In this document: in pieces, positions 1 to 64,000 of the stretch | Layout: each line of letters opens with the position of its first letter | Numbering within the stretch: the first letter of the stretch is position 1 | From: an uncultured Bacteroidota bacterium | GTDB taxonomy: Bacteria; Bacteroidota; Bacteroidia; Flavobacteriales; Flavobacteriaceae | Assembly: GCA_902523635.1 (NCBI GenBank) | Contig: CABZAE010000001.1 | Coordinates: 1 to 64,000 of the forward strand | Direction: 5' to 3' | DNA length: 64,000 nucleotides | Notes under the pieces: generated by a model | What the model was told of the DNA's origin: nothing | The model's input: the letters and a program-made list of their open reading frames with translations, nothing else | Database searches by the model: none | Position numbers and translations under genes: made by a program

Positions 1-496
1 AGATTAAAAGAATTGAAAAAATAACTGTGAATTCAAATGGAATTTGGAACGAGTCAAAAACAAATTTTTGAAGTACAATAGCTACTAAAAAAAGTCTGAA
101 AGAGGCTCCGATTATTCTTGATATGAAAAAGAAAAAAGCACCTGTTTTATGACTTACAGGTCCGAATCGGTCTCTTAAATATTCATAAATTGATGTAAGA
201 TTTTTTTTGTAATAAATGGGTAACAACATATATGCAACCACAAAATAACCAACAAGGTAGCCAAGCACAACTTGAAAATAAGAGAACTCAAATTTTCCAA
301 CATCACCAGGAACAGAAATAAAAGTAATTCCTGAAAGTGATGCTCCTATCATTCCAAAAGCAACTAAATACCATGGAGATTGTTTATTTGCAGAAAAAAA
401 AGTAGAATTGTCATCATTTCCTCTAGTAAGTTGAGAAATTGTAAAAAGTCCTAAAAAATAAAGAAGTATTATTGTTAAAATTAAAACAGATGACAT
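1..496 (-). CDS. Sodium:solute symporter (SSS family), N-terminal part
   Basis: This reverse-strand reading frame starts at an ATG and runs off the left edge of the window, so only about 165 residues are visible; it is absent from the ORF track because it has no stop here. The translation begins [18 protein letters not shown] and continues with [31 protein letters not shown], which is typical of the first helices of Na+/solute symporters in flavobacteria. Several hydrophobic membrane segments are visible. The family couples inward sodium flow to uptake of a small solute such as a sugar, amino acid or carboxylate; the substrate cannot be read from this fragment. It is divergent from recR. The family call is confident, the substrate is unknown. 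Confidence 0.85.
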
Positions 497-512
497 TTTT
501 GTGGCTTGATTT

Positions 513-545
513 CAAATATAACAATTATGGCTCTTAAAAAATCAA
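513..545 (-). promoter_or_regulatory. Bacteroidetes-type promoter for the symporter gene
   Basis: On the minus strand a TTG (545-543) is followed after 22 bases by TATATTTG (520-513), which fits the Bacteroidetes primary sigma consensus TTG / TAnnTTTG. The predicted transcript start lies about 13 bases before the symporter ATG. Identified by eye only. Confidence 0.5.
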
Positions 546-549
546 ATGT

Positions 550-557
550 TATCTTTG
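550..557 (+). promoter_or_regulatory. -7 box of recR, almost touching the start codon
   Basis: TATCTTTG matches the Bacteroidetes -7 element TAnnTTTG and is followed by only four bases before the recR ATG at 562. If transcription starts at the usual distance, the mRNA has essentially no 5' leader. No clean -33 TTG is present (ATGG lies at about the right spacing), so the call rests mainly on the -7 box. Confidence 0.5.
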
Positions 558-561
558 CATA

Positions 562-1185
562 ATGAATTTTTCCTCAAATCTTCTGGAAAATGCTGTTAAT
601 GAAATTTCGCAATTGCCAGGAATTGGCAAAAGAACTGCTCTTAGGTTAGTTTTATTTTTATTGAGACAACCAAAAAGTCAGACCCACAACATATCTAAAT
701 CATTAACAAATTTGGTAGATAAAATAACACATTGCGAAAGTTGCTACAATATTTGTGAAAATAAAATATGTGATATTTGCTTAAGTCCTAAAAGAAATAA
801 AAATATTATTTGCGTTGTTGAAGATATTAGGGATGTCATGGCAATTGAAACAACTGCACAATTTGACGGAATCTATCATGTTCTAGGAGGTAAAATTTCC
901 CCAATTGAAGGAATTGGTCCAAATGAACTAAACATTAGCCCATTAATTGAAAAATTAAAAGAAAATAAAATCGAAGAACTTATTTTTGCTTTAAGTCCAA
1001 CGATGGAAGGTGATACTACTAATTTTTATATATACAAACAACTAACAGATATCGAAATTAAAATTACCACTATATCAAGGGGAGTCTCTGTTGGTAATGA
1101 GTTAGAATATACTGACGAAGTAACACTTGGAAGGAGTATTGTCAAACGCATACCATTTGAAAATTCGTTGAGAAGCACACCTTAG
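562..1185 (+). CDS. recR: Recombination mediator protein RecR
   Basis: RecR acts with RecF and RecO to load RecA at single-stranded gaps during recombinational repair. The 207-residue protein shows the family layout: a helix-hairpin-helix region at the N-terminus ([12 protein letters not shown], about residues 18-30), a zinc-binding group built from CESC and CDIC (about 58-73), and a Toprim domain starting at [10 protein letters not shown] (about residue 83). Length is close to the usual 200-206. The start at 562 is the only sensible one and lies directly after a -7 promoter box. The divergent symporter neighbour and the downstream E2 gene are, as I recall, common recR neighbours in flavobacteria. 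Confidence 0.97.
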
Positions 1186-1223
1186 TTTTTATTTGATATT
1201 TTTGTTAATATAATATTATTTGA

Positions 1224-2516
1224 ATGGCCAAATATGAGCTTACATTACCAAGAATGGGAGAAAGTGTAGAGGAAGCTACAATTATTAATTGGTTAAAAAA
1301 TGAGGGTGATTTAATCCAAGTAGATGATTTAGTCGTTGAAATTGCAACAGATAAAGTTGATTCTGAAGTTCCATCTGATGTCAAAGGAGTTTTATTAAAA
1401 AAACTTTGCCTTGTTAATCAGGTTGTTAGAGTTGGTGAGCCATTAGCTATTATTGAAATAGAATCAGATATTGAACAATCAAGGGATATCAAAGATCAGA
1501 TTGAAATTGAAACAAAAAAATCTAGTCAACTTATCGATTCAGCTCAAAAGGAAACTATTGATTTGATTTCGAAAGCAAAAGATTTAATCGATCCTAAATC
1601 ATCAAGACAATCGAAACTAATTTTATCTCCTTTGGTGAGGAGTATTTCTAAAAAAGAAGGTGTTTCTGAGGATGAGTTAAACTCAATAAATGGATCAGGA
1701 AAGGATGGACGAATAACAAAAAATGATCTCATACAATACATTGATGAAAGATCAAGTAATGAAACAACACCTAATCAATTTGAAGAAAATAATTTTAATT
1801 TTTCTGAAAGCGATAAGATTTATGAAATGTCAAGGATGGAAAGGTTAGTTTCTGATCATATGATCCATAGTAAAAATGAGTCTGCTCATGTGCAATCTTT
1901 TATAGAAGCTGACATTACTGACATATGGGATTGGAAAAAAAGAGTACAAACCAAGCTTCAAGATTCTGAGGGTGAGAAGCTCACTTTCACTCCTGTATTC
2001 ATAATGCTTGTCGCAAAAGCTCTAAAAAAATATCCAGTTTTAAATGGTTCATTGAGTGGTTATAATTTGAAATTAAATAGAAATATAAATATTGGTATGG
2101 CAACTGCATTACCAGATGGAAATTTAATTGTTCCTGTTATTAAAAATGCTGATCAGCTCAGTTTACTAGGTTTAATAAAAAAAGTAAATGATCTAGCAAA
2201 AAGATCTAGAAACTCACAGCTTGCACCTGAAGAGGTTAAAGATGGAACATACACTGTCAGCAATGTTGGTGTATTTGACACTCTCATGGGAACACCAATA
2301 ATTAACCAACCACAATTGGGTGTTTTAGCATTTGGATCAATCAGAAAAGAACCCTCTGTAATTGAAACTAACAAGGGAGATTTCGTTGGAATTAGAAAAA
2401 AAATAATATTATCTCATAGCTATGATCACAGGATTATAAATGGTGCTACTGGCGGAATGTTCATAAAAACAATAAAGGAACTAATAGAAAAGTGGGATGT
2501 TAACCAGGAAGTTTAA
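1224..2516 (+). CDS. 2-oxoacid dehydrogenase complex, dihydrolipoamide acyltransferase (E2)
   Basis: E2 forms the core of 2-oxoacid dehydrogenase complexes and transfers the acyl group from lipoyl-lysine to CoA. The 430-residue chain has one N-terminal lipoyl domain with the modified lysine in EIATDKVDSE (Lys44), a lysine/serine-rich linker, a peripheral subunit-binding domain (LSPLVRSISKKEGV to GRITKNDLIQYI, about 135-170) and a C-terminal catalytic domain. The catalytic motif, normally HxxxDG, reads HRIING (His402, Asn406), so the aspartate position is asparagine. I believe related flavobacterial E2 proteins carry VNG at this place too, so it may be a lineage feature. Which complex (pyruvate, branched-chain or 2-oxoglutarate) cannot be settled, because E1 and E3 are not adjacent. 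Confidence 0.93.
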   Translation: MAKYELTLPRMGESVEEATIINWLKNEGDLIQVDDLVVEIATDKVDSEVPSDVKGVLLKKLCLVNQVVRVGEPLAIIEIESDIEQSRDIKDQIEIETKKSSQLIDSAQKETIDLISKAKDLIDPKSSRQSKLILSPLVRSISKKEGVSEDELNSINGSGKDGRITKNDLIQYIDERSSNETTPNQFEENNFNFSESDKIYEMSRMERLVSDHMIHSKNESAHVQSFIEADITDIWDWKKRVQTKLQDSEGEKLTFTPVFIMLVAKALKKYPVLNGSLSGYNLKLNRNINIGMATALPDGNLIVPVIKNADQLSLLGLIKKVNDLAKRSRNSQLAPEEVKDGTYTVSNVGVFDTLMGTPIINQPQLGVLAFGSIRKEPSVIETNKGDFVGIRKKIILSHSYDHRIINGATGGMFIKTIKELIEKWDVNQEV

Positions 2517-2527
2517 TGACTTAAGGC

Positions 2528-3298
2528 ATGAATTTAAAAATAAGTAAACCTCTATGCTTTTTTGATCTTGAAACAACAGGAATTAATGTTTCGTCCGATA
2601 GAATTGTTGAAATATCAGTTTTAAAAATTTATCCAAACGGAAATAAAGAATCAAGAACTTGGCTAGTAAATCCTGGAATTAAAATTCCTCAGGAAGCGAT
2701 TAATGTCCACGGAATATCAAATGAAATGGTTGTTAATGAACCTAATTTTAGTCAGATAGCCCATGAGGTTAAATCAATGATTAATAATTGTGATCTAGCG
2801 GGGTACAACTCTGATAAATTTGACATTCCATTACTTGCTGAGGAGCTCCTTAGGGCTGATATTGATTTTGATATTGATAATATTCACACCATTGATGTTC
2901 AAAATATTTTTCATAAGATGGAACAAAGAACATTAGCCGCAGCCTATAAATATTACTGTGGAAAAATTTTAGATAATGCCCATTCATCAAAAGTCGATAC
3001 TTTAGCTACGTATGAGGTTTTAGAATCTCAATTAAAGAAATACTCTGAGTTGGAAAATGATGTAAAGTTTCTTTCTAATTTTTCCAAGAGAGGAAAAAAT
3101 GTTGACCCTGCAGGATTTATCAAATTAAATGAAAATGAAATCCCATGTTTTTCTTTTGGAAAACATAAAGGTAAAAGCGTTGAACATGTCATGCAGAATG
3201 AGCCCGGTTATTTTGGTTGGATATTAAATGCTGACTTTCCCATGTACACTAAGAAAGTTTTGACAAAATTGAGATTGGAAAAGTTTAATAAAAAATAA
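2528..3298 (+). CDS. DnaQ-like 3'-5' exonuclease with C-terminal DUF3820-like domain
   Basis: The first about 175 residues form a DEDDh exonuclease: FDLETTG carries the first two acidic residues (about 13-15), AGYNSDKFDIPLL carries the third, and HSSKVD supplies the closing histidine and aspartate. This fold removes nucleotides from 3' ends, as in the DNA polymerase III epsilon subunit. The remaining about 60 residues (PCFSFGKHKGKSVEHV...YFGWIL) resemble the small DUF3820 domain often fused to such nucleases. It sits 11 bases after the E2 gene and 5 bases before the FAH-family gene, so it is probably co-transcribed. Whether it is the replicative proofreader or a repair nuclease is not clear; the extra domain argues for an accessory role. 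Confidence 0.9.
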   Translation: MNLKISKPLCFFDLETTGINVSSDRIVEISVLKIYPNGNKESRTWLVNPGIKIPQEAINVHGISNEMVVNEPNFSQIAHEVKSMINNCDLAGYNSDKFDIPLLAEELLRADIDFDIDNIHTIDVQNIFHKMEQRTLAAAYKYYCGKILDNAHSSKVDTLATYEVLESQLKKYSELENDVKFLSNFSKRGKNVDPAGFIKLNENEIPCFSFGKHKGKSVEHVMQNEPGYFGWILNADFPMYTKKVLTKLRLEKFNKK

Positions 3299-3303
3299 TA
3301 AAT

Positions 3304-3914
3304 ATGAAAGTTATATGCATTGGGAGAAATTATTTAAAGCACATCAAAGAGTTAAAAAACAAAAAAATGATAGTCCAGTAATTTTTCTCAAACCTGAAAC
3401 TTCAATTATTAAAAAAAATCAACCTTTTTTTATTCCGGATTTTTCTAAAACCATTCATCATGAACTAGAGTTTTTGGTTAAAATCAATAGGGTGGGTAAA
3501 TTCATCTCAGCTGAGTTTGCACACAAATACTATGATGAAATAAGTATAGGGATTGACTTTACAGCTCGGGATGTACAAGACAAATTAAAAATGAGTAGTC
3601 TCCCGTGGGAGAAATCTAAATCTTTTGATGGATCAGCATTGATTGGAAAATGGATTAATAAAAAAAAATTTAAAAATATTAGTAACATCAAATTTCATAT
3701 GACAAATAATGGTAAAGTTGTTCAAAATGGAAATACATCTGAAATGATTTGGAATGTCGATCAATTAATTTCTGATATTTCTAAGTTTTTTACTTTAAAA
3801 ATTGGAGATGTAATTTTCACTGGAACACCAGCTGGAGTTGCTGAAGTTAATGAGGGTGATCATTTGATCGGATTTATGGATGGTGAGGAGCTGTTCAAAT
3901 TGAAAATAAAATAA
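3304..3914 (+). CDS. Fumarylacetoacetate hydrolase-family protein, reading frame shifted near the start
   Basis: The ORF-track frame (from 3315) starts with an unfamiliar MHWEKLFKAHQRVKKQK, then becomes a good FAH-family protein from NDSPVIFLKPETS onward. The missing family N-terminus is encoded from an ATG at 3304 in another frame as MKVICIGRNYLKHIKELKNKK. The two frames join exactly if a -1 shift occurs in the run of seven A residues at 3361-3367, giving KNKKNDSPVIFLKP. Family members (FAHD1-like) are metal-dependent hydrolases or decarboxylases of 2-oxo or acylpyruvate compounds; later family motifs such as FTARDVQDKLK and IGDVIFTGTPAGV are intact. The break may be a sequencing or assembly indel, a real mutation, or slippage on the A-run. 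cinA follows directly after the stop. Confidence 0.85.
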
Positions 3915-5165
3915 ATGAGGGCTAAGGTTGTAACAATTGGAGACGAAATCCTTATAGGTCAAATTATCGATACAAATTCGGTTTTTATCACCAAACAATT
4001 AATAAAAATTGGAATTGAGGTAAAAAAAATAGTTTCAATCGGAGATACTAAGCAAGAAATATTCAATATGCTTAAAGATTCATGTAATGTTTTCGATTTG
4101 GTAATTTTGACAGGTGGATTAGGTCCTACAAATGATGATATTACCAAAGAAGCTTTTTGTAATTTTTTTGAAGATAAGCTTGTACACAACAAAGATGTCT
4201 TGAATCATATTGAAAACCTTTTTAAAAAATTTAGTGATAACCCTATAAACGAACTTAATAGGGCACAAGCTTTATTGCCTTCACGAGCTACCTTAATTCC
4301 AAACACTTTTGGAACAGCAGCTGGAATGAGCATTCAAAAAGGAAGTACTTTGTATATTTCATTGCCTGGTGTTCCTTTTGAAATGAAGCCCATGATGGAA
4401 AATTTCATTATTCCCGATTTAAAAAAAAAATTTAAATGTCCATTTATTGTTAATAGAACTTTATTGACATATGGAAAGGGTGAAAGTTACATCGCAAAGA
4501 AACTTGTTTCCTTTGAGTCTGAATTACCTTCAAACTTTAAGCTTGCTTATCTTCCAAATTATGGTCGAGTAAGATTAAGATTATCCGCTAAAGGTGAAAA
4601 TAAAAATCGATTAGAAAGTGAAATGGATCATTTGATCAGTAAGTTGTATTCTTTGATTGGGAATATTATCGTTGGCTATGATAACGTCAACCCAATAGAA
4701 TTTGAAATTTCAAAAAAATTAATTGAGATTGGTAAGTCATTATCAACTGCCGAAAGTCTAACAGGTGGTTTATTATCCTCCAGGTTAACATTATTAGCTG
4801 GTGCATCTAAATTTTTTAAGGGATCTATTGTTGCATATGATACTGAAATAAAAAAACAAACACTTGGAATTAATGAAAAAATAATTAATGATCATTCTGT
4901 AGTAAGTAAAGAGGTTGCTAATGAAATGGCACTCAAAGTTAGAAATATGTTGGATACAGACTTCTCAATATCGACAACAGGAAATGCTGGTCCATCAAAA
5001 GGGGATTCTGATGCTGAGATTGGTAACATATTCATATCAATAGCGTCTGAAAATGGTGTAAAGTCATTTGAATTTAATTTTGGTAATAACCGTGAAAAAA
5101 ATATCAATAAAACTGTAAATAAGGCACTAGAACTTTTTTTTCATGAGTTAAACAACAACTATTAA
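3915..5165 (+). CDS. cinA: CinA-family protein (MoaB/CinA domain plus nicotinamide-nucleotide amidase)
   Basis: The N-terminal half is a molybdopterin-binding-like CinA domain (TIGDEILIGQIIDTNS and LTGGLGPTNDDITKEA), which in family members acts as an ADP-ribose or NAD-derivative pyrophosphatase. The C-terminal about 150 residues (STAESLTGGLLSSRLT, GASKFFKGSIVAYD, SISTTGNAGPSKGD) match the PncC-type amidase that deamidates nicotinamide mononucleotide for NAD recycling. At 416 residues both domains are present at full length. The ATG comes immediately after the TAA of the FAH-family gene, so translation is probably coupled. The GP in TTGNAGP is kept, where many members have TGIAGP. Confidence 0.95.
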   Translation: MRAKVVTIGDEILIGQIIDTNSVFITKQLIKIGIEVKKIVSIGDTKQEIFNMLKDSCNVFDLVILTGGLGPTNDDITKEAFCNFFEDKLVHNKDVLNHIENLFKKFSDNPINELNRAQALLPSRATLIPNTFGTAAGMSIQKGSTLYISLPGVPFEMKPMMENFIIPDLKKKFKCPFIVNRTLLTYGKGESYIAKKLVSFESELPSNFKLAYLPNYGRVRLRLSAKGENKNRLESEMDHLISKLYSLIGNIIVGYDNVNPIEFEISKKLIEIGKSLSTAESLTGGLLSSRLTLLAGASKFFKGSIVAYDTEIKKQTLGINEKIINDHSVVSKEVANEMALKVRNMLDTDFSISTTGNAGPSKGDSDAEIGNIFISIASENGVKSFEFNFGNNREKNINKTVNKALELFFHELNNNY

Positions 5166-5170
5166 AATAT

Positions 5171-5201
5171 TTGGCTAAAGCTTAAAAAAGTTGTTAATTT
5201 G
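5171..5201 (+). promoter_or_regulatory. Promoter of the L28-L33-bL38 ribosomal operon
   Basis: TTG at 5171-5173, a 20-base spacer and TTAATTTG at 5194-5201 give a near-consensus Bacteroidetes promoter with one mismatch in the -7 box. The predicted transcript start leaves a leader of about 15 bases before the rpmB ATG at 5221. This supports the downstream start over the ORF-track start at 5191, which would lie inside the promoter. Confidence 0.55.
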
Positions 5202-5220
5202 CATTCGATTTTATAAAATT

Positions 5221-5448
5221 ATGTCAAAAGTTTGTGACATTTCTGGAAAAAAAGTCCTTGTTGGAAACAATGTCTCAAAGGCGATGAATAAAACCAAAAG
5301 ACGTTTTCAGCCAAATCTTGTTAAGAAGCGATTTTATATCCCTGAACAAGACAAATGGATATCCCTAAAAGTATCTACTTCTGTTTTGAAAACAATAAAT
5401 AAGAAAGGTATCTCTACCGTTTTAAAAGATTCCAATATTAAGTTTTAA
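5221..5448 (+). CDS. rpmB: Large-subunit ribosomal protein bL28
   Basis: bL28 is a structural protein of the 50S subunit. From the ATG at 5221 the product is 75 residues beginning [19 protein letters not shown], with the family block [11 protein letters not shown] and the tail [10 protein letters not shown]. The ORF track adds ten upstream residues ([10 protein letters not shown]) that do not belong to the family and overlap the promoter, so I moved the start. Its TAA overlaps the ATG of rpmG in the arrangement TAATG, which suggests translational coupling. It begins the three-gene operon L28-L33-DUF4295. Confidence 0.96.
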
Positions 5449-5630
5449 TGGCTAAAAAAGGTAATAGAGTTCAGGTTATATTGGAGTGTACAGAGCACAA
5501 AAGTTCTGGCTTATCCGGTACATCAAGGTATGTTACAACAAAAAATAAAAAAAATTCACCTGATCGTTTGGAACTTAAAAAATTCAATCCGATCATGAAA
5601 AAAAATACGATTCACAAAGAAATCAAATAA
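5448..5630 (+). CDS. rpmG: Large-subunit ribosomal protein bL33
   Basis: This 60-residue basic protein ([21 protein letters not shown], then [24 protein letters not shown]) matches bL33, a small protein near the 50S E site. It has no CxxC zinc pairs (one cysteine only), so it is the zinc-independent form. The start codon overlaps the rpmB stop by one base and the next gene starts 10 bases after its stop. Length is normal for Bacteroidetes. Confidence 0.96.
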
Positions 5631-5640
5631 CTTTTCAATA

Positions 5641-5793
5641 ATGGCAAAAAAAGCAGTTGCTTCTCTTCAAACAGGCTCAAAACGACTATCTAAGGCAATA
5701 AAAATGGTTAAAAGTCCCAAAACAGGTGCTTATGTTTTTGTCGAATCAATCATGCCCCCTGAGAGGGTTAATGATTGGCTAGCTAAGAAATAA
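5641..5793 (+). CDS. DUF4295 protein, probable ribosomal protein bL38
   Basis: This 50-residue gene is too short for the ORF track. It reads MAKKAVASLQTGSKRLSKAI, then KMVKSPKTGAYVFVESIMPPERVNDWLAKK. The sequence matches the DUF4295 family, found only in Bacteroidetes and normally encoded directly after L28 and L33. I recall that the cryo-EM structure of the Flavobacterium johnsoniae ribosome revealed an extra 50S protein named bL38, and that this family is the likely match; I cannot check the link here. Small size, strong basic charge and the operon position all fit a ribosomal role. A terminator hairpin follows. Confidence 0.9.
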   Translation: MAKKAVASLQTGSKRLSKAIKMVKSPKTGAYVFVESIMPPERVNDWLAKK

Positions 5794-5806
5794 TCATTTT
5801 TTAAAT

Positions 5807-5829
5807 AAGTCACATAAGTGGCTTTTTTT
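5807..5829 (+). terminator. Rho-independent terminator after the ribosomal operon
   Basis: AAGTCAC and GTGGCTT form a 7-bp stem (one G-U pair) around the loop ATAA, followed directly by a run of seven T. It lies 13 bases after the DUF4295 stop and separates the ribosomal operon from ftsY. Confidence 0.75.
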
Positions 5830-5836
5830 GTTTTCA

Positions 5837-5844
5837 TATATTTG
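5837..5844 (+). promoter_or_regulatory. -7 box of ftsY
   Basis: TATATTTG fits TAnnTTTG exactly and lies 14 bases before the ftsY ATG, just after the terminator of the previous operon. No TTG is found at the best -33 distance, so confidence is moderate. Confidence 0.4.
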
Positions 5845-5858
5845 AATTACAAAGTTTT

Positions 5859-7193
5859 ATGAAGTTTTTAAAGAAAATTTTTGGTTTAGAAAGAACTCCA
5901 AAGAAAAAATCAGAAAAGTCTGAGATTTCTGATGATCAAAATGAGCAAATTGATGAGAGTTTTAGTAAAAAACAAAAGCTAAAGAAATCAGAAAAGTCTT
6001 TTTCTCTAATTAACAAGAAGCCAAGAAAACCAGACCCTAAGCCAGAACCGGAACCAGAACCGGAACCGGAACCAAAACCAGAGTTGAAACTGGAGTCAGA
6101 ACCGGAACCGGAACCAGAATCGGAACCTGAACCAAAACTGGAGTCAGAACCGGAACCGGAACCAGAATCGGAACCTGAACCAAAACAGGAGTCACAGCCT
6201 GAATTAGAACTAAAAAAAGGTGAATCACCAAAACATACAGAAAAGTCTATTTTCAAAAGATTTTTTTCAAAAGAGAAAAAAGTTTCTTTAGAAAAGGGGT
6301 TAGAAAAAACAAGTACTTCGTTTTTCAATAAAATTTCAAAAGTTCTTATTGGAAAAACTAAAGTTGACGATGAGATTTTAGATGACTTAGAGGATGTGTT
6401 AATATCATCGGATGTTGGAGTTAAAACTACACTTAAAATCATTGATAAAATTGAATCAAGAGTTGCTAAAGAAAAATATATTGGCACACAAGAGTTAGAC
6501 AAAATACTAAATGAAGAAATTATAAATATCATAGCATCGTCCGAAGATCATGAAAAATTTAACCTTTCAAAAAGTAGACCTCATGTAATTTTAGTTGTTG
6601 GTGTAAATGGGGTTGGAAAAACAACATCTATTGGTAAAATGGCGCATTATTTTAAGTCTACAGGCTTAAAAGTTGTTATAGGTGCTGCTGATACTTTTAG
6701 AGCTGCTGCAATTGAACAACTGGAGATTTGGGCTAATAGGGTTGGAGTTGATATTGTAAAGCAAGAAATGGGAAGTGATCCTGCTTCTGTAGCGTATGAC
6801 ACTTTAGCCTCAGCTAAGAAAAAAAATGCAGATGTTGTTTTGATTGATACTGCTGGAAGACTTCACAACAAGGTCAATTTAATGAATGAACTAAGCAAAA
6901 TAAAAAGAGTACTTCAAAAAATACATATTGATGCTCCACAAGAAGTTGTTTTAATTATTGATGGATCAACTGGCCAAAACGCTTTTGAACAGGCTAAACA
7001 ATTTACAAGTGTTACTGAAATTACTTCACTAGCGGTAACAAAATTAGATGGAACTGCCAAAGGAGGAGTTGTTCTTGGAATTTCAGATCAGCTTAATATT
7101 CCAATAAAATTTATTGGAGTTGGTGAGGGAATTGAAGATTTACAATTGTTTGATAAAAAAGCATTTGTTGATTCATTTTTTAAGAGAATATAA
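5859..7193 (+). CDS. ftsY: Signal recognition particle receptor FtsY with acidic Pro-Glu repeat region
   Basis: FtsY is the membrane-associated GTPase that receives SRP-ribosome complexes and delivers them to SecYEG/YidC. The C-terminal about 300 residues form the NG domain: four-helix N region from about residue 145, P-loop [34 protein letters not shown] and [10 protein letters not shown]. The N-terminal about 140 residues are a charged A-domain: a lysine-rich start (MKFLKKIFG), then a stretch of PEPEPEP repeats including a perfect 48-bp duplication. Acidic A-domains are normal in FtsY, but this very regular Pro-Glu version is unusual. It has its own -7 box after the bL38 terminator, and bshC starts one base after its stop. 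Confidence 0.96.
6077..6172 (+). repeat. Two perfect 48-bp tandem repeats inside ftsY
   Basis: The unit starting CTGGAGTCAGAACCGG and ending GAACCTGAACCAAAA occurs twice head to tail and encodes [16 protein letters not shown] each time. Flanking CCGGAA/CCAGAA hexamers extend the repetitive zone to about 6028-6190. Because 48 is divisible by 3, gain or loss of a copy keeps the frame. Boundaries were read by eye and may be off by a few bases. Confidence 0.85.
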
Positions 7194-7194
7194 C

Positions 7195-8787
7195 ATGAAA
7201 TATTTGGATATAAATGTTACAAACCACTTACCTAAAATTACATCATCCTATCTAAAAAACGAAGATTTAGTTCAATCATTTTTCAATAGATTTTGCACAA
7301 TTGAGAACTTCGACAAACAGATTAAGGAAAAAAAAAGTAATTACAACGATAATTACAGATTAGTTTTAAAAGATGTTTTAGTTGAACAATACTCAAAAAT
7401 CAAAAATAAATCACTTCAAATAAAATTAATTAAATCTCTAACTGAAAAAAATACATATACTATAACAACTGGCCATCAACTAAACTTATTTACCGGGCCC
7501 CTTTATTTTTTTTATAAAATCATAGATACAATTAAAATTTGTGATGAGCTTGTTAAAAAATTTCCAAATAATAAATTTGTTCCGGTGTTTTGGATGGCAT
7601 CAGAGGATCATGATTTTGATGAAATAAATAATTTCAAAAATTCTCAAAAAAAGTTCACTTGGAATATGAAAAGTAATGGTAAAGTAGGTGAAATTAGTAC
7701 CAGTACTTTAAAAGACACCTTTCAAGATTTAAAACAATTTTTTGGAGATAACAATCTAAATTCAAAAAAAATTATTGATTTGTTTGAAAACTCATACATT
7801 AAGAACAAAAATTTATCAATAGCAACATTTGAGCTCGTTCATAAATTATTTGGAAATTATGGTTTATTGATTTTAAATCCCGATAACAAAAAATTAAAAG
7901 AACTTCTTTTAAAAGATTTTATTGATGAAATCACTTGTCAAACTTGTTTTAAAAAAGTTAAAGTTACAAATGAAAAAATCAGTAGTTTAGGCTTTAAGGT
8001 TCAAGTAAACCCAAGAAAAATAAATTTATTTTACACTGAGAAAAATAAAAGAGACAGAATTGAAAAGTTTGGTGAGAAATATAAAATCCTCAATAATGGT
8101 AAGATTTTCTCAAAAGATCAAATTGTTAATGAAATTATAAAATATCCAGAAAAATTTTCACCAAATGTATTATTAAGAACGTGTTTTCAAGAAAAAATAC
8201 TTCCAAATTTAGCCTATGTTGGTGGTGGAAGTGAAATAGCATATTGGCTCCAATTAAAAAATTATTTTCAAGAAAGAAAAATTACTTTCCCTATACTAAA
8301 AATAAGATCATCTGTTTTGATTATAAGAAAAAAAGAAGAAAAAAAATGCAAAAAAATTGGTGTTGAGGTTTCTGACCTGTTCTCAGATTTCAGTGAGTTA
8401 AGTACCAATTTAATTAAAAGATTGAATTCAGACTCATTTGATTTGTCAAAAATGAAAAAGATATTGAATCAAAATTTTAATGAACTTCATGAACTCAGTG
8501 AAAAAATTGATAAATCATTTATTGGAGCATTGAGAGCTCAAGAAAAAAAACAAATTAAAGGTTTAGAAAAATTAGAAAAAAGAATTGTTAAAGCGATTAA
8601 AAAAGACAACAAAGATAAACTCGATCGACTCAAAAAATTACAGGAGCATTTATTTCCAAATAAAAACTTGCAAGAAAGAGAAATTAATTTTACAGAATTT
8701 TTTAAAGATACTGGTTTTCAATTTGTTGATATTTTATACAAGGATATTAATCCTTTTAATTCAAAATTTAGTGTTATTACGATTTAG
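7195..8787 (+). CDS. bshC: Bacillithiol synthase BshC (cysteine-adding enzyme)
   Basis: BshC joins cysteine to glucosaminyl-malate in the last step of bacillithiol synthesis, giving a low-molecular-weight thiol used instead of glutathione. The 530-residue product carries the family blocks TGHQLNLFTGPLYFFYKI (about residue 95), FVPVFWMASEDHDFDEI (about 130) and LPNLAYVGGGSEIAYWLQLK in the C-terminal half. A coiled-coil stretch (EKKQIKGLEKLEKRIVKAIKKDNK) lies near residue 455, as in the family. The ORF track starts 27 residues earlier, inside ftsY; I chose the ATG one base after the ftsY stop. bshA and bshB are not in the window. Confidence 0.93.
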   Translation: MKYLDINVTNHLPKITSSYLKNEDLVQSFFNRFCTIENFDKQIKEKKSNYNDNYRLVLKDVLVEQYSKIKNKSLQIKLIKSLTEKNTYTITTGHQLNLFTGPLYFFYKIIDTIKICDELVKKFPNNKFVPVFWMASEDHDFDEINNFKNSQKKFTWNMKSNGKVGEISTSTLKDTFQDLKQFFGDNNLNSKKIIDLFENSYIKNKNLSIATFELVHKLFGNYGLLILNPDNKKLKELLLKDFIDEITCQTCFKKVKVTNEKISSLGFKVQVNPRKINLFYTEKNKRDRIEKFGEKYKILNNGKIFSKDQIVNEIIKYPEKFSPNVLLRTCFQEKILPNLAYVGGGSEIAYWLQLKNYFQERKITFPILKIRSSVLIIRKKEEKKCKKIGVEVSDLFSDFSELSTNLIKRLNSDSFDLSKMKKILNQNFNELHELSEKIDKSFIGALRAQEKKQIKGLEKLEKRIVKAIKKDNKDKLDRLKKLQEHLFPNKNLQEREINFTEFFKDTGFQFVDILYKDINPFNSKFSVITI

Positions 8788-8812
8788 AACTACCATTTTG
8801 ATTTTTTAGTGT

Positions 8813-8820
8813 TAATTTTG
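8813..8820 (+). promoter_or_regulatory. -7 box of guaA, three bases before ATG
   Basis: TAATTTTG fits TAnnTTTG and ends three bases before the guaA ATG at 8824. Transcription from here would begin at or next to the start codon, so the message would be leaderless. The ORF-track start at 8809 would lie upstream of this box. No TTG stands at the right -33 spacing. Confidence 0.45.
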
Positions 8821-8823
8821 AAT

Positions 8824-10353
8824 ATGAGTGAAAAAGTTTTAATAATTGATTTTGGCTCACAATACACCCAACTAATTGCACGACGGGTAAGAGAACTCAA
8901 TATATATTGCGAAATTCATCCATTTAATAAAATTGATTTAGATATCAATTCATATAAAGCTATAATATTGTCAGGTTCTCCATTTTCAGTAAGATCTAAA
9001 GACGCCTTACACATCGATTTGACAAATTTTAAGGGTAAAATACCAATTCTCGGAGTATGTTATGGAGCGCAGTACCTAGCTCATTTTAATGGGGGGAAAG
9101 TTGTTTCTTCAAATAAAAGAGAATACGGTAGAGCAAAATTAAACTTTATAGATTGTAATTCGGAACTTTTTCATGGTATTGATGCAGAAACTCAAGTTTG
9201 GATGAGTCACAGTGACACAGTTGAGCATTTGCCTAATGGAGCAAAATTAATTGCTAGCACATCAGACGTAGAAAATGCTGCATTTGAAATTGAAAGAGAA
9301 TTGGTTTTCGGTATTCAATTTCATCCTGAAGTTTACCACACAACAAAAGGAAAAGATCTTTTAAGAAATTTTTTAATCAAAATTTCAAAAATTAAAGCAA
9401 ATTGGACTGCAGAATCTTTTTCCGCTAAAACAATATCTTATATTAAAGAAACTGTTAAAAATGAAAAAATAATACTTGGTTTATCTGGTGGAGTTGACTC
9501 GTCTGTTGCTGCAGTTCTATTGCATAAAGCTGTTGGCTCAAACCTTCATTGTATTTTTGTAAATAACGGTCTGCTCAGGAAAAATGAATATGATGAAGTT
9601 TTAAAACAATATGAGGGAATGGGTTTAAATGTTATTGGAGTTGACTCCTCTGACTACTTTTTAAATTGTTTGTCTGGTATTTCTGATCCCGAACTTAAAA
9701 GAAAAGTAATTGGAAAAGCTTTTATAAAAGTTTTTGATGAACAAGCATTGAAGGTTAAAGGAGTAAAATGGCTTGCTCAAGGAACAATTTATCCAGATGT
9801 AATTGAATCAATTTCTGTAAAAGGGCCATCTGCAACTATTAAATCTCACCACAATGTTGGTGGGTTACCAAAGAAAATGAATTTATCAGTTATCGAACCA
9901 CTAAAGATGTTGTTCAAGGATGAAGTTAGAAAAGTAGGATATGCACTTGGAATTAATAAAGATATTTTATCCAGACATCCTTTCCCAGGACCGGGGTTAG
10001 CTATAAGAATTTTGGGAAAAGTTAGTAAAGAGAAAGTGGAGATTTTACAAAACGTAGATAAAATTTTCATTGATTGTTTGAAAAAAAACAACTTATATAA
10101 TAAAATATGGCAGGCAGGGGCGATTCTGCTACCCGTAAAGAGTGTTGGAGTGATGGGAGATGAGAGAACTTATGAAAACTGCGTTGCTTTGAGAGCTGTC
10201 GAATCCACAGATGGTATGACCGCTGACTGGGTCAATCTTCCCTATGAATTTCTTCAAGATGTTTCTAATCAAATTATTAATAATATCAAAGGGGTTAATA
10301 GAGTTGTTTACGACGTGAGCTCAAAGCCTCCAGCGACTATAGAATGGGAGTGA
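8824..10353 (+). CDS. guaA: GMP synthase (glutamine-hydrolysing)
   Basis: GuaA converts XMP to GMP using ATP and ammonia from glutamine, the last step of guanine nucleotide synthesis. The class I amidotransferase domain comes first ([20 protein letters not shown], nucleophile in [13 protein letters not shown], closing FGIQFHPEV), followed by the ATP-pyrophosphatase domain with [13 protein letters not shown] and the dimerisation tail ending [11 protein letters not shown]. At 509 residues it is full length. I start at [10 protein letters not shown], five residues after the ORF-track start, because the family begins here. Its TGA overlaps the next ATG (TGATG). Confidence 0.97.
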
Positions 10354-11801
10354 TGAAAAAAATATTTTTATTATTTCTTTTACCCTTTTTTGTTTTCTCG
10401 CAAGTAAATAGTGAAAACTTACCTCAATCTTACACAATCGATACACTGTTACACGAAGTTAAAAGAAAACAAACTTTATATTCTATTTCCAAAATTTATG
10501 ATGTTTCTGTTGAAGATTTGAAAACATTCAATCCTCAAATTAAAGGAAATAAACTTTCTAGGAAAATGCAACTTAATATACCTCAAAAGAGAAAATTAAT
10601 ATCAATTGTAGATGACAGCATAATTTTATTAGAACAAAATAAAAATGAACCGATTAATAAACCTTTCCAAACAATTAATCTGAAAGATAGTGTTTTCAAA
10701 AAAAAATCATTAAAACTTGGGCTAATGGCTCCTTTTAAAATTGATCAATTTGAAATTGATTCTGTCGAGGTTAATAAACGTCTTTTAAAGGAGCTAAACT
10801 TGACTACAATTTCCCTTGATTTTTATTCAGGAGCTATGCTAGCAATAAAAGAAGCGGTTGATTTGGGATTGGATATTGAGCTTAAGGTTTTTGACACAGA
10901 AAACGATCAAGCTAAAATCGAAAAAATATTACTAGAAAATGATTTTAAGAACTATGATTTTCTTCTAGGTCCATTCATACCTAGAAATGTAAGTCAAATT
11001 TCAAATGGTATCGCTAAATCTAAAACAATCGTCATTTCACCGCTCACAACTAACAAGGTTGATATAAAAAACAATATTGTGCAGTCAATATCTCAAAAAG
11101 AAGTTCAGAAAAAAGCGATGTTTCGTTTCATTGATTCATTGGTTATTGATGAACCCGACCCATGTGTAATGATAATTTATGATGAGGAATCAATACAATC
11201 AAAAAATAAAATTTTAGAGAGATATTCTTATGCTGAATTAATTAAAATTAATGACACGCAGAGTTTTGTTGATCCAGAAATAACCGATTCATTGCTGGTT
11301 TACAGTAAGAAAAACTTTGTTTTTCTGGAATCTCAAAATTTAAATGTCATAACAAGTGTTTCTTCACTTTTAAACTCTCAAGTGAGCGAAGAAAGAGATA
11401 TAAGACTTATGACTACTTACAGGTCAGATATATATGAAAATGAAAATATTTCTTTTGAACATCTTGGAAAATTGAATTTTACTTATCCCAGTTATTATAA
11501 GCCCATTTACAATCAAAATTTGACTAATTTTAATCAAGATTATCTTCTTGAGTTTGGAAAACTTCCAAATAAAACCGCAATACGAGCTTATGATTTGACC
11601 TTGGATTTGATATTAAGATCTGCTGTGTTCAGAAAAATAGAAAAATCTATTAAAATTGGACAAACTGAATATTTACAAAATAAATTCAATTACCAAATTG
11701 AAAATGATATGCTTGTAAACCAGGCCGTGTACATGATTCGACATGATAACTTAGAAATTGTTGAGTTTGACTTAAGTGATCTCAATGAATATAGTAAATA
11801 A
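10353..11801 (+). CDS. LysM-domain protein with periplasmic binding-protein-like region
   Basis: The 482-residue protein has a clear signal peptide ([17 protein letters not shown]), then a LysM peptidoglycan-binding domain (HEVKRKQTLYSISKIYDVSVEDLKTFNPQI, about 30-75). The rest resembles a type 1 periplasmic-binding fold of the branched-chain amino acid receptor kind (KLGLMAPFKID, DFYSGAMLAIKEAVDLGLDIELKVFDTE, FLLGPFIPRN, TNKVDIKNNI). Such fusions are common in Bacteroidetes next to guaA. It is probably an exported cell-wall-associated protein; its ligand is unknown. The start overlaps the guaA stop by one base, so translation is likely coupled. Confidence 0.85.
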   Translation: MKKIFLLFLLPFFVFSQVNSENLPQSYTIDTLLHEVKRKQTLYSISKIYDVSVEDLKTFNPQIKGNKLSRKMQLNIPQKRKLISIVDDSIILLEQNKNEPINKPFQTINLKDSVFKKKSLKLGLMAPFKIDQFEIDSVEVNKRLLKELNLTTISLDFYSGAMLAIKEAVDLGLDIELKVFDTENDQAKIEKILLENDFKNYDFLLGPFIPRNVSQISNGIAKSKTIVISPLTTNKVDIKNNIVQSISQKEVQKKAMFRFIDSLVIDEPDPCVMIIYDEESIQSKNKILERYSYAELIKINDTQSFVDPEITDSLLVYSKKNFVFLESQNLNVITSVSSLLNSQVSEERDIRLMTTYRSDIYENENISFEHLGKLNFTYPSYYKPIYNQNLTNFNQDYLLEFGKLPNKTAIRAYDLTLDLILRSAVFRKIEKSIKIGQTEYLQNKFNYQIENDMLVNQAVYMIRHDNLEIVEFDLSDLNEYSK

Positions 11802-11824
11802 AAATTCTTTCTTATTTCTTTTTG

Positions 11825-11832
11825 TACTTTTG
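11825..11832 (+). promoter_or_regulatory. -7 box of pyrG
   Basis: TACTTTTG fits TAnnTTTG and lies 22 bases before the pyrG ATG at 11855. No TTG is present at the expected -33 position. Confidence 0.4.
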
Positions 11833-11854
11833 CATTTTTAATTTAATATAGCTG

Positions 11855-13492
11855 ATGTCTAAAACAAAATTCATTTTTGTAACTGGTGGAGTTAGTTCAT
11901 CACTTGGAAAAGGCATCATCTCATCATCACTTGCAAAACTATTACAGTCAAGAGGCTTTTCAGTAACAATACAAAAATTTGATCCCTACATTAATATTGA
12001 TCCTGGAACTTTAAATCCATATGAACATGGGGAATGTTATGTAACTGAAGATGGTGCTGAGACTGATTTAGACTTGGGTCATTACGAACGTTTTTTAAAC
12101 GTTAGCACGTCTCAGTCTAATAACGTTACAACTGGAAGGGTTTATAAAACTGTTATAGAAAAAGAACGAAAAGGTGAGTTTTTAGGAAAAACTGTACAAG
12201 TTATTCCGCACGTGACTAATGAAATAAAAAGACGAATAAAATTATTATCACATAATGACAAATATGACTTTATATTAACTGAAATTGGAGGGACAGTTGG
12301 TGATATTGAGTCTTTACCTTACATAGAATCTGTAAGACAACTTCGATGGGAACTGGGCAGAGAAAACACCCTTTTAATCCATTTAACATTAGTTCCTTTT
12401 TTATCTGCTGCAGGAGAACTGAAAACAAAACCAACGCAACATTCAGTAAAAAAGTTGATGGAGAGTGGTTTGAATGCAGACATTTTAGTTTGTAGAACTG
12501 AACACGAGTTGACTAAAGAAATCAAGCAGAAATTAGCCTTGTTTTGTAATGTTGATGTAGAGTCCGTAATTCAGTCAATAGATGCATCAACAATTTATGA
12601 GGTACCAATTTTGATGAAAAATGAAAAATTGGATGAAGTTGTGTTAAATAAATTAAACATCAAAACCTACAATAAAACTGATTTAAAAAAATGGGAAGTT
12701 TTCGTTAACCGTCTTAAATTTCCTGAAAAAAAAATAAACATTGGTTTGATTGGTAAATATGTAGAATTACAAGACTCTTATAAATCTATTCTTGAATCTT
12801 TAATTCATGCTGGTTCTGAAAACAAAACTAAAGTAGAAGTCATATCCATTCATTCAGAGTTCATTGATGCCAATCAAATAAATAAAGAAATTTCTAATCT
12901 TGATGGTATTTTGGTTGCTCCTGGATTTGGTGAAAGAGGAATAGAGGGAAAGATTGAAGCGATAAAGTGTGCAAGAGAAAATAACATACCATTTTTAGGT
13001 ATTTGTTTGGGAATGCAAATGGCGGTGATTGAATTTTCAAGAAATATTTTGAAACTTAAAAAGGCAAACTCAACTGAGATGAATAAAAGTACTCCTGATC
13101 CAGTAATTTCGCTTATGGAAAATCAAAAGAATATTACAGATAAAGGTGGAACAATGAGACTTGGTGCTTGGGAATGTAAAATTGATAAAGATAGCTTGGC
13201 ATATCAAATATATAATGCTGAAGTGATTTACGAAAGGCACAGACATAGGTGGGAGCTTAATGAAATCTACAAAAACAAATTGAATAAGCATGGATTAAAA
13301 ACCAGTGGAATAAATCCCAAAACGAAATTGGTTGAAATCATTGAATATCCTAAAAATGATTGGTTCATTGGGGTGCAATTTCATCCAGAATACAAAAGCA
13401 CTGTTGAATGTCCACATCCTCTATTTGTTTCATTTGTTAAAGCATGTCTAGTTTATAAAAAAAGAATTAATAATGGAAGAGAACAAGATTGA
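11855..13492 (+). CDS. pyrG: CTP synthase
   Basis: PyrG aminates UTP to CTP with glutamine as nitrogen donor. The N-terminal amidoligase domain has the family start KFIFVTGGVSSSLGKGIISSSLA, the block KFDPYINIDPGTLNPYEHGE and TEIGGTVGDIES. The C-terminal glutaminase domain has the nucleophile in FLGICLGMQMAV and the His/Glu pair in GVQFHPEYKS. The 545 residues are the usual length. Its last 20 bases overlap the start of yidC in another frame, which points to coupled translation. Confidence 0.98.
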   Translation: MSKTKFIFVTGGVSSSLGKGIISSSLAKLLQSRGFSVTIQKFDPYINIDPGTLNPYEHGECYVTEDGAETDLDLGHYERFLNVSTSQSNNVTTGRVYKTVIEKERKGEFLGKTVQVIPHVTNEIKRRIKLLSHNDKYDFILTEIGGTVGDIESLPYIESVRQLRWELGRENTLLIHLTLVPFLSAAGELKTKPTQHSVKKLMESGLNADILVCRTEHELTKEIKQKLALFCNVDVESVIQSIDASTIYEVPILMKNEKLDEVVLNKLNIKTYNKTDLKKWEVFVNRLKFPEKKINIGLIGKYVELQDSYKSILESLIHAGSENKTKVEVISIHSEFIDANQINKEISNLDGILVAPGFGERGIEGKIEAIKCARENNIPFLGICLGMQMAVIEFSRNILKLKKANSTEMNKSTPDPVISLMENQKNITDKGGTMRLGAWECKIDKDSLAYQIYNAEVIYERHRHRWELNEIYKNKLNKHGLKTSGINPKTKLVEIIEYPKNDWFIGVQFHPEYKSTVECPHPLFVSFVKACLVYKKRINNGREQD

Positions 13493-15305
13493 CCCATATC
13501 AAATTTTAGGCTTTGTAATCCTAATGATTGCATTTGTATGGTACATTTACACTGTTCCGGAGCCAGAGTCCGATAGATCTAGTAACCAAAGCGTTGTTAT
13601 TAATGAAGATGATCAGGATTTGGAATCTAACAATGAAAATGATATGGAATCTCTTAATGATTTAATTGTTTCTGAAGGATCTGATGATCAAACCGTTGAT
13701 TTACTTAATAAAGTAACATATGAGGATATTACGATTGAAAATGAAGATTTATTTTTAAAAATCGACTCCAAAGGAGGAATGATTAGTCGGGCTTTTCTTA
13801 AAAAATTTAATGATTACAAGGGGGATTCATTGTATTTGATAAATAATTCAAATCACAGTATGAGCATCGAATTTATCACTAATGATGGAAGAGCTATCAA
13901 CACAAAAAACCTGTCATTTAAACCGACAATTGAAAAAAAACGTGATGAAACTAAAATTCTAATGTCATGTGATTTACCCAATTCAAAATTCATAGTCTTT
14001 GAGTATATCATTCCTGATAAGGGCTATATGATAAATTTTTCAGTTAGATCCTCTGGTTTAGGTAATATTTTAAATGACCAAAAAGTTGTGTTGAACTGGG
14101 ATTTAAAAGCACTTAGGCAAGCAAAAAGTGTAGATTATGAAAACAGATACAGTCAGCTTTATTATCAGTTTGAGGGAGATGACACCGATTATTTAAGTTC
14201 GTATAGTGATAGTGATCATAACGAAAACGAAGTTTCATGGATTTCCTACGGTCAACATTTTTTTAACATGATTCTTGTTCTTGAAGAGGCATCTGACAAT
14301 GTTTTCTTTGAATCAAAAAAAATGTTTGAAGATCAAGGTAAGGATGTTATGTACACTAAGAATTATTCTTCTCTAATACCAATTAAATTGATAAGAGGAG
14401 ATATTGATTCAAATTTTAATTGGTATATAGGTCCAAACGATTATGATGTTTTAAAAAAATATGATAATAATATTTATGAATCAATATATTTTGGATGGGG
14501 TATATTTGGCTGGATCAATAGGTTCATTTATTTTCCATTATTTGGATTCCTCAGCAATTATTTTTCAGCTGGTTTAGCAGTAATATTTATGACAATAATT
14601 ACAAGACTTGCAATGTCCCCTGTCACTTACAAAACGTATCTTTCGCAAGCTCGGATGAAGGTAATAAGACCTGAAATTATGGAATTGAATGAAAAATATA
14701 AAAATGATGCCATCAAAAAGCAACAGGAAACTATGAAGCTGTACAATAAAGCAGGTGCTAATCCTTTGTTAGGATGTGTTCCTGCTCTATTCCAGTTGCC
14801 AGTCTTTTATGCTTTGTTTTGTTTTTTTCCTATTGCTTTTCAGCTCAGAGGAAAGTCTTTTCTTTGGGCTGATGATTTGTCCTCTTATGATGTAGTTGCC
14901 GAGCTCCCTTTTGCTATTCCATGGTATGGAGATCATGTCAGTTTACTTCCAATTTTAGCATCAATCGCAATATTTTTCTATACAATGATGCAATCAGGTG
15001 CTCAGATGCAACCAACACAACCAGGGATGCCAAATATGAAGTTTATCATGTATTTGATGCCAGTAATGATGTTGTTTTTCTTCAACAATTATGCAAGTGC
15101 GTTCAGTCTGTATTATTTTGTTTCGAATATTTTAACTATACTCTTGATGCTTGCGATTAAGTATTTTATTATTGATGAAAGAAAAATCCATCTTCAGATC
15201 CAGGAGAACAAAAAGAAACCTTCAAAACAAAATAGATTTCAAAGAAAAATGCAGGAAATGATGGATCGTGCCGAAGAACAAAGAAAATTACAGAAAAGAA
15301 GGTAG
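13473..15305 (+). CDS. yidC: Membrane protein insertase YidC
   Basis: YidC inserts and folds inner-membrane proteins, alone or with SecYEG. The 610-residue protein has the Gram-negative layout: an N-terminal membrane anchor (ILGFVILMIAFVWYIY, about 9-24), a large periplasmic domain, and the conserved core beginning FGWGIFGWINRFIYFPLFGFL (about 345) with YKTYLSQARMKVIRPE, GCVPALFQLPVFYALF and later transmembrane segments. The C-terminus is strongly basic (QENKKKPSKQNRFQRKMQEMM), suitable for ribosome contact. The start lies inside pyrG by 20 bases. FtsY, the SRP receptor that feeds this route, is encoded 6 kb upstream. Confidence 0.97.
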   Translation: MEENKIDPYQILGFVILMIAFVWYIYTVPEPESDRSSNQSVVINEDDQDLESNNENDMESLNDLIVSEGSDDQTVDLLNKVTYEDITIENEDLFLKIDSKGGMISRAFLKKFNDYKGDSLYLINNSNHSMSIEFITNDGRAINTKNLSFKPTIEKKRDETKILMSCDLPNSKFIVFEYIIPDKGYMINFSVRSSGLGNILNDQKVVLNWDLKALRQAKSVDYENRYSQLYYQFEGDDTDYLSSYSDSDHNENEVSWISYGQHFFNMILVLEEASDNVFFESKKMFEDQGKDVMYTKNYSSLIPIKLIRGDIDSNFNWYIGPNDYDVLKKYDNNIYESIYFGWGIFGWINRFIYFPLFGFLSNYFSAGLAVIFMTIITRLAMSPVTYKTYLSQARMKVIRPEIMELNEKYKNDAIKKQQETMKLYNKAGANPLLGCVPALFQLPVFYALFCFFPIAFQLRGKSFLWADDLSSYDVVAELPFAIPWYGDHVSLLPILASIAIFFYTMMQSGAQMQPTQPGMPNMKFIMYLMPVMMLFFFNNYASAFSLYYFVSNILTILLMLAIKYFIIDERKIHLQIQENKKKPSKQNRFQRKMQEMMDRAEEQRKLQKRR

Positions 15306-15315
15306 TGTTTTATCT

Positions 15316-16512
15316 ATGCCAATTAAAAAAAAACGTGTTGTTGTAGCATTATCTGGTGGTGTAGACTCAAGTGTAGCTGCATACCTTCTTATTAAAGAGG
15401 GATATGATGTCATAGGCGTGTTTATGAAAAATTGGCATGACGAGTCAGTAACCATATCAAACGAGTGTCCTTGGCTAGAGGATAGTTATGATGCAATGAT
15501 GGTTTGTGAAAAACTTAAAATTCCATTTCAGACAGTTGATCTAAGTAAGCAATACAAAGAAAGAATTGTCAATTATATGTTCAATGAGTATGAGAATGGT
15601 AACACCCCTAACCCTGATGTGCTCTGTAACAGAGAAATAAAGTTTGATATTTTTTTAAAAATCGCAATGAGTTTAGATGCTCAATTCATAGCAACTGGAC
15701 ATTATGCACGAATTGAACATGAAGAAATCAATGGTAAAAAAATTTACAGTTTACACGAGGGTTATGACAATCAAAAAGATCAGTCATATTTCCTTTGTCA
15801 ATTATCACAATTTCAGCTTAGTAAGGCATTATTTCCGTTAGGTGAGCTTTCAAAAAAAATGGTGCGGGATATTGCTAAAAAACAGAAACTTGTAACTGCA
15901 AATAAGAAAGATTCACAAGGTTTGTGTTTTATTGGAAAAGTTAAGTTGCCTGATTTCTTACAACAGAAACTGAAATTAAAAAAAGGAAAAATTATTAAAA
16001 TTCCATGCAATCATAAAGTCTACCCCATGATTGATTCATCCGATTTTGATGAAAAGAAATTACCTAAAATGTCAAAACCCTACAATTACAATATTGAAGA
16101 TGGGGAAGATGTTGGTTTCCACAACGGTGCACATTTTTACACTGTTGGTCAAAGAAAGGGCTTAGCAATAGGGGGAAGTGAAATGCCAATGTACGTAATT
16201 AAAACTGATATAAAAAAAAATATAATTTATGTGGGTGAGGGGAAAAATCACCCAGGACTTTACAGAAAAACTCTTTTTATTCAAAGAAAAAATTTACATT
16301 TCATTAGAAAAGATAAGTTTTTTGAAGACACCAAAGTTTATGATGTCGATGCTCGAATTAGGTACAGGCAACCATTACAAAAGGCTAAATTGATTATTAA
16401 AAAAAATGGTGCTTACTTGTTTTTTAAAGAAATGCAATCAGCAATTGCTAAAGGACAGTTTGCTGCATGGTATGATCAAGGTGAACTAATTGGATCTGGT
16501 GAAATATCTTAA
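15316..16512 (+). CDS. mnmA: tRNA-specific 2-thiouridylase MnmA
   Basis: MnmA puts sulfur on the wobble uridine (U34) of Lys, Glu and Gln tRNAs. The 398-residue protein has the PP-loop [18 protein letters not shown], the block NTPNPDVLCNREIKFDIF with one catalytic cysteine, and GLCFIGKVKLPDFL with the partner cysteine. I chose the ATG at 15316 (MPIKKKRVVVAL) over the track start at 15268, because the extra 16 residues overlap yidC in another frame and do not look like family sequence. A cysteine desulfurase that could supply the sulfur is encoded at 44.4 kb. It converges on lysA with 7 bases between the two stops. Confidence 0.96.
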   Translation: MPIKKKRVVVALSGGVDSSVAAYLLIKEGYDVIGVFMKNWHDESVTISNECPWLEDSYDAMMVCEKLKIPFQTVDLSKQYKERIVNYMFNEYENGNTPNPDVLCNREIKFDIFLKIAMSLDAQFIATGHYARIEHEEINGKKIYSLHEGYDNQKDQSYFLCQLSQFQLSKALFPLGELSKKMVRDIAKKQKLVTANKKDSQGLCFIGKVKLPDFLQQKLKLKKGKIIKIPCNHKVYPMIDSSDFDEKKLPKMSKPYNYNIEDGEDVGFHNGAHFYTVGQRKGLAIGGSEMPMYVIKTDIKKNIIYVGEGKNHPGLYRKTLFIQRKNLHFIRKDKFFEDTKVYDVDARIRYRQPLQKAKLIIKKNGAYLFFKEMQSAIAKGQFAAWYDQGELIGSGEIS

Positions 16513-16519
16513 TTTGGTT

Positions 16520-17725
16520 TCAGAAGTCTATTAAAATCTGATTTTTAAGTAAATCATCAAAAACTTCTCTTTTTCGAATTAATGTTAATTTATTATCTAT
16601 GTAAAAAACCTCTGCAGGTCTATACCTTGAATTATAATTACTTGCCATTGAAAAGCAATATGCACCTGCATTTTTGATGTTTAAAATATCACCCTCTGAA
16701 ATTTTTGAAATCTTTTTGTTTGTAGCAAAGGTGTCGGTTTCACAAATGTATCCTACAACAGAGTAAAATCTCTCTGAACCATATGGATTTGATATGTTTT
16801 CAATTTGATGATTGGATCCATACATCATGGGTCGTAAAAAATGATTAAATCCTGTATCAACTTGCGCAAAAATTGTAGAAGTTGTTTGTTTGATTGAATT
16901 CACGGAGCATAAGAAACTTCCTGCATCACTCACAAGAAATTTTCCGGGTTCAAATATTAATGTCAAGTCTTTTTCATATTCCTCACAAAATCTATTAAAA
17001 CGGTCTGAGAGTTTGATGCCCAATTCTTCAATATTTGTTTCATTGTCTCCTTTATGATAAGGTACTTTAAATCCACTTCCAAAGTCTATAAATTCCAAGA
17101 ATCTAAATTGCTTTGCAACCTGAAATAAGATTTCTGTTGCGTGAATGAACACTTCAGTGTCAAGTATATCACTTCCAGTGTGCATATGAATCCCATTAAC
17201 TCTAATATTAGTGTTTTCAACTATTCTGAGTAGTAACGGGATTTGGTGGATACTTATTCCAAACTTGGAATCAATATGACCAACTGAGATTTTACTGTTT
17301 CCGCCAGCCATAACGTGAGGATTAATTCTTATACAAACAGGAATCTCAGGGTGAATATTGCCAAATTGTTCCAAGGTGTTAAGGTTGTCAATATTTATTT
17401 TAACTCCCATTTTTGACACCTCCTTAATTTCTTCTATTGAGACTCCGTTGGGAGTATAAATGATTTTTTCAGGAACATACCCAGCTTTAATACCAAGTAA
17501 AACCTCTTGAACAGATACGGTATCTATTCCAGCCCCAAGTTTATTTATATATTTTAATACTGAAATATTTGAGAGTGCTTTCACAGCATAATTTAACTGT
17601 AATTTTTTTACTTGTTTGAAAGCTTTGGTTAATCTTGTATATTGAGCTCTAATTTTCTCAGAATTGTATACATAAAGGGGAGTTCCAAACTTTTTGGTGG
17701 CTTCAAGTAATGTATTATTATTCAT
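16520..17725 (-). CDS. lysA: Diaminopimelate decarboxylase
   Basis: LysA decarboxylates meso-diaminopimelate to lysine, the last step of lysine synthesis. The 401-residue protein is a PLP-dependent alanine-racemase-fold enzyme: the Schiff-base lysine lies in QLNYAVKALSN (about residue 48), the PLP phosphate region in FIDFGSGFKVPY, and the C-terminal catalytic cysteine and Tyr in VGYICETDTFA and GAYCFSMASNYN. HMHTGSDI is also typical. dapD of the same pathway lies at 26.2-27.0 kb. It has a strong promoter whose -7 box is four bases from the ATG. Confidence 0.96.
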   Translation of the reverse strand: MNNNTLLEATKKFGTPLYVYNSEKIRAQYTRLTKAFKQVKKLQLNYAVKALSNISVLKYINKLGAGIDTVSVQEVLLGIKAGYVPEKIIYTPNGVSIEEIKEVSKMGVKINIDNLNTLEQFGNIHPEIPVCIRINPHVMAGGNSKISVGHIDSKFGISIHQIPLLLRIVENTNIRVNGIHMHTGSDILDTEVFIHATEILFQVAKQFRFLEFIDFGSGFKVPYHKGDNETNIEELGIKLSDRFNRFCEEYEKDLTLIFEPGKFLVSDAGSFLCSVNSIKQTTSTIFAQVDTGFNHFLRPMMYGSNHQIENISNPYGSERFYSVVGYICETDTFATNKKISKISEGDILNIKNAGAYCFSMASNYNSRYRPAEVFYIDNKLTLIRKREVFDDLLKNQILIDF

Positions 17726-17729
17726 ATTC

Positions 17730-17761
17730 CAAATTTATTTTAAAATGAAAAAATTCTTCAA
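17730..17761 (-). promoter_or_regulatory. Promoter of lysA, predicted leaderless
   Basis: On the minus strand TTG (17761-17759) is followed after 21 bases by TAAATTTG (17737-17730), then four bases and the lysA ATG at 17725. Both elements match the Bacteroidetes consensus at good spacing. The expected transcript start falls on or next to the A of the ATG. Confidence 0.6.
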
Positions 17762-17851
17762 TAAAAATTGTTTTATAAAATAAAAAAACATTTTGTTACA
17801 AATATAACAATAATAGATTTTCAATTATTCCTATTTTATGTCAATGTTTTC

Positions 17852-17859
17852 TATTTTTG
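17852..17859 (+). promoter_or_regulatory. -7 box of sucC
   Basis: TATTTTTG fits TAnnTTTG and ends six bases before the ATG chosen for sucC at 17866. The ORF-track start at 17857 lies inside the box, which supports the later ATG. No TTG is seen at the -33 distance. Confidence 0.45.
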
Positions 17860-17865
17860 TTGTTA

Positions 17866-19056
17866 ATGAATTTACACGAATATCAGGCAAAAAATATTTT
17901 AGAGGAACATGGTGTATCAATACAGCGAGGAAAAGTTCTTTTCGATAGAAATGATATAAAAAAAGTTACAGATAAATTGGTTTCTGAAACAAATACTAAG
18001 TGTTTCGTGGTCAAAGCTCAAATTCATGCTGGTGGTAGAGGCAAAGGAGGTGGGGTCAAAATTGCCAAAAACAGAACTGATTTAGATAAAGTTGTTTCGG
18101 AAATTTTAGGTATGAGATTAATCACCCCCCAAACACCAAAAGAGGGTAAGTTAGTTAATCAAGTCCTTATTTCTGAAGATGTGTATTACCCAGGTCCTAG
18201 TGAAATAAAAGAATTTTATGTTTCAGTACTTCTAAATAGAAAGTCTGGTAAAAATATGATTATGTACTCAACTGAAGGTGGAGTAGATATTGAGTCCGTT
18301 GCAGAAAAAACACCTGAAAAAATATTTTATGAAGAAATTGATCCATTGATCGGGATTATGCCTTTTCAATCTAGAAGGGTTGCTTTTAATTTGGGTTTGG
18401 TAGGAGAATCATACAAAAACATGGTAAAGTTTGTGACGCTATTATATAATTGTTACACATCATCTGACGCGTCCTTATTTGAAATAAACCCTGTATTGAA
18501 GACCTCAGATGATAAAATTATTGCTGTTGACGCAAAAGTATCATTGGATGATAATTCCCTTTTTAGGCATAAAAAATTTGAGTTACTAAGAGATTTAAAA
18601 GAAGAGAATCCAATTGAAACCCAAGCCAAATCAGTTGGTCTGAATTATGTTGATTTGGATGGGAATGTTGGTTGTATGGTTAATGGTGCTGGATTGGCTA
18701 TGGCTACTATGGATTTAATCAAACAATCCGGCGGAGATCCGGCAAATTTTCTTGACGTTGGAGGAACAGCAGATGCAAAAAGAGTTGAGACAGCTTTTAG
18801 ACTAATATTAAAAGACAAAAACGTTAGAATCATTTTAGTTAATATTTTTGGAGGAATCGTTAGGTGTGACCGTGTTGCACAAGGAATTGTTGATGCTCTA
18901 AATAACATGAAAAATGAGATACATGTTCCTATAATTGTAAGACTTCAAGGAACAAATTCATCCATTGCAAAACAAATAATTGATAGTTGTGGTCACAAAG
19001 TTTACAGCGCAGTAGAGTTTCAAGAAGCATCTGACAAAATACAAGAACTTATATAA
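17866..19056 (+). CDS. sucC: Succinyl-CoA synthetase (ADP-forming), beta subunit
   Basis: SucC is the ATP-grasp subunit of the TCA-cycle enzyme that makes ATP from succinyl-CoA. The 396-residue protein starts MNLHEYQAKNILEEHGVSI, has the ATP-grasp lysine in FVVKAQIHAGGRGKGGGVK, and carries GCMVNGAGLAMATMD and LDVGGTADAKRVETAF plus NIFGGIVRCDRVAQGI near the C-terminus. Three residues of the ORF-track start (MLL) were removed because the family begins MNLHEYQ. The alpha subunit gene sucD is not next to it, which is common in this phylum. Confidence 0.97.
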   Translation: MNLHEYQAKNILEEHGVSIQRGKVLFDRNDIKKVTDKLVSETNTKCFVVKAQIHAGGRGKGGGVKIAKNRTDLDKVVSEILGMRLITPQTPKEGKLVNQVLISEDVYYPGPSEIKEFYVSVLLNRKSGKNMIMYSTEGGVDIESVAEKTPEKIFYEEIDPLIGIMPFQSRRVAFNLGLVGESYKNMVKFVTLLYNCYTSSDASLFEINPVLKTSDDKIIAVDAKVSLDDNSLFRHKKFELLRDLKEENPIETQAKSVGLNYVDLDGNVGCMVNGAGLAMATMDLIKQSGGDPANFLDVGGTADAKRVETAFRLILKDKNVRIILVNIFGGIVRCDRVAQGIVDALNNMKNEIHVPIIVRLQGTNSSIAKQIIDSCGHKVYSAVEFQEASDKIQELI

Positions 19057-19058
19057 AT

Positions 19059-19102
19059 TGACATATTGTCATTTATTTTTTCCTATATAAAGACATATTG
19101 TC
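19059..19102. promoter_or_regulatory. Pair of palindromic operator-like sites upstream of hsp20
   Basis: TGACATATTGTCA at 19059-19071 is a perfect 5-3-5 inverted repeat. The same core GACATATTGTC recurs at 19092-19102. The two centres are 32 bp apart, close to three helical turns, so a bound protein would sit on the same face of the DNA. The sites lie between the sucC stop and a sigma-54-like element. This looks like an activator or repressor binding pair; the binding protein is unknown. Confidence 0.65.
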
Positions 19103-19115
19103 ATGTTTTTCAGCA

Positions 19116-19130
19116 TGGCATTTATTTTGT
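19116..19130 (+). promoter_or_regulatory. Sigma-54-like promoter element of hsp20
   Basis: TGGCATTTATTTTGT has GG and G-T separated by exactly ten bases, as in the -24/-12 sigma-54 consensus TGGCAC-N5-TTGC, except that the -12 GC reads GT. The inferred start lies about 30 bases before the hsp20 ATG. No TAnnTTTG box is seen in this intergenic region. Assignment is tentative. Confidence 0.4.
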
Positions 19131-19172
19131 TTCATAGCTTATCGTAATAATGTTTAACTAAAAAAATAAATT

Positions 19173-19592
19173 ATGAATTTAATAAAAAGACAATCTTATT
19201 TTCCTTCAATCTTTGATGAATTTTTCAGTGATAACTGGGACATTAAGATGATGAATGATAAGTATATTTCTCCATCATACAATATCAAGGAAAACGAAAA
19301 AGAATTCGTTATCGAAATAGCAATTCCAGGTAAAAATAATACGGATTTTAATATCGAAATTGAAAACAGATCACTTTTAATTTCTACAAATAATGAAAAT
19401 GAAAATTCGAACTATACATATTCAAGAAGAGATTTTGGTTTTTCAAAATTTGAAAAAACTTTTGATTTACCAATTTCTGTAGAAAATAATAAGGTGAATT
19501 CTTATTACCGTAATGGAGTTTTGACAATAAACCTGCCTAAAAGAAAGGAATTTCAAAATAGTGCCAAGCAGGTTATTGAAGTAAAAAATTAA
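19173..19592 (+). CDS. Small heat-shock protein (Hsp20/alpha-crystallin family)
   Basis: Small heat-shock proteins bind unfolding proteins without ATP and keep them refoldable. The 139-residue protein has an aromatic-rich N-terminus (QSYFPSIFDEFFSDNW) and an alpha-crystallin domain: SPSYNIKENEKEFVIEIAIPGKNNTDFNIEIENRSLLIS, then YYRNGVLTINLPKR, the family signature near the C-terminus. Size is normal. It is a single-gene unit: a dedicated 116-bp regulatory region lies upstream and a strong terminator downstream, which fits stress-controlled expression. Confidence 0.95.
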   Translation: MNLIKRQSYFPSIFDEFFSDNWDIKMMNDKYISPSYNIKENEKEFVIEIAIPGKNNTDFNIEIENRSLLISTNNENENSNYTYSRRDFGFSKFEKTFDLPISVENNKVNSYYRNGVLTINLPKRKEFQNSAKQVIEVKN

Positions 19593-19623
19593 AAAAAGGG
19601 AAGAGTTTTCTTCCCTTTTTTTA
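19593..19623. terminator. Bidirectional terminator between hsp20 and uvrB
   Basis: AAAAAGGGAAGA and TCTTCCCTTTTT form a long perfect stem around the loop GTTT, with A-run on one side and T-run on the other. Read from either strand it is a hairpin followed by T residues, so it can end both hsp20 (+) and uvrB (-). The uvrB stop codon is at its right edge. Confidence 0.85.
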
Positions 19624-21591
19624 TTCTTTGAGTTTTTTAATTATGTCTCTAAATTTTGCAGCCTCAATAAAATCGAGAGATTTTGCAGCTTTTTCCATTT
19701 GTTTTCTGTATTTTTTTATTTCTTTCTCTTTTCTTTCCTTGGTCATGTTTTCAAAATCAATTTCTAATGTTTCTTGATCTTTATATGTATTTTCAATTTG
19801 TCTAGATTCAAAAATATCTGAAACTATTTTATTAATTGGTTTTGGAATTATTTTATTTCTAATATTATACTCTTTTTGTTTATTTCTTCTGTAATTAGTT
19901 TCGTCAATAGTTTTTTTCATACTGCTCGTGACTTTATTGGCGTACATTATTGCTTTACCATTTAAATTTCTGGCAGCTCTTCCAATTGTTTGTGTAAGGG
20001 ATTTATAACTTCTTAAAAAACCTTCTTTATCTGCATCTAATATTACAACTAGTGATACTTCGGGAAGATCCAACCCTTCTCTTAGTAAATTTACACCTAC
20101 AAGAACATCGAATAAACCTTTTCTTAACCCATGCATAATTTCTACTCTCTCAAGTGTATCAATGTCACTGTGTATATAGCGACATCTAACATCGATCTGA
20201 CTGAGAAATTTTACGAGTTCTTCAGACATTCTCTTTGTTAGTGTCGTAATCAATACTCTCTCATCCCTTTCAACTACAATCTGTACTTCGCCGATCAGAT
20301 CATCAATTTGATTTTCACTTGGTTTAATAACTATTTTTGGGTCAAGTAATCCTGTAGGTCTTATAATTTGTTCTACGTAAAGCCCCTCTGTCTTGATCAT
20401 TTCATAGTCAGATGGTGTAGCACTAACATAAATGACTTGATCTTGTATTAGTTCAAATTCTTCGTATTTTAATGGTCTATTATCCATTGCTGCAGGTAAG
20501 CGAAACCCATATTCAACCAGATTTTCTTTTCTACTTCTGTCACCACCATACATCGCGTGAACTTGAGAGAGGGTAACGTGACTCTCATCCACAATCATCA
20601 AATAATCATCAGAAAAATAGTCTAACAAGCAAAAAGGTCTTGTCCCAGGGCTTCTTCCATCTATGTATCTTGAATAATTTTCAATACCAGAACAGTAACC
20701 CAGTTCTGCAATCATCTCCAAGTCAAAATTTGTTCTTTCATACAGACGTTTTGCCTCAAGGTGTTTTCCAATTTCTTTAAAATAAAGAACTTGTTTATCA
20801 AGATCTTCTTTAATTTCATCCATTGCATTTTTCAATACATCCGGCGATGTTGCAAACATATTTGCTGGATAAATTGATAAAGTATCAATTTTTTTTAAAA
20901 CTTTGTTATTGAGTGGGTCAAAAATCTCAATTTCCTCAATTTCATCTCCAAAAAAATGAATTTTAAATGCATGATCTGCGTAACTCGGATAAACATCAAT
21001 AATATCTCCTGAAACTTTAAAATTTCCACTTAAGAATTCAAGATTTGATCTTGAATATAAGCTCTGAACAAGCTTGTGTAAAAGTTTAGTTCTTGAAATG
21101 ATTTGATTTTTTTCAATTTGGACTATGTTTCTTTTGAACTCAGAGGGATTACCGATGCCATATAAGCATGAGACAGAGGCTACAACGATAACATCCCTGC
21201 GACCTGATAGCAAAGATGATGTAGTGCTTAATCTTAACTTTTCAATTTCCTCATTTATAGATAAATCTTTTTCAATGTAAGTTCCAGTTACAGGTATATA
21301 GGCTTCTGGTTGATAGTAATCATAATATGAAACAAAATATTCTACCGCATTATTCGGAAAATAATTTTTAAACTCAGTGTAAAGTTGAGCAGCCAACGTT
21401 TTATTATGGGCTAAAACCAAAGTTGGTTTGTTTACTTTTTGAATCACATTTGCAACAGTAAATGTTTTACCGGATCCAGTAACACCTTTTAAAATTTGAT
21501 ACTTATAATTGGCATTTAGCCCATCAACTAAATGATTTATGGCTTCCGGTTGGTCCCCTGTAGGTTTATAATCTGACTTTAGTTCAAACAA
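19621..21591 (-). CDS. uvrB: UvrABC system protein B
   Basis: UvrB is the damage-verifying helicase of nucleotide excision repair. The 656-residue protein carries all family marks: Walker A in LKGVTGSGKTFTVANV, the beta-hairpin in EYFVSYYDYYQPEAYIP, DESHVTL, VGVNLLREGLDLPEVSLV, SLTQTIGRAARN, and a C-terminal UVR motif (EKEIKKYRKQMEKAAKSLDFIEAAKFRD) for UvrA/UvrC contact. The start codon is TTG; no ATG is available in frame upstream before the promoter. The upstream gene is divergent. Confidence 0.98.
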   Translation of the reverse strand: MFELKSDYKPTGDQPEAINHLVDGLNANYKYQILKGVTGSGKTFTVANVIQKVNKPTLVLAHNKTLAAQLYTEFKNYFPNNAVEYFVSYYDYYQPEAYIPVTGTYIEKDLSINEEIEKLRLSTTSSLLSGRRDVIVVASVSCLYGIGNPSEFKRNIVQIEKNQIISRTKLLHKLVQSLYSRSNLEFLSGNFKVSGDIIDVYPSYADHAFKIHFFGDEIEEIEIFDPLNNKVLKKIDTLSIYPANMFATSPDVLKNAMDEIKEDLDKQVLYFKEIGKHLEAKRLYERTNFDLEMIAELGYCSGIENYSRYIDGRSPGTRPFCLLDYFSDDYLMIVDESHVTLSQVHAMYGGDRSRKENLVEYGFRLPAAMDNRPLKYEEFELIQDQVIYVSATPSDYEMIKTEGLYVEQIIRPTGLLDPKIVIKPSENQIDDLIGEVQIVVERDERVLITTLTKRMSEELVKFLSQIDVRCRYIHSDIDTLERVEIMHGLRKGLFDVLVGVNLLREGLDLPEVSLVVILDADKEGFLRSYKSLTQTIGRAARNLNGKAIMYANKVTSSMKKTIDETNYRRNKQKEYNIRNKIIPKPINKIVSDIFESRQIENTYKDQETLEIDFENMTKERKEKEIKKYRKQMEKAAKSLDFIEAAKFRDIIKKLKE

Positions 21592-21608
21592 ATCAATAAT
21601 TAATAAAA

Positions 21609-21616
21609 CAAATTTA
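21609..21616 (-). promoter_or_regulatory. -7 box of uvrB
   Basis: TAAATTTG on the minus strand matches TAnnTTTG and lies 17 bases before the TTG start codon of uvrB. No TTG at the right -33 distance was found. Confidence 0.4.
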
Positions 21617-21627
21617 ATATTTGATTA

Positions 21628-21659
21628 TTGTTTGCTAAAATAATAATCAACTAACTTTA
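21628..21659 (+). promoter_or_regulatory. Candidate promoter of the uncharacterised kinase-like gene
   Basis: TTG at 21628-21630, a 21-base spacer and TAACTTTA at 21652-21659 resemble the Bacteroidetes promoter, with the last G of the -7 box replaced by A. It ends four bases before the ATG at 21664. Confidence 0.35.
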
Positions 21660-21663
21660 TATT

Positions 21664-22725
21664 ATGAATAAAAAACTTATGTCCAAAAAAAAACCCTCTT
21701 ACAGAATTTGTAAAAGCTTAGACAATTATTTAAATAGTTATAAAAGAAAAATTGAGATTCCAATTTTCTATAGTGATTTAAAAAGATTTTCTGGTTCAGT
21801 TTCAGTTTTCAATGACAAAAACATTGACACATTGTGGGTAAGAGTTTTTTATTCTGATTCTGAAAGAAAAGAGATTGATTTGAACTTGAAAAAAGTTTAT
21901 AATTTGCTCCACTCTGATGGTAACGAAAATAATATTAAGTTTTTAAATGTTGATGCAATCGATTACTGTACTTTTGGAAATTCAAAACCCTTTAGGATTA
22001 AGATAAGAAATATTCTAAACGATAATTTCACATACTTTTATGTAAAACAAGCAGATGCATCAAGAATCTACGGTCTTGAGTTTGAGCATATTTTATCTCC
22101 CTATAATTTAAATTTTTTAGTTTTTGATGATACACTGATAGAAGAACACATCACTGGAATACCCGGGGATGAATTTTATGAAAACTTTCTTCCCAAATGT
22201 AATGATTCCGAAAAAGCTCAAATTGCAAAAGAATTTGTGAAGTTCAATGAAAGGTGTATGATAAGATTACTTGGAGACATGAGAGCATATAATTACGTGA
22301 TAATTCCAACACACGATTTTGATAAAGTAGTTTATAAAATTAGGGCTATTGATTTTGATCAGCAATGCTATGAGGGAAATCTACAGATTTATAGACCACA
22401 GTTTTTTAAAGAAAACGATGTAATAATGAAAATTATCAAGGAAAAGCTAGAAATTAATTCTGTGAATCAGTACAAAATTGAAGAAAGATCAATATTGGCT
22501 AAAAGAATTTTAAGCTCAAGAGGTAGAACAAAGGAGGTAATTAACTGCATGATAAGAGACAATATTTCTGAAAAAGAAAAGATTAATTTACTTTCAAGAC
22601 AGATCTATGAACTTACTGGAGATATAAGTTTTAAAATGGCTAAAGGTATGGGTGAAATTATGAAAGCTTCCTTTGATTACATTTCCAGAAACTATGAAAA
22701 TCACGAGATGTTAAGCATAGATTAA
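21664..22725 (+). CDS. Uncharacterised conserved protein with kinase-like residue pattern
   Basis: I recognise this only as a flavobacterial conserved protein with no assigned function. In the 353 residues, FTYFYVKQADASRIYGLEFEH (Lys129, Glu139/141), then LGDMRAYNYVII (Asp205, Asn210) and IRAIDFDQQ (Asp230, Asp232) occur in the order and spacing expected for the ATP-lysine, catalytic loop and metal-binding DFD of protein-kinase-like or aminoglycoside-phosphotransferase-like folds. There is no glycine-rich loop that I can recognise, and no signal peptide or membrane segment. An internal ATG at 21679 (MSKKKPSYRI) is an alternative start. It is monocistronic, divergent from uvrB, and its stop overlaps the stop of the convergent pRiA4b-like gene by four bases. 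The kinase idea is an inference. Confidence 0.8.
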   Translation: MNKKLMSKKKPSYRICKSLDNYLNSYKRKIEIPIFYSDLKRFSGSVSVFNDKNIDTLWVRVFYSDSERKEIDLNLKKVYNLLHSDGNENNIKFLNVDAIDYCTFGNSKPFRIKIRNILNDNFTYFYVKQADASRIYGLEFEHILSPYNLNFLVFDDTLIEEHITGIPGDEFYENFLPKCNDSEKAQIAKEFVKFNERCMIRLLGDMRAYNYVIIPTHDFDKVVYKIRAIDFDQQCYEGNLQIYRPQFFKENDVIMKIIKEKLEINSVNQYKIEERSILAKRILSSRGRTKEVINCMIRDNISEKEKINLLSRQIYELTGDISFKMAKGMGEIMKASFDYISRNYENHEMLSID

Positions 22726-23198
22726 TAAAAACTTGAAAAATCATCATCATCATATGTTAATGAGTCATTATTCATGTCTTCAGAAATAAAATTTTTGTTT
22801 GGTGGTTTTGTTGGCAATGTTCCAAATTCATAAATTTTTTGCGGATAACTGACATTATTTATTTTTCTTGTTTCTTCAATAATTTCTATAAAAAAAGTCC
22901 AAAGTTTCAAGTAATCATAGATGTATAAAAATTTACTTGATTCATTATACATTGACTTCAGACTAGTATCTTTCATCAATTTCTGATTCTTAGTTTCATC
23001 ATAGGTTTCCAAAAAAATCTCTTCTCCTTGTTTCCATTTATTATCACTTACAAAAAATGAAGCCGGTTCATTTCCTTTAATTCCAAAATATTTTAATATC
23101 AAAAAATGAAGTTGTTCAAAATTTGAATTTTGTTCAATTTCAAAATCTCTAATTACATCATCATTGCTATCAAAAACTACTCTCAATCTATAAATCAT
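22722..23198 (-). CDS. Plasmid pRiA4b ORF-3-like family protein
   Basis: From MIYRLRVVFDSNDDVIRDFEI the 158-residue product matches the pRiA4b ORF-3-like family, small alpha/beta proteins with the blocks FEQLHFLILKYFGIKGNEPASFF and SSKFLYIYDYLKLWTFFIEI (consensus YxYDFxxxWxH-like, here YDYLKLWTF). The function of the family is unknown. The C-terminus is very acidic (NDSLTYDDDDFSSFY). The ORF-track start is nine residues earlier; I moved it because the ATG at 23198 overlaps the ctaA stop as TAATG, a clear coupling signal, and the family starts MIYRLRV. It is the last gene of the dapD-tsaC-cca-ctaA operon. Confidence 0.82.
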   Translation of the reverse strand: MIYRLRVVFDSNDDVIRDFEIEQNSNFEQLHFLILKYFGIKGNEPASFFVSDNKWKQGEEIFLETYDETKNQKLMKDTSLKSMYNESSKFLYIYDYLKLWTFFIEIIEETRKINNVSYPQKIYEFGTLPTKPPNKNFISEDMNNDSLTYDDDDFSSFY

Positions 23199-24214
23199 TA
23201 AACTCTTCTTATGTGTAACATCCAATAAAATTGGTAACTAAACAGTAGGGTTGCGAGTATCAAGTGTATTGGTTGACTTAAAAGAGGAAAATCACCATAA
23301 TACATTGCAATACCAACAACGATTTCCAGAAAAATAATAAACATTATTTTTTCGATTATTCCTAAATACATTTTTTTCCTGTAGGCCAAATAAAATAAAA
23401 TAAGATTAACCAAAAAAATCAATATTGAAAAGGATCTATGGAAATAAAAATAGAAATTAGGATTTGTTAGCCACATTTCCTTTTTTTCAGGTCCAAAACT
23501 TTCATATTGAATATCTACAAATTCTCTTACTTGAGTTCCTACTGTGATTTGTATTAAGCTTATTAAAACAGAAAATACAATTAATATTTTTAAAGAATTA
23601 TTTTGAACTACAATATTATAAGTGTTTCCTTTAATTAAAAAAATTGAATAAATCAGTAGTGAAACTATGATCAACGCCATTAACATGTGTGTCGTAATTT
23701 TATATGGAGCTAGATTTGAATCAACTACAAGTTTACCAAGCCAAGCTTGAAACCCCATTCCCAGAACAATTGCTAGTGAAATAAAGAATATCGTCTTTTT
23801 TTTCTTCCAAAGAGATATGGAAAGAAAAAGCATTGAAAGAGTAGCTAGCCCAGCTACTACTCCAATTAATCTGTTCAAAAATTCAATCCAGGTTTTAACG
23901 GGATCAAAATCGGAATAGTTATGTTTGGTATAATCATTCCAATTATTTAAATCAATAAAACTACCACTCTTAAAATCTTCTTTTGCAAAAATCAGTCTCT
24001 CTTCAAACTTTATAATAATACCTTTTTTAAAATTAGTATTTGATTTCCACTCTATTTGTGAAACATCAGTAGGTGGGATAAAGTATCCAAAACATTTTGG
24101 CCAATCTGGACAACCCATACCACTTCCTGTCATTCTAACTAAGGATCCAGCCAAAATCACTAATAATACAAGAACTAAGCTAGCTTTAGATGCTATCGTA
24201 AACTGCTTTTTCAT
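23198..24214 (-). CDS. ctaA: Heme A synthase (COX15/CtaA family)
   Basis: CtaA oxidises heme O to heme A for cytochrome c oxidase, in the inner membrane. The 338-residue protein starts with a transmembrane helix and the family motif AGSLVRMTGSGMGCPDWPKCFGYFIPP (about 22-48), and has EFLNRLIGVVAG (about 112), KITTHMLMALII (about 173) and a later FHRSFSILIF, which provide the heme-ligand histidines except that the first usually reads EYxHR and here reads EFLNR. Eight hydrophobic segments are visible. It overlaps cca by four bases (ATGA) and the next gene by one. Confidence 0.92.
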   Translation of the reverse strand: MKKQFTIASKASLVLVLLVILAGSLVRMTGSGMGCPDWPKCFGYFIPPTDVSQIEWKSNTNFKKGIIIKFEERLIFAKEDFKSGSFIDLNNWNDYTKHNYSDFDPVKTWIEFLNRLIGVVAGLATLSMLFLSISLWKKKKTIFFISLAIVLGMGFQAWLGKLVVDSNLAPYKITTHMLMALIIVSLLIYSIFLIKGNTYNIVVQNNSLKILIVFSVLISLIQITVGTQVREFVDIQYESFGPEKKEMWLTNPNFYFYFHRSFSILIFLVNLILFYLAYRKKMYLGIIEKIMFIIFLEIVVGIAMYYGDFPLLSQPIHLILATLLFSYQFYWMLHIRRV

Positions 24215-25635
24215 TGTTTTTTCTTTAGACCAATTTCGATACCTTTTTTAATCATCAAAGATCTAGCCGATTTGTAATCATTAGTAATTTTTCCATCTAG
24301 AATAGAAGATTTTATAAACTCTTTCAATATTCCAATTTCTCTTCCAGGTTTTATGTTAAAATATTCCATTATTTCTTTACCTGTAACTGGTGGTTGAAAA
24401 TTTCTGATTTTATCTCTTTTTTCAACTTCGATTATCTTTTTTCTGACTTTCGAAAAGTTATCGAGATATTTTTTAAATCTTTCTGGATTTTTAGTAGTTA
24501 TGTCTGCTTCACAAAGTTTCATTAAATCATCAATTTGATCACCTGCATCAAAAATTAATCTTCTAACTGCTGAGTCAGAAACGTAATCTTCAGATAAAAT
24601 TATAGGTCTAGAGCTGAGGAAAATAATATTTTGAACATATTTTAACTTATGATTTAAGGGCATTTTGAACCTCTTAAAGATATTTTTAACCATTTTTGAT
24701 CCAACAAGTTCATGACCATGAAATGTCCAGCCAGTTTTTTTTATAAATTTTTTTGTTTTAAACTTTCCGATATCATGTAATAAAGCAGCCCATCTTAACC
24801 ACAGGTTATTTGAAGTTTTACAAAGATTGTCTAGTACTTCAAGAGTATGAAAAAAGTTGTCTTTGTGTTTCAGTCCTTGTATTTCTTCAATTCCTTTTAA
24901 TTTGTTTAGTTCTGGAAATATTAGTTCAAGTAAACCTGTATTATCAAGAGCTCTGAATCCGATTGAGGGTTTTTTTGTCATTAATATTTTGTTTATTTCA
25001 TCTGTAATTCTTTCTTGAGAAATAATTTTTATTCTGATCCTTTCTAATTTAATTCCTTCTATTGATTTTTGATCGATTTTGAAATTCAATTGGCATGAGA
25101 ATCTGATTGCTCTTAACATTCTTAATGGGTCATCTGAAAAAGTTTTCAGGGGATCAATTGTTGTTTTGATTAATTTATTATTGATATCTTTTAATCCATT
25201 AAACTTATCAATTATCTCACCCCAATTTTCTTGATTTAAACAAATTCCAATTGAATTGATTGTAAAATCTCTCCTATTTAAATCATCATCAAGTGACCCC
25301 GGTTTAACGGTCGGGTTTCGACTTTTGAAATTGTAACTCTCACTTCTAGATCCAACAAATTCAATTTCATAACCTTTATAACAAAATGCTGCAGTACCAA
25401 AATTTTTATAAATAGTCGGTTGATTTTTTAAATTTAAAAAATCACTAACCTTTTTAGCTAATTTGATTCCATCACCAATTGCCAATATGTCTATGTCTTT
25501 TGGTGATTTTAGATTTAATATTTTGTCTCTGACAAAACCTCCAATGACAAAACACTTGATTTGTAATTCATCGCTACATCTTCCGATGGATCTAAATAAA
25601 TCATTATTGATAATATTAAATCCGTTAATTTCCAT
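24211..25635 (-). CDS. CCA tRNA nucleotidyltransferase / poly(A) polymerase family, with HD domain
   Basis: This enzyme class adds or repairs the 3' CCA end of tRNAs. The head domain shows FVIGGFVRDKIL and the metal-binding KDIDILAIGDG (about 30-55), then RRDFTINSIGI and DDPLRMLRAIRFSCQL. A C-terminal HD phosphohydrolase domain follows (FHTLEVLDNL, RWAALLHDIGKF, FHGHELVGSKM). The 474 residues are the normal size for Bacteroidetes. The stop overlaps the ctaA start by four bases, and its start touches the tsaC stop, so it sits inside a tightly coupled operon. The alternative, a true poly(A) polymerase, is less likely. Confidence 0.93.
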   Translation of the reverse strand: MEINGFNIINNDLFRSIGRCSDELQIKCFVIGGFVRDKILNLKSPKDIDILAIGDGIKLAKKVSDFLNLKNQPTIYKNFGTAAFCYKGYEIEFVGSRSESYNFKSRNPTVKPGSLDDDLNRRDFTINSIGICLNQENWGEIIDKFNGLKDINNKLIKTTIDPLKTFSDDPLRMLRAIRFSCQLNFKIDQKSIEGIKLERIRIKIISQERITDEINKILMTKKPSIGFRALDNTGLLELIFPELNKLKGIEEIQGLKHKDNFFHTLEVLDNLCKTSNNLWLRWAALLHDIGKFKTKKFIKKTGWTFHGHELVGSKMVKNIFKRFKMPLNHKLKYVQNIIFLSSRPIILSEDYVSDSAVRRLIFDAGDQIDDLMKLCEADITTKNPERFKKYLDNFSKVRKKIIEVEKRDKIRNFQPPVTGKEIMEYFNIKPGREIGILKEFIKSSILDGKITNDYKSARSLMIKKGIEIGLKKKQ

Positions 25636-26181
25636 TTATGATCTTAGTGTTTTTATTGTATTATCATTATTAACTTTTATTATTCTAGAGGCCTTACTTA
25701 TTTTTTTATTTAAGTTAATTTTTACAACGTAATCGACCATTTCTAATATTTCGGAATCTATTTCGTCAAAGCAACTTGGAAATTTTTTTCCAGAAAAATT
25801 TACAGATGTTGAAGTAATAGGTTTTCCAAATCTTTTAATTAATTCTTGGCAAAATGAATCGTTAGGAATTCTTATTCCTACACTTTTTTTGAAAGTAGTT
25901 AAATTTTTAATTTGTTCGTAAATAATAGTCGTAGGTATTGTATTTGATTTTAAAAAACTTTTAATAAAATCATTTACATAAACATATTTTTCCAACATTT
26001 TAATACTGTCGATCAAACAAATTAATGGCATAGAATAATCTCTTTTTTTTATGTCAAAAATTTTATCAATTGCCTCCTGATTAGTTGCATCGCAACCAAT
26101 CGCCCATATAGTATCACTAGGATAAATGATAACTCCACCCTTTTCCAGAATTTTTATAGCTTTATTAATTAGAGGCTGCAT
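25636..26181 (-). CDS. tsaC: Threonylcarbamoyl-AMP synthase (Sua5/YciO/YrdC family)
   Basis: TsaC makes threonylcarbamoyl-AMP, the activated intermediate for t6A37 on ANN-decoding tRNAs. The 181-residue product has LEKGGVIIYPSDTIWAIGCDATN near the start, IKKRDYSMPLICLI with the conserved KxR...PL, and a GKPITSTSVNFSG-type C-terminal block. I used the ATG giving MQPLINKAIKIL; the ORF-track start is 14 residues earlier and overlaps dapD. It lies between dapD (10-base gap) and cca (no gap), so two tRNA-maturation genes are adjacent. Confidence 0.92.
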   Translation of the reverse strand: MQPLINKAIKILEKGGVIIYPSDTIWAIGCDATNQEAIDKIFDIKKRDYSMPLICLIDSIKMLEKYVYVNDFIKSFLKSNTIPTTIIYEQIKNLTTFKKSVGIRIPNDSFCQELIKRFGKPITSTSVNFSGKKFPSCFDEIDSEILEMVDYVVKINLNKKISKASRIIKVNNDNTIKTLRS

Positions 26182-26191
26182 TAAATATAAG

Positions 26192-26998
26192 TTATACAGA
26201 GATATCGTGTTCTCTAAGAGCATTGTTCAAGGACGTTTTTTTGTCAGTGCTTTCTTTTCTTTGACCAATGATAAGTGCACAAGGAACATTAAAATCACCT
26301 GATTGAAATTTTTTGGGATATGATCCTGGGATAACAACTGATCTTGAAGGAATAAAACCTTTTGATTCTATAGCCTTTTCACCTGTTACATCAATAATTT
26401 TTGTTGATGCTGTAAGGACAACATTTGCTCCCAATACTGCTTCTTCACCAATTCTTACCCCCTCAACAATTATACATCTAGATCCAATAAAGGCATTGTC
26501 CTCAATTATTACAGGTGATGCTTGAAGAGGTTCTAAAACTCCCCCTATACCAACACCTCCACTTAAATGAACATTTTTTCCAACCTGTGCACAACTCCCA
26601 ACAGTAGCCCAAGTGTCAACCATTGTTCCTGAATCAACATAAGCTCCAATGTTAATGTAACTGGGCATAAGTATAACACCTTTGTTAATAAAAGAACCAT
26701 ACCTAGCAACAGCGTGAGGGACAACTCTTATTTTTTTGGCAGAATAGTTTTTTTTCAAAGGAATTTTATCGTGAAACTCCATTGGTCCAGCTTCTACGGT
26801 TTTCATTTTTTGTATTGGGAAGTATAATACTACAGCCTTTTTGATCCATTCGTTAACCACCCAGTTGCCGTCAAGTTTTTTAGCAATTCTGATTTCACCA
26901 TTATCAAGTTTTTTTATTACATCACGAACAACTTGGACTGTTTCTATATTTTCTAATAGCGATCTATCTTCCCATGCTTTTTCAATAATTTCTTTCAC
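26192..26998 (-). CDS. dapD: 2,3,4,5-tetrahydropyridine-2,6-dicarboxylate N-succinyltransferase
   Basis: DapD succinylates tetrahydrodipicolinate in the succinylase branch of diaminopimelate/lysine synthesis, which also feeds peptidoglycan. The 268-residue protein starts MKEIIEKAWEDRSLL and contains the left-handed beta-helix hexapeptide repeats (VILMPSYINIGAYVDSGTMVDTWATVGSCAQVGKNVHLSGGVGIGG) and VIIEDNAFIGSRCIIVEGVRIGEEAVLGANV. The start codon reads GTG; no in-frame ATG lies between it and the promoter. It opens the dapD-tsaC-cca-ctaA-pRiA4b operon and is divergent from ruvX. Confidence 0.97.
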   Translation of the reverse strand: MKEIIEKAWEDRSLLENIETVQVVRDVIKKLDNGEIRIAKKLDGNWVVNEWIKKAVVLYFPIQKMKTVEAGPMEFHDKIPLKKNYSAKKIRVVPHAVARYGSFINKGVILMPSYINIGAYVDSGTMVDTWATVGSCAQVGKNVHLSGGVGIGGVLEPLQASPVIIEDNAFIGSRCIIVEGVRIGEEAVLGANVVLTASTKIIDVTGEKAIESKGFIPSRSVVIPGSYPKKFQSGDFNVPCALIIGQRKESTDKKTSLNNALREHDISV

Positions 26999-27012
26999 TT
27001 TCTTTTTTTTTT

Positions 27013-27020
27013 CAAATATA
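27013..27020 (-). promoter_or_regulatory. -7 box of the dapD operon
   Basis: TATATTTG on the minus strand matches TAnnTTTG and lies 14 bases before the GTG start of dapD, in the 79-bp gap to the divergent ruvX. No matching -33 TTG was seen. Confidence 0.45.
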
Positions 27021-27068
27021 CACGGTAAATAATATATTTTTAGATTATATACTTAATAATATATGAAT

Positions 27069-27076
27069 TACCTTTG
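27069..27076 (+). promoter_or_regulatory. -7 box of ruvX next to a double ATG
   Basis: TACCTTTG matches TAnnTTTG. One base later comes ATGATG. At the spacing seen for recR and lysA, transcription would begin at the second ATG (27081), making a leaderless message from which the first ATG is missing. Confidence 0.45.
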
Positions 27077-27077
27077 A

Positions 27078-27497
27078 ATGATGTCTAGAATTATTGCATT
27101 GGATTTCGGTTTGAAAAGAATTGGAATTGCTATAACTGATGAATCTAATAAATTAGCATTTGGTTTAGAAACAGTTGATTGTCAAGATATAATTAGCATT
27201 TTAAAAAAAAAAATAACTGACTACAATGTTGAAAAAATTGTTATTGGCAAGCCAATTAAAATGAATAATACCCCCTCCCAAATTGAGCCAAATATTTTAA
27301 AATTTATTCAAAAAATTAAAAAACAATTCGATATGATAAAAATTGAAAGATATGATGAAAGGTTCACATCAATTGTTGCAAAAAAAACAATCGCTAATTC
27401 AGGATTAAAAAAAAACAAGAAAAAAGATAAGAAATTGATTGACAAAATTAGTGCTACTCTTATACTACAATCATATCTAAAAAATAAAGAAATATGA
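27078..27497 (+). CDS. ruvX: Holliday junction resolvase-like protein / 16S rRNA processing nuclease RuvX (YqgF)
   Basis: YqgF/RuvX proteins have an RNase H-like fold and act in pre-16S rRNA 5' processing and possibly in recombination. The 139 residues carry the family start RIIALDFGLKRIGIAITDE with the first catalytic aspartate, then VEKIVIGKPIKMNN, and the block ERYDERFTSIVAKK with the second acidic residue. Two adjacent ATG codons exist; the second (27081) may be the real start in view of the promoter. Its TGA overlaps the def ATG (ATGA). Confidence 0.93.
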   Translation: MMSRIIALDFGLKRIGIAITDESNKLAFGLETVDCQDIISILKKKITDYNVEKIVIGKPIKMNNTPSQIEPNILKFIQKIKKQFDMIKIERYDERFTSIVAKKTIANSGLKKNKKKDKKLIDKISATLILQSYLKNKEI

Positions 27498-28084
27498 TAT
27501 TACCAATTATGGCTTTGGGGAATCAAGTTTTGAAACTTAAAGCTAAGGAAATAAAAAATGATCATAAAAATCTTGATAAACTTATACAAGATATGTGGGA
27601 AACTATGTACAATGCTAATGGAGTAGGTTTAGCTGCTCCACAAATTGGAAAGTCAATTAGATTATTTATTGTTGATACAGCTCCTTTTGCTAATGATGAG
27701 GAATTGGATTCTTCAGAAAGAAAAAAAATCATTGATTTTAAGAAGGTTTTTATAAACCCAGTTATTTTGAGTAAATCATCAAATTTGTGTTCCTTCACCG
27801 AGGGATGTTTAAGTGTGCCAGATATAAGAGAAAATGTTAAACGTGAAGATAAAATAGTTATCCATTTTCTAAATGAAAATTTTGAAAAACAAACTCTTGA
27901 ATTGGATGGGCTTTGTGCAAGGGTTGTCCAACATGAATATGATCACATTGAGGGAATATTATTCACAGACAAAATAAGTTCTTTTAAACGAAAAATAATT
28001 AGTAATAAATTAAAAAATATCTCGTTAGGAAAAATTGATTCTCCTTATCCAATGCTTTTTAAGAATACTTATGAAATTAAATAA
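27494..28084 (+). CDS. def: Peptide deformylase
   Basis: Deformylase removes the N-formyl group from nascent proteins at the ribosome. All three metal-site motifs are visible in the 196 residues: GVGLAAPQIG (about 38), EGCLSVPD (about 106, metal cysteine) and VVQHEYDHIEG (about 150, HExxH). Size is usual for Bacteroidetes. The start overlaps the ruvX stop by four bases and the end overlaps mazG by 14 bases. Confidence 0.97.
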   Translation: MILPIMALGNQVLKLKAKEIKNDHKNLDKLIQDMWETMYNANGVGLAAPQIGKSIRLFIVDTAPFANDEELDSSERKKIIDFKKVFINPVILSKSSNLCSFTEGCLSVPDIRENVKREDKIVIHFLNENFEKQTLELDGLCARVVQHEYDHIEGILFTDKISSFKRKIISNKLKNISLGKIDSPYPMLFKNTYEIK

Positions 28085-28847
28085 AAAATTAAAGGCAATA
28101 GGTAAGTTACTGAATGTAATGGACACCCTTCGATCTGATTGTCCATGGGATAAAAAACAAACCTTTAAATCATTGAGACCCTTAACAATTGAGGAGACTT
28201 ATGAACTTGCTGATGCGATTTTAAATAAAAATAATGATGAAATAAAAAAAGAGTTAGGTGATTTGCTATTACACATTATATTTTACTCAAAAATAGCCAG
28301 TGAATCTAATTATTTTGATATTGGAGATGTTGCTAATTCAATTATTGAAAAATTAATTTTTAGACACCCACATATCTTTAATAAAAGAATGGAAATCGAC
28401 GAAAATGAGGTTAAAAAGAATTGGGAAAAAATAAAATTAAGTGAGGGTAATAAAGGTGTTTTAGCTGGTGTTCCCAAATCTTTACCCTCAATGTTAAAGG
28501 CAATTAGAATACAAAAAAAAGTATCAAATGTAGGATTTGAATGGAAAAAAGCAGGTGAGGTAAAACAAAAAATCCTTGAGGAAATTAATGAACTTGAAAT
28601 AGAAATTCAGAATAATAATAAAGATAAAGTTGAGGATGAATTTGGTGATGTTCTTTTTTCTTTAATAAATTATGCTAGGTTTTTGAATCTAGACCCTGAT
28701 TACTGCTTGGAAAAAACTAATAAAAAGTTTATTGCTAGATTCAATCTACTTGAAAAAAAAATGCAAATTGACAACAAAAATTTTGATAACGTAAGTTTGT
28801 TAGAATTGAATGAATATTGGGAGAAGACTAAAGACTCTATTTTGTGA
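28071..28847 (+). CDS. mazG: Nucleoside triphosphate pyrophosphohydrolase MazG
   Basis: MazG hydrolyses (d)NTPs to monophosphates and cleans the nucleotide pool. Two MazG repeats are present in the 258 residues: DCPWDKKQTFKSLRPLTIEETYELADAI with KKELGDLLLHIIFYSKIA (about 22-80), and KQKILEEINELEIEI with EDEFGDVLFSLINYARFL (about 165-210), each with the ExxE...ExxD metal pattern. The ORF-track start at 28035 is too early; MKLNKKLKAIGKLLNVMDTL from 28071 fits the family. The 3' end overlaps the convergent DUF349 gene by 11 bases. Confidence 0.95.
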   Translation: MKLNKKLKAIGKLLNVMDTLRSDCPWDKKQTFKSLRPLTIEETYELADAILNKNNDEIKKELGDLLLHIIFYSKIASESNYFDIGDVANSIIEKLIFRHPHIFNKRMEIDENEVKKNWEKIKLSEGNKGVLAGVPKSLPSMLKAIRIQKKVSNVGFEWKKAGEVKQKILEEINELEIEIQNNNKDKVEDEFGDVLFSLINYARFLNLDPDYCLEKTNKKFIARFNLLEKKMQIDNKNFDNVSLLELNEYWEKTKDSIL

Positions 28848-30219
28848 GTTTTATTATTTTGTGCTCAAGCATTTTTATTTTGGAACGGATAGAGACTAAA
28901 TTTTTGCTTACATTCTCTAAAATATTTTTCTGTTTTGTTTTGTTATTGAAAAATGAAATATTGTTTTCATATGTAGAAAGTTGTTTTCGATTAAAATCTA
29001 ACTCTTTTTTCAGATCTTTTTTTTCAGCCTTTTTCTCACTATCACTCATTCTATCGGTTCTAAGGTCAAAAATTTTATTGTCTATTTCTTTTTGATCTAA
29101 ATTTTGTTTTTTTAAATATATTTCCAGAATAGTTAGAAATCTTTCTTCTAATTCCTTTTCAGTTTTTGAAAAACCATTCCAATCGCTTATAACTTTACTC
29201 AAATCTATGTTTCCCTTTCTAATGCGTATTTCTAATTTTTTAACGTAATTAGCTTGTAATTTTAACTCCTCTGTTGTTTTTTTATTTAATTCTTTTTTTT
29301 TATTTCGAATTATTTCAAAAAATTCATCACATAATTCTTTAAATATTTTATAATTTTTTTGGTTAATTTTTTGAGGAATAGGTTTAATTAATTTCCATTT
29401 TTTTTGTAAATTTTTTATTTTCAGCGTCTCCATTTTTTTCTCTTGTTTCAATTTCCTCAACTCTGAAATTAATTTTTCTTGATTTGTAATGTTAATTTTG
29501 TAAAGTTTTTTTCTTTCTTTAAAAAAAATTTTCTTAGAACTATAGAATTCTTTATTGTATTTTTTGAATTCACTCCAAAACTTTTTACTGTGTTTTGTTC
29601 CAAGGGGTCCTGATATTTGAATTTTTTCCTTTAGAATTTCGATTTCATCAATCTTCCTTTTCCATTCACCAATGGAGTGACTTTCTTTAGTTAAAATTTC
29701 TTTGAATTTATTCAAGTACCTCATTTTAACTTTAAGATTTTCGTTATGAATATCTTCTCTATTTTTTTTATAAAGTTTTATGTTTTGTTCAATTGTACTT
29801 TGAATTTCCTCGAATTCTTTTTTAAGTCTTATATCTTCTTTATATGTTGAACCTGTATCAAACTTCCATTTTTTTTTAAGCTTTTTGATCAATTTTTCAG
29901 CTACTAATAAATTATCGCTCAGTGCTAGTTTTCTGGCTTGATCTATTATCTTTTCTTTTTCTTTAATATTGTATTGATTATCAATTTTTTTTAAAGTTTT
30001 ATCAATTCTTAAATAATCATAAAAATTTTTTATGTGATGCTGAAAATTATTCCATATGTCGTCATTTTTTTGATTACCTACTGGACCTATTTGAAACCAC
30101 TTTTCCCTAATATCCTTGAACTCAGAATAATTTTTTGATATACTTTTATTATTATTAATAAGATCTCTTAATCTATTAATTAAGTCTTGTTTGAGCTCAT
30201 AATTTTTTTCAAAATTCAT
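28837..30219 (-). CDS. DUF349 coiled-coil protein
   Basis: The 460 residues are almost entirely charged and helical, with several DUF349 repeats recognisable by blocks such as FKDIREKWFQIGPVGNQKNDDIWNNF and KIQISGPLGTKHSKKFWSEFKKYN (W..IG/PVP..-type). Lysine and glutamate dominate. The family's role is unknown; in proteobacteria a DUF349 protein is linked to stress or DNA-damage responses, but that does not transfer safely. Flavobacterial members I remember are longer, so this one may lack an N-terminal part; there is only 42 bp to aroE upstream, so no lost exon-like segment can hide there. Last gene of the long minus-strand series. Confidence 0.8.
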   Translation of the reverse strand: MNFEKNYELKQDLINRLRDLINNNKSISKNYSEFKDIREKWFQIGPVGNQKNDDIWNNFQHHIKNFYDYLRIDKTLKKIDNQYNIKEKEKIIDQARKLALSDNLLVAEKLIKKLKKKWKFDTGSTYKEDIRLKKEFEEIQSTIEQNIKLYKKNREDIHNENLKVKMRYLNKFKEILTKESHSIGEWKRKIDEIEILKEKIQISGPLGTKHSKKFWSEFKKYNKEFYSSKKIFFKERKKLYKINITNQEKLISELRKLKQEKKMETLKIKNLQKKWKLIKPIPQKINQKNYKIFKELCDEFFEIIRNKKKELNKKTTEELKLQANYVKKLEIRIRKGNIDLSKVISDWNGFSKTEKELEERFLTILEIYLKKQNLDQKEIDNKIFDLRTDRMSDSEKKAEKKDLKKELDFNRKQLSTYENNISFFNNKTKQKNILENVSKNLVSIRSKIKMLEHKIIKLTK

Positions 30220-30261
30220 AAATCAAATTATTAATTTCAAAACAACTCTTTTTTTAAAAAG

Positions 30262-31008
30262 TTAATAGTTCCAAATTCTCCAACTTTCTTCAGCTTGAAC
30301 CTCTAGCATTTCATAACCATTAACTATTTTTGACTTATTTTTCTCAGACATTTTCAAAAATTTTGTTTTTTTTGGATTATAAATTAAATCGAAACACAAA
30401 TGTTTCTCTGTTAAAAAATTATATGGTAATTCTGGACAAGCATTTACATTTGGTGATGTGCCTAACGGAGTACAGTTAACAATTATTTGATGGTTTTTTA
30501 TTATTTGAGAATCAATTTTTTCATAGGTTATATAACCTATTTTATCAGTTCTTGATACAATAGTTCTTTCTATTTTCAGCTCATCTAGGGCGAAAATTAT
30601 AGCTTTGGATGCTCCACCAGATCCAAGAATCAAAGCTTTTTTGTGATACTTCTTTAAAAATTTTTTTATTGAATATTTAAAACCAATATAATCTGTATTG
30701 AATCCAATTGATTTTCCTTTCGAATCAATTTTTATGGTATTTACCGCCCCAATTTTTTGTGCCTCCCCATCAATCTCATCCAAATATTTTAAAATGCTTT
30801 CTTTATATGGAATTGTTACATTCAGTCCTTTGATGTTAGGTTTGTTTAATAGATCTGCAAAACCATCAAGATTATCAATATCGAAATTTATGTATTGACA
30901 AGAATTTTCAATATTTAACTTTAAAAACTTCTCAGTGAAAAATTTTTTGGAAAAAGAGTAATCTATATTTTTACCTATTAATCCGTAAATTTTTTTTTCT
31001 TTTGGCAT
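30262..31008 (-). CDS. aroE: Shikimate dehydrogenase
   Basis: AroE reduces 3-dehydroshikimate to shikimate with NADPH, in chorismate synthesis. The 248-residue protein has the substrate site KIYGLIGKNIDYSFSKKFF and GLNVTIPYKESIL with the catalytic lysine, AVNTIK, NTDYIGF, the nucleotide-binding LILGSGGASKAIIFAL and a C-terminal GYEMLEVQAEESWRIW. It is somewhat shorter than the usual 270. The first 38 bases overlap the upstream DUF368 gene; the family core begins at residue 7, so the overlap is real and not a start-choice effect. Confidence 0.95.
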   Translation of the reverse strand: MPKEKKIYGLIGKNIDYSFSKKFFTEKFLKLNIENSCQYINFDIDNLDGFADLLNKPNIKGLNVTIPYKESILKYLDEIDGEAQKIGAVNTIKIDSKGKSIGFNTDYIGFKYSIKKFLKKYHKKALILGSGGASKAIIFALDELKIERTIVSRTDKIGYITYEKIDSQIIKNHQIIVNCTPLGTSPNVNACPELPYNFLTEKHLCFDLIYNPKKTKFLKMSEKNKSKIVNGYEMLEVQAEESWRIWNY

Positions 31009-31963
31009 AATTTTCTACATAAATTATAAATATACAACCCAAAATTATTAACCCAAGTGCAACTATATTTTCAAAATTTTTTAAATCTGGCATAAACCTC
31101 ATAAAACTATCTTCAGTTAAACTATGTTCTGAAATCACTGTCTCTTTACTAACCTTTCGCCAGGGCCAAATAATTAATAATGAACCAGAGACGAATCCGA
31201 TAATTAAGTTATTTATCTTGTCGTTGAAGTTTCTAATTAAATAACTAAGTAAACTTGATAAAACAACCAAGCCAAAAATTGAACCAATGCAAAAAATGAT
31301 TAAAACATATATTAAATCATAGTCAATAACATAGTTGTATTCATCACTAAAAAAACTTTTTAGTAGGTATAATAAATTATTTACTGAGTCTACTAAAAGT
31401 AGTTTGTAATTCCCTAGAATTATTAATAAAAATGATCCTGAAATCCCTGGAATTATCATACCACAGATACTGATAAACCCACAAAAAAAAATAAAAAATA
31501 AATTTTTATTTTCTGTAAATGGATCTATGTTACTAATCAAAATGCCAAATAATAAACCAATAAGAACAAAGTAAAAATCGTACTTATTATTAATCCTGTT
31601 TTTATTTAATAAAATAAAAATTGAGCCAACAACCATACCAAAGAAAACAGACCAAACATAAAGCTCAGATTTGATAAATAAATAATCAAGAATTTGAGAT
31701 GTTGTAAAGTAACTTATAATTATACCAAGTAGTATAGTTAGTAAAAAAAATACATTATAATTTTTAATTAATAAGTTGAAATCTCTTTTAAGTAAAGCTT
31801 TAAAAAAATTTAAATCTAATTTTTTAAAACTTTCAATCATTTCTTCGTAAAATCCCGTTATTAATGCTACTAGACCGCCTGAGATGCCCGGAAGCTTATT
31901 TGCCGTACCCATTAAAACACTTTTAACAAGTAATTTTATTATTTTTTCAAGGCTATTTTCCAT
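30971..31963 (-). CDS. DUF368 membrane protein (PopT-type polyprenyl-phosphate transporter family), copy 1
   Basis: The 330-residue protein has about eight or more membrane segments and the DUF368 signature near the start, LVKSVLMGTANKLPGISGGLVALITGFYEEMIESF, repeated in the second half as CGFISICGMIIPGISGSFLLIILG, so an inverted or tandem repeat architecture is visible. DUF368 proteins were recently shown in other bacteria to recycle undecaprenyl phosphate across the membrane for cell-wall synthesis. This copy is next to a second member and differs at the first signature (ANKLPG instead of ADIIPG). The end overlaps aroE by 38 bases; the start overlaps copy 2 by 11 bases. Confidence 0.88.
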   Translation of the reverse strand: MENSLEKIIKLLVKSVLMGTANKLPGISGGLVALITGFYEEMIESFKKLDLNFFKALLKRDFNLLIKNYNVFFLLTILLGIIISYFTTSQILDYLFIKSELYVWSVFFGMVVGSIFILLNKNRINNKYDFYFVLIGLLFGILISNIDPFTENKNLFFIFFCGFISICGMIIPGISGSFLLIILGNYKLLLVDSVNNLLYLLKSFFSDEYNYVIDYDLIYVLIIFCIGSIFGLVVLSSLLSYLIRNFNDKINNLIIGFVSGSLLIIWPWRKVSKETVISEHSLTEDSFMRFMPDLKNFENIVALGLIILGCIFIIYVENYAKRKKNLRINR

Positions 31964-32864
31964 TTTTTTTCGTGATGTATTCTAATATGAAAACTAATAA
32001 AATACCTAAAAAGATAAAAACTATTACCGAAACTAAACCATCAAAAAAATCATGATTTGTATTAAATTCAGAAAATGATTTCAAGTTGGAATTTTCATCT
32101 CTCAGTGGCCAGAGTGATGGGAGTGATCCCATCATGAACCCCGTTAAGCAAGAGAATGTTTCATTTGTGTATTTTTTGAATGTCCAACTTAAGAATTTGG
32201 AAAATAATTTAACACTTACAAGAGCACCGGAGATGAATGAAAAAAGATTTAGAAAATAATCACTATTGAATTTAACTACTTCTGTTAATGTAATAATCAT
32301 AGTTTCGTAGGCACCTAGCAATATAAGAATGTAAGCACCAGAAATTCCAGGCAATAGCATAGCTGTAATACTTAACATACCACACAAAAACAGAAAGACA
32401 TAAGTAATCTCAAAATTTCCTGGATTCAAATTTTGTAAAAATAAACCTAAAACAAGGCCAAGCATTAGAAAAAAATAAATAATGAATTCCCATCTTTTAA
32501 TTTTTTTTAATAAGAAAAAGATGCTTGATAGAATTAATCCAAAGAAAAATGACCATAGTGGGGTACTAAAATTATTTAAAAGAAATAATAAAATTTGGCT
32601 AAATACAACTAGACTAAAAGTTATTCCCAAAATCAGACTCAATAGAAAATTAATATTATATTTTAGACCTATTTTTTTAAACTGAAATTTTACAATTGTT
32701 TGAAAAAAATTCAAGTCAATTAGATTTAGCGTATTTAATAACTCTCTGTAAATTCCTGTAATTAGTGCTATCGTACCTCCAGAAACACCAGGAATAATAT
32801 CGGCAATACCCATAGCAATTCCTCTTAAAAAAACACCAAAACGAAGGAATTTTATTTTTTTCAT
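31953..32864 (-). CDS. DUF368 membrane protein (PopT-type polyprenyl-phosphate transporter family), copy 2
   Basis: This 303-residue integral membrane protein has the canonical DUF368 signature FLRGIAMGIADIIPGVSGGTIALITGIYRELL at the N-terminus and its internal repeat CGMLSITAMLLPGISGAYILILLGAY. It is co-oriented with, and overlaps, the shorter-related paralogue downstream. By analogy with characterised DUF368 members it probably returns polyprenyl phosphate to the cytoplasmic face for envelope polymer synthesis; which carrier it handles is unknown. The tandem pair, as I recall, is a common arrangement in flavobacteria. Confidence 0.88.
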   Translation of the reverse strand: MKKIKFLRFGVFLRGIAMGIADIIPGVSGGTIALITGIYRELLNTLNLIDLNFFQTIVKFQFKKIGLKYNINFLLSLILGITFSLVVFSQILLFLLNNFSTPLWSFFFGLILSSIFFLLKKIKRWEFIIYFFLMLGLVLGLFLQNLNPGNFEITYVFLFLCGMLSITAMLLPGISGAYILILLGAYETMIITLTEVVKFNSDYFLNLFSFISGALVSVKLFSKFLSWTFKKYTNETFSCLTGFMMGSLPSLWPLRDENSNLKSFSEFNTNHDFFDGLVSVIVFIFLGILLVFILEYITKKNGK

Positions 32865-32900
32865 TTTGGTAAAAATAAATAATTATTAGAGGACAATGAC

Positions 32901-34268
32901 TTATGAAATATTCATAAAAGTTTCAAGAGCTGGAATATCTTTAAATTTTTTTCTATAAAAATTAAATTTTTCAGGGCAATTTGTATATGCAATTTTTAAA
33001 TAATCTAGTGCTTCAGATTTTTTTTCAAGATTGTAGGATAGTACTGACAATAAATATTTAAACTCATGATTTCTTGTTTTTTCACAGATCTTTAAGATTT
33101 TAGTTTTTAATATTTCAGAAACATCTGTATTATCTAATCCAATACAAAAATTAGTTAAATGTAGAATTGAATCAATTTGTTGTCTCTCAATTTTGATAAT
33201 TTTTTCAATAGCAAGCTTAATTTCAGATTTCGAATCAATTTGAATTGAAATTTTTAAAAATAATTCCCAAAACTTTTTTTTGTCAGGATCTATTTCAATT
33301 GATTTTAAAATGAATTTTTTCGAGATAGAGTATTTATTTTCATTGAAAAAATATTCGGATATTTTCATCCAAGCTTTAGAATGTAAAGGATCAATTTCTA
33401 CAACTTTAGAAAAATATTTTTTGGCTAATTTTTGGTTGTATAGTTTTTCATAACACCTTCCAATTCTGTACAGGGAATAACTATTCGGACCACTAGCAGA
33501 CATAGACATTTCATAATTTTCTATTGCAGAATTAATCTTTTTTGATTTCTCATAAAGTTTTCCAATTTCAATATATGCACCTTCAAATGATTCATCACAA
33601 ATTACGGCATATTCAAATGCCACTAGTGCTTTCTTATCATCTTTCACTTTAACATACTGCTTACCTAAATGATGCCAACAGATTTCACAATATGGATTTG
33701 ATTCTAAAAAATTATTTAAAAAGTCAATTGTTTCTTTGACATTACCAATTGAGTCAAGACAAAACAGTAAATTATTAATTACAAGTAAATCATTGCTATT
33801 AATTTTTAAGCAATTAATAAAAGTGTCTTTTGCATTTTTAAAATCATCAATAAATAAATACTCTTTACCAATCGTATAAAGTGAATCATAAAACAGATCT
33901 GAATTTTTTTCAATTTTTTTCAAAGATTCTATAGATTCTAAATGTTTTTTTTTCTTAGATAAAATTTTAGATTTTTGAAACAATATTTCAGCATTTAAAG
34001 GCTCAAGCTGATGTAATTTATTATTTATTTTCTCAGCTTTTTTTAAATTATTTTCAACGATTGAAATTTCAGCAATTATTAAATTTAATGAAATTGAACT
34101 TGGATACTGTTCGAAAGCTAATTTACCAGCTTTTTTTGCTAAGGGGATATTTCCTGTATCCAAATAATACATAATTATTTCTTCAAATTCATTGGAATCA
34201 AAAAACAAAAAGGAATTTGTTTTTAGCATTGATTCAAATTTATTTACTGATTTAATATTAAAATTCAT
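32901..34268 (-). CDS. Tetratricopeptide-repeat protein
   Basis: The 455 residues consist of TPR-like helical pairs over most of the length (for example AVICDESFEGAYIEIGKLYEKSKKINSAIENYEMS, YSLYRIGRCYEKLYNQKLAKKYFSKVVEIDPLHSKAW). There is no signal peptide, so it is probably cytoplasmic. TPR proteins serve as docking scaffolds; the partner is not evident. Its place between the DUF368 pair and an aminotransferase/OstA-like pair, a neighbourhood I recall from other flavobacteria, hints at an envelope-related process, but this is inference. Confidence 0.88.
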   Translation of the reverse strand: MNFNIKSVNKFESMLKTNSFLFFDSNEFEEIIMYYLDTGNIPLAKKAGKLAFEQYPSSISLNLIIAEISIVENNLKKAEKINNKLHQLEPLNAEILFQKSKILSKKKKHLESIESLKKIEKNSDLFYDSLYTIGKEYLFIDDFKNAKDTFINCLKINSNDLLVINNLLFCLDSIGNVKETIDFLNNFLESNPYCEICWHHLGKQYVKVKDDKKALVAFEYAVICDESFEGAYIEIGKLYEKSKKINSAIENYEMSMSASGPNSYSLYRIGRCYEKLYNQKLAKKYFSKVVEIDPLHSKAWMKISEYFFNENKYSISKKFILKSIEIDPDKKKFWELFLKISIQIDSKSEIKLAIEKIIKIERQQIDSILHLTNFCIGLDNTDVSEILKTKILKICEKTRNHEFKYLLSVLSYNLEKKSEALDYLKIAYTNCPEKFNFYRKKFKDIPALETFMNIS

Positions 34269-34346
34269 TTATCTATAAACTTTTAATCGAAAGATAGTCA
34301 GAGAAAATTTAATTAAGATTCAGGATTCTAATCATTTTTTAACAAT

Positions 34347-35528
34347 TTAATCAACATCATCGTTAAGAACACTCATAATTATCGAGCATCCTATCTTTAT
34401 TTCCCTCTTGTTAATGTTTAGTGGAGGGGTAATTCTCACTGCTTTAGACTCAAATAAAAGTCCAAATAATATTAATCCTTTTTTCAAGCTCTCTAGTATC
34501 AATCTTTTTGAAGTTTGTTCGTTTTTCATTATCAAAGCAAGCATTAATCCTTTTCCTCTTATTTCGGTGATGAGTCTATGTTTCAATAATTTCCTAAACA
34601 ACTTTTCTTTTTCCTCAATTTTTTCAATAACACCAGATTCGATTGTCTCTTTGAGATTTGCATAGGCAGCAGCTGAAATAACTGGATGCCCCCCGAACGT
34701 TGTAATATGACCTAGTATAGGATTTTTTTTAAACAAATTCATTTTTTTCATATCAGTTGTCATAGCTCCGATCGGGAAGCCACCACCCAATCCTTTGCCA
34801 AAAACAAGGATGTCCGGATTAACAGAAAAATGTTCAAATGCAAATAATTTACCAGTTCTTCCAATTCCAGGTTGAATTTCATCAAGAATTAGTAATGCAC
34901 CAACATCATTACATTTTTTTCGAATTGCTTTCAAAAAATTTTTTTGAGGAAGAATGAATCCAGCTCCTCCCTGAATTGTCTCCAATATAACAGAGGCAGT
35001 ATTATTGTCGATTAAATTTATTTGATCAATATTGTTAAAGTCAATGAATTTTATATTAGGAATCAACGGTCTGTAAGCTCTCTTTCTTTTCTCAAAACCC
35101 ATCACACTCATTGCACCTTGGGTGTTACCGTGATAGCCATTATTCGCTGATATTATTTTAGTTCTTCCTGTAACCCTTTTTGATAATTTCATGGCTGCTT
35201 CAATTGCTTCAGTTCCAGAATTGGTTAAGTATGTTACACTAAGAGGATCGGGAAGATGTTTTGAAATTAACTCACATAGTTTTACTGAGGATTCTTGAAC
35301 GAACTCACCGTAGACCATTACATGCCAATACTTTTCAATTTGCTTTTTTACAGCACTTAGTATTTTTTTATTTTTATGACCTAAGTTAGATGCGGATACC
35401 CCTGCAACAAAATCCAAATATTTTTTCTTGTCTTTTGTGTAAATGTAACTCCCAATAGCATGAGAAACTTCCAAGCTAATTGGATGATTGGTTGTTTGTG
35501 CTTGATATTTCAGAAACTTATCTCTCAA
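34347..35528 (-). CDS. Class III aminotransferase (acetylornithine/aspartate aminotransferase-like)
   Basis: A PLP-dependent fold-type I enzyme of 393 residues: VTYLTNSGTEAIEAAMKLSKR (phosphate-binding region), NNGYHGNTQGAMSV, LLILDEIQPGIGRTGKLFAFEH and the Schiff-base lysine in LVFGKGLGGGFPIGAM. It is related to acetylornithine and ornithine aminotransferases. The true substrate is unclear, since no arginine-pathway gene is adjacent and rocD is separate at 43.2 kb. It starts two bases after the OstA-like stop, so the pair is co-transcribed. A 78-bp gap to the TPR gene shows no evident signal. Confidence 0.9.
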   Translation of the reverse strand: MRDKFLKYQAQTTNHPISLEVSHAIGSYIYTKDKKKYLDFVAGVSASNLGHKNKKILSAVKKQIEKYWHVMVYGEFVQESSVKLCELISKHLPDPLSVTYLTNSGTEAIEAAMKLSKRVTGRTKIISANNGYHGNTQGAMSVMGFEKRKRAYRPLIPNIKFIDFNNIDQINLIDNNTASVILETIQGGAGFILPQKNFLKAIRKKCNDVGALLILDEIQPGIGRTGKLFAFEHFSVNPDILVFGKGLGGGFPIGAMTTDMKKMNLFKKNPILGHITTFGGHPVISAAAYANLKETIESGVIEKIEEKEKLFRKLLKHRLITEIRGKGLMLALIMKNEQTSKRLILESLKKGLILFGLLFESKAVRITPPLNINKREIKIGCSIIMSVLNDDVD

Positions 35529-35530
35529 AG

Positions 35531-37123
35531 TTAATCATCAAATAATTTATTTTTATTTTTAATTTTTTCACTAATCCTCCAATTAAAACCATCTAAAAAT
35601 TTAAGGTTTTCCTCTAAATCTTTTTCAGGAGATACCACTCCTTCTGGATCTGTAAAAAAAGTAATTTCTTTTATTGCATTATTTTCAATGTCCATATTAA
35701 TCGAGCTACATATTGCTTTATCAATTCCCACTAGTTCTTTTGTTTGATCATCATATAAATAATAAACCATTTCAGTATTTTGAATTAGATTTACGGTCTT
35801 TAGGTTATTTTTGTAAAATTTTCCTAATAGAGTTATCCCTTTCATTTGATTATAATTATTTAGACCAAGTGTGTCCTTTTCAATTACAAATGCATTGTTT
35901 AATATTTTTAGAGAATCCATATCATTTGTTTTTAGATCTCTTGTAATATGGATTTCATCACCAGTCATCTGATTATTTGCAATCCAAAGAACTGGGTTAA
36001 TTTTTGTTATTTCATTTTGTGTCATTATTTGAGTTTGTTTGGGACTAATTTTATTTCTAATTAACTTCGTTATACCACTTTGCTCGTCAATTAGAATTTT
36101 ATCGGATCTTCCACTCATATTACTTTTAAAAATTTTAACATTGTATCTGCCTTTTATTTTTCTTGCATTTGCTGGACCTACAGCAAAGAGAGAGTCAGCT
36201 TTAATAAAAAGAGAATCTTTGTCTATAATTTTAATTGCAAACGACTTTCTAGTAATCATTGCGCTATCTAAGAGTTTAAAAACTTCAGCATAATTTCCCT
36301 TAATTATTGTTTTATTTATGGTGTCTGTTATAGTAATGTTATCAACTCCAAGTGCAAACTTTTTTTTATCATCAAAAGTTAAACTGTCTCCCTTGATAAT
36401 CCTATTATTATAATTAATTTTAGAATTTTTATTGAAATAACCATTCTTTTCAATTGTGTTATAAAATCCATTTTCACAATAAATTTCATAATCTTTACCA
36501 ACAATTTTTGTAGGGCCATAAAAAAAAGTAAATTCAGATTTGGTGAAATAATCTAACTCATCAGACTTAATAGTATAATTAGGGTTTTCAATAAATACAT
36601 TCTTTTTGAATTTATATTTAGATTGCTTTTGAAAATATCTACCCTCTTTACTTCTTATTAATGTTACACTATCTTTGATTAATCCCCCGTTTAAAAAGAA
36701 AAATTCTTTTAGATTACGATCATGAAATAGAATGTCGGTTTTTAAATTCGTTTCTTTATTTGTAAAATCTACATTTCCTCTGGCAACAATTTTTCTTTTG
36801 TTACCATCATAGTCTAGATTTTCACTGATCATAGTTATACTGTCTCCTTGTTTAACTACAACGTTGCCATTGGCTTTGAAAGAGTTTGAAGCTTTGTAGA
36901 AAAGTGCGTAATCTGAGTATATATTCATTCCCTCATGAAAAAGATGAACCCTTGTGTCTTTATTTTTCCTTAAAACATTTGCTCCGGGATTTACATTTTC
37001 ATTTTTATCAAAAGATCCAGCTTGTTTAATCTCAATCACTTTTTTCTCTTGAGACTGAATTATTCCGCTGCAAAAAAGAGAAATTACAATTATATATACT
37101 CTCAAATCAAAATTTTTTAACAA
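35531..37123 (-). CDS. OstA-like (LptA/LptD-related) periplasmic protein
   Basis: The 530-residue product has a signal peptide (YIIVISLFCSGIIQSQ, cleavage near residue 25) and then repeated short beta-strand units typical of OstA/LptA folds (DYALFYKASNSFKANGNVVVKQGDSITMISENLDYDGNKRKIVARGNVDFTNKET). In other Gram-negative bacteria these beta-jellyroll proteins carry lipopolysaccharide from inner to outer membrane. No C-terminal beta-barrel like that of LptD is evident. The start overlaps the purA stop by seven bases. A role in LPS or lipid transport is likely but not proven. Confidence 0.85.
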   Translation of the reverse strand: MLKNFDLRVYIIVISLFCSGIIQSQEKKVIEIKQAGSFDKNENVNPGANVLRKNKDTRVHLFHEGMNIYSDYALFYKASNSFKANGNVVVKQGDSITMISENLDYDGNKRKIVARGNVDFTNKETNLKTDILFHDRNLKEFFFLNGGLIKDSVTLIRSKEGRYFQKQSKYKFKKNVFIENPNYTIKSDELDYFTKSEFTFFYGPTKIVGKDYEIYCENGFYNTIEKNGYFNKNSKINYNNRIIKGDSLTFDDKKKFALGVDNITITDTINKTIIKGNYAEVFKLLDSAMITRKSFAIKIIDKDSLFIKADSLFAVGPANARKIKGRYNVKIFKSNMSGRSDKILIDEQSGITKLIRNKISPKQTQIMTQNEITKINPVLWIANNQMTGDEIHITRDLKTNDMDSLKILNNAFVIEKDTLGLNNYNQMKGITLLGKFYKNNLKTVNLIQNTEMVYYLYDDQTKELVGIDKAICSSINMDIENNAIKEITFFTDPEGVVSPEKDLEENLKFLDGFNWRISEKIKNKNKLFDD

Positions 37124-38385
37124 ATTATTGTTTGTTTTCGATCTGGGCCCACAGAAATGATTGATATAGGAACTTTTAATTCATTTTCCAAGAATTTCAC
37201 ATAATCTAAAAAATTCTTAGGAAGGTTTTCAAATTTATTTATTTTACTTATATCATCTTTCCATCCATCAAATTCCTTATATATTGGTATTAGATTGTTT
37301 TCAAGTGAAAATGGATAATGACTAATTTCATCTCCATCATTATTATATTTTACACAAACTTTAATCTTTTTAAAACCTGAAAGAACATCCCCTTTCATCA
37401 TCATCAGTTTTGTTACACCATTCACTTTAACGGCATATTTTAATGCAACGAGATCTAACCAACCACATCTCCTGGGTCTTCCAGTGGTTGCTCCAAATTC
37501 ATTTCCAATTTTGGCAATTTTTTTTCCGAATTCATCAAAGAGCTCAGTTGGAAATGGACCACTGCCAACTCTAGTCGTATAAGCTTTAAAAATTCCAAAA
37601 ACATCTTTGATTTTATTAGGAGGAATTCCAAGACCAGTACAAGCTCCTGCAGCGGTAGTATTTGAAGAGGTTACAAAGGGGTAGGTTCCAAAGTCTATAT
37701 CTAGAAGAGAACCTTGCGCACCTTCAGCTAGAATTTTCTTACCATTATCCAAGTGATTGTAAATAAATAACTCACTATCAATAAATTTAATTTTTTGCAG
37801 GGTTTTGATCGCTTTAAAAAATTCTTTTTCAAGTTCTGGTAAATTATATTGTAAATCGACTCTTAAATTTTTAATGAGTTGCTCATGCTTATCTGAAAGT
37901 TTTCTGTATTTTTCAAGCCAATTTTTTATTTCAATATCACCAACTCTAATACCATTTCGACCAGTTTTGTCCATATATGTTGGCCCAATCCCTTTTAGAG
38001 TCGAACCTATTTTTGATTTGCCTTTAGCCAGCTCAGAGGCTGCGTCTAAAAGACGATGTGTGGGTAAAATCAAATGTGCCTTTCTTGATATAAAAAGTTT
38101 TGATTCTAAGTTAATTTTGTAAGGTTCAAGATTTTTTAATTCCTTCTCAAAAATCACGGGGTCAATAACAACTCCGTTTCCAATTAGATTCAATGATTTT
38201 TCATGAAAAATACCACTGGGAATAGTATGTAGAACATGTTTAATACCATCAAATTCCAAGGTGTGTCCTGCGTTGGGTCCACCTTGAAACCTAGCAATAA
38301 TGTCATATTTTTTAGTAAGTACATCGACGATTTTTCCTTTTCCCTCATCTCCCCATTGTAATCCAAGCAGCAAATCAACGGTCAT
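37117..38385 (-). CDS. purA: Adenylosuccinate synthase
   Basis: PurA joins IMP and aspartate with GTP, the first committed step to AMP. The 422 residues show LLLGLQWGDEGKGKIVDVLT with catalytic Asp, FQGGPNAGHTLEF with catalytic His, IGSTLKGIGPTYMDKTGRNGIRVGD, LAEGAQGSLLDIDFGTYPFVTSSNTTAAGACTGLG and TTGRPRRCGWLD. Full length. It follows the Fur-family gene by seven bases. Confidence 0.98.
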   Translation of the reverse strand: MTVDLLLGLQWGDEGKGKIVDVLTKKYDIIARFQGGPNAGHTLEFDGIKHVLHTIPSGIFHEKSLNLIGNGVVIDPVIFEKELKNLEPYKINLESKLFISRKAHLILPTHRLLDAASELAKGKSKIGSTLKGIGPTYMDKTGRNGIRVGDIEIKNWLEKYRKLSDKHEQLIKNLRVDLQYNLPELEKEFFKAIKTLQKIKFIDSELFIYNHLDNGKKILAEGAQGSLLDIDFGTYPFVTSSNTTAAGACTGLGIPPNKIKDVFGIFKAYTTRVGSGPFPTELFDEFGKKIAKIGNEFGATTGRPRRCGWLDLVALKYAVKVNGVTKLMMMKGDVLSGFKKIKVCVKYNNDGDEISHYPFSLENNLIPIYKEFDGWKDDISKINKFENLPKNFLDYVKFLENELKVPISIISVGPDRKQTIIC

Positions 38386-38392
38386 AATCTAA

Positions 38393-38833
38393 CTAATTTT
38401 TTTTTGATGTTGCGTAAAAATATAATGAATGGTTGTGTATTTTGACATCAAAAATTTCTTCAATGTTTTGCTTAATTGATTGGATTCTTGGATCACAAAA
38501 CTCTTTAACCTCACCTGAGTCAGTTAAAATTATGTGATCATGTTGGTGATCAAAATATGATTTTTCATACTGCGCTTGGTTTGATCCAAATTGATGTTTT
38601 CTTACAAGTTTACATTCAAGCAGAAGCTCAATCGTATTATAAAGAGTCGCTCTACTTACTCTGTAATTTTTATTTTTCATTTTCACGTAAAGAGATTCAA
38701 TATCAAAATGATCAGATGAATCATATATTTCTTGTAAAATTGCATATCTTTCAGGTGTTTTTCTTTGGGCATTTTTGTCCAAGAACTTAGTAAAAACATC
38801 TTTAACAATTTCCTGATTTGTTTTATTTTCCAT
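38393..38833 (-). CDS. Fur-family transcriptional regulator
   Basis: Fur-family repressors sense a metal (Fe, Zn, Mn) or peroxide. The 146-residue protein has the N-terminal winged helix ([57 protein letters not shown]) with recognition helix SRATLYNTI, and the metal-site block [25 protein letters not shown]. No paired CxxC structural zinc site is present. Which metal it senses cannot be read from this. It lies between spoT and purA, an order known from other flavobacteria, so it is probably expressed with the stringent-response gene. Confidence 0.94.
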
Positions 38834-38867
38834 TTCGCAAAATTAAGTTAAATAATTTTTAAAATAG

Positions 38868-41069
38868 TTATTCTCTGACAACCTTTTCAATACCATTAAT
38901 TTTTTTTAGTCTACTTATTAATTTTTCAAGAATAGTTTTATTCTTAACATCCAACGTAATTGTTCCAAGGAAAGTGTTTTCTACAGTGTCAAAACTCATT
39001 TTTTTCATGTTAATATTGAGGCTATTAGAAATAATTTTGGTAATCTCGCTAACTATTCCTAGGTTATCAATACCCGAAATTTTTATTATGGATCTAAAAT
39101 CTTCTTGGCTAGAATCAATCCATTTCGCCTTAACGATTCTGTAGGCAAATTTTGATTGTAAACTTATTGAATTGGAACATGTTTTTTTATGAACTTTTAT
39201 ACCATCTTGAACTGTAAGAAAACCAAATACACTATCCCCAGGAATTGGATTACAGCATTTAGCTAGTGAATAATCTAATTGTTCTTCATTATTAGTGAAA
39301 ACGAGTTGATCAAAATTGTTTTTTATTTCCTTTTCTGTGTGACTTATTTCTTTACTTTTCTTTGAAATATTTTTTCTAATAAAATTAAATAATGTATTAT
39401 TCGATGCTGAAAATTTCTTTAACAATGCATTATCAATTTTCCCAATACCAACTCTGTAGAAGAGATCTAAACTAGTTCTGAGGTTAAAGTAGTTAGCAAG
39501 TCTATTAATATTTTTCTCATTAAATTCTATTTTTAATTGCTTCAACTTTCTTCTCAATATTTCTTTGCCATCTTCGGCTAATAATTTTTTTTCTTCTTTA
39601 AGAGCTGTTCTAATTTTTGCTTTGGCACGTGAAGTTTTTACATAATCCAGCCAGTTTGCAGATGGTTTAGTATTTTCGGATTTGATGATTTTAATTTGAT
39701 CTCCACTTTTGAGTTGGTGACTTAAGGGAACAATTTTGCCATTAACCTTTATTCCTCTAGTTTTCAACCCCAATCCAGTATGAACACTAAAAGCAAAATC
39801 AAGTGCACTAGACCCCTTAGGGAGTGACTTTAGTTCCCCAGCTGGTGTAAAGACAAATATCTCATTTGAATATAAATTTAATTTGAAATCTTCAACAAAA
39901 TCAAGTGCACTAGTCTCTGAATTTTCAAGAACTTCTTGTAGCCTATTTAACCAACCTTCCAAACCATTATCAGTTTGTTTCCCCTGCTTATAAATAAAAT
40001 GGGCAGCGTAACCTTTTTCTGCAATCTCATGCATTCTGCGTGAGCGAATTTGTACTTCAACCCATTTGGAGTTAGGGCCTACAACAGTTATATGTAAGGC
40101 CTCATATCCATTTGATTTAGGTGAGGTAATCCAGTCTCTTAACCTTAGTGGATTTGGGGTGTAAAAATCGGTAACAATAGAGTAGATTTTCCAAGCAATA
40201 AATTTTTCAGTTTTGGGCTCACTTTTGTAAACTACACGAATGGCAAACTTGTCATATACTTCTTCAAATGAAATATTTTTTTTTAAGATTTTGTTTCTAA
40301 TTGAGTGAATTGATTTTGGTCTTCCACTGATTTTAAAATTTATATCCTCTTTTCTCAACTTTTCACTGATACGTCTGGAAAAATTTTTAATGTATTTATC
40401 TTGCTCATATTTACTTTGTTCAATTTTGTTCTTAATTTCTTCAAATATTTCAGGTTCTGTATATTTAAGTCCTAAGTCTTCAAGTTCTGATTTTACATCG
40501 TAGAGACCAACCCTGTGAGCAATCGGAGCATAAATATATAAGGTTTCAGATGCTATTTTAATTTGTTTTTCAGGGCTCATAACATCTAATGTCTGCATGT
40601 TATGTAACCTGTCAGCTATTTTTATTAATATTACCCTAACATCATCATTAAGGGTTAAAAGCATTTTTCTAAAATTTTCAGCCTGAAGTGATACGTTTTT
40701 TTCTTTTTTAAGTTTAGAAATTTTAGTAAGCCCAACAACTATTTTAGTAATAGTGCGTCCGAAAAGTTTTTGGATCTTATTTTCAGAATATTCTGTATCC
40801 TCAATAACATCATGTAATAAGGCTGCAGCGATACATGTTGCATCCAAACCAATCTTTGATGCAACAATTTTTGCCACAGCTATGGGATGGAAAACGTAAG
40901 GTTCACCGCTTTTTCTTCTTTGTTGTTTATGTGCGTCTACTGATGTGTTAAAGGCTAATCTAATTAGTTTGCGGTCGCTTGAGTTAAGGGATTGATAGCT
41001 AATTTTTAATAATTCTTTATATTCTTTTGCGATTAGTTTATTTTCTTTTATGGCATTAGCAACGATCAT
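38868..41069 (-). CDS. Bifunctional (p)ppGpp synthase/hydrolase RelA/SpoT
   Basis: RSH enzymes make and degrade (p)ppGpp and control the stringent response. The 733-residue protein is a long RSH: HD hydrolase domain (GEPYVFHPIAVAKIV, AALLHDVIEDT, KIADRLHNMQTL, about 50-160), synthetase domain (GRPKSIHSIRNKIL, DKFAIRVVY, NGYEALHITV, EVQIRSRRMHEIAEKGYAAHF, about 240-370), TGS domain (EIFVFTPAGELKSLPKGSSALDFAFSVHTGLG), a zinc-finger-like CCNPIPGD, and C-terminal ACT. HD residues are intact, so both activities are expected. Confidence 0.97.
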   Translation of the reverse strand: MIVANAIKENKLIAKEYKELLKISYQSLNSSDRKLIRLAFNTSVDAHKQQRRKSGEPYVFHPIAVAKIVASKIGLDATCIAAALLHDVIEDTEYSENKIQKLFGRTITKIVVGLTKISKLKKEKNVSLQAENFRKMLLTLNDDVRVILIKIADRLHNMQTLDVMSPEKQIKIASETLYIYAPIAHRVGLYDVKSELEDLGLKYTEPEIFEEIKNKIEQSKYEQDKYIKNFSRRISEKLRKEDINFKISGRPKSIHSIRNKILKKNISFEEVYDKFAIRVVYKSEPKTEKFIAWKIYSIVTDFYTPNPLRLRDWITSPKSNGYEALHITVVGPNSKWVEVQIRSRRMHEIAEKGYAAHFIYKQGKQTDNGLEGWLNRLQEVLENSETSALDFVEDFKLNLYSNEIFVFTPAGELKSLPKGSSALDFAFSVHTGLGLKTRGIKVNGKIVPLSHQLKSGDQIKIIKSENTKPSANWLDYVKTSRAKAKIRTALKEEKKLLAEDGKEILRRKLKQLKIEFNEKNINRLANYFNLRTSLDLFYRVGIGKIDNALLKKFSASNNTLFNFIRKNISKKSKEISHTEKEIKNNFDQLVFTNNEEQLDYSLAKCCNPIPGDSVFGFLTVQDGIKVHKKTCSNSISLQSKFAYRIVKAKWIDSSQEDFRSIIKISGIDNLGIVSEITKIISNSLNINMKKMSFDTVENTFLGTITLDVKNKTILEKLISRLKKINGIEKVVRE

Positions 41070-41109
41070 CTACTAAAAATAATTAAAAAATTGGTATTTA
41101 ATAAATTAA

Positions 41110-42336
41110 TTAAAGCCTGGAAATTCTTTGAAATAAAGTTGGGTGGGAATAATACCACCATACATATTTGGGGTGAGGTGTTAAATTACTCAAGCTATCT
41201 TTAGAAAGAATTTTAAGAGCCTCAACAAGATATTTGCCATCAAAAGTTTTCTTAGCATATTCGTCAGCTTCGTATTCAAACTTTCTCGAAAAATAATTAA
41301 AGGTCAGAGAAATCAATTCAGAAATGGGAGAAAATAAAATCGAAAAACATATTATTCCAATGTGAAAACTTGATGTATTTAAACCTAATGCTTCTGCAAA
41401 AACAGGCATTTCCAACAAAAACGATAATAAATACAACATTAAACCACTTTGAAGAGTTGAGAAAAAAATGTTGTAAACTATATGATTTTTTTTATAGTGA
41501 CCTATTTCGTGTGCAATTACAGCGATAATTTGATTCGTGTTTAATTTCCTAATTAAGGTGTCGTATAGTGTAACTCTTTTTTGTTTTCCAAACCCTGAAA
41601 AATAGGCATTTGCTTTAGTCGATCTTCTTGATCCATCAATTACAAAAATATTACTCAAATCAAATCCTACTTTATTAGAGTAAGATTCGATTTTTGATCT
41701 TAATTCACCGTCTTCTAATTTTGTTTGCTTATTGAAAATAGGAACAATTAACTGTGAATAAAAGGCGTTCAGTAAAATTGAAACTAATGTTAAAAAGATC
41801 CAGGCAGTTATCCAAAAATTGTTGCCCAAAGACTCATACTGATAAAGTAAAAAACTTAAAACTGTACCACCCAAAAGAAGTGTAAGAATCCAAGATTTAA
41901 TTTTATCTAATACAAATAATTTTAACGTAGTCTTATTAAAACCAAATCTTTCTTCAATGACAAATGTGTAATAAAAAGACAAAGGCAAACTTAATACTTC
42001 ATTTCCTACATAGATAAGAGCAAGAAAACATAGGCTTACTAATACTGGAGAATCAAAAAGATTTTTACATAGCTCATCCAAAAAATAAAATCCATCTAAG
42101 AAAAAAAACGATAAAATTATTAACAGTCCAAAAATTCTTGAAAGTTTTGAAAAGCTGTACTGAGTTTTTTTGTATAGTTGAGACTTCAAGTATTTTTCTT
42201 TATCGAATACGTCTGAAACCTCATCTGGGATTTTGTTATCAAAATTTTTAGAATTCAAAAAACTTAAATAATAATCTTTAAGAAAGTTCAGGATTATAAT
42301 TGTTATTAAGGAATAAAAGACAAATTCAGGACTCAT
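41110..42336 (-). CDS. M48-family membrane metallopeptidase (Ste24-like)
   Basis: The 408-residue protein has several membrane segments and the zinc-protease motif VIAHEIGHYKKNH (about 275) with the third ligand in FEYEADEYAKKTF (about 355). An N-terminal M48 extension typical of CAAX prenyl protease 1/Ste24 is present (SLPLSFYYTFVIEERFGFNKTT). In bacteria such proteases are thought to take part in membrane protein quality control. The start overlaps the upstream trmH-family gene by four bases. Confidence 0.94.
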   Translation of the reverse strand: MSPEFVFYSLITIIILNFLKDYYLSFLNSKNFDNKIPDEVSDVFDKEKYLKSQLYKKTQYSFSKLSRIFGLLIILSFFFLDGFYFLDELCKNLFDSPVLVSLCFLALIYVGNEVLSLPLSFYYTFVIEERFGFNKTTLKLFVLDKIKSWILTLLLGGTVLSFLLYQYESLGNNFWITAWIFLTLVSILLNAFYSQLIVPIFNKQTKLEDGELRSKIESYSNKVGFDLSNIFVIDGSRRSTKANAYFSGFGKQKRVTLYDTLIRKLNTNQIIAVIAHEIGHYKKNHIVYNIFFSTLQSGLMLYLLSFLLEMPVFAEALGLNTSSFHIGIICFSILFSPISELISLTFNYFSRKFEYEADEYAKKTFDGKYLVEALKILSKDSLSNLTPHPKYVWWYYSHPTLFQRISRL

Positions 42337-43109
42337 ATCTTTCTTTGTTTAGATGCTTCAAATATAACTATTGCTGCAGACACTGAAAGATTTAATGAGT
42401 TCATTTTTCCTTTCATAGGTATTTTTATTTTATCTGTAGACTTGGCAATCCAATCATTTGATAATGAAGATTCTTCAGGTCCAATTACAATTGCAATTGA
42501 TCCACTATAGTCTGCCAAGTGGTAGTTTAAATCGCCTTTTACCAATGATGACATAATCTTAATATTTTTTTTATGAAGAAAATTTAGGACTTCTTCATTT
42601 CTAGCAATTCCAATTTGCATCGAAAAAAAACTTCCTAGGCTATTTCTTAAAAGATTGGGATTATATATTTCAGTTTTGGGATTTGAAATTATTATTGCAT
42701 CCACTCCAGCAGCATCAGCTGTACGAAAAACAGCTCCAATGTTTCCTGGTTTTTCAGGAGATTCCAATACTACAATAAATGTATTTTTGGGTAGGTTGAG
42801 ATTATCTAATTTAAAATCTTTTTTTTTAAATAAACCAATAATTCCATCATGTTTATTTTTGAATATATTTTTAAAGAGAGTTAAAGATAAATCTATCAAC
42901 TCTGCTTTTATATGAATTTTACGTTTTTCAAAATCAAAAATTTCTGAACATATATAGATTTTGGTTGGTTTGAATCCATGTTCAAAGCACAGATCTATTT
43001 CTTTTAATCCTTTTACTATAAACTCTGAACTCTTTTTTGCAGTGGACGAAGAAATTAATTTTTTTAATTTTTTATATTCGGAGTTATTTTTACTCTTAAT
43101 AAATTTCAA
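42333..43109 (-). CDS. TrmH-family RNA 2'-O-methyltransferase
   Basis: SPOUT-class methyltransferases of this family modify ribose 2'-O in rRNA or tRNA. The 258 residues have an N-terminal substrate-binding domain (FIVKGLKEIDLCFEHGF) and the knot domain with ESPEKPGNIGAVFRTADAAGVDAIIIS, AIVIGPEESSLSNDWI and IPMKGKMNSLNLSVSAAIVIFEA. The start is TTG; the ATG at 43114 is out of frame and ends at once. It opens the long minus-strand gene series. Its RNA target is not known. Confidence 0.93.
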   Translation of the reverse strand: MKFIKSKNNSEYKKLKKLISSSTAKKSSEFIVKGLKEIDLCFEHGFKPTKIYICSEIFDFEKRKIHIKAELIDLSLTLFKNIFKNKHDGIIGLFKKKDFKLDNLNLPKNTFIVVLESPEKPGNIGAVFRTADAAGVDAIIISNPKTEIYNPNLLRNSLGSFFSMQIGIARNEEVLNFLHKKNIKIMSSLVKGDLNYHLADYSGSIAIVIGPEESSLSNDWIAKSTDKIKIPMKGKMNSLNLSVSAAIVIFEASKQRKI

Positions 43110-43122
43110 ACCATACTTTTTT

Positions 43123-43155
43123 CAAAGCTAACCAATTTGAATAATATTTGTTCAA
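43123..43155 (-). promoter_or_regulatory. Promoter of the trmH-to-DUF349 series
   Basis: On the minus strand TTG (43155-43153), a 22-base spacer and TAGCTTTG (43130-43123) match the Bacteroidetes promoter. The expected transcript starts about 10 bases before the TTG start codon of the trmH-family gene. Confidence 0.5.
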
Positions 43156-43211
43156 TTTAAGTTTTAATTGTCTAGTTCAAATAAGTATCATAATTTTATT
43201 GAAATTTCAAA

Positions 43212-44441
43212 ATGGCTTTATCTAAAACCGAATATTTTATTGACTTGGAGAGCTCTTACGGAGCGTTTAATTACCACCCTCTTCCAGTGGTTTTAGAAAA
43301 AGGTAATGGAATTTACCTTTGGGATGTTGAAGGTAAAAAATATTTTGATTTTTTGTCAGCATATTCAGCAGTCAATCAAGGACATTGTCACCCTAAAATC
43401 ATAGATGCTCTTGTAAACCAATCATCAAAATTAACCTTGACATCAAGAGCATTTCACAATAATATTTTAGGAGAATATGAAAAATTTGTTACAAAATATT
43501 TTGGTTATGATAGACTTCTCCCGATGAATACTGGAGTAGAGGCAGGTGAAACAGCTGTAAAGCTTGCCAGAAAATGGGGTTATAAAATTAAAGGTGTGAA
43601 AAAAAATCATGCTAAAATAATATTCGTGACTGGGAATTTCTGGGGAAGAACTCTTGCTGCAATCTCCTCTTCTGATGATCCCCTAAGTACAAATGACTTC
43701 GGTCCTTTTATGCCTGGATATGAGATCATTCCATATAACGACCTTGAAAGCTTAGATAAAGCTCTTAATGATCCAAATGTAGTTGCATTCATGGTAGAGC
43801 CAATACAGGGTGAGGCTGGAGTCATAGTTCCTGATGAAAATTACCTTCCAAATGCTTTTGAATTGTGCAGAAAAAATAATGTTTTGTTTATTGCTGATGA
43901 AATTCAAACTGGAATAGGTAGAACCGGTAAAATGATTTGTTGTGATTATTATGATTTTAAGCCAGATATATTGGTTTTAGGTAAGGCACTCTCAGGTGGT
44001 GTTTTACCAGTGTCGGCAGTTTTAACATCAAATGAAGTAATGTTAACTATAAAGCCTGGAGAGCATGGTTCAACATTTGGTGGTAACCCACTAGCTTGTA
44101 AGGTTGCTATGGCTGCTCTGAAGGTTGTTAAAGATGAGGATTTATGCTCCAATGCTTATGAATTAGGTAAATTTTTTAGAAAAAAATTAAGACACTACAC
44201 TATACAAAGTAAAGTTGTCAATATAGTCAGAGGAAAAGGGTTACTTAATGCTATAGTAATTAATGATAATCATAAAAGTGAAGTAGCATGGAACATTTGT
44301 TTAAGATTAAAAGAAAATGGGCTTTTGGCAAAACCTACCCACGGAAATATTATTAGGTTTGCTCCTCCGCTAACAATTTCAAAGAAGGAAATTGTTAGAG
44401 CAACAGAAATTATAATTGACACTATAAAGTTTTTCCATTAA
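43212..44441 (+). CDS. rocD: Ornithine aminotransferase
   Basis: RocD transfers the delta-amino group of ornithine to 2-oxoglutarate, linking arginine breakdown to proline and glutamate. The 409 residues match the ornithine-oxo-acid transaminase subgroup: [79 protein letters not shown] and the PLP lysine in [18 protein letters not shown]. Full length. It is followed one base later by a cysteine desulfurase and preceded by a 102-bp intergenic region shared with the divergent trmH-family gene. Confidence 0.97.
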
Positions 44442-44442
44442 A

Positions 44443-45591
44443 ATGAAAAAAATATATTTTGACAATGCAGCTACAACTCAAATTGACAGCAATGTTTTAA
44501 AAAGTATGAATTTTGTGATGTCTAATTCTTATGGAAATCCATCCTCAACACATAGTTTTGGGAGGGAATCAAGAACTATAATTGAAAACGCTAGAAAATC
44601 AATTTCATCTGAGTTTAATGTTTCGACAAATGAAATTTTTTTTACATCTGGAGGAACTGAGTCGGACAACACAGTTTTAATTTCGGCAGTTCGGGATCTT
44701 GATGTTGAACGCATCATAACAACTAGAATTGAACACCACGCAGTATTAAATGTTGTAGAATTTTTAAACAAAAAATACAACGTTGAAGTTGAATATTTAG
44801 AACTAGATAAAAATGCCAATATCAATTTTAATGAATTAGAAAAACATCTTTCAAAAAATTATAAGAAAACATTGGTTACATTGATGCACATCAATAATGA
44901 AGTCGGTATAATAACCGACATAGATAGGGTAGGTAAACTGTGTAAAAAACATAATGCAATTTTCCACTCAGATACGGTACAGTCAATAGGAAAGTATAAG
45001 TTAGACCTTTCGAAATGTAATGTCGATTTTATCGTAGGATCTGCTCACAAGTTTCATGGACCAAAAGGTATTGGATTCATGTATGTGAATAAGAATTTAA
45101 ATTTAAAATCAATTTTAATTGGAGGAGGACAAGAAAGAGGTTTGAGAGCTGGTACAGAATCTGTTCACAATATTTTTGGAATGGAAAAAGCTTTTTTAAA
45201 CTCATATCAAAATTTTAAAAATGATAATAATCACATATTAGAATTAAAAAAATATTTTATAAAAAATGTAAAAAAAGAAATAGACGGAATAAAATTTAAT
45301 GCAAATTGTGATGATTTAGAAAATTCAAGTAGCTCTATAATAAATATATGTTTGCCGATTTCTAATGAAAGATCATTACTGCTGGATTTTAATCTTGACT
45401 TGAAAGGGATAGCATGCTCTAAGGGAAGTGCTTGTCAATCTGGAAGTAACAAAGGCTCACATGTTCTCTCAGAAATTTTGAGTGGTAATGATTTGAGTAA
45501 ACCTTCACTTAGGTTTTCTTTTTCCAAGTATAATACAAAGAAAGAAGTTGATTTTGTAATTGGAACTCTTAAAGATTTTATTGATAAGTAA
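44443..45591 (+). CDS. Cysteine desulfurase (NifS/IscS family)
   Basis: This PLP enzyme takes sulfur from cysteine for Fe-S clusters and thiolated tRNA. The 382 residues show YFDNAATTQIDSNVL, the ISCS-type NPSSTHSFGRESR, TSGGTESDN, MHINNEVGI, the PLP lysine in GSAHKFHGPKGIGFMYV and the nucleophilic cysteine in ACSKGSACQSGSNKGSHVL. No scaffold (IscU/SufU) is next to it, so it may act as a general sulfur donor, for instance for MnmA. The gene ends directly at the stop of the convergent M23 peptidase gene. Confidence 0.95.
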   Translation: MKKIYFDNAATTQIDSNVLKSMNFVMSNSYGNPSSTHSFGRESRTIIENARKSISSEFNVSTNEIFFTSGGTESDNTVLISAVRDLDVERIITTRIEHHAVLNVVEFLNKKYNVEVEYLELDKNANINFNELEKHLSKNYKKTLVTLMHINNEVGIITDIDRVGKLCKKHNAIFHSDTVQSIGKYKLDLSKCNVDFIVGSAHKFHGPKGIGFMYVNKNLNLKSILIGGGQERGLRAGTESVHNIFGMEKAFLNSYQNFKNDNNHILELKKYFIKNVKKEIDGIKFNANCDDLENSSSSIINICLPISNERSLLLDFNLDLKGIACSKGSACQSGSNKGSHVLSEILSGNDLSKPSLRFSFSKYNTKKEVDFVIGTLKDFIDK

Positions 45592-47265
45592 CTATTTTCT
45601 ATAAAAATTAAATGTTTTTTCAGTTCTATTTCCCACCATATCCTCAACTCTGATAAATATTTCGTTATCAACCTTATTTTCAAAATAGGAGTCAAAATTA
45701 TATACCAATTCATTTTTTTTATATTCATATTCAAATAACATCCATTTTCCATTAATCCAAACATTATAGTTTTTGATTCCAGTTTCATCATCTAAAATTT
45801 TAATTTTTATATTTTTTTTATTTGTTATCCAGACTCCATCTTTAAAGTTTTGTAATCTTATTTTCGGAGGAATAGTATCTTTTTTGATAAAATATGTTCC
45901 AAGAGATTTTGTCTTCAAATTAAAGAAGTCATTTTTATTTAAAGTTGATGTGGCAAAAGACTCATTATTATTTTGATCTTTAAATGCTAAGTAGTTCCCC
46001 TTTGAATCAGAGTTATTTTTAAACTCAACAGAGATATTTTTAAATACTGGTATGTATGGATTCAATATTTTTAAAGAATCTTGACTGCTAGATAATTTTA
46101 GATTTACATTTTTTAAAAAAGTATTTCTGGGAATCTTTATTTTTGAGTTTTCAAAATTAAAGTTATGTTCTAATTGATTATCGATTGACTTATTTAGCTC
46201 CTTGTCATAATCGAAACTAACAGGACTAGTAAACTCACCAAATTCAATAGGAATCTTAATGTATAAACTATTGTTTTTCAGATCTGATAACTTGATTAAA
46301 AATTCAGAAAATTTATTTTTAACATCCAAATAACCTTCATCAATATTTTCAGAATAAATACTCAAATCATTTCCTTGGTCAATAAAAAGTTTTATAATTC
46401 TTTCGTTATTTTTTATGTAATATTTATAATCAATTAAAGTTTTTATCTTGATTGATTCTTCAAAAAAAAATGAATCAAATTTGAATTCAATGTATTTTCT
46501 ATCATTGTAATAAGTTTGGTATTTGTAAATTCCATTTCTGTTATTTGCTAAATCTTGTCTGTCATAACCTGAAACACCAAAGCCGATTTTACCTTTAGCA
46601 AAAACTTTTTCACTCAAATATATGCTATCATTTATTTTTGAAACTTTGATTTTTATTGGATTACTTTGTTGGTAGAGACTATCAATTTTATAAATAAAAA
46701 CGGACGAGAGAGTAGGTTTTCGTGAATCTTTGATGTTAAAATTAAACAGCTGTGGATTTAATGCTTTTTGATTTGAAGTTTTTCTAATTTCATAATGAAG
46801 GTGTGGTCCAAATGATGAACCGGTGTTACCAGAATTTCCAATTTTTTCTTTTTTTAATATTTGTATTGCATTTTTTTTTGGATAATGTTCAATTTGGAAA
46901 GTTTGTCTATCATATTGAAGTTTTTTAATATAGTTTTCAATTTTATCACTAAAATTTTTTAGATGTGCATATACAGTTGTGTATCCATTTGGATGATTGA
47001 CATACAGTGCTTTACCAAAACCACCATGTTTTATGCTTATTCTACTAACATAACCTTCAGCAGAACTATATACATTCAACCCCTCTTTAAATTGGGTTTT
47101 AAAATCGATTCCAGAGTGAAAATGTGCAGATCTAGTTTCACCAAAATTCCCATTTAATATTTTTTCTATATTCAGAGGGTCAGAGAAGTAATTTTGTGGA
47201 TGTTTCTCTTGTGATTTAATGGTAAAGTTTGTAATTATAAATAAAACAACTAATGTTTTAGACAT
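45592..47265 (-). CDS. M23 (LytM) family metallopeptidase with C-terminal extension
   Basis: The product of 557 residues has a signal peptide (MSKTLVVLFIITNFTIKSQ) and an N-terminal M23 zinc peptidase domain: SAHFHSGIDFKTQFKEGLNVYSSAEGYVSRI (metal His and Asp), YVNHPNGYTTVYAHL and GPHLHYEIR. Family members cleave peptidoglycan cross-links or act as inactive activators. About 370 extra residues of beta-rich sequence follow without a known domain that I recognise. The ORF-track start (47316) is 17 residues too early because the signal peptide begins at the ATG at 47265. Confidence 0.92.
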   Translation of the reverse strand: MSKTLVVLFIITNFTIKSQEKHPQNYFSDPLNIEKILNGNFGETRSAHFHSGIDFKTQFKEGLNVYSSAEGYVSRISIKHGGFGKALYVNHPNGYTTVYAHLKNFSDKIENYIKKLQYDRQTFQIEHYPKKNAIQILKKEKIGNSGNTGSSFGPHLHYEIRKTSNQKALNPQLFNFNIKDSRKPTLSSVFIYKIDSLYQQSNPIKIKVSKINDSIYLSEKVFAKGKIGFGVSGYDRQDLANNRNGIYKYQTYYNDRKYIEFKFDSFFFEESIKIKTLIDYKYYIKNNERIIKLFIDQGNDLSIYSENIDEGYLDVKNKFSEFLIKLSDLKNNSLYIKIPIEFGEFTSPVSFDYDKELNKSIDNQLEHNFNFENSKIKIPRNTFLKNVNLKLSSSQDSLKILNPYIPVFKNISVEFKNNSDSKGNYLAFKDQNNNESFATSTLNKNDFFNLKTKSLGTYFIKKDTIPPKIRLQNFKDGVWITNKKNIKIKILDDETGIKNYNVWINGKWMLFEYEYKKNELVYNFDSYFENKVDNEIFIRVEDMVGNRTEKTFNFYRK

Positions 47266-47317
47266 TTTTATCTTTAAAAACATTTCTAATTTATATTCAT
47301 TTAAAAATAAATCCAAC

Positions 47318-47348
47318 TTGTTTATAAATATAAGTAATATTAAATTTG
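47318..47348 (+). promoter_or_regulatory. Consensus promoter of the coiled-coil/zapA operon
   Basis: TTG at 47318-47320, a 20-base spacer and TAAATTTG at 47341-47348 form the cleanest Bacteroidetes-type promoter in the window. The predicted transcript begins near 47352, just before the ATG at 47361. Confidence 0.65.
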
Positions 47349-47360
47349 GTTAAATGTTCA

Positions 47361-47648
47361 ATGTTAATGGCCACTAAAAATCTTGAGATATTAGAACTTA
47401 ATGTAGAAAAGCTCAAAACTTTGGTATTTGATCTTAGAAAAGAAAATTCAAGCATAAGCCACGACCTTGAAAAGAAAGAGAATCAAATTTCAATTTATAA
47501 AAAAGAGCTAAATGAATACAAAATTAAATACGAATCTTTAAAAATTGCTGAATCTTTACAAGGCAATAACGACAAAACATTTACAAAAGCGAAGCTAAAT
47601 AATATGATAAAAGAAATAGATAAGTGTATAATGAATTTAAGTACATAA
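47361..47648 (+). CDS. Small coiled-coil protein upstream of zapA
   Basis: The product of about 95 residues is mostly a heptad-type coiled coil (LEILELNVEKLKTLVFDLRKENSSISHDLEKKENQISIYKKELNEYKIKYESLK) followed by a short conserved tail (FTKAKLNNMIKEIDKCIMNLST). No enzyme domain is visible. The ORF track begins at a TTG at 47346, but that codon lies in the -7 promoter box, so ATG 47361 or 47367 (MATKNLEIL) is the start. The pairing with ZapA suggests a cell-division partner, possibly like ZapB, but that is inference. zapA starts nine bases after its stop. Confidence 0.85.
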   Translation: MLMATKNLEILELNVEKLKTLVFDLRKENSSISHDLEKKENQISIYKKELNEYKIKYESLKIAESLQGNNDKTFTKAKLNNMIKEIDKCIMNLST

Positions 47649-47657
47649 ATTAAGAAT

Positions 47658-47942
47658 ATGCAAAAAATTAAATTGACAATTGCTAATAGAATTTATCCTT
47701 TGAATGTACCATCTGAACAAGAAGAAGGTCTAAGGGCTGCATCAAAAAAAATTGAGATTATGATTAAACATTATGAGGAAAACTATGCTGTAAAAGATAA
47801 ACAGGACGTTTTAGCAATGTGTGCCTTACAACTAGCAACTCTGAATGAGCAGGAGAATATGTTTGAAAAGAAAAATAGTAATCTTGTTGAACAAAGAATA
47901 GAAAAATTAAATCATTCTATTTCTGAAATTTTTGATAAATAA
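47658..47942 (+). CDS. zapA: Cell division protein ZapA
   Basis: ZapA bundles FtsZ filaments at the division site. The 94-residue protein matches the family: KLTIANRIYPLNVPSEQEEGLRAASKKIEIMI followed by a C-terminal helix for dimer and tetramer contact (VLAMCALQLATLNEQENMFE). Length is normal. It follows the coiled-coil gene by nine bases and is followed after about 25 bases by the 6S RNA, an order found in other flavobacteria. Confidence 0.94.
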   Translation: MQKIKLTIANRIYPLNVPSEQEEGLRAASKKIEIMIKHYEENYAVKDKQDVLAMCALQLATLNEQENMFEKKNSNLVEQRIEKLNHSISEIFDK

Positions 47943-47965
47943 ACGTTCATTTAAATATTAATTTA

Positions 47966-48122
47966 AAGCCTATATCAATCTTTTTGATAAACTCAACGCG
48001 AATTTTTTTATAAAGGGGTGAGTCTTTTCTGCTAAAGCACGCCAATATGGATCCTTGATCAGTCAGTTAGCCTTAATCTTGTTTTATGAGAGTTTATACA
48101 AAACATTCATGATGTAGGCTTT
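47966..48122 (+). ncRNA. ssrS: 6S RNA (6S-Flavo type)
   Basis: 6S RNA folds into a long hairpin resembling an open promoter and sequesters RNA polymerase. The region begins AGCCTATATCA (47967-47977) and ends TGATGTAGGCT (48110-48120); these pair over 11 bp with one G-U pair, followed by a run of eight T. Inside are blocks I recognise from flavobacterial 6S RNAs, such as AAAGGGGTGAGTCTT, GCACGCCAATATGG, GATCAGTCAGTTAGCC and GAGTTTATACAAAACATTCATG. The position after zapA also fits. Exact ends are estimates. Confidence 0.9.
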
Positions 48123-48128
48123 TTTTTC
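48110..48128 (+). terminator. Terminator formed by the closing stem of 6S RNA
   Basis: The 3' strand of the 6S closing stem (TGATGTAGGCT) runs straight into TTTTTTTT, so the RNA carries its own intrinsic termination signal. It also separates this unit from the convergent galT gene. Confidence 0.6.
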
Positions 48129-48147
48129 GTAATGAAGCTCAAAACTA

Positions 48148-49164
48148 CTAACATTTTCTTAATCTTTCCGCTGCAAACTCTGGTGTAATATCTCTTTGAG
48201 GACCAGCAAACATTTCGTATCCAACCATAAATTTTTTAATTTTTGAGGACCTTAATAGAGGAGGGTAGAAAGACATGTGCATATGCCAGTGTTTATTTGC
48301 CTTTTTGTCTGTTGGTGATTGGTGGATTCCCATTGAATATGGAAATGGACATCCGAACAACTTATCAAATTTTTGACATTGAGTTTTTAAAATTTTAGCA
48401 TAGTCTACAATTTCATCCTTCGTAAGTTCTGAGATTGACTTTTTTTGTTTTTTTGGAATTATCATTGTTTCATAGGGCCAAGTTGCCCAAAAAGGGACTA
48501 GACATACAAATGAATTATTTTCAATAACAATTCTGTCATTAACAGAGATTTCTTGTTCAAGATATTCTTTCAGTAAGCTTACCTTATTTTTTAAAAAAAA
48601 ATGTTTTTGATTTAAATCCTTTTTTTTTACAATATCGGGAACAGTCTCCTGTGCCCAGACTTGACCATGAGGGTGGGGATTTGAACAACCCATCATTTCT
48701 CCTTTATTTTCAAAAATTTGTACATGTTTTATTTCTTGGATTAATCCTAAAGACCTGTACTCATTAATCCATAAATCTATAATTAAGACTATTTCATCGA
48801 CATTCATTCTAGACATTGTTTGAGAGTGATTAGGTGAGTAGCACAGTACTTTACAAATTCCCTTTTCACTTCTGGCTTCCAAAAGATTATCATTTATATT
48901 TTCACTTTTCTGATTCAATTCTAATGATGAATAATCATTAATAAAACTATATGTTGTAGTATAGTTTTTGTTTCTTTCACCATTTGCTCTATAATTACCT
49001 GGACACAGGTAACAATTGGGATCATAAGTTTTTAAATTTGGGTTTTCAATTTTATTTGATTCGCCAATCCAAGGCCTCTCCAACCGGTTGGGACAAACCA
49101 ATACCCACTCACCAGTTAAAATATTCTTTCTTCTGTTAGTTTTATTATCTATCATTTTAATCAT
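48148..49164 (-). CDS. galT: Galactose-1-phosphate uridylyltransferase
   Basis: GalT exchanges UMP between UDP-glucose and galactose 1-phosphate in the Leloir pathway. The 338-residue protein has the zinc-site block CYLCPGN (about 56), NKGEMMGCSNPHPHGQVWA with the nucleophilic histidine, VCLVPFWATWPYETMIIPK, and HWHMHMSFYPPLLRS. The ATG overlaps the galK stop (ATGA), so it ends the sulfatase-galE-galK-galT operon. An internal start at M4 is possible. Confidence 0.97.
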   Translation of the reverse strand: MIKMIDNKTNRRKNILTGEWVLVCPNRLERPWIGESNKIENPNLKTYDPNCYLCPGNYRANGERNKNYTTTYSFINDYSSLELNQKSENINDNLLEARSEKGICKVLCYSPNHSQTMSRMNVDEIVLIIDLWINEYRSLGLIQEIKHVQIFENKGEMMGCSNPHPHGQVWAQETVPDIVKKKDLNQKHFFLKNKVSLLKEYLEQEISVNDRIVIENNSFVCLVPFWATWPYETMIIPKKQKKSISELTKDEIVDYAKILKTQCQKFDKLFGCPFPYSMGIHQSPTDKKANKHWHMHMSFYPPLLRSSKIKKFMVGYEMFAGPQRDITPEFAAERLRKC

Positions 49165-50264
49165 AAGACTTCCACACCATTAGATGTAGAGGCAGAAATG
49201 GATGTTAAATCCATATTAAACTTATTGTAATATTCTTTTTTTGAAATATCAATGAAGCTTTTAACATAATCTGTATTAACTAAATTAATTGTTGATCCAC
49301 CAAATCCACCACCCATCATTCTTGAACCAATTACTTTATTATTATTTTTAAATAAATCAACCAAAAAATCCAATTCTTCACAACTGACTTTATACTTTTC
49401 CCTCAGACCGTTGTGTGATTCATACATCAATTTTCCAAATTGAATTAAATCATTATTTTCAATATGTTTTGCAGCAGTAATAGTTCTCTTATTTTCTATA
49501 ATCACATACTCAACTTTTTCATATAATTTCATATTGAATTTATTTTTAAATGACACTAAAATATCCACCGGAATTTCACATAAATCATTGAATTTAAATC
49601 CTTTGGAGTTTATAATGTTTAATGCCTTATTACAATCATTTCTTCGACTGTTGTACTCACTTTCTGCTAGATTGTGCGAAACATTAGTATTTAGAAGAAC
49701 GATTGAGTAAGGTTCAAAAACGGCGTTAACCAACTTTGATTCTAAAGTTTTGCAATTTAGAAACATTAATTTGTTTTTTTTTCCGAAAATAACAGAGAAT
49801 TGGTCCATGATTCCACATTTTGTTCCAACAAAATTGTGTTCAGCATTTCTACAAATTTTTACTAAATCAATTTTACTAAAATTTAAATCAAAAAGTTCAT
49901 TTAAACCAAAAGCTAATCCACATTCCAAAGCAGCAGAAGAACTAATACCAGCACCAGCAGGAATATTACTTTCAATTTTGCAATCGAAACCTCCAATACT
50001 ATTATTTTGTTTTTTTATTTCATATAATACTCCAATAATATAGTTTTTCCATTGATTTGATTCAATTTGCAAATCATCAAGATTTAATGAAAATTTTCCG
50101 AAACCTATTGATTCAATGTTGCAAATGTTAGTGTAGTTTGTTTTTAAATGAAAATTGATGTTTAAATCAATTGCTGCCGGTAAAACATAGCCACCATTAT
50201 AATCAATATGTTCACCAATTAAATTTATTCTTGCTGGTGATTTAATTTTGATTTCTCTGTTCAT
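49161..50264 (-). CDS. galK: Galactokinase
   Basis: GalK phosphorylates galactose at C1 and belongs to the GHMP kinases. The 367 residues show the galactokinase signature SPARINLIGEHIDYNGGYVLPAAID, the phosphate loop NIPAGAGISSSAALE (about 95), GTKCGIMDQF with catalytic Asp, and GSRMMGGGFGGSTINLV. It overlaps galE by 23 bases and galT by four bases. Confidence 0.97.
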   Translation of the reverse strand: MNREIKIKSPARINLIGEHIDYNGGYVLPAAIDLNINFHLKTNYTNICNIESIGFGKFSLNLDDLQIESNQWKNYIIGVLYEIKKQNNSIGGFDCKIESNIPAGAGISSSAALECGLAFGLNELFDLNFSKIDLVKICRNAEHNFVGTKCGIMDQFSVIFGKKNKLMFLNCKTLESKLVNAVFEPYSIVLLNTNVSHNLAESEYNSRRNDCNKALNIINSKGFKFNDLCEIPVDILVSFKNKFNMKLYEKVEYVIIENKRTITAAKHIENNDLIQFGKLMYESHNGLREKYKVSCEELDFLVDLFKNNNKVIGSRMMGGGFGGSTINLVNTDYVKSFIDISKKEYYNKFNMDLTSISASTSNGVEVL

Positions 50265-51279
50265 TAGTTTTTAAATTCAATTCCCATTTCCATGCAGTTT
50301 CCAATGCATTTTCCAAACTGTATTTTGTTGACCAATTTAACTCATCTTTGATTTTTGTAGAGTCGGCATACGCTACGATCACATCACCATTTCTTCTTTT
50401 ACCAATTTTATAATTTAGTTTGAGTTGATTAACATTTTCAAAAAGACTAATCAACTCTAAAACTGAAGTTCCTTTACCGCTACCCACATTATAAACTTTA
50501 AAATAGTTGTCGTCATTTACATCGGTTAGTTTCTCCAAACAAGAAATATGTACTTCTGCCAAATCCATAATATGAATGTAATCTCTAATACAAGTCCCGT
50601 CTTTAGTATTATAATCATTTCCAAAAACAGTTAAAAAATCTCTTTTACCGATTGCAGTTTGAGTGATGTAAGGAACGAGATTTTCAGGAACACCAGTAGG
50701 AAGTTCCCCAATTATAGATGTTGGATGTGCACCAACTGGGTTAAAATATCTCAGAGTTATATTCTTGAAGCAGTGACCCGATTCAATAACAGATTCGAGA
50801 ATTTCCTCACATTTTCTCTTTGATTGACCATATGGAGATTCTGCTTTTTTGAGTTTGAAAGTTTCATTTATCGGCATTGAATCAGCTTGCCCATAAACAG
50901 TACAGCTTGAACTAAAAATAAAGTTTATAGGATTTTTTAATAATTTAATTTCGTCAATAATATTTTCAAGAGATCCTATGTTGTTTTGAAAATATTTTTT
51001 GGGATAAAGAATGCTTTCATTTACAGATTTATGGGCAGCAAAATGAATTATTCCGTCAAAATTATAATTCTTAAAAAGTTTAGATACCGATTCTCTTTCT
51101 TTTAAATCAATTTTTTCAAAAGCTGGAGTTTTATTTGTGATTTTAAAAATATTTTTGAGAACTTTTTCATTAGAGTTAGATAAATCATCAACAATTACTA
51201 CATCATACCCTTTTTCTAATAGTAAAACACTAGTGTGAGAACCTATGTAGCCTAAACCTCCAGTAACTAATACTTGCAT
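50242..51279 (-). CDS. galE: UDP-glucose 4-epimerase
   Basis: GalE interconverts UDP-galactose and UDP-glucose. The 345-residue protein has the NAD-binding VTGGLGYIGSHTSVLL, SSSCTVYGQ, the catalytic YGQSKRK and LRYFNPVGAHP, plus DGTCIRDYIHIMDLAEVH. The start lies six bases after the stop of a sulfatase gene with no room for a promoter, so galE-galK-galT are probably read from the sulfatase promoter. Confidence 0.97.
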   Translation of the reverse strand: MQVLVTGGLGYIGSHTSVLLLEKGYDVVIVDDLSNSNEKVLKNIFKITNKTPAFEKIDLKERESVSKLFKNYNFDGIIHFAAHKSVNESILYPKKYFQNNIGSLENIIDEIKLLKNPINFIFSSSCTVYGQADSMPINETFKLKKAESPYGQSKRKCEEILESVIESGHCFKNITLRYFNPVGAHPTSIIGELPTGVPENLVPYITQTAIGKRDFLTVFGNDYNTKDGTCIRDYIHIMDLAEVHISCLEKLTDVNDDNYFKVYNVGSGKGTSVLELISLFENVNQLKLNYKIGKRRNGDVIVAYADSTKIKDELNWSTKYSLENALETAWKWELNLKTNEQRNQN

Positions 51280-51285
51280 TTAATA

Positions 51286-52806
51286 TTATTCAAGTTCTAG
51301 TTTTTTAGCCTTTTTTTTGTCTGAGCCTAAAATTTCTTGATACCGGGAAATCATTTCTTTCAATTTATCGGGGTTACTCTTAGACAAATTATTTTGTTGA
51401 GATATGTCATTCTCCAAATTGAATAACAAATGATCTTTTGAGTTACCTAATTCAATGTTAACTCTCGGATGTACAGCGATTAGATCGTATGGTGGAATCA
51501 TTACCCAGTCATTTTTTCTAAAAGCAGTTCTTGAGGTTGCCTCAATGACCAGTTCCTCTCTACCTTTTCCTTTATTTTTAAAAAACACGCTGGATAAATC
51601 AACACCATCATTCGATTTAATTTCAGAACCTAATAGTGATGAGAATGAGTTCAGGAAATCTATTTGGGTAACAATTTCGTCAGAAATTTCCGGTTTAATT
51701 TTCCCTTTCCAATAAGTGATAAATGGAACTCGTGTTCCCGCTTCAAAAAGACTGTATTTTCCTCCTCTCAAATTTCCTGCAGGAGTATGATCTCCCAATT
51801 TTTCAACAGCATCATCATAATATCCATCATTTAAAACAGGCCCATTGTCACTGGAAATAATGATAATAGTATTTTCTAAGATGCCATTTTCTTCAAGGTA
51901 GTTGTACATTTCTCCAATACACCAATCAGCTTCTTTAATAACATCTCCTCTAGGTCCCATTCCTGATGAGCCAACGAACCTTGGATGCGGTGTTCTAGGA
52001 ACATGCGGTTGTTGAAGTGAGTAAAACAGAAAAAACGGTTTATCTTTCACTTTATTTAAATAATCTTTCGCCTTATTAATAAATTCATCTGCCATATCAA
52101 TATCGCTCCATTTTGCTTTGTCACCACCTTTCATATACCCAATTCTTGGAACACCATTGATAATTGCTTTATTGTGACCATGATGCCATCTCATTGTTAA
52201 CATTTCTGGATTTTTTGTTCCACTTGGAAGTCCATAATCATTATCATCAAAATTAATTTCTATTGGATCGTTTGGATCTAAGTTAACTACATTACCATTT
52301 TCAATGTATACAGTAGGAACTCTATCCTGAGTGTCAGCCATGATGAAGGAGTGGTCAAATCCAACTTCATTAGGGCCTGGGCTGATTAAACTGTTATAGT
52401 CAATTGGTCCGTCTTTCCCGAGTCCAAGGTGCCATTTTCCAACAACTCCTGTTTGATAGCCCATTGATTTGAACATCTTTGGTAAAGTCATTTCACTTTC
52501 GTCTATTATCAAATTTCCTCCTGTGATTATCTTGGCCTTTTTATTTCTCCAAGGATATGTTCCAGTCATTAGAGCATATCGACTTGGGCTACATGTAGCT
52601 GAACTAGCATATCCATTAGTAAACCTAATTCCACCATTTGCAATTTTGTCAATGTTTGGGGTTTCTAGAGTCCCTAACTGGTAAGAACTGACATCTCCAT
52701 AACCCAGATCGTCTAAATAAATAAGAACAACATTTGGTTGCATATTTTTATCAGAGCTACAAGAAAATAGAAATGTAAAAAACAGTAGCAGAAATTTTGC
52801 TTTCAT
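51286..52806 (-). CDS. Lipoprotein sulfatase (S1 family) heading the galactose operon
   Basis: Type I sulfatases hydrolyse sulfate esters using a formylglycine made from cysteine. The 506 residues begin with a lipoprotein signal (FLLLFFTFLFSC, Cys16) followed by SSDK, then PNVVLIYLDDLGYGDV with two metal aspartates and the active-site ATCSPSRYALMTG (Cys72). GKWHLGLG and the late SDNGPVL block complete the metal site. The acidic residues after the lipobox cysteine fit surface-export signals described for Bacteroidetes lipoproteins. It is six bases upstream of galE, so its substrate probably contains sulfated galactose. Subfamily cannot be assigned by eye. Confidence 0.93.
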   Translation of the reverse strand: MKAKFLLLFFTFLFSCSSDKNMQPNVVLIYLDDLGYGDVSSYQLGTLETPNIDKIANGGIRFTNGYASSATCSPSRYALMTGTYPWRNKKAKIITGGNLIIDESEMTLPKMFKSMGYQTGVVGKWHLGLGKDGPIDYNSLISPGPNEVGFDHSFIMADTQDRVPTVYIENGNVVNLDPNDPIEINFDDNDYGLPSGTKNPEMLTMRWHHGHNKAIINGVPRIGYMKGGDKAKWSDIDMADEFINKAKDYLNKVKDKPFFLFYSLQQPHVPRTPHPRFVGSSGMGPRGDVIKEADWCIGEMYNYLEENGILENTIIIISSDNGPVLNDGYYDDAVEKLGDHTPAGNLRGGKYSLFEAGTRVPFITYWKGKIKPEISDEIVTQIDFLNSFSSLLGSEIKSNDGVDLSSVFFKNKGKGREELVIEATSRTAFRKNDWVMIPPYDLIAVHPRVNIELGNSKDHLLFNLENDISQQNNLSKSNPDKLKEMISRYQEILGSDKKKAKKLELE

Positions 52807-52847
52807 AATAATTTATAATTTAGTTGTTGTTTAGATGCACTAACTTA

Positions 52848-54284
52848 ATGAAAAATATAATTTTTCTTATATTCTTGTTTATTTTTTCTTGCGATTCAAA
52901 AGAAAACTCTCTACCCAATGTAATTATCATTTTTGCTGATGATCTGGGTTATAATGACATTAGTTTTCATGGAACCAGTGACATTAGTACACCGAATATT
53001 GATGAAATTGGCTACAATGGTGTTTTTTTTACCAGTGGATATTTAACTACCCCATTTTGCTCACCTAGCAGAGCAGGAATAATAACTGGTCGTTATCCGG
53101 ATTTTTTTGGATACGGTAGAAATATTTTATTTGCTCCAAAAGACCCAAATATGGGTTTGCCGCTAAGCGAATACACCCTGGCAGATTTATTTAAAACCAA
53201 AGACTACACAACTGGAATAATTGGAAAATGGCATTTAGGTGCGCATCAATCATTAAGACCAAATAACAGAGGGTTTGATCATTTTTTTGGACACTTAACA
53301 GGTGGACATAGGTATCTTCCAGAGGAGTTGACCATTGAAGACGAAACACAAGTTAAAGCCCACAGCCAAGCTTATCGAACAAAAATTTTAAGAAATACTG
53401 ATAGGGTAGAAATTGACGATTATTTAACTGATGAGTTTAGTGATGAAGCCGTAAAATTTATTGAAAATAATTCAAATAAACCTTTTTTTCTTTTTTTACC
53501 TTACAACGCTCCACACGGTCCGATTCAAGCACCAGAAAAATATGTAAGTAGATTTCCTAACATTGAAAATCCCTTAAGAAAAATATACGCTGGTATGATT
53601 AGTTCTATGGATGATGGCGTTGGTAGAATTCTTTCGAAATTAAAAGAAAAAAAAATTTTTGATAATACTATTGTTTTCTTTCTTTCCGATAATGGAGCCC
53701 CAAAGAAAAGATGGACTGAAAAAAATGGAGCTAATGCACCATTAAGTGGTTTTAAAGGAAGTGATTTGGGAGAGGGTGGTATTAGAACACCGTTTTTTAT
53801 GCAATGGCCAAACATAATTAAAAGTAATTCAACTTATGATAATCCAGTAAGCTCTTTTGATATTTTTGCTACAATAAAATCAATTATCAATCCTGACTTA
53901 GAGTTGCCAAATCAAATCCATGGAAAAAATATTTTACCTTTTATAAGTGGTGAAAAAGAGGGTATGCCTCACGAAAATTTATTTTGGAAAATTAATGGAG
54001 ATTTTAAAATTGTCAATAATGACACAGTAAGAGGAAAAGATAAGTTTGCTATTAGGTTCAAAAATTACAAAATGATACTTGATGAAGACGGCAACAACTT
54101 TTTGTATGATCTTGATTTAGATATTTCTGAAAAAAATAATATTGCTTTAAATTTTCCAGAAATGGTAAATGAATTAAGAAAAAAAATTAATAAATGGAAT
54201 AAAAAAACCATTGATCCAATTTTCTTAGGGCTTTCAAATAATGAACTTTATAATAAACTTAATCCAGATCGTTTTAAATTTTAA
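52848..54284 (+). CDS. Lipoprotein sulfatase (S1 family)
   Basis: The 478-residue protein starts with a lipoprotein signal (MKNIIFLIFLFIFSCDSKEN, Cys15), then IIIFADDLGYNDISFHG and the formylglycine site PFCSPSRAGIITGRYPD (Cys71). TTGIIGKWHLGAH, YNAPHGPIQAP and FFLSDNGAPKK give the remaining metal and sulfate ligands. The ORF track adds eight residues (MLFRCTNL) before the signal; I start at the ATG at 52848. It is divergent from the first sulfatase across only 41 bp and converges on the next sulfatase with one base between stops. The different sequence suggests a different sulfate position. Confidence 0.93.
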   Translation: MKNIIFLIFLFIFSCDSKENSLPNVIIIFADDLGYNDISFHGTSDISTPNIDEIGYNGVFFTSGYLTTPFCSPSRAGIITGRYPDFFGYGRNILFAPKDPNMGLPLSEYTLADLFKTKDYTTGIIGKWHLGAHQSLRPNNRGFDHFFGHLTGGHRYLPEELTIEDETQVKAHSQAYRTKILRNTDRVEIDDYLTDEFSDEAVKFIENNSNKPFFLFLPYNAPHGPIQAPEKYVSRFPNIENPLRKIYAGMISSMDDGVGRILSKLKEKKIFDNTIVFFLSDNGAPKKRWTEKNGANAPLSGFKGSDLGEGGIRTPFFMQWPNIIKSNSTYDNPVSSFDIFATIKSIINPDLELPNQIHGKNILPFISGEKEGMPHENLFWKINGDFKIVNNDTVRGKDKFAIRFKNYKMILDEDGNNFLYDLDLDISEKNNIALNFPEMVNELRKKINKWNKKTIDPIFLGLSNNELYNKLNPDRFKF

Positions 54285-54285
54285 A

Positions 54286-55788
54286 TTAAAAAGGGTTTAA
54301 ATCACTTATCTTTTCATTTTTATTAACTCTGCCAGAAAGTTTATTTTTTTTAATAAGGTTTATTAAACTGTCGTTGTATTTTTGACTAAAAAGTAAGTTT
54401 GTTTCTGAGGGTATTGGAGCATTATTTTCTGTTAACCATGCTTCGAGTTCATCCAAAAGTTCATTCGTTTTTTCTTTCTCAATTTTAGATAAATTATTTG
54501 ATTCTGAAATATCATTATTTAAATTGTATAACTCAATTTTATTGTTCTCATAATATCTGTGAAGTTTCCAATCCCCTTTGATTAAAACCGACCCTGGTCT
54601 AGTTCTAAATAAAGGATCTGTACCATTATCTTTGTGAACATCATATGGCTCAAGGTAGACAGGAAAATGAAAAAACAAACCTCTTTTTTTAAGTTTTTTT
54701 CCTCTAAAAATGTTTGTTAGATCCATTCCATCTAGTTCTAGCTTTTCATCATATCCAATAATTTTTTTGATAGTAGGAAAAAAGTCTATATTACTAACTC
54801 TTTCTTGGGATGTAGATCCAGATTTTATTTTACCAGGCCATGAAATAATCAATGGAACCCTTATTCCACCCTCATAATATGAACCTTTACCGGCTCGAAG
54901 TGGATGTTGGTTTGAAATCGATCTTATTCCTCCGTTATCTGATGTGAAAATAATTAACGTATTATTTTCTAAATTAAGTTCTTTGATTTTATTTAATATT
55001 TTTCCAATGTTTTCATCAAGTGACTGTATCATACCGGCATAATCAGCTCTGTTGTGAAAATCATCACTTTTCTTTGTTTTGTATTTACTTTCATATTCTG
55101 GTTTGGCTTGAATGGGTGTATGTACAGAGTAAAATGGTACATAAGCAAAAAATTTATTGTTTTTGTTTTTTTCAATAAATTTAACTACTTCGGTTCCTAA
55201 TCTATCAGTCAAGTAATCTTCTTTTGGGTCAGTTTTTAAATTCTGGTTCACATTACGGTATGGTGGGAAATAACTTCCGGGCCCACCACTTTCGTTTCCC
55301 CCTAAATTAAAATCAAATCCCATGTCTTCAGGATAATATCCAAGAGGTCCCATGTGCCATTTTCCAAAATGTCCGTTAACATAGCCTTTAGATTTAAGCA
55401 TTTCAGGAATAATAAAATGATTGTGTTCAAGTTTGGTTTTTGTTTTAATTGGGATTATTTTTCTGGTTTTACGGTTTCCTCTGTCAGAGTTTCTCACCGT
55501 ATAAATTCCGTGGTAGGGATGATATTTTCCGGTCAACATTGTAGCTCTACTTGGAGCACAATTTGCAGAAGATGCATATCCATTTAAAAATGTCATTCCG
55601 TTTTTTGATAGTTTATCAATGTTTGATGTTTCGTAAAAACTTGATCCCATGTATGAAACATCAGTCCAGCCTAAATCATCTGCAACAATTAACACAATAT
55701 TGGGTGCTTCATCTCTTATCACATTTTTGCATGATACCAATACATAAAGTGTAATAAATAAAAATGTTTTAAATATATACTTATTCAT
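54286..55788 (-). CDS. Lipoprotein sulfatase (S1 family)
   Basis: This 500-residue protein has a lipobox at Cys20 (LFITLYVLVSC), IVLIVADDLGWTDVSYMGSS and the formylglycine site ANCAPSRATMLTGKY (Cys77). GHFGKWHMGPLG, VPFYSVHTPIQAKPEY and FTSDNGGIRS are the other active-site blocks. It resembles arylsulfatase A-type enzymes of Bacteroidetes polysaccharide loci. The start overlaps the upstream sulfatase by eight bases, so the two are co-transcribed, and the pair lies divergent from the susC/susD genes. Confidence 0.93.
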   Translation of the reverse strand: MNKYIFKTFLFITLYVLVSCKNVIRDEAPNIVLIVADDLGWTDVSYMGSSFYETSNIDKLSKNGMTFLNGYASSANCAPSRATMLTGKYHPYHGIYTVRNSDRGNRKTRKIIPIKTKTKLEHNHFIIPEMLKSKGYVNGHFGKWHMGPLGYYPEDMGFDFNLGGNESGGPGSYFPPYRNVNQNLKTDPKEDYLTDRLGTEVVKFIEKNKNNKFFAYVPFYSVHTPIQAKPEYESKYKTKKSDDFHNRADYAGMIQSLDENIGKILNKIKELNLENNTLIIFTSDNGGIRSISNQHPLRAGKGSYYEGGIRVPLIISWPGKIKSGSTSQERVSNIDFFPTIKKIIGYDEKLELDGMDLTNIFRGKKLKKRGLFFHFPVYLEPYDVHKDNGTDPLFRTRPGSVLIKGDWKLHRYYENNKIELYNLNNDISESNNLSKIEKEKTNELLDELEAWLTENNAPIPSETNLLFSQKYNDSLINLIKKNKLSGRVNKNEKISDLNPF

Positions 55789-57661
55789 TATTTGTTAAAT
55801 AATTCATCCTCCTATTAACTAGAGCATTTTCGTTTCTTATCGGTGGTAACCAATTTTCGGGGAATACATCTTTACTAAGTTCTAACTTGTAACTTGGGTT
55901 TTTGGTTTTTAGAAGTGCAAGTGTATTGAGCATTAAATTAGCTTCTGTTTCGGTTTTTGCACTTTTTAATAAGTTTTTAATTTTCTCATTATTGATTTTT
56001 TGACCATTCAGTAGCAGATATTCAGCAGCTCTTATTTTAACTAAATTCTCCAAATCTTTTTCAAATAAATAATTAATTTTGTTTAAATTTTCAATTGCTT
56101 CAATTCCAAAAGATGAACATATGATAAGTCCCCAGTATCTGACCCATGGATTGGGATCATTAAGTGCATTTTGAATTTTTTTGGAAACATCTTCATAATC
56201 ATAAAAAACTAGGTTTGAAATATTTCTTAGTCTTTTAATTAATTTTTTGTGGTTTTTGGAAAAATCTTCCACATCTTCTAAACCATTTGCCACGAAGTAG
56301 GGTTCAGGTAGAAAGCTAAGATCATTTGTTAAGTCTAAATGATTCTCAAGTTCACCCCTCATTTCTTCCAACTTTTTTTGCTGATTAACATCCTCAGCCA
56401 AATTTTGAATTTCATATGGATCATTTGAAATATTGTACAAAGCTTCGGATGATTTTGTTTTAAAAAACTGGCTTTGTATGTTATTTAATTTGCCTTGGTT
56501 GTATAAACGATACCATTCTTTATATGCTAACATTTCATAGCGGTAAAAATTGTAAAGTCCATCAACATTGAATGGTTGAAAGTTTCTTATGTATTTATAT
56601 TTGCCTTTTCTTACCGATCGAACAAAATCATATTTTTCATCAAATCTGTCAGCATACCCAAAAGTGATGTCCTGTTTTTCTAAGTTTACTTTTTTTAAAT
56701 CTTTTCCAAGAAATGGATTACCATCTAAAAACTCTGGGATCTTTATTCCAGCAATGGACAAAACAGTTGGCAACAAATCAACAAAATCAACAAAAGTTGG
56801 AGTTCTGGTACCATTTTCAAATGGATTCAAGTGCTTCCATTTTTCTGGAATATAAACCACAAGCGGAACATTTAGTCCTGTTTCATATAAGTAACCTTTA
56901 CTTCTAGGTAGTACTCCACCATGGTCACTGTAATAAAATATAATTGTGTTTTCCATCAATCCATCATTCTCCAGTTCTTTTACAAATTTTCCAATTTCTT
57001 TGTCAACATCGTTGTGGTGTTTGTAATACAAAGATTGTGTATATCTAAATGTGGGAGTGTCTGGATGATATGGAAATGGTTTTATTGAGTCAAGATTATT
57101 AAGTTCCAGTCCATCAATTAATTGCTCCTTATTAAAGTGAAGACTTCCCTCATGGGTATTGTGATAATTTTGAACATGGAAAAATGGTTGACCTTCAGCT
57201 CTATTTTTATATGATGCATTTTTTGATGATTCATCCCATACTTTACCTTCTTTTATAAAATTGTAATCTTCTTTCGCATTATTTGTTGTATAGTAGCCAT
57301 TTTCAGAGAGATAAACTGGAAGAGGTTTAATTGTTTTAGGGAGTTTTACCATTTTCATTTTTCGATGATACTGAGTTCCAATTCTTGGTGCATATGTTCC
57401 TGTAATGATTGTACTCCTAGCAACAGAACAAACGGGTGCATTTGAAAAAACATTTTCAAAAATAATTCCATCCTCAGCAAGTGCCGAGATTGTTGGCATA
57501 TTGGCACCACCTGCATTGTATAAATTCATATAATGAGTGGAATTATCCTCAGTTACAAGCCATACGATGTTTGGTTTTTCAACTTTTTTCAAATCACTTG
57601 TAGAACAAGCATTAAGAAAAACAAAAATTAAAAATAAGTAGATAGTTTTTGTCATTTTCAT
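55781..57661 (-). CDS. Lipoprotein sulfatase with variant active site (CSVAR) and HEAT-like tail
   Basis: The 626-residue protein has a lipobox (IFVFLNAC, Cys19) and an alkaline-phosphatase-superfamily sulfatase domain starting PNIVWLVTEDNSTHYM, where the usual DDLG reads TEDN. The active-site motif reads PVCSVARSTIITG (Cys78): the usual C-x-P/A-x-R has valine at the third position. Other metal-site parts are present (FYYSDHGGVLPRSKG). From about residue 480 the sequence becomes helical with HEAT-like repeats (PNPWVRYWGLIICSSFG, LVKIRAAEYLLLNG). This resembles heparan N-sulfatase-like enzymes rather than classical arylsulfatases. An ATG two codons later is an alternative start. Confidence 0.88.
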   Translation of the reverse strand: MKMTKTIYLFLIFVFLNACSTSDLKKVEKPNIVWLVTEDNSTHYMNLYNAGGANMPTISALAEDGIIFENVFSNAPVCSVARSTIITGTYAPRIGTQYHRKMKMVKLPKTIKPLPVYLSENGYYTTNNAKEDYNFIKEGKVWDESSKNASYKNRAEGQPFFHVQNYHNTHEGSLHFNKEQLIDGLELNNLDSIKPFPYHPDTPTFRYTQSLYYKHHNDVDKEIGKFVKELENDGLMENTIIFYYSDHGGVLPRSKGYLYETGLNVPLVVYIPEKWKHLNPFENGTRTPTFVDFVDLLPTVLSIAGIKIPEFLDGNPFLGKDLKKVNLEKQDITFGYADRFDEKYDFVRSVRKGKYKYIRNFQPFNVDGLYNFYRYEMLAYKEWYRLYNQGKLNNIQSQFFKTKSSEALYNISNDPYEIQNLAEDVNQQKKLEEMRGELENHLDLTNDLSFLPEPYFVANGLEDVEDFSKNHKKLIKRLRNISNLVFYDYEDVSKKIQNALNDPNPWVRYWGLIICSSFGIEAIENLNKINYLFEKDLENLVKIRAAEYLLLNGQKINNEKIKNLLKSAKTETEANLMLNTLALLKTKNPSYKLELSKDVFPENWLPPIRNENALVNRRMNYLTNNE

Positions 57662-58005
57662 CTATGTCAATATATAAAAAATAAAAAATATCTGTTTTTA
57701 CAGTTTATATCTTGACTTCATAATTATATTGAATGGTTTTTTTTGTGTAAGTCTACCAAGCTGATATGAATTTATGAGAAAAGTCAAAACTACTTCTTTA
57801 TCATAAAACCAGTTTTAAAATAATTTTTTTTAAAAAAATAATTAATTGGGAATTCACTCAAATTATGAATTATTTAATTTTTCATATTTTTTTTTATTAA
57901 TTTAGTAAATATATATTGTATAAATCGTCAATATGTTACATATTAAGATTTTTTACTAATTTTACAATTAGGTTATAATCCTAAACAACAAGACAAAAAA
58001 AAATT
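57662..58005. other. Divergent regulatory region between sulfatase pair and susC (344 bp, no gene)
   Basis: This very AT-rich gap holds the promoters of the leftward sulfatase pair and of susC, but I cannot point to a clear TTG/TAnnTTTG element for either. Two inverted repeats stand out close to susC: CTAATT-TTAC-AATTAG (57956-57971) and TTAGG-TTATAAT-CCTAA (57968-57984), overlapping each other. No small ORF or RNA is recognisable in the remainder. Confidence 0.6.
57956..57984. promoter_or_regulatory. Overlapping palindromes upstream of susC
   Basis: CTAATT/AATTAG with a 4-base loop and TTAGG/CCTAA with a 7-base centre (itself containing the palindrome TTATAA) share bases 57968-57971. They end 21 bases before the susC ATG. 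They could be an operator or alternative leader hairpins. Short AT-rich palindromes can arise by chance. Confidence 0.35.
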
Positions 58006-61000
58006 ATGAAAACAACAAAATTTAAAATCATTTTATTGCTATTATTATGCTCATCATCGCTTGTTTTTTCACAAGTCATGGTCCAGGGAACAGTTTCAGA
58101 TTCAAGTGGAAATCTGCTTCCTGGTGTTAGCATTGTAGAAAAGGGTACTACTAATGGAACAGTTTCTGACTTTGATGGTAATTTTGAATTATCAGTTCAA
58201 GATGATGCAATAATTATTTTCTCTTATGTGGGATTTCTAACCCAAGCAGTTGGGGCATCTTCCACGCTGGATATCATCCTGGAGGAGGACATTGCAAATT
58301 TAGAGGAGGTTATTGTGACTGGATATGGTGGTGTAAGAAAGAAAGACTTGGTTTCATCGATTTCCCAAATTAAAGGCGATGCAATTGAAAATAAACCAGT
58401 TTCCAGAGTTGATAATCTTCTTCAAGGTCAAGCTGCCGGAGTTGAAGTTACCCAAGTCAGTGGTGAGCCGGGTGTTGGAGCAGCCATCAGGATTAGAGGG
58501 GTTAGTTCAATAAACGGTAACAACTCCCCACTTTACGTAATTGATGGATTTATTGCCGGAACAGGTTATAATCTTTCCAATTTAAATGTTAATGATATTG
58601 AATCCATTCAAGTTTTGAAAGATGCTAGTTCTCTTGCTCTTTACGGAACTAGAGGAGCCTCAGGGGTGATACTTATTAACACAAAAAGTGGAAAAGCTAG
58701 TAAAGAGGGTACAGTCAATGTTGCTGTTAATCATTATACCACATTTGCAAGTGTGACAAGGATGCCTCAAACTGCTGATCTTAAAACCTATGCTGAATTT
58801 TGGAACGAGGCAGTTACTTTTGTACCCGGCGCCGATGGTTACGGTGATAATGACTCTTCATTAGCTGTACCTTATCCAGATTATCAGACAATGATTCCTA
58901 CAGACTGGAAGGGCTTGGTACTAAGAGATGGATTGGTTTCCAATACTGACGTTACGGTAAGTGGAAATTCAGAAAAATCCAATTATTATGTCTCTTTCAA
59001 TAAATATGTAGAAGATGGTGTAATTAAAGCCAGTGGAATTAACAGAAATAATTTGAGGATTAATTTTGATACCAACTTAAATAATAATTTCAGGACAGGA
59101 GTTCGTCTAAATTTAACAAATAGAAAAGTTGAATCTAACAAGGTTAATCTTGACCAGTTGTACATGAGAATTCTTCCAACAAGAAAAGTATACAATGAGG
59201 ATGGTACATATACAGGCATAAATCCATACAGCTCAAGTAATGAGCAAAACCCTGTAGCTAGAATTGAACATGCTATCGATCATAATCGGATAACAAATTT
59301 AGTTACCAATGCTTACGTTGAGTATGATCCAATTCCTGGACTTACTTTTAGATCCACACTTGGTGTAAACATGAATTTTGTTAAACAAAATGATTATTTA
59401 GGAAATATAATTCCAGCTAGAAGAATATCTGGAAATGGCGGTTTAGCTATCATCGGTAATGAGCTTTACAAAAGTGTACTAAATGAAAATACTTTGACTT
59501 ATGAAACTGAGTATGGTGACAGTAGATTGACTGTTTTAGCTGGTTTTACATTGCAAAAAAATAAAATAGAATCAAATGGAGCTAGAGCTGAGGGCTTTCC
59601 CAATGATGTTGTAACTTTCAATAATTTATCTTTGGGATCTGATCCTTCCAAACATCAGGTCCGTTCCGGTTTCAATCAACGTACTTTTACCTCCATACTT
59701 GCCAGAATTAATTACAGCTATAAAGACAAATATCTTTTGACACTCGTTGGAAGAGAAGATGGTTCATCCGTATTTGAGACTGGAAGAAAATTTGCATTCT
59801 TTCCCTCGGCTGGTGCAGCATGGAGAATTGACCAAGAAGACTTTATGAGCAACCAAAATACGATCAGTAATTTTAAATTGAGAGCTAGTTATGGTGTTGT
59901 TGGAGAACAAGGAGTACCAACGTATAACTCCCTTGAAAAATTCTCAACTTACACTGTTTTCTTTAACAATCAAATACAAAATGCAGTTTTAATAAATAGT
60001 CTTCCAAGTAAAAATTTAACTTGGGAAAAAACATATCAAACTGATATCGGTTTTGAAATGGGATTTTTAGATAACAAGGTTAATCTAGAGTTTGATTATT
60101 ACAATAAGCAAACTAAAGACCTTCTTTTGGCTAAACCTCTTCCCGGAACAGCTGGTGGAACTAGATTAGAGAACGTTGGTGAAATCGAAAACGTAGGTTT
60201 TGAAGCCTCTGTGAGTTCTGTAAATATTCAAAAAAATGATTTCAACTGGAGCTCAACGTTTACGATTTCATCTAATAAAAATAAAGTATTAAGTCTTGGG
60301 GCTGAAGAGTACATTGATTTGAGATCACCAAATCATGGTGCTGGAGGATCCGCATTTAGATTGGTACCTGGTCAGCCAGGTCCCGTTATGATGGGGTTAA
60401 ATTACCTAGGAACTTATAAAACTCGTGCTGAAATTGATGCTGATGGTGTAAAAGGTTCATCTTTCTTAGGCAGTCCAAGATACGAAGATGTGGATAAGAA
60501 TGGTGTTATAAACGACCTTGATATGGTTGTTTTGGGAAGTGCACAGCCAGATTTTTATGGTGGTCTTCGAAACACACTTACTTACAAAAATTTCACTCTT
60601 GACTTTTTCATTCATGGTTCATATGGAAATGAGATATTCGATGCTTCCATGCAAACAGGAATTTTTGGAAGAGGAGGTGACGTTATGGTTTTACCTGCTG
60701 TCAAAGACCGTTGGACTCCAAATAATCCAACATCTGATATTCCAAGAGCAGGTGTAAATGCTGGTTCATTCCAATTAAACAATTCATACAATATTATAGA
60801 TGGGTCATTTTTAAGATTAAAAAATGTTACACTATCTTACGATTTTGATCCCAATCCAAAACTTTTTGACAGCGCTAGGCTATATGTCTCTGGAAATAAT
60901 TTAGCTCTTTTAACTAAATTTGGTTGGGGAGATCCTGAACAAAGCAATTATGGAGCGAACTCATTGGAACTTGGAGCAGCTGAGGACGCTTACCCTTACA

Positions 61001-61038
61001 CAACATCAATTACAGTCGGACTTAAATTAAATCTATAA
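58006..61038 (+). CDS. SusC/RagA-family TonB-dependent outer-membrane transporter
   Basis: SusC-type proteins import oligosaccharides across the outer membrane with a SusD lid. The 1010 residues carry a signal peptide (IILLLLLCSSSLVFSQ), a carboxypeptidase-regulatory-like domain (VQGTVSDSSGNLLPGVSIVEKGTTNGTVSDFDGNF, about 25-95), the TonB box region EEVIVTGYG, a plug domain (GVRKKDLVSSISQIKGD to GASGVILINTKSGK) and the beta-barrel ending in an aromatic-poor SITVGLKLNL. Length is typical. susD starts two bases after the stop. Neighbouring sulfatases point to a sulfated glycan as the ligand. Confidence 0.96.
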   Translation: MKTTKFKIILLLLLCSSSLVFSQVMVQGTVSDSSGNLLPGVSIVEKGTTNGTVSDFDGNFELSVQDDAIIIFSYVGFLTQAVGASSTLDIILEEDIANLEEVIVTGYGGVRKKDLVSSISQIKGDAIENKPVSRVDNLLQGQAAGVEVTQVSGEPGVGAAIRIRGVSSINGNNSPLYVIDGFIAGTGYNLSNLNVNDIESIQVLKDASSLALYGTRGASGVILINTKSGKASKEGTVNVAVNHYTTFASVTRMPQTADLKTYAEFWNEAVTFVPGADGYGDNDSSLAVPYPDYQTMIPTDWKGLVLRDGLVSNTDVTVSGNSEKSNYYVSFNKYVEDGVIKASGINRNNLRINFDTNLNNNFRTGVRLNLTNRKVESNKVNLDQLYMRILPTRKVYNEDGTYTGINPYSSSNEQNPVARIEHAIDHNRITNLVTNAYVEYDPIPGLTFRSTLGVNMNFVKQNDYLGNIIPARRISGNGGLAIIGNELYKSVLNENTLTYETEYGDSRLTVLAGFTLQKNKIESNGARAEGFPNDVVTFNNLSLGSDPSKHQVRSGFNQRTFTSILARINYSYKDKYLLTLVGREDGSSVFETGRKFAFFPSAGAAWRIDQEDFMSNQNTISNFKLRASYGVVGEQGVPTYNSLEKFSTYTVFFNNQIQNAVLINSLPSKNLTWEKTYQTDIGFEMGFLDNKVNLEFDYYNKQTKDLLLAKPLPGTAGGTRLENVGEIENVGFEASVSSVNIQKNDFNWSSTFTISSNKNKVLSLGAEEYIDLRSPNHGAGGSAFRLVPGQPGPVMMGLNYLGTYKTRAEIDADGVKGSSFLGSPRYEDVDKNGVINDLDMVVLGSAQPDFYGGLRNTLTYKNFTLDFFIHGSYGNEIFDASMQTGIFGRGGDVMVLPAVKDRWTPNNPTSDIPRAGVNAGSFQLNNSYNIIDGSFLRLKNVTLSYDFDPNPKLFDSARLYVSGNNLALLTKFGWGDPEQSNYGANSLELGAAEDAYPYTTSITVGLKLNL

Positions 61039-61040
61039 AA

Positions 61041-62594
61041 ATGAAAAAAATGAAATTAAATCTTTTAAATTTTAGTGTCTTTTTACTTTTATTTTCTTTC
61101 ACAATTGGGTGTGAAGAATTTTTAGAGGAAGATTTTAGAGATGGATTGTCTCCACAAACTTTCTACAACAGTGAGGCTGAAGCTACAATGGCAGTAAATG
61201 GCGTTTATGCTGCAATGAAAACTGGAAGCTGGAATAGTTCTCGTTGGAGAGCTGCACCCTGGAATTTTGGAACAGATGAACTAAGTGCAAGTAGAAATAT
61301 ATGGAAGGAATTGCACAATTACACCTTTGATGAAGGAATTTATGATGGTCAAAGAATTTGGGATGCCATTTACACTTTAATTAGAAATGCAAATTCTGCT
61401 ATTGAAGGAATCGAGGGTAATGAAAAGCTTTCACAATCTTTTCGTGATCAGTCGATAGGCGAATTACTTACCCTTAGAGCATTTGGTTATTATGACTTAA
61501 CCGTTCAATTTGGAGATGTACCATATTTTAGAACATTGTTATCAAGTGATGATCTTTCCACATTACCTAGGACTCCAATGGCCACAATAAGAACAGATAT
61601 GAAAGCTGATTTGGAAAAAGCCTTTGGATTGCTTCCAAGTACTTACTCTAGTAGTGATTTGGGTAGGATGACAAAATGGGCAGCAATGGCTCTAAAATCA
61701 AAATATCATTTAATGGATAAGGAGTGGGCTGATTGTTTAGCTGCTTGTAAAAATATAATTGATAATTCACCACATAAATTGATGGAAAAATTTGAGGATG
61801 TCTACAATTATGCAGCGACAACCCCAAGTACTCAAGTTAAACCAGAACATATCATGTGGGTTGATTACGCTGGTGCAGCTGGATCTGGCCAAGGAACAAT
61901 GCAAGCTAGCAACAACATGACAAATGAGTTCAATCCTAGGCTCAGAGACGAGCCAAAGAACAAAAAGCAAAAAAATGCTTTGAAAAAAGCTCTTGCTGCT
62001 AATAACCATGCATTTTCTGGGTATGGAGCGGAAGTTCCTTTACCCGATCTTGCAAAAAGATCGACTTGGGAAGACGGAGATTTGAGATATGATGCTACAA
62101 TAATGACGCATTATGAGGGTATCGAACTCAAATTTCCCTATTTCAAGAAATTGCAAAATTTAGATCAAACTTATTCAATGAGAAGTGGTCATCCAGAAAA
62201 TGTTGTATTTATCAGACTTGCAGATATTTATTTGATGGCAGCAGAATCTGAAAATGAACTCAATGGACCTGCCAATGCTTATCAATACGTAAATAAAGTA
62301 AGGGAAAGAGCATTTGAACCAGATAAACCCTGGTCTGGAAAAACTCAGGCAACTTTCAGAACTTCCATGTATGATGAAAGAAAGTGGGAATTGTGTGCAG
62401 AACAACATAGAAGAGTTGATTTGATCAGATGGGGAATATTAGAGCAGACTGTTAAAAATACCACCTACAGAAAATGGAACAATGGACCTGCTAATATTAA
62501 ACCTAAACATGTAAAATATCCGATTCCACTCAATGAGATTCTAAGAAATCCAAAACTCCTGGAGTCTGATCCCACAAACAACGGTTATAGATAA
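61041..62594 (+). CDS. SusD/RagB-family surface glycan-binding lipoprotein
   Basis: SusD-like lipoproteins form a hinged lid over the SusC barrel and bind the glycan. The 517-residue product has a lipoprotein signal (FLLLFSFTIGC, Cys24) followed by the acidic stretch EEFLEEDF that fits surface export, and then the family sequence LSPQTFYNSEAEATMAVNGVYAAM. The C-terminal SusD block is clear (VVFIRLADIYLMAAESENEL, AYQYVNKVRERAF, ERKWELCAEQHRRVDLIRWG). It follows susC by two bases and is followed by a strong terminator. Confidence 0.96.
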   Translation: MKKMKLNLLNFSVFLLLFSFTIGCEEFLEEDFRDGLSPQTFYNSEAEATMAVNGVYAAMKTGSWNSSRWRAAPWNFGTDELSASRNIWKELHNYTFDEGIYDGQRIWDAIYTLIRNANSAIEGIEGNEKLSQSFRDQSIGELLTLRAFGYYDLTVQFGDVPYFRTLLSSDDLSTLPRTPMATIRTDMKADLEKAFGLLPSTYSSSDLGRMTKWAAMALKSKYHLMDKEWADCLAACKNIIDNSPHKLMEKFEDVYNYAATTPSTQVKPEHIMWVDYAGAAGSGQGTMQASNNMTNEFNPRLRDEPKNKKQKNALKKALAANNHAFSGYGAEVPLPDLAKRSTWEDGDLRYDATIMTHYEGIELKFPYFKKLQNLDQTYSMRSGHPENVVFIRLADIYLMAAESENELNGPANAYQYVNKVRERAFEPDKPWSGKTQATFRTSMYDERKWELCAEQHRRVDLIRWGILEQTVKNTTYRKWNNGPANIKPKHVKYPIPLNEILRNPKLLESDPTNNGYR

Positions 62595-62623
62595 AAACTA
62601 TTTTTAACATTAAATCAAAAAGG

Positions 62624-62651
62624 CCCTGTGTATGAAATACATAGGGTTTTT
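62624..62651 (+). terminator. Rho-independent terminator after susD
   Basis: CCCTGTGTAT and ATACATAGGG pair over ten bases (one G-U) around the loop GAA and run into TTTTT. It ends the first susC-susD unit about 30 bases after the susD stop and implies that the next susC has its own promoter. Confidence 0.85.
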
Positions 62652-62760
62652 ATATGTAAATTCAATAGTTTCACAATTTATAATTTTCATATATCAATAA
62701 TTTTAGATAAATTTTTTTGGTATATAAATAAAATAATTAATAGTATTTTATAAATATTAC

Positions 62761-62768
62761 TATATTTG
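62761..62768 (+). promoter_or_regulatory. -7 box of the second susC
   Basis: TATATTTG matches TAnnTTTG and lies 47 bases before the ATG, after the terminator of the previous unit. No TTG is seen at the right -33 distance. The 221-bp gap shows nothing else that I recognise. Confidence 0.4.
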
Positions 62769-62815
62769 GTGGCGAAAATTAAAAAATTACAAATACAACA
62801 ACAATATTAGATATT

Positions 62816-64000
62816 ATGAACAATAGAACCTTTCTTAGTTTTCTTTTTATATTATTCCTTGGTTTAGGTATCACTTTTGCTCAAAAAACTGTAACTGGAA
62901 CAATTGTTGCAAATGGATTACCACTTCCCGGTGTTTCTGTTATTGAACAAGGAACCGTTAATGGAGTTACCTCAGATTTTGATGGAAATTACACAATTAC
63001 TTTACAAAATGATGAGTCTAGTTTGATATTCAGCTATATTGGCTATGTTACTCAAACTCTAGCTACAACGTCTGCAACATTAAATGTTATAATGCTTGAA
63101 GATGTAGCTCGGCTTGAAGAAGTTGTAGTAACAGGATATGGGTCAACTACAAAAAAATCTTTGACGGGAGCCATTGGAACAATTTCTTCGGATGGTCTTT
63201 CTTTAAAACCCACGAATAATACCTCAACACTTTTGATGGGTCAAATAGCGGGTCTTTCCTCAAGACAAAATGGTGCCCTTCCCGGTGCAGATTTTGCAAA
63301 TTTAAGTATAAGAAATTTTGGATCAGCACTTATTTTAGTTGATGGAGTTCAGACTCCACTAGGTCAAATCGATCCGAATGATATTGAATCTATTTCTGTT
63401 TTAAAAGATGCTGCTGCGTCTATTTATGGAGCTAGGGCTGGAAATGGTGTTATACTTGTAACTACCAAAAGAGGTTCTGAAAAACCTGAGGATGCTAAGT
63501 TTACATATCACGGAACAACAACCTGGTCTAGCTTAGTTCAAATGCCGAAGACTGTAAATGCTCATCAATTTGCAGAACTTATGGAAGAAACAGGTTTAGG
63601 CGCTGCTAACGAACTTCCTGGTTATCTAAATTATGATACTACGCGAAAAAAAGTTGTTAATTCATTAACTGGTGAGGATTTCGATGGTGCTGACTGGTAC
63701 AGGGCGTTATACAAAGACTGGACTCCTCAATCACAACATAATTTAAGCGCCAGAGGAAGCAGCGGTAAAATAGGTTATTTTATTTCTTTAGGTTTTACTG
63801 ACACTGAAAGTAACCTTCGTGGTGCGGACTACACTCAAAATAGATACAATGTAAGAACTAATTTAGATGCAAAATTCAATAATAATTTAAGTGCAGCAGT
63901 TGATTTGAGTTATCGTCAAGTTACCCTTGACAGAGCGAATTTTGGTTTGGGTGAAATGTATAATAGATTATCAACTGGTAGACCCACAAATATTCCGATA
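62816..64000 (+). CDS. Second SusC/RagA-family TonB-dependent transporter, N-terminal part
   Basis: This frame is open from the ATG to the right edge (395 codons) and is missing from the ORF track because it has no stop in the window. It starts with a signal peptide (MNNRTFLSFLFILFLGLGITFAQ), then a carboxypeptidase-regulatory-like domain (TVTGTIVANGLPLPGVSVIEQGTVNGVTSDFDGNY), LEEVVVTGYGSTTKKSLTGAIGTI, the plug domain (ESISVLKDAAASIYGARAGNGVILVTTKRG) and the first barrel strands. It is a different paralogue from the first SusC. A susD partner is expected beyond the edge. Confidence 0.95.
   Translation, partial: MNNRTFLSFLFILFLGLGITFAQKTVTGTIVANGLPLPGVSVIEQGTVNGVTSDFDGNYTITLQNDESSLIFSYIGYVTQTLATTSATLNVIMLEDVARLEEVVVTGYGSTTKKSLTGAIGTISSDGLSLKPTNNTSTLLMGQIAGLSSRQNGALPGADFANLSIRNFGSALILVDGVQTPLGQIDPNDIESISVLKDAAASIYGARAGNGVILVTTKRGSEKPEDAKFTYHGTTTWSSLVQMPKTVNAHQFAELMEETGLGAANELPGYLNYDTTRKKVVNSLTGEDFDGADWYRALYKDWTPQSQHNLSARGSSGKIGYFISLGFTDTESNLRGADYTQNRYNVRTNLDAKFNNNLSAAVDLSYRQVTLDRANFGLGEMYNRLSTGRPTNIPI

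Follow-up and report, generated by a model that had tools for sequence, protein, structure and literature searches.

A conserved promoter element upstream of hsp20 suggests sigma-54-dependent heat-shock control of chaperone genes in the Flavobacteriales

Background

Sigma-54 control of chaperone genes is already known in the Bacteroidota, having been mapped in Flavobacterium psychrophilum (PMC9723704) and predicted from sequence in the phylum (PMC12316311). The mapped 5' ends of F. psychrophilum groESL, lon, dnaK, grpE-dnaJ, htpG and clpB lie at sigma-54 motifs, and the available sections of that report leave open which of three PF00158 proteins is the acting activator (PMC9723704). A 2025 in silico survey described GroEL, GroES, GrpE, DnaJ, DnaK and the small Hsp (COG0071) as enriched under sigma-54 promoters in the Bacteroidota, with the predicted chaperone cluster strongest in the Flavobacteriia (PMC12316311). 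The factor that switches on the chaperone genes of this phylum is not named in the literature that we searched. No rpoH is known from the Bacteroidota.

PspF, an AAA+ enhancer-binding protein that lacks a receiver and ends in a Fis-type helix-turn-helix (HTH), drives a sigma-54 stress operon and regulates its own gene, while PspA acts on it as a bound inhibitor. Here we analyze the control region of hsp20 in a 64,000-nucleotide stretch of DNA (the window) from an uncultured member of the Flavobacteriaceae. An initial annotation of this region had proposed an activator-dependent sigma-54 heat-shock promoter, and the sequence comparisons reported below support that interpretation, those of its refuting conditions that sequence could address having all come out in its favour. 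They extend it with a consensus for the palindromes (TGNCA-N3-TGNCA), with the restriction of a second site to hsp20 and groESL, and with a specific gene proposed to encode the activator.

Results

The open reading frame of hsp20 (19173-19592, + strand) encodes a small heat-shock protein of 139 residues (Pfam PF00011, E 8e-19), and the 116 bases that separate it from sucC contain two palindromes followed by the sequence TGGCATTTATTTTGT. The distal palindrome, TGACATATTGTCA (19059-19071, centre 19065), and the proximal palindrome, AGACATATTGTCA (19091-19103, centre 19097), have the 13-mer GACATATTGTCAT in common as identical copies 32 bp apart, and both are candidate activator sites to which no strand is assigned. 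Between the end of the proximal palindrome and the TGG of the -24 box there are 12 bp. The -24/-12 element itself (19116-19130, + strand) has its GG at 19117-19118, then ten bases and a G at 19129, which is the GG-N10-G spacing of sigma-54 promoters. Sigma-54 geometry and the position of the -24 GG predict a transcription start near 19141 (19139-19143, + strand), which would centre the palindromes at about -76 and -44. The activator positions put forward in the initial annotation fit this start, and other chaperone promoters have an identical distance between proximal site and -24 box. A bidirectional intrinsic terminator with a 15-bp stem and a T-run on both strands (19590-19623, no strand assigned) lies between hsp20 and a convergent uvrB-like gene.

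Taken within the window alone, these matches are weak. The -24/-12 pattern with one mismatch occurs 27 times against 23 expected, which is unremarkable, and the presence of two GACA-N3-TGTC sites in 64 kb was equalled by 4 of 100 shuffles, making it mildly unusual. The palindrome core GACATATTGTC has no further copy in the organism's own 1.2-Mb, 62%-complete draft genome. The -12 element at hsp20 ends in GT or GA instead of the consensus GC, which counts against the sigma-54 reading; across the promoters, this dinucleotide is GT, GA or GC, varying by gene and species. The box TAnnTTTG, which the initial annotation had described as missing, is indeed absent from positions 18851-19808. The would-be second base of the box is not an A in the hsp20 promoters of the genus that were read, so no sigma-A box is hidden in their -12 region, and a sigma-A promoter of this type at hsp20 was rejected on these two grounds. 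The CIRCE operator TTAGCACTC-N9-GAGTGCTAA has no match in the window even when up to 3 mismatches are allowed, and its core is absent from all 270 fetched loci, in keeping with the earlier view that the promoter is not based on CIRCE/HrcA. The only further exact palindrome of the window (57494-57506) falls inside a sulfatase-like coding sequence and was taken as a chance match. The sulfatase-like gene at 55781-57661 and a divergent SusC-type receptor gene at 58006-61038 resemble a polysaccharide-utilisation locus.

It is conservation that makes the hsp20 element significant in these sequence comparisons. The genus set comprised 22 genomes, and hsp20 was detected in 18 of them. Both palindromes are present at an offset of 32 in all 18 upstream regions and a TGG-N9-TG box occupies a fixed offset in the same 18, so that the proposed arrangement of paired palindromes and GG-N10-G element is borne out in every genus member with a detected hsp20. 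These 18 promoters carry 0-3 mismatches over 21 fixed positions, whereas the minimum among 5400 Markov-shuffled sequences was 5; because the 21-position template was refined on related promoters, the shuffle null is somewhat generous, and the reversed-control genome search given below is independent of it. The three-base centre and single arm positions of the palindromes vary while the symmetry is kept, a pattern expected for a protein-binding site. Judged by these comparisons, the arrangement of palindromes and -24/-12 box is confirmed as real and far from chance.

Several observations at hsp20 stand beside this result. The alignment of leaders and promoters held one mis-placed row (L004), and its 'invariant' columns therefore understate conservation; the 18/18 counts come from other comparisons. 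Upstream of hsp20 in Flavobacterium cerinum (L024), the pair TGCCAAAAAGTCA and AGCCATTTTGGCA has its centres about 20 bp apart (two helical turns, not three) and lies 13 bp before TGGAATAAAAGTTGT, which is GG-N10-G; this promoter misfits the genus template, with 8 mismatches. At the distant loci L025-L028 the hsp20 match begins at query residue 13 or 34 and not at the start codon, so they carry no promoter information. The hsp20 leader (19150-19172 in the window, and its counterparts in relatives) contains a strongly conserved stretch, TTTGTTTAAY-TTAAAA, roughly 20 nt upstream of the start codon, which is altered to ATGTTTAAC in the window and perhaps has a role in translation initiation.

The genomes were then searched with the pattern TGNCA-N3-TGNCA-N12-TGGY-N8-TG, with the reversed pattern as control. 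With at most one mismatch, the pattern was found at 73 places in the 22 genus genomes and the control at 0. By sequence class these places comprise dnaK (18), htpG (16), grpE (13), hsp20 (13), groES (7) and other (6). Of the 73, 66 were classed by sequence as chaperone promoters (dnaK, htpG, grpE-dnaJ, groESL, hsp20), the gene being read directly for most. The organism's own genome contributes three places, at hsp20, grpE (C1:186990) and groES (C7:8896), and one of the six 'other' places adjoins the gene of a candidate activator, bEBP B, at the miaB operon. The initial annotation had suggested looking for the site at further stress genes, and dnaK, htpG, grpE-dnaJ and groESL do carry the element. 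Among the genes that it named, dnaK and groEL (the latter as groESL) were matched; clpB and lon gave no match to the pattern in the genus genomes, although both have sigma-54 promoters in F. psychrophilum (PMC9723704), and this counts against the model. In one genus member, an htpG-class promoter (1 of the 16) lies ahead of a thioredoxin gene (L258; G006:C45, 3000-6000, minus strand); it is nearly identical to the htpG promoter (TGTCAATTTGTCA...TTTGGTATACCATTTG), and thioredoxin may have joined the regulon there.

The 12-bp spacing between palindrome and TGG is common to the hsp20, grpE, dnaK, htpG and groES promoters. A second palindrome lies 31-33 bp further upstream at hsp20 (32 bp in 18/18) and groES, while the grpE, dnaK and htpG promoters have one palindrome only. 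Across the order, 58 of the 119 genomes contain the exact pattern, with 76 places in all (0 for the control), and 27 of the 29 loci read were grpE, htpG, dnaK or groES. Other Bacteroidia also have the pattern at grpE, htpG and dnaK; matches outside the class were scattered, two of them resembling tRNA-Leu sequence.

Sigma-54 itself (rpoN) was detected in 21 of the 22 genus genomes and in 23 of 23 selected genomes of the order. The initial annotation had called for rpoN in the genome, which holds for the genus with the sole exception of the organism's own 62%-complete draft, where the gene was not found. The genus has rpoN, GG-N10-G spacing at the promoter and candidate activator sites on one helical face. 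The sigma-54 activators also sought there are present as two strong proteins in the genus genomes, designated bEBP A and bEBP B. bEBP A, of about 388 residues, has a receiver and an AAA+ domain with a GAFTSA loop and no HTH, and is encoded behind grpE-dnaJ-mscS. The grpE, dnaJ, mscS-like and bEBP A genes are tightly packed on one strand (L082:3043-6702; G000:C1:187042-190701), and the grpE heat-shock promoter therefore probably also drives bEBP A.

bEBP B (G000:C7:10450-11679 in the organism's own genome; about 410-430 residues) has its AAA+ domain nearly at the N-terminus (PF00158, E 5e-66, GAFTGA loop present) and a C-terminal Fis-type HTH (PF02954, HTH_8, E 1.7e-13) in which GIS(E/Q)RTLYRKIK is kept across families. 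It has neither a receiver nor an N-terminal sensor domain. Against the PspF equivalog model TIGR02974 it scores 268 bits, below the curated cut-off of 443.55. The gene lies between miaB and lptE in the order miaB-bEBP-lptE-secG-groESL, with groESL downstream, and was found in 112 of the 119 order genomes. Fourteen complete genomes of 0.34-0.6 Mb, to judge by their size presumably those of insect symbionts, encode no bEBP other than this one and also have rpoN, and it is the sole bEBP in 5 of 6 other small genomes tested; two of these genomes with bEBP B alone (L128, L129) carry the element at the grpE promoter. That bEBP B and rpoN have been kept in such strongly reduced genomes suggests a nearly indispensable circuit. 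In the larger genomes of the order, further bEBPs accompany bEBP B, which counts against the assignment. On the basis of co-occurrence, domain content and location, bEBP B is most likely the activator of the chaperone promoters.

The palindrome also occurs upstream of miaB, at the head of the bEBP B operon, in 23 of 25 loci. Where a TAnnTTTG box was found, the palindrome usually ends 17-20 or 7-8 bp before it. In 300 kb surrounding the bEBP B genes, 2.5 such palindromes were expected and 33 were found; nearly all of those close to the gene are at miaB or groES. A palindrome at the sigma-A promoter of the bEBP B operon in most loci suggests autoregulation; its position fits autorepression, and bEBP B probably represses or tunes its own operon. 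Within the genus, the distance from operator to -7 box is either 17-18 bp or 8 bp (L085, L087 and L096 versus L083, L089, L090 and L092), so that the two spacings differ by roughly one turn of the helix.

Discussion

From the element, with its geometry, target genes and conservation, and from the joint presence of rpoN and bEBP B, we infer binding, activation, autoregulation and a stress signal, and we hold it to be highly probable that the hsp20 region is a sigma-54-dependent heat-shock promoter with bEBP B as the most likely activator of a chaperone regulon. Sigma-54 RNA polymerase would sit waiting on TGGCATTTATTTTGT, and the AAA+ enhancer-binding protein would bind the TGNCA-N3-TGNCA palindromes, which are centred close to -44 and -76 on the same side of the helix. 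When proteins misfold, it would contact the sigma-54 polymerase at -24/-12 and open the promoter by ATP hydrolysis. A single activator could in this way drive the whole regulon, through two sites at hsp20 and groESL and through one at grpE-dnaJ, dnaK and htpG, and bEBP B would limit its own synthesis through the palindrome beside the TAnnTTTG sigma-A promoter. Its lack of receiver and sensor domains, combined with a PspF-like layout, suggests control by a bound inhibitor. By analogy with the action of PspA on PspF, we speculate that such an inhibitor (possibly a chaperone) or chaperone titration is the most plausible mode of sensing.

The closest competing account keeps the sigma-54 promoter and assigns activation to another enhancer-binding protein, namely the receiver protein bEBP A of the grpE-dnaJ-mscS operon, or to both proteins together. 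bEBP A is a strong PF00158 protein encoded directly behind grpE-dnaJ, and its receiver would provide sensory input; it has, however, no DNA-binding domain and a GAFTSA in place of GAFTGA, and the complete small genomes have bEBP B alone, with the element at grpE in the two that were read. We regard this account as unlikely. Still less probable is that a regulator from another family, be it repressor or activator, recognizes the palindromes at a sigma-A promoter, with an incidental resemblance to -24/-12. The Bacteroidota sigma-A box does resemble the -12 region and the same palindrome accompanies a sigma-A promoter at miaB, but at five different genes palindrome and TGG keep a spacing of exactly 12 bp, hsp20 lacks the A of TAnnTTTG, and all near-complete genomes tested have rpoN. 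The orthologous promoters in the reported part of the F. psychrophilum map are, moreover, sigma-54 promoters (PMC9723704).

Two further explanations dispense with an activator site or with transcriptional heat control, and we give either of them hardly any credence. Read as terminators of the upstream sucC, the palindromes and the T-runs after them would account for a terminator-like hairpin called at 19099-19120; that hairpin requires additional bases beyond the palindrome, which relatives do not conserve, and the same palindromes stand in other gene contexts at dnaK, htpG and miaB. Heat control could also be exerted after transcription by an RNA thermometer in the leader, leaving the DNA element as a housekeeping promoter only. 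The conservation of the hsp20 leader (TTTGTTTAAC-TTAAAA) would suit such a device, but the leader matches no Rfam thermometer and its fold is no more stable than that of shuffled sequence (z 0.47). A sigma-54 promoter acted on by bEBP B remains the preferred reading. Its generalization is likely as well: in the Flavobacteriales, and probably in other Bacteroidia, bEBP B would be the master activator of the heat-shock response, acting on sigma-54 promoters from one palindrome at -44 or from two at -44/-76 and repressing its own sigma-A promoter via the same palindrome. The response would then be built on sigma-54 and not on sigma-32 or HrcA.

The literature that we searched holds no description of the enhancer, of its fixed geometry or of the miaB-linked bEBP as chaperone activator; subscription journals were little covered by it, so an earlier description is possible. 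The conserved enhancer and the lone activator of the smallest genomes make the question of the chaperone activator directly testable.

With the SM4 promoters of F. psychrophilum the present promoters share the class of sigma factor, the genes (groESL, dnaK, grpE-dnaJ, htpG) and the -24/-12 type (PMC9723704). In its available sections that study maps starts and names neither an activator nor an enhancer sequence, and hsp20 is not in its printed selection (PMC9723704). The Bacteroidota survey, in its available part, gives the promoter motif only and assigns no enhancer site or activator to chaperone promoters (PMC12316311). The CIRCE/HrcA and sigma-32 systems have the same target genes as those found here; in contrast to them, we propose positive control through sigma-54, at loci without CIRCE. 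bEBP B is similar to PspF in its AAA+ domain and, like it, is a receiver-less AAA+ protein with a C-terminal Fis-type HTH; in our proposal it would also resemble PspF in driving sigma-54 stress genes and in regulating its own gene. It differs from PspF in its proposed targets, which are genes of cytosolic chaperones and not psp genes, in its different operator, in its long linker between AAA+ domain and HTH, and in its conserved miaB-lptE-groESL neighbourhood.
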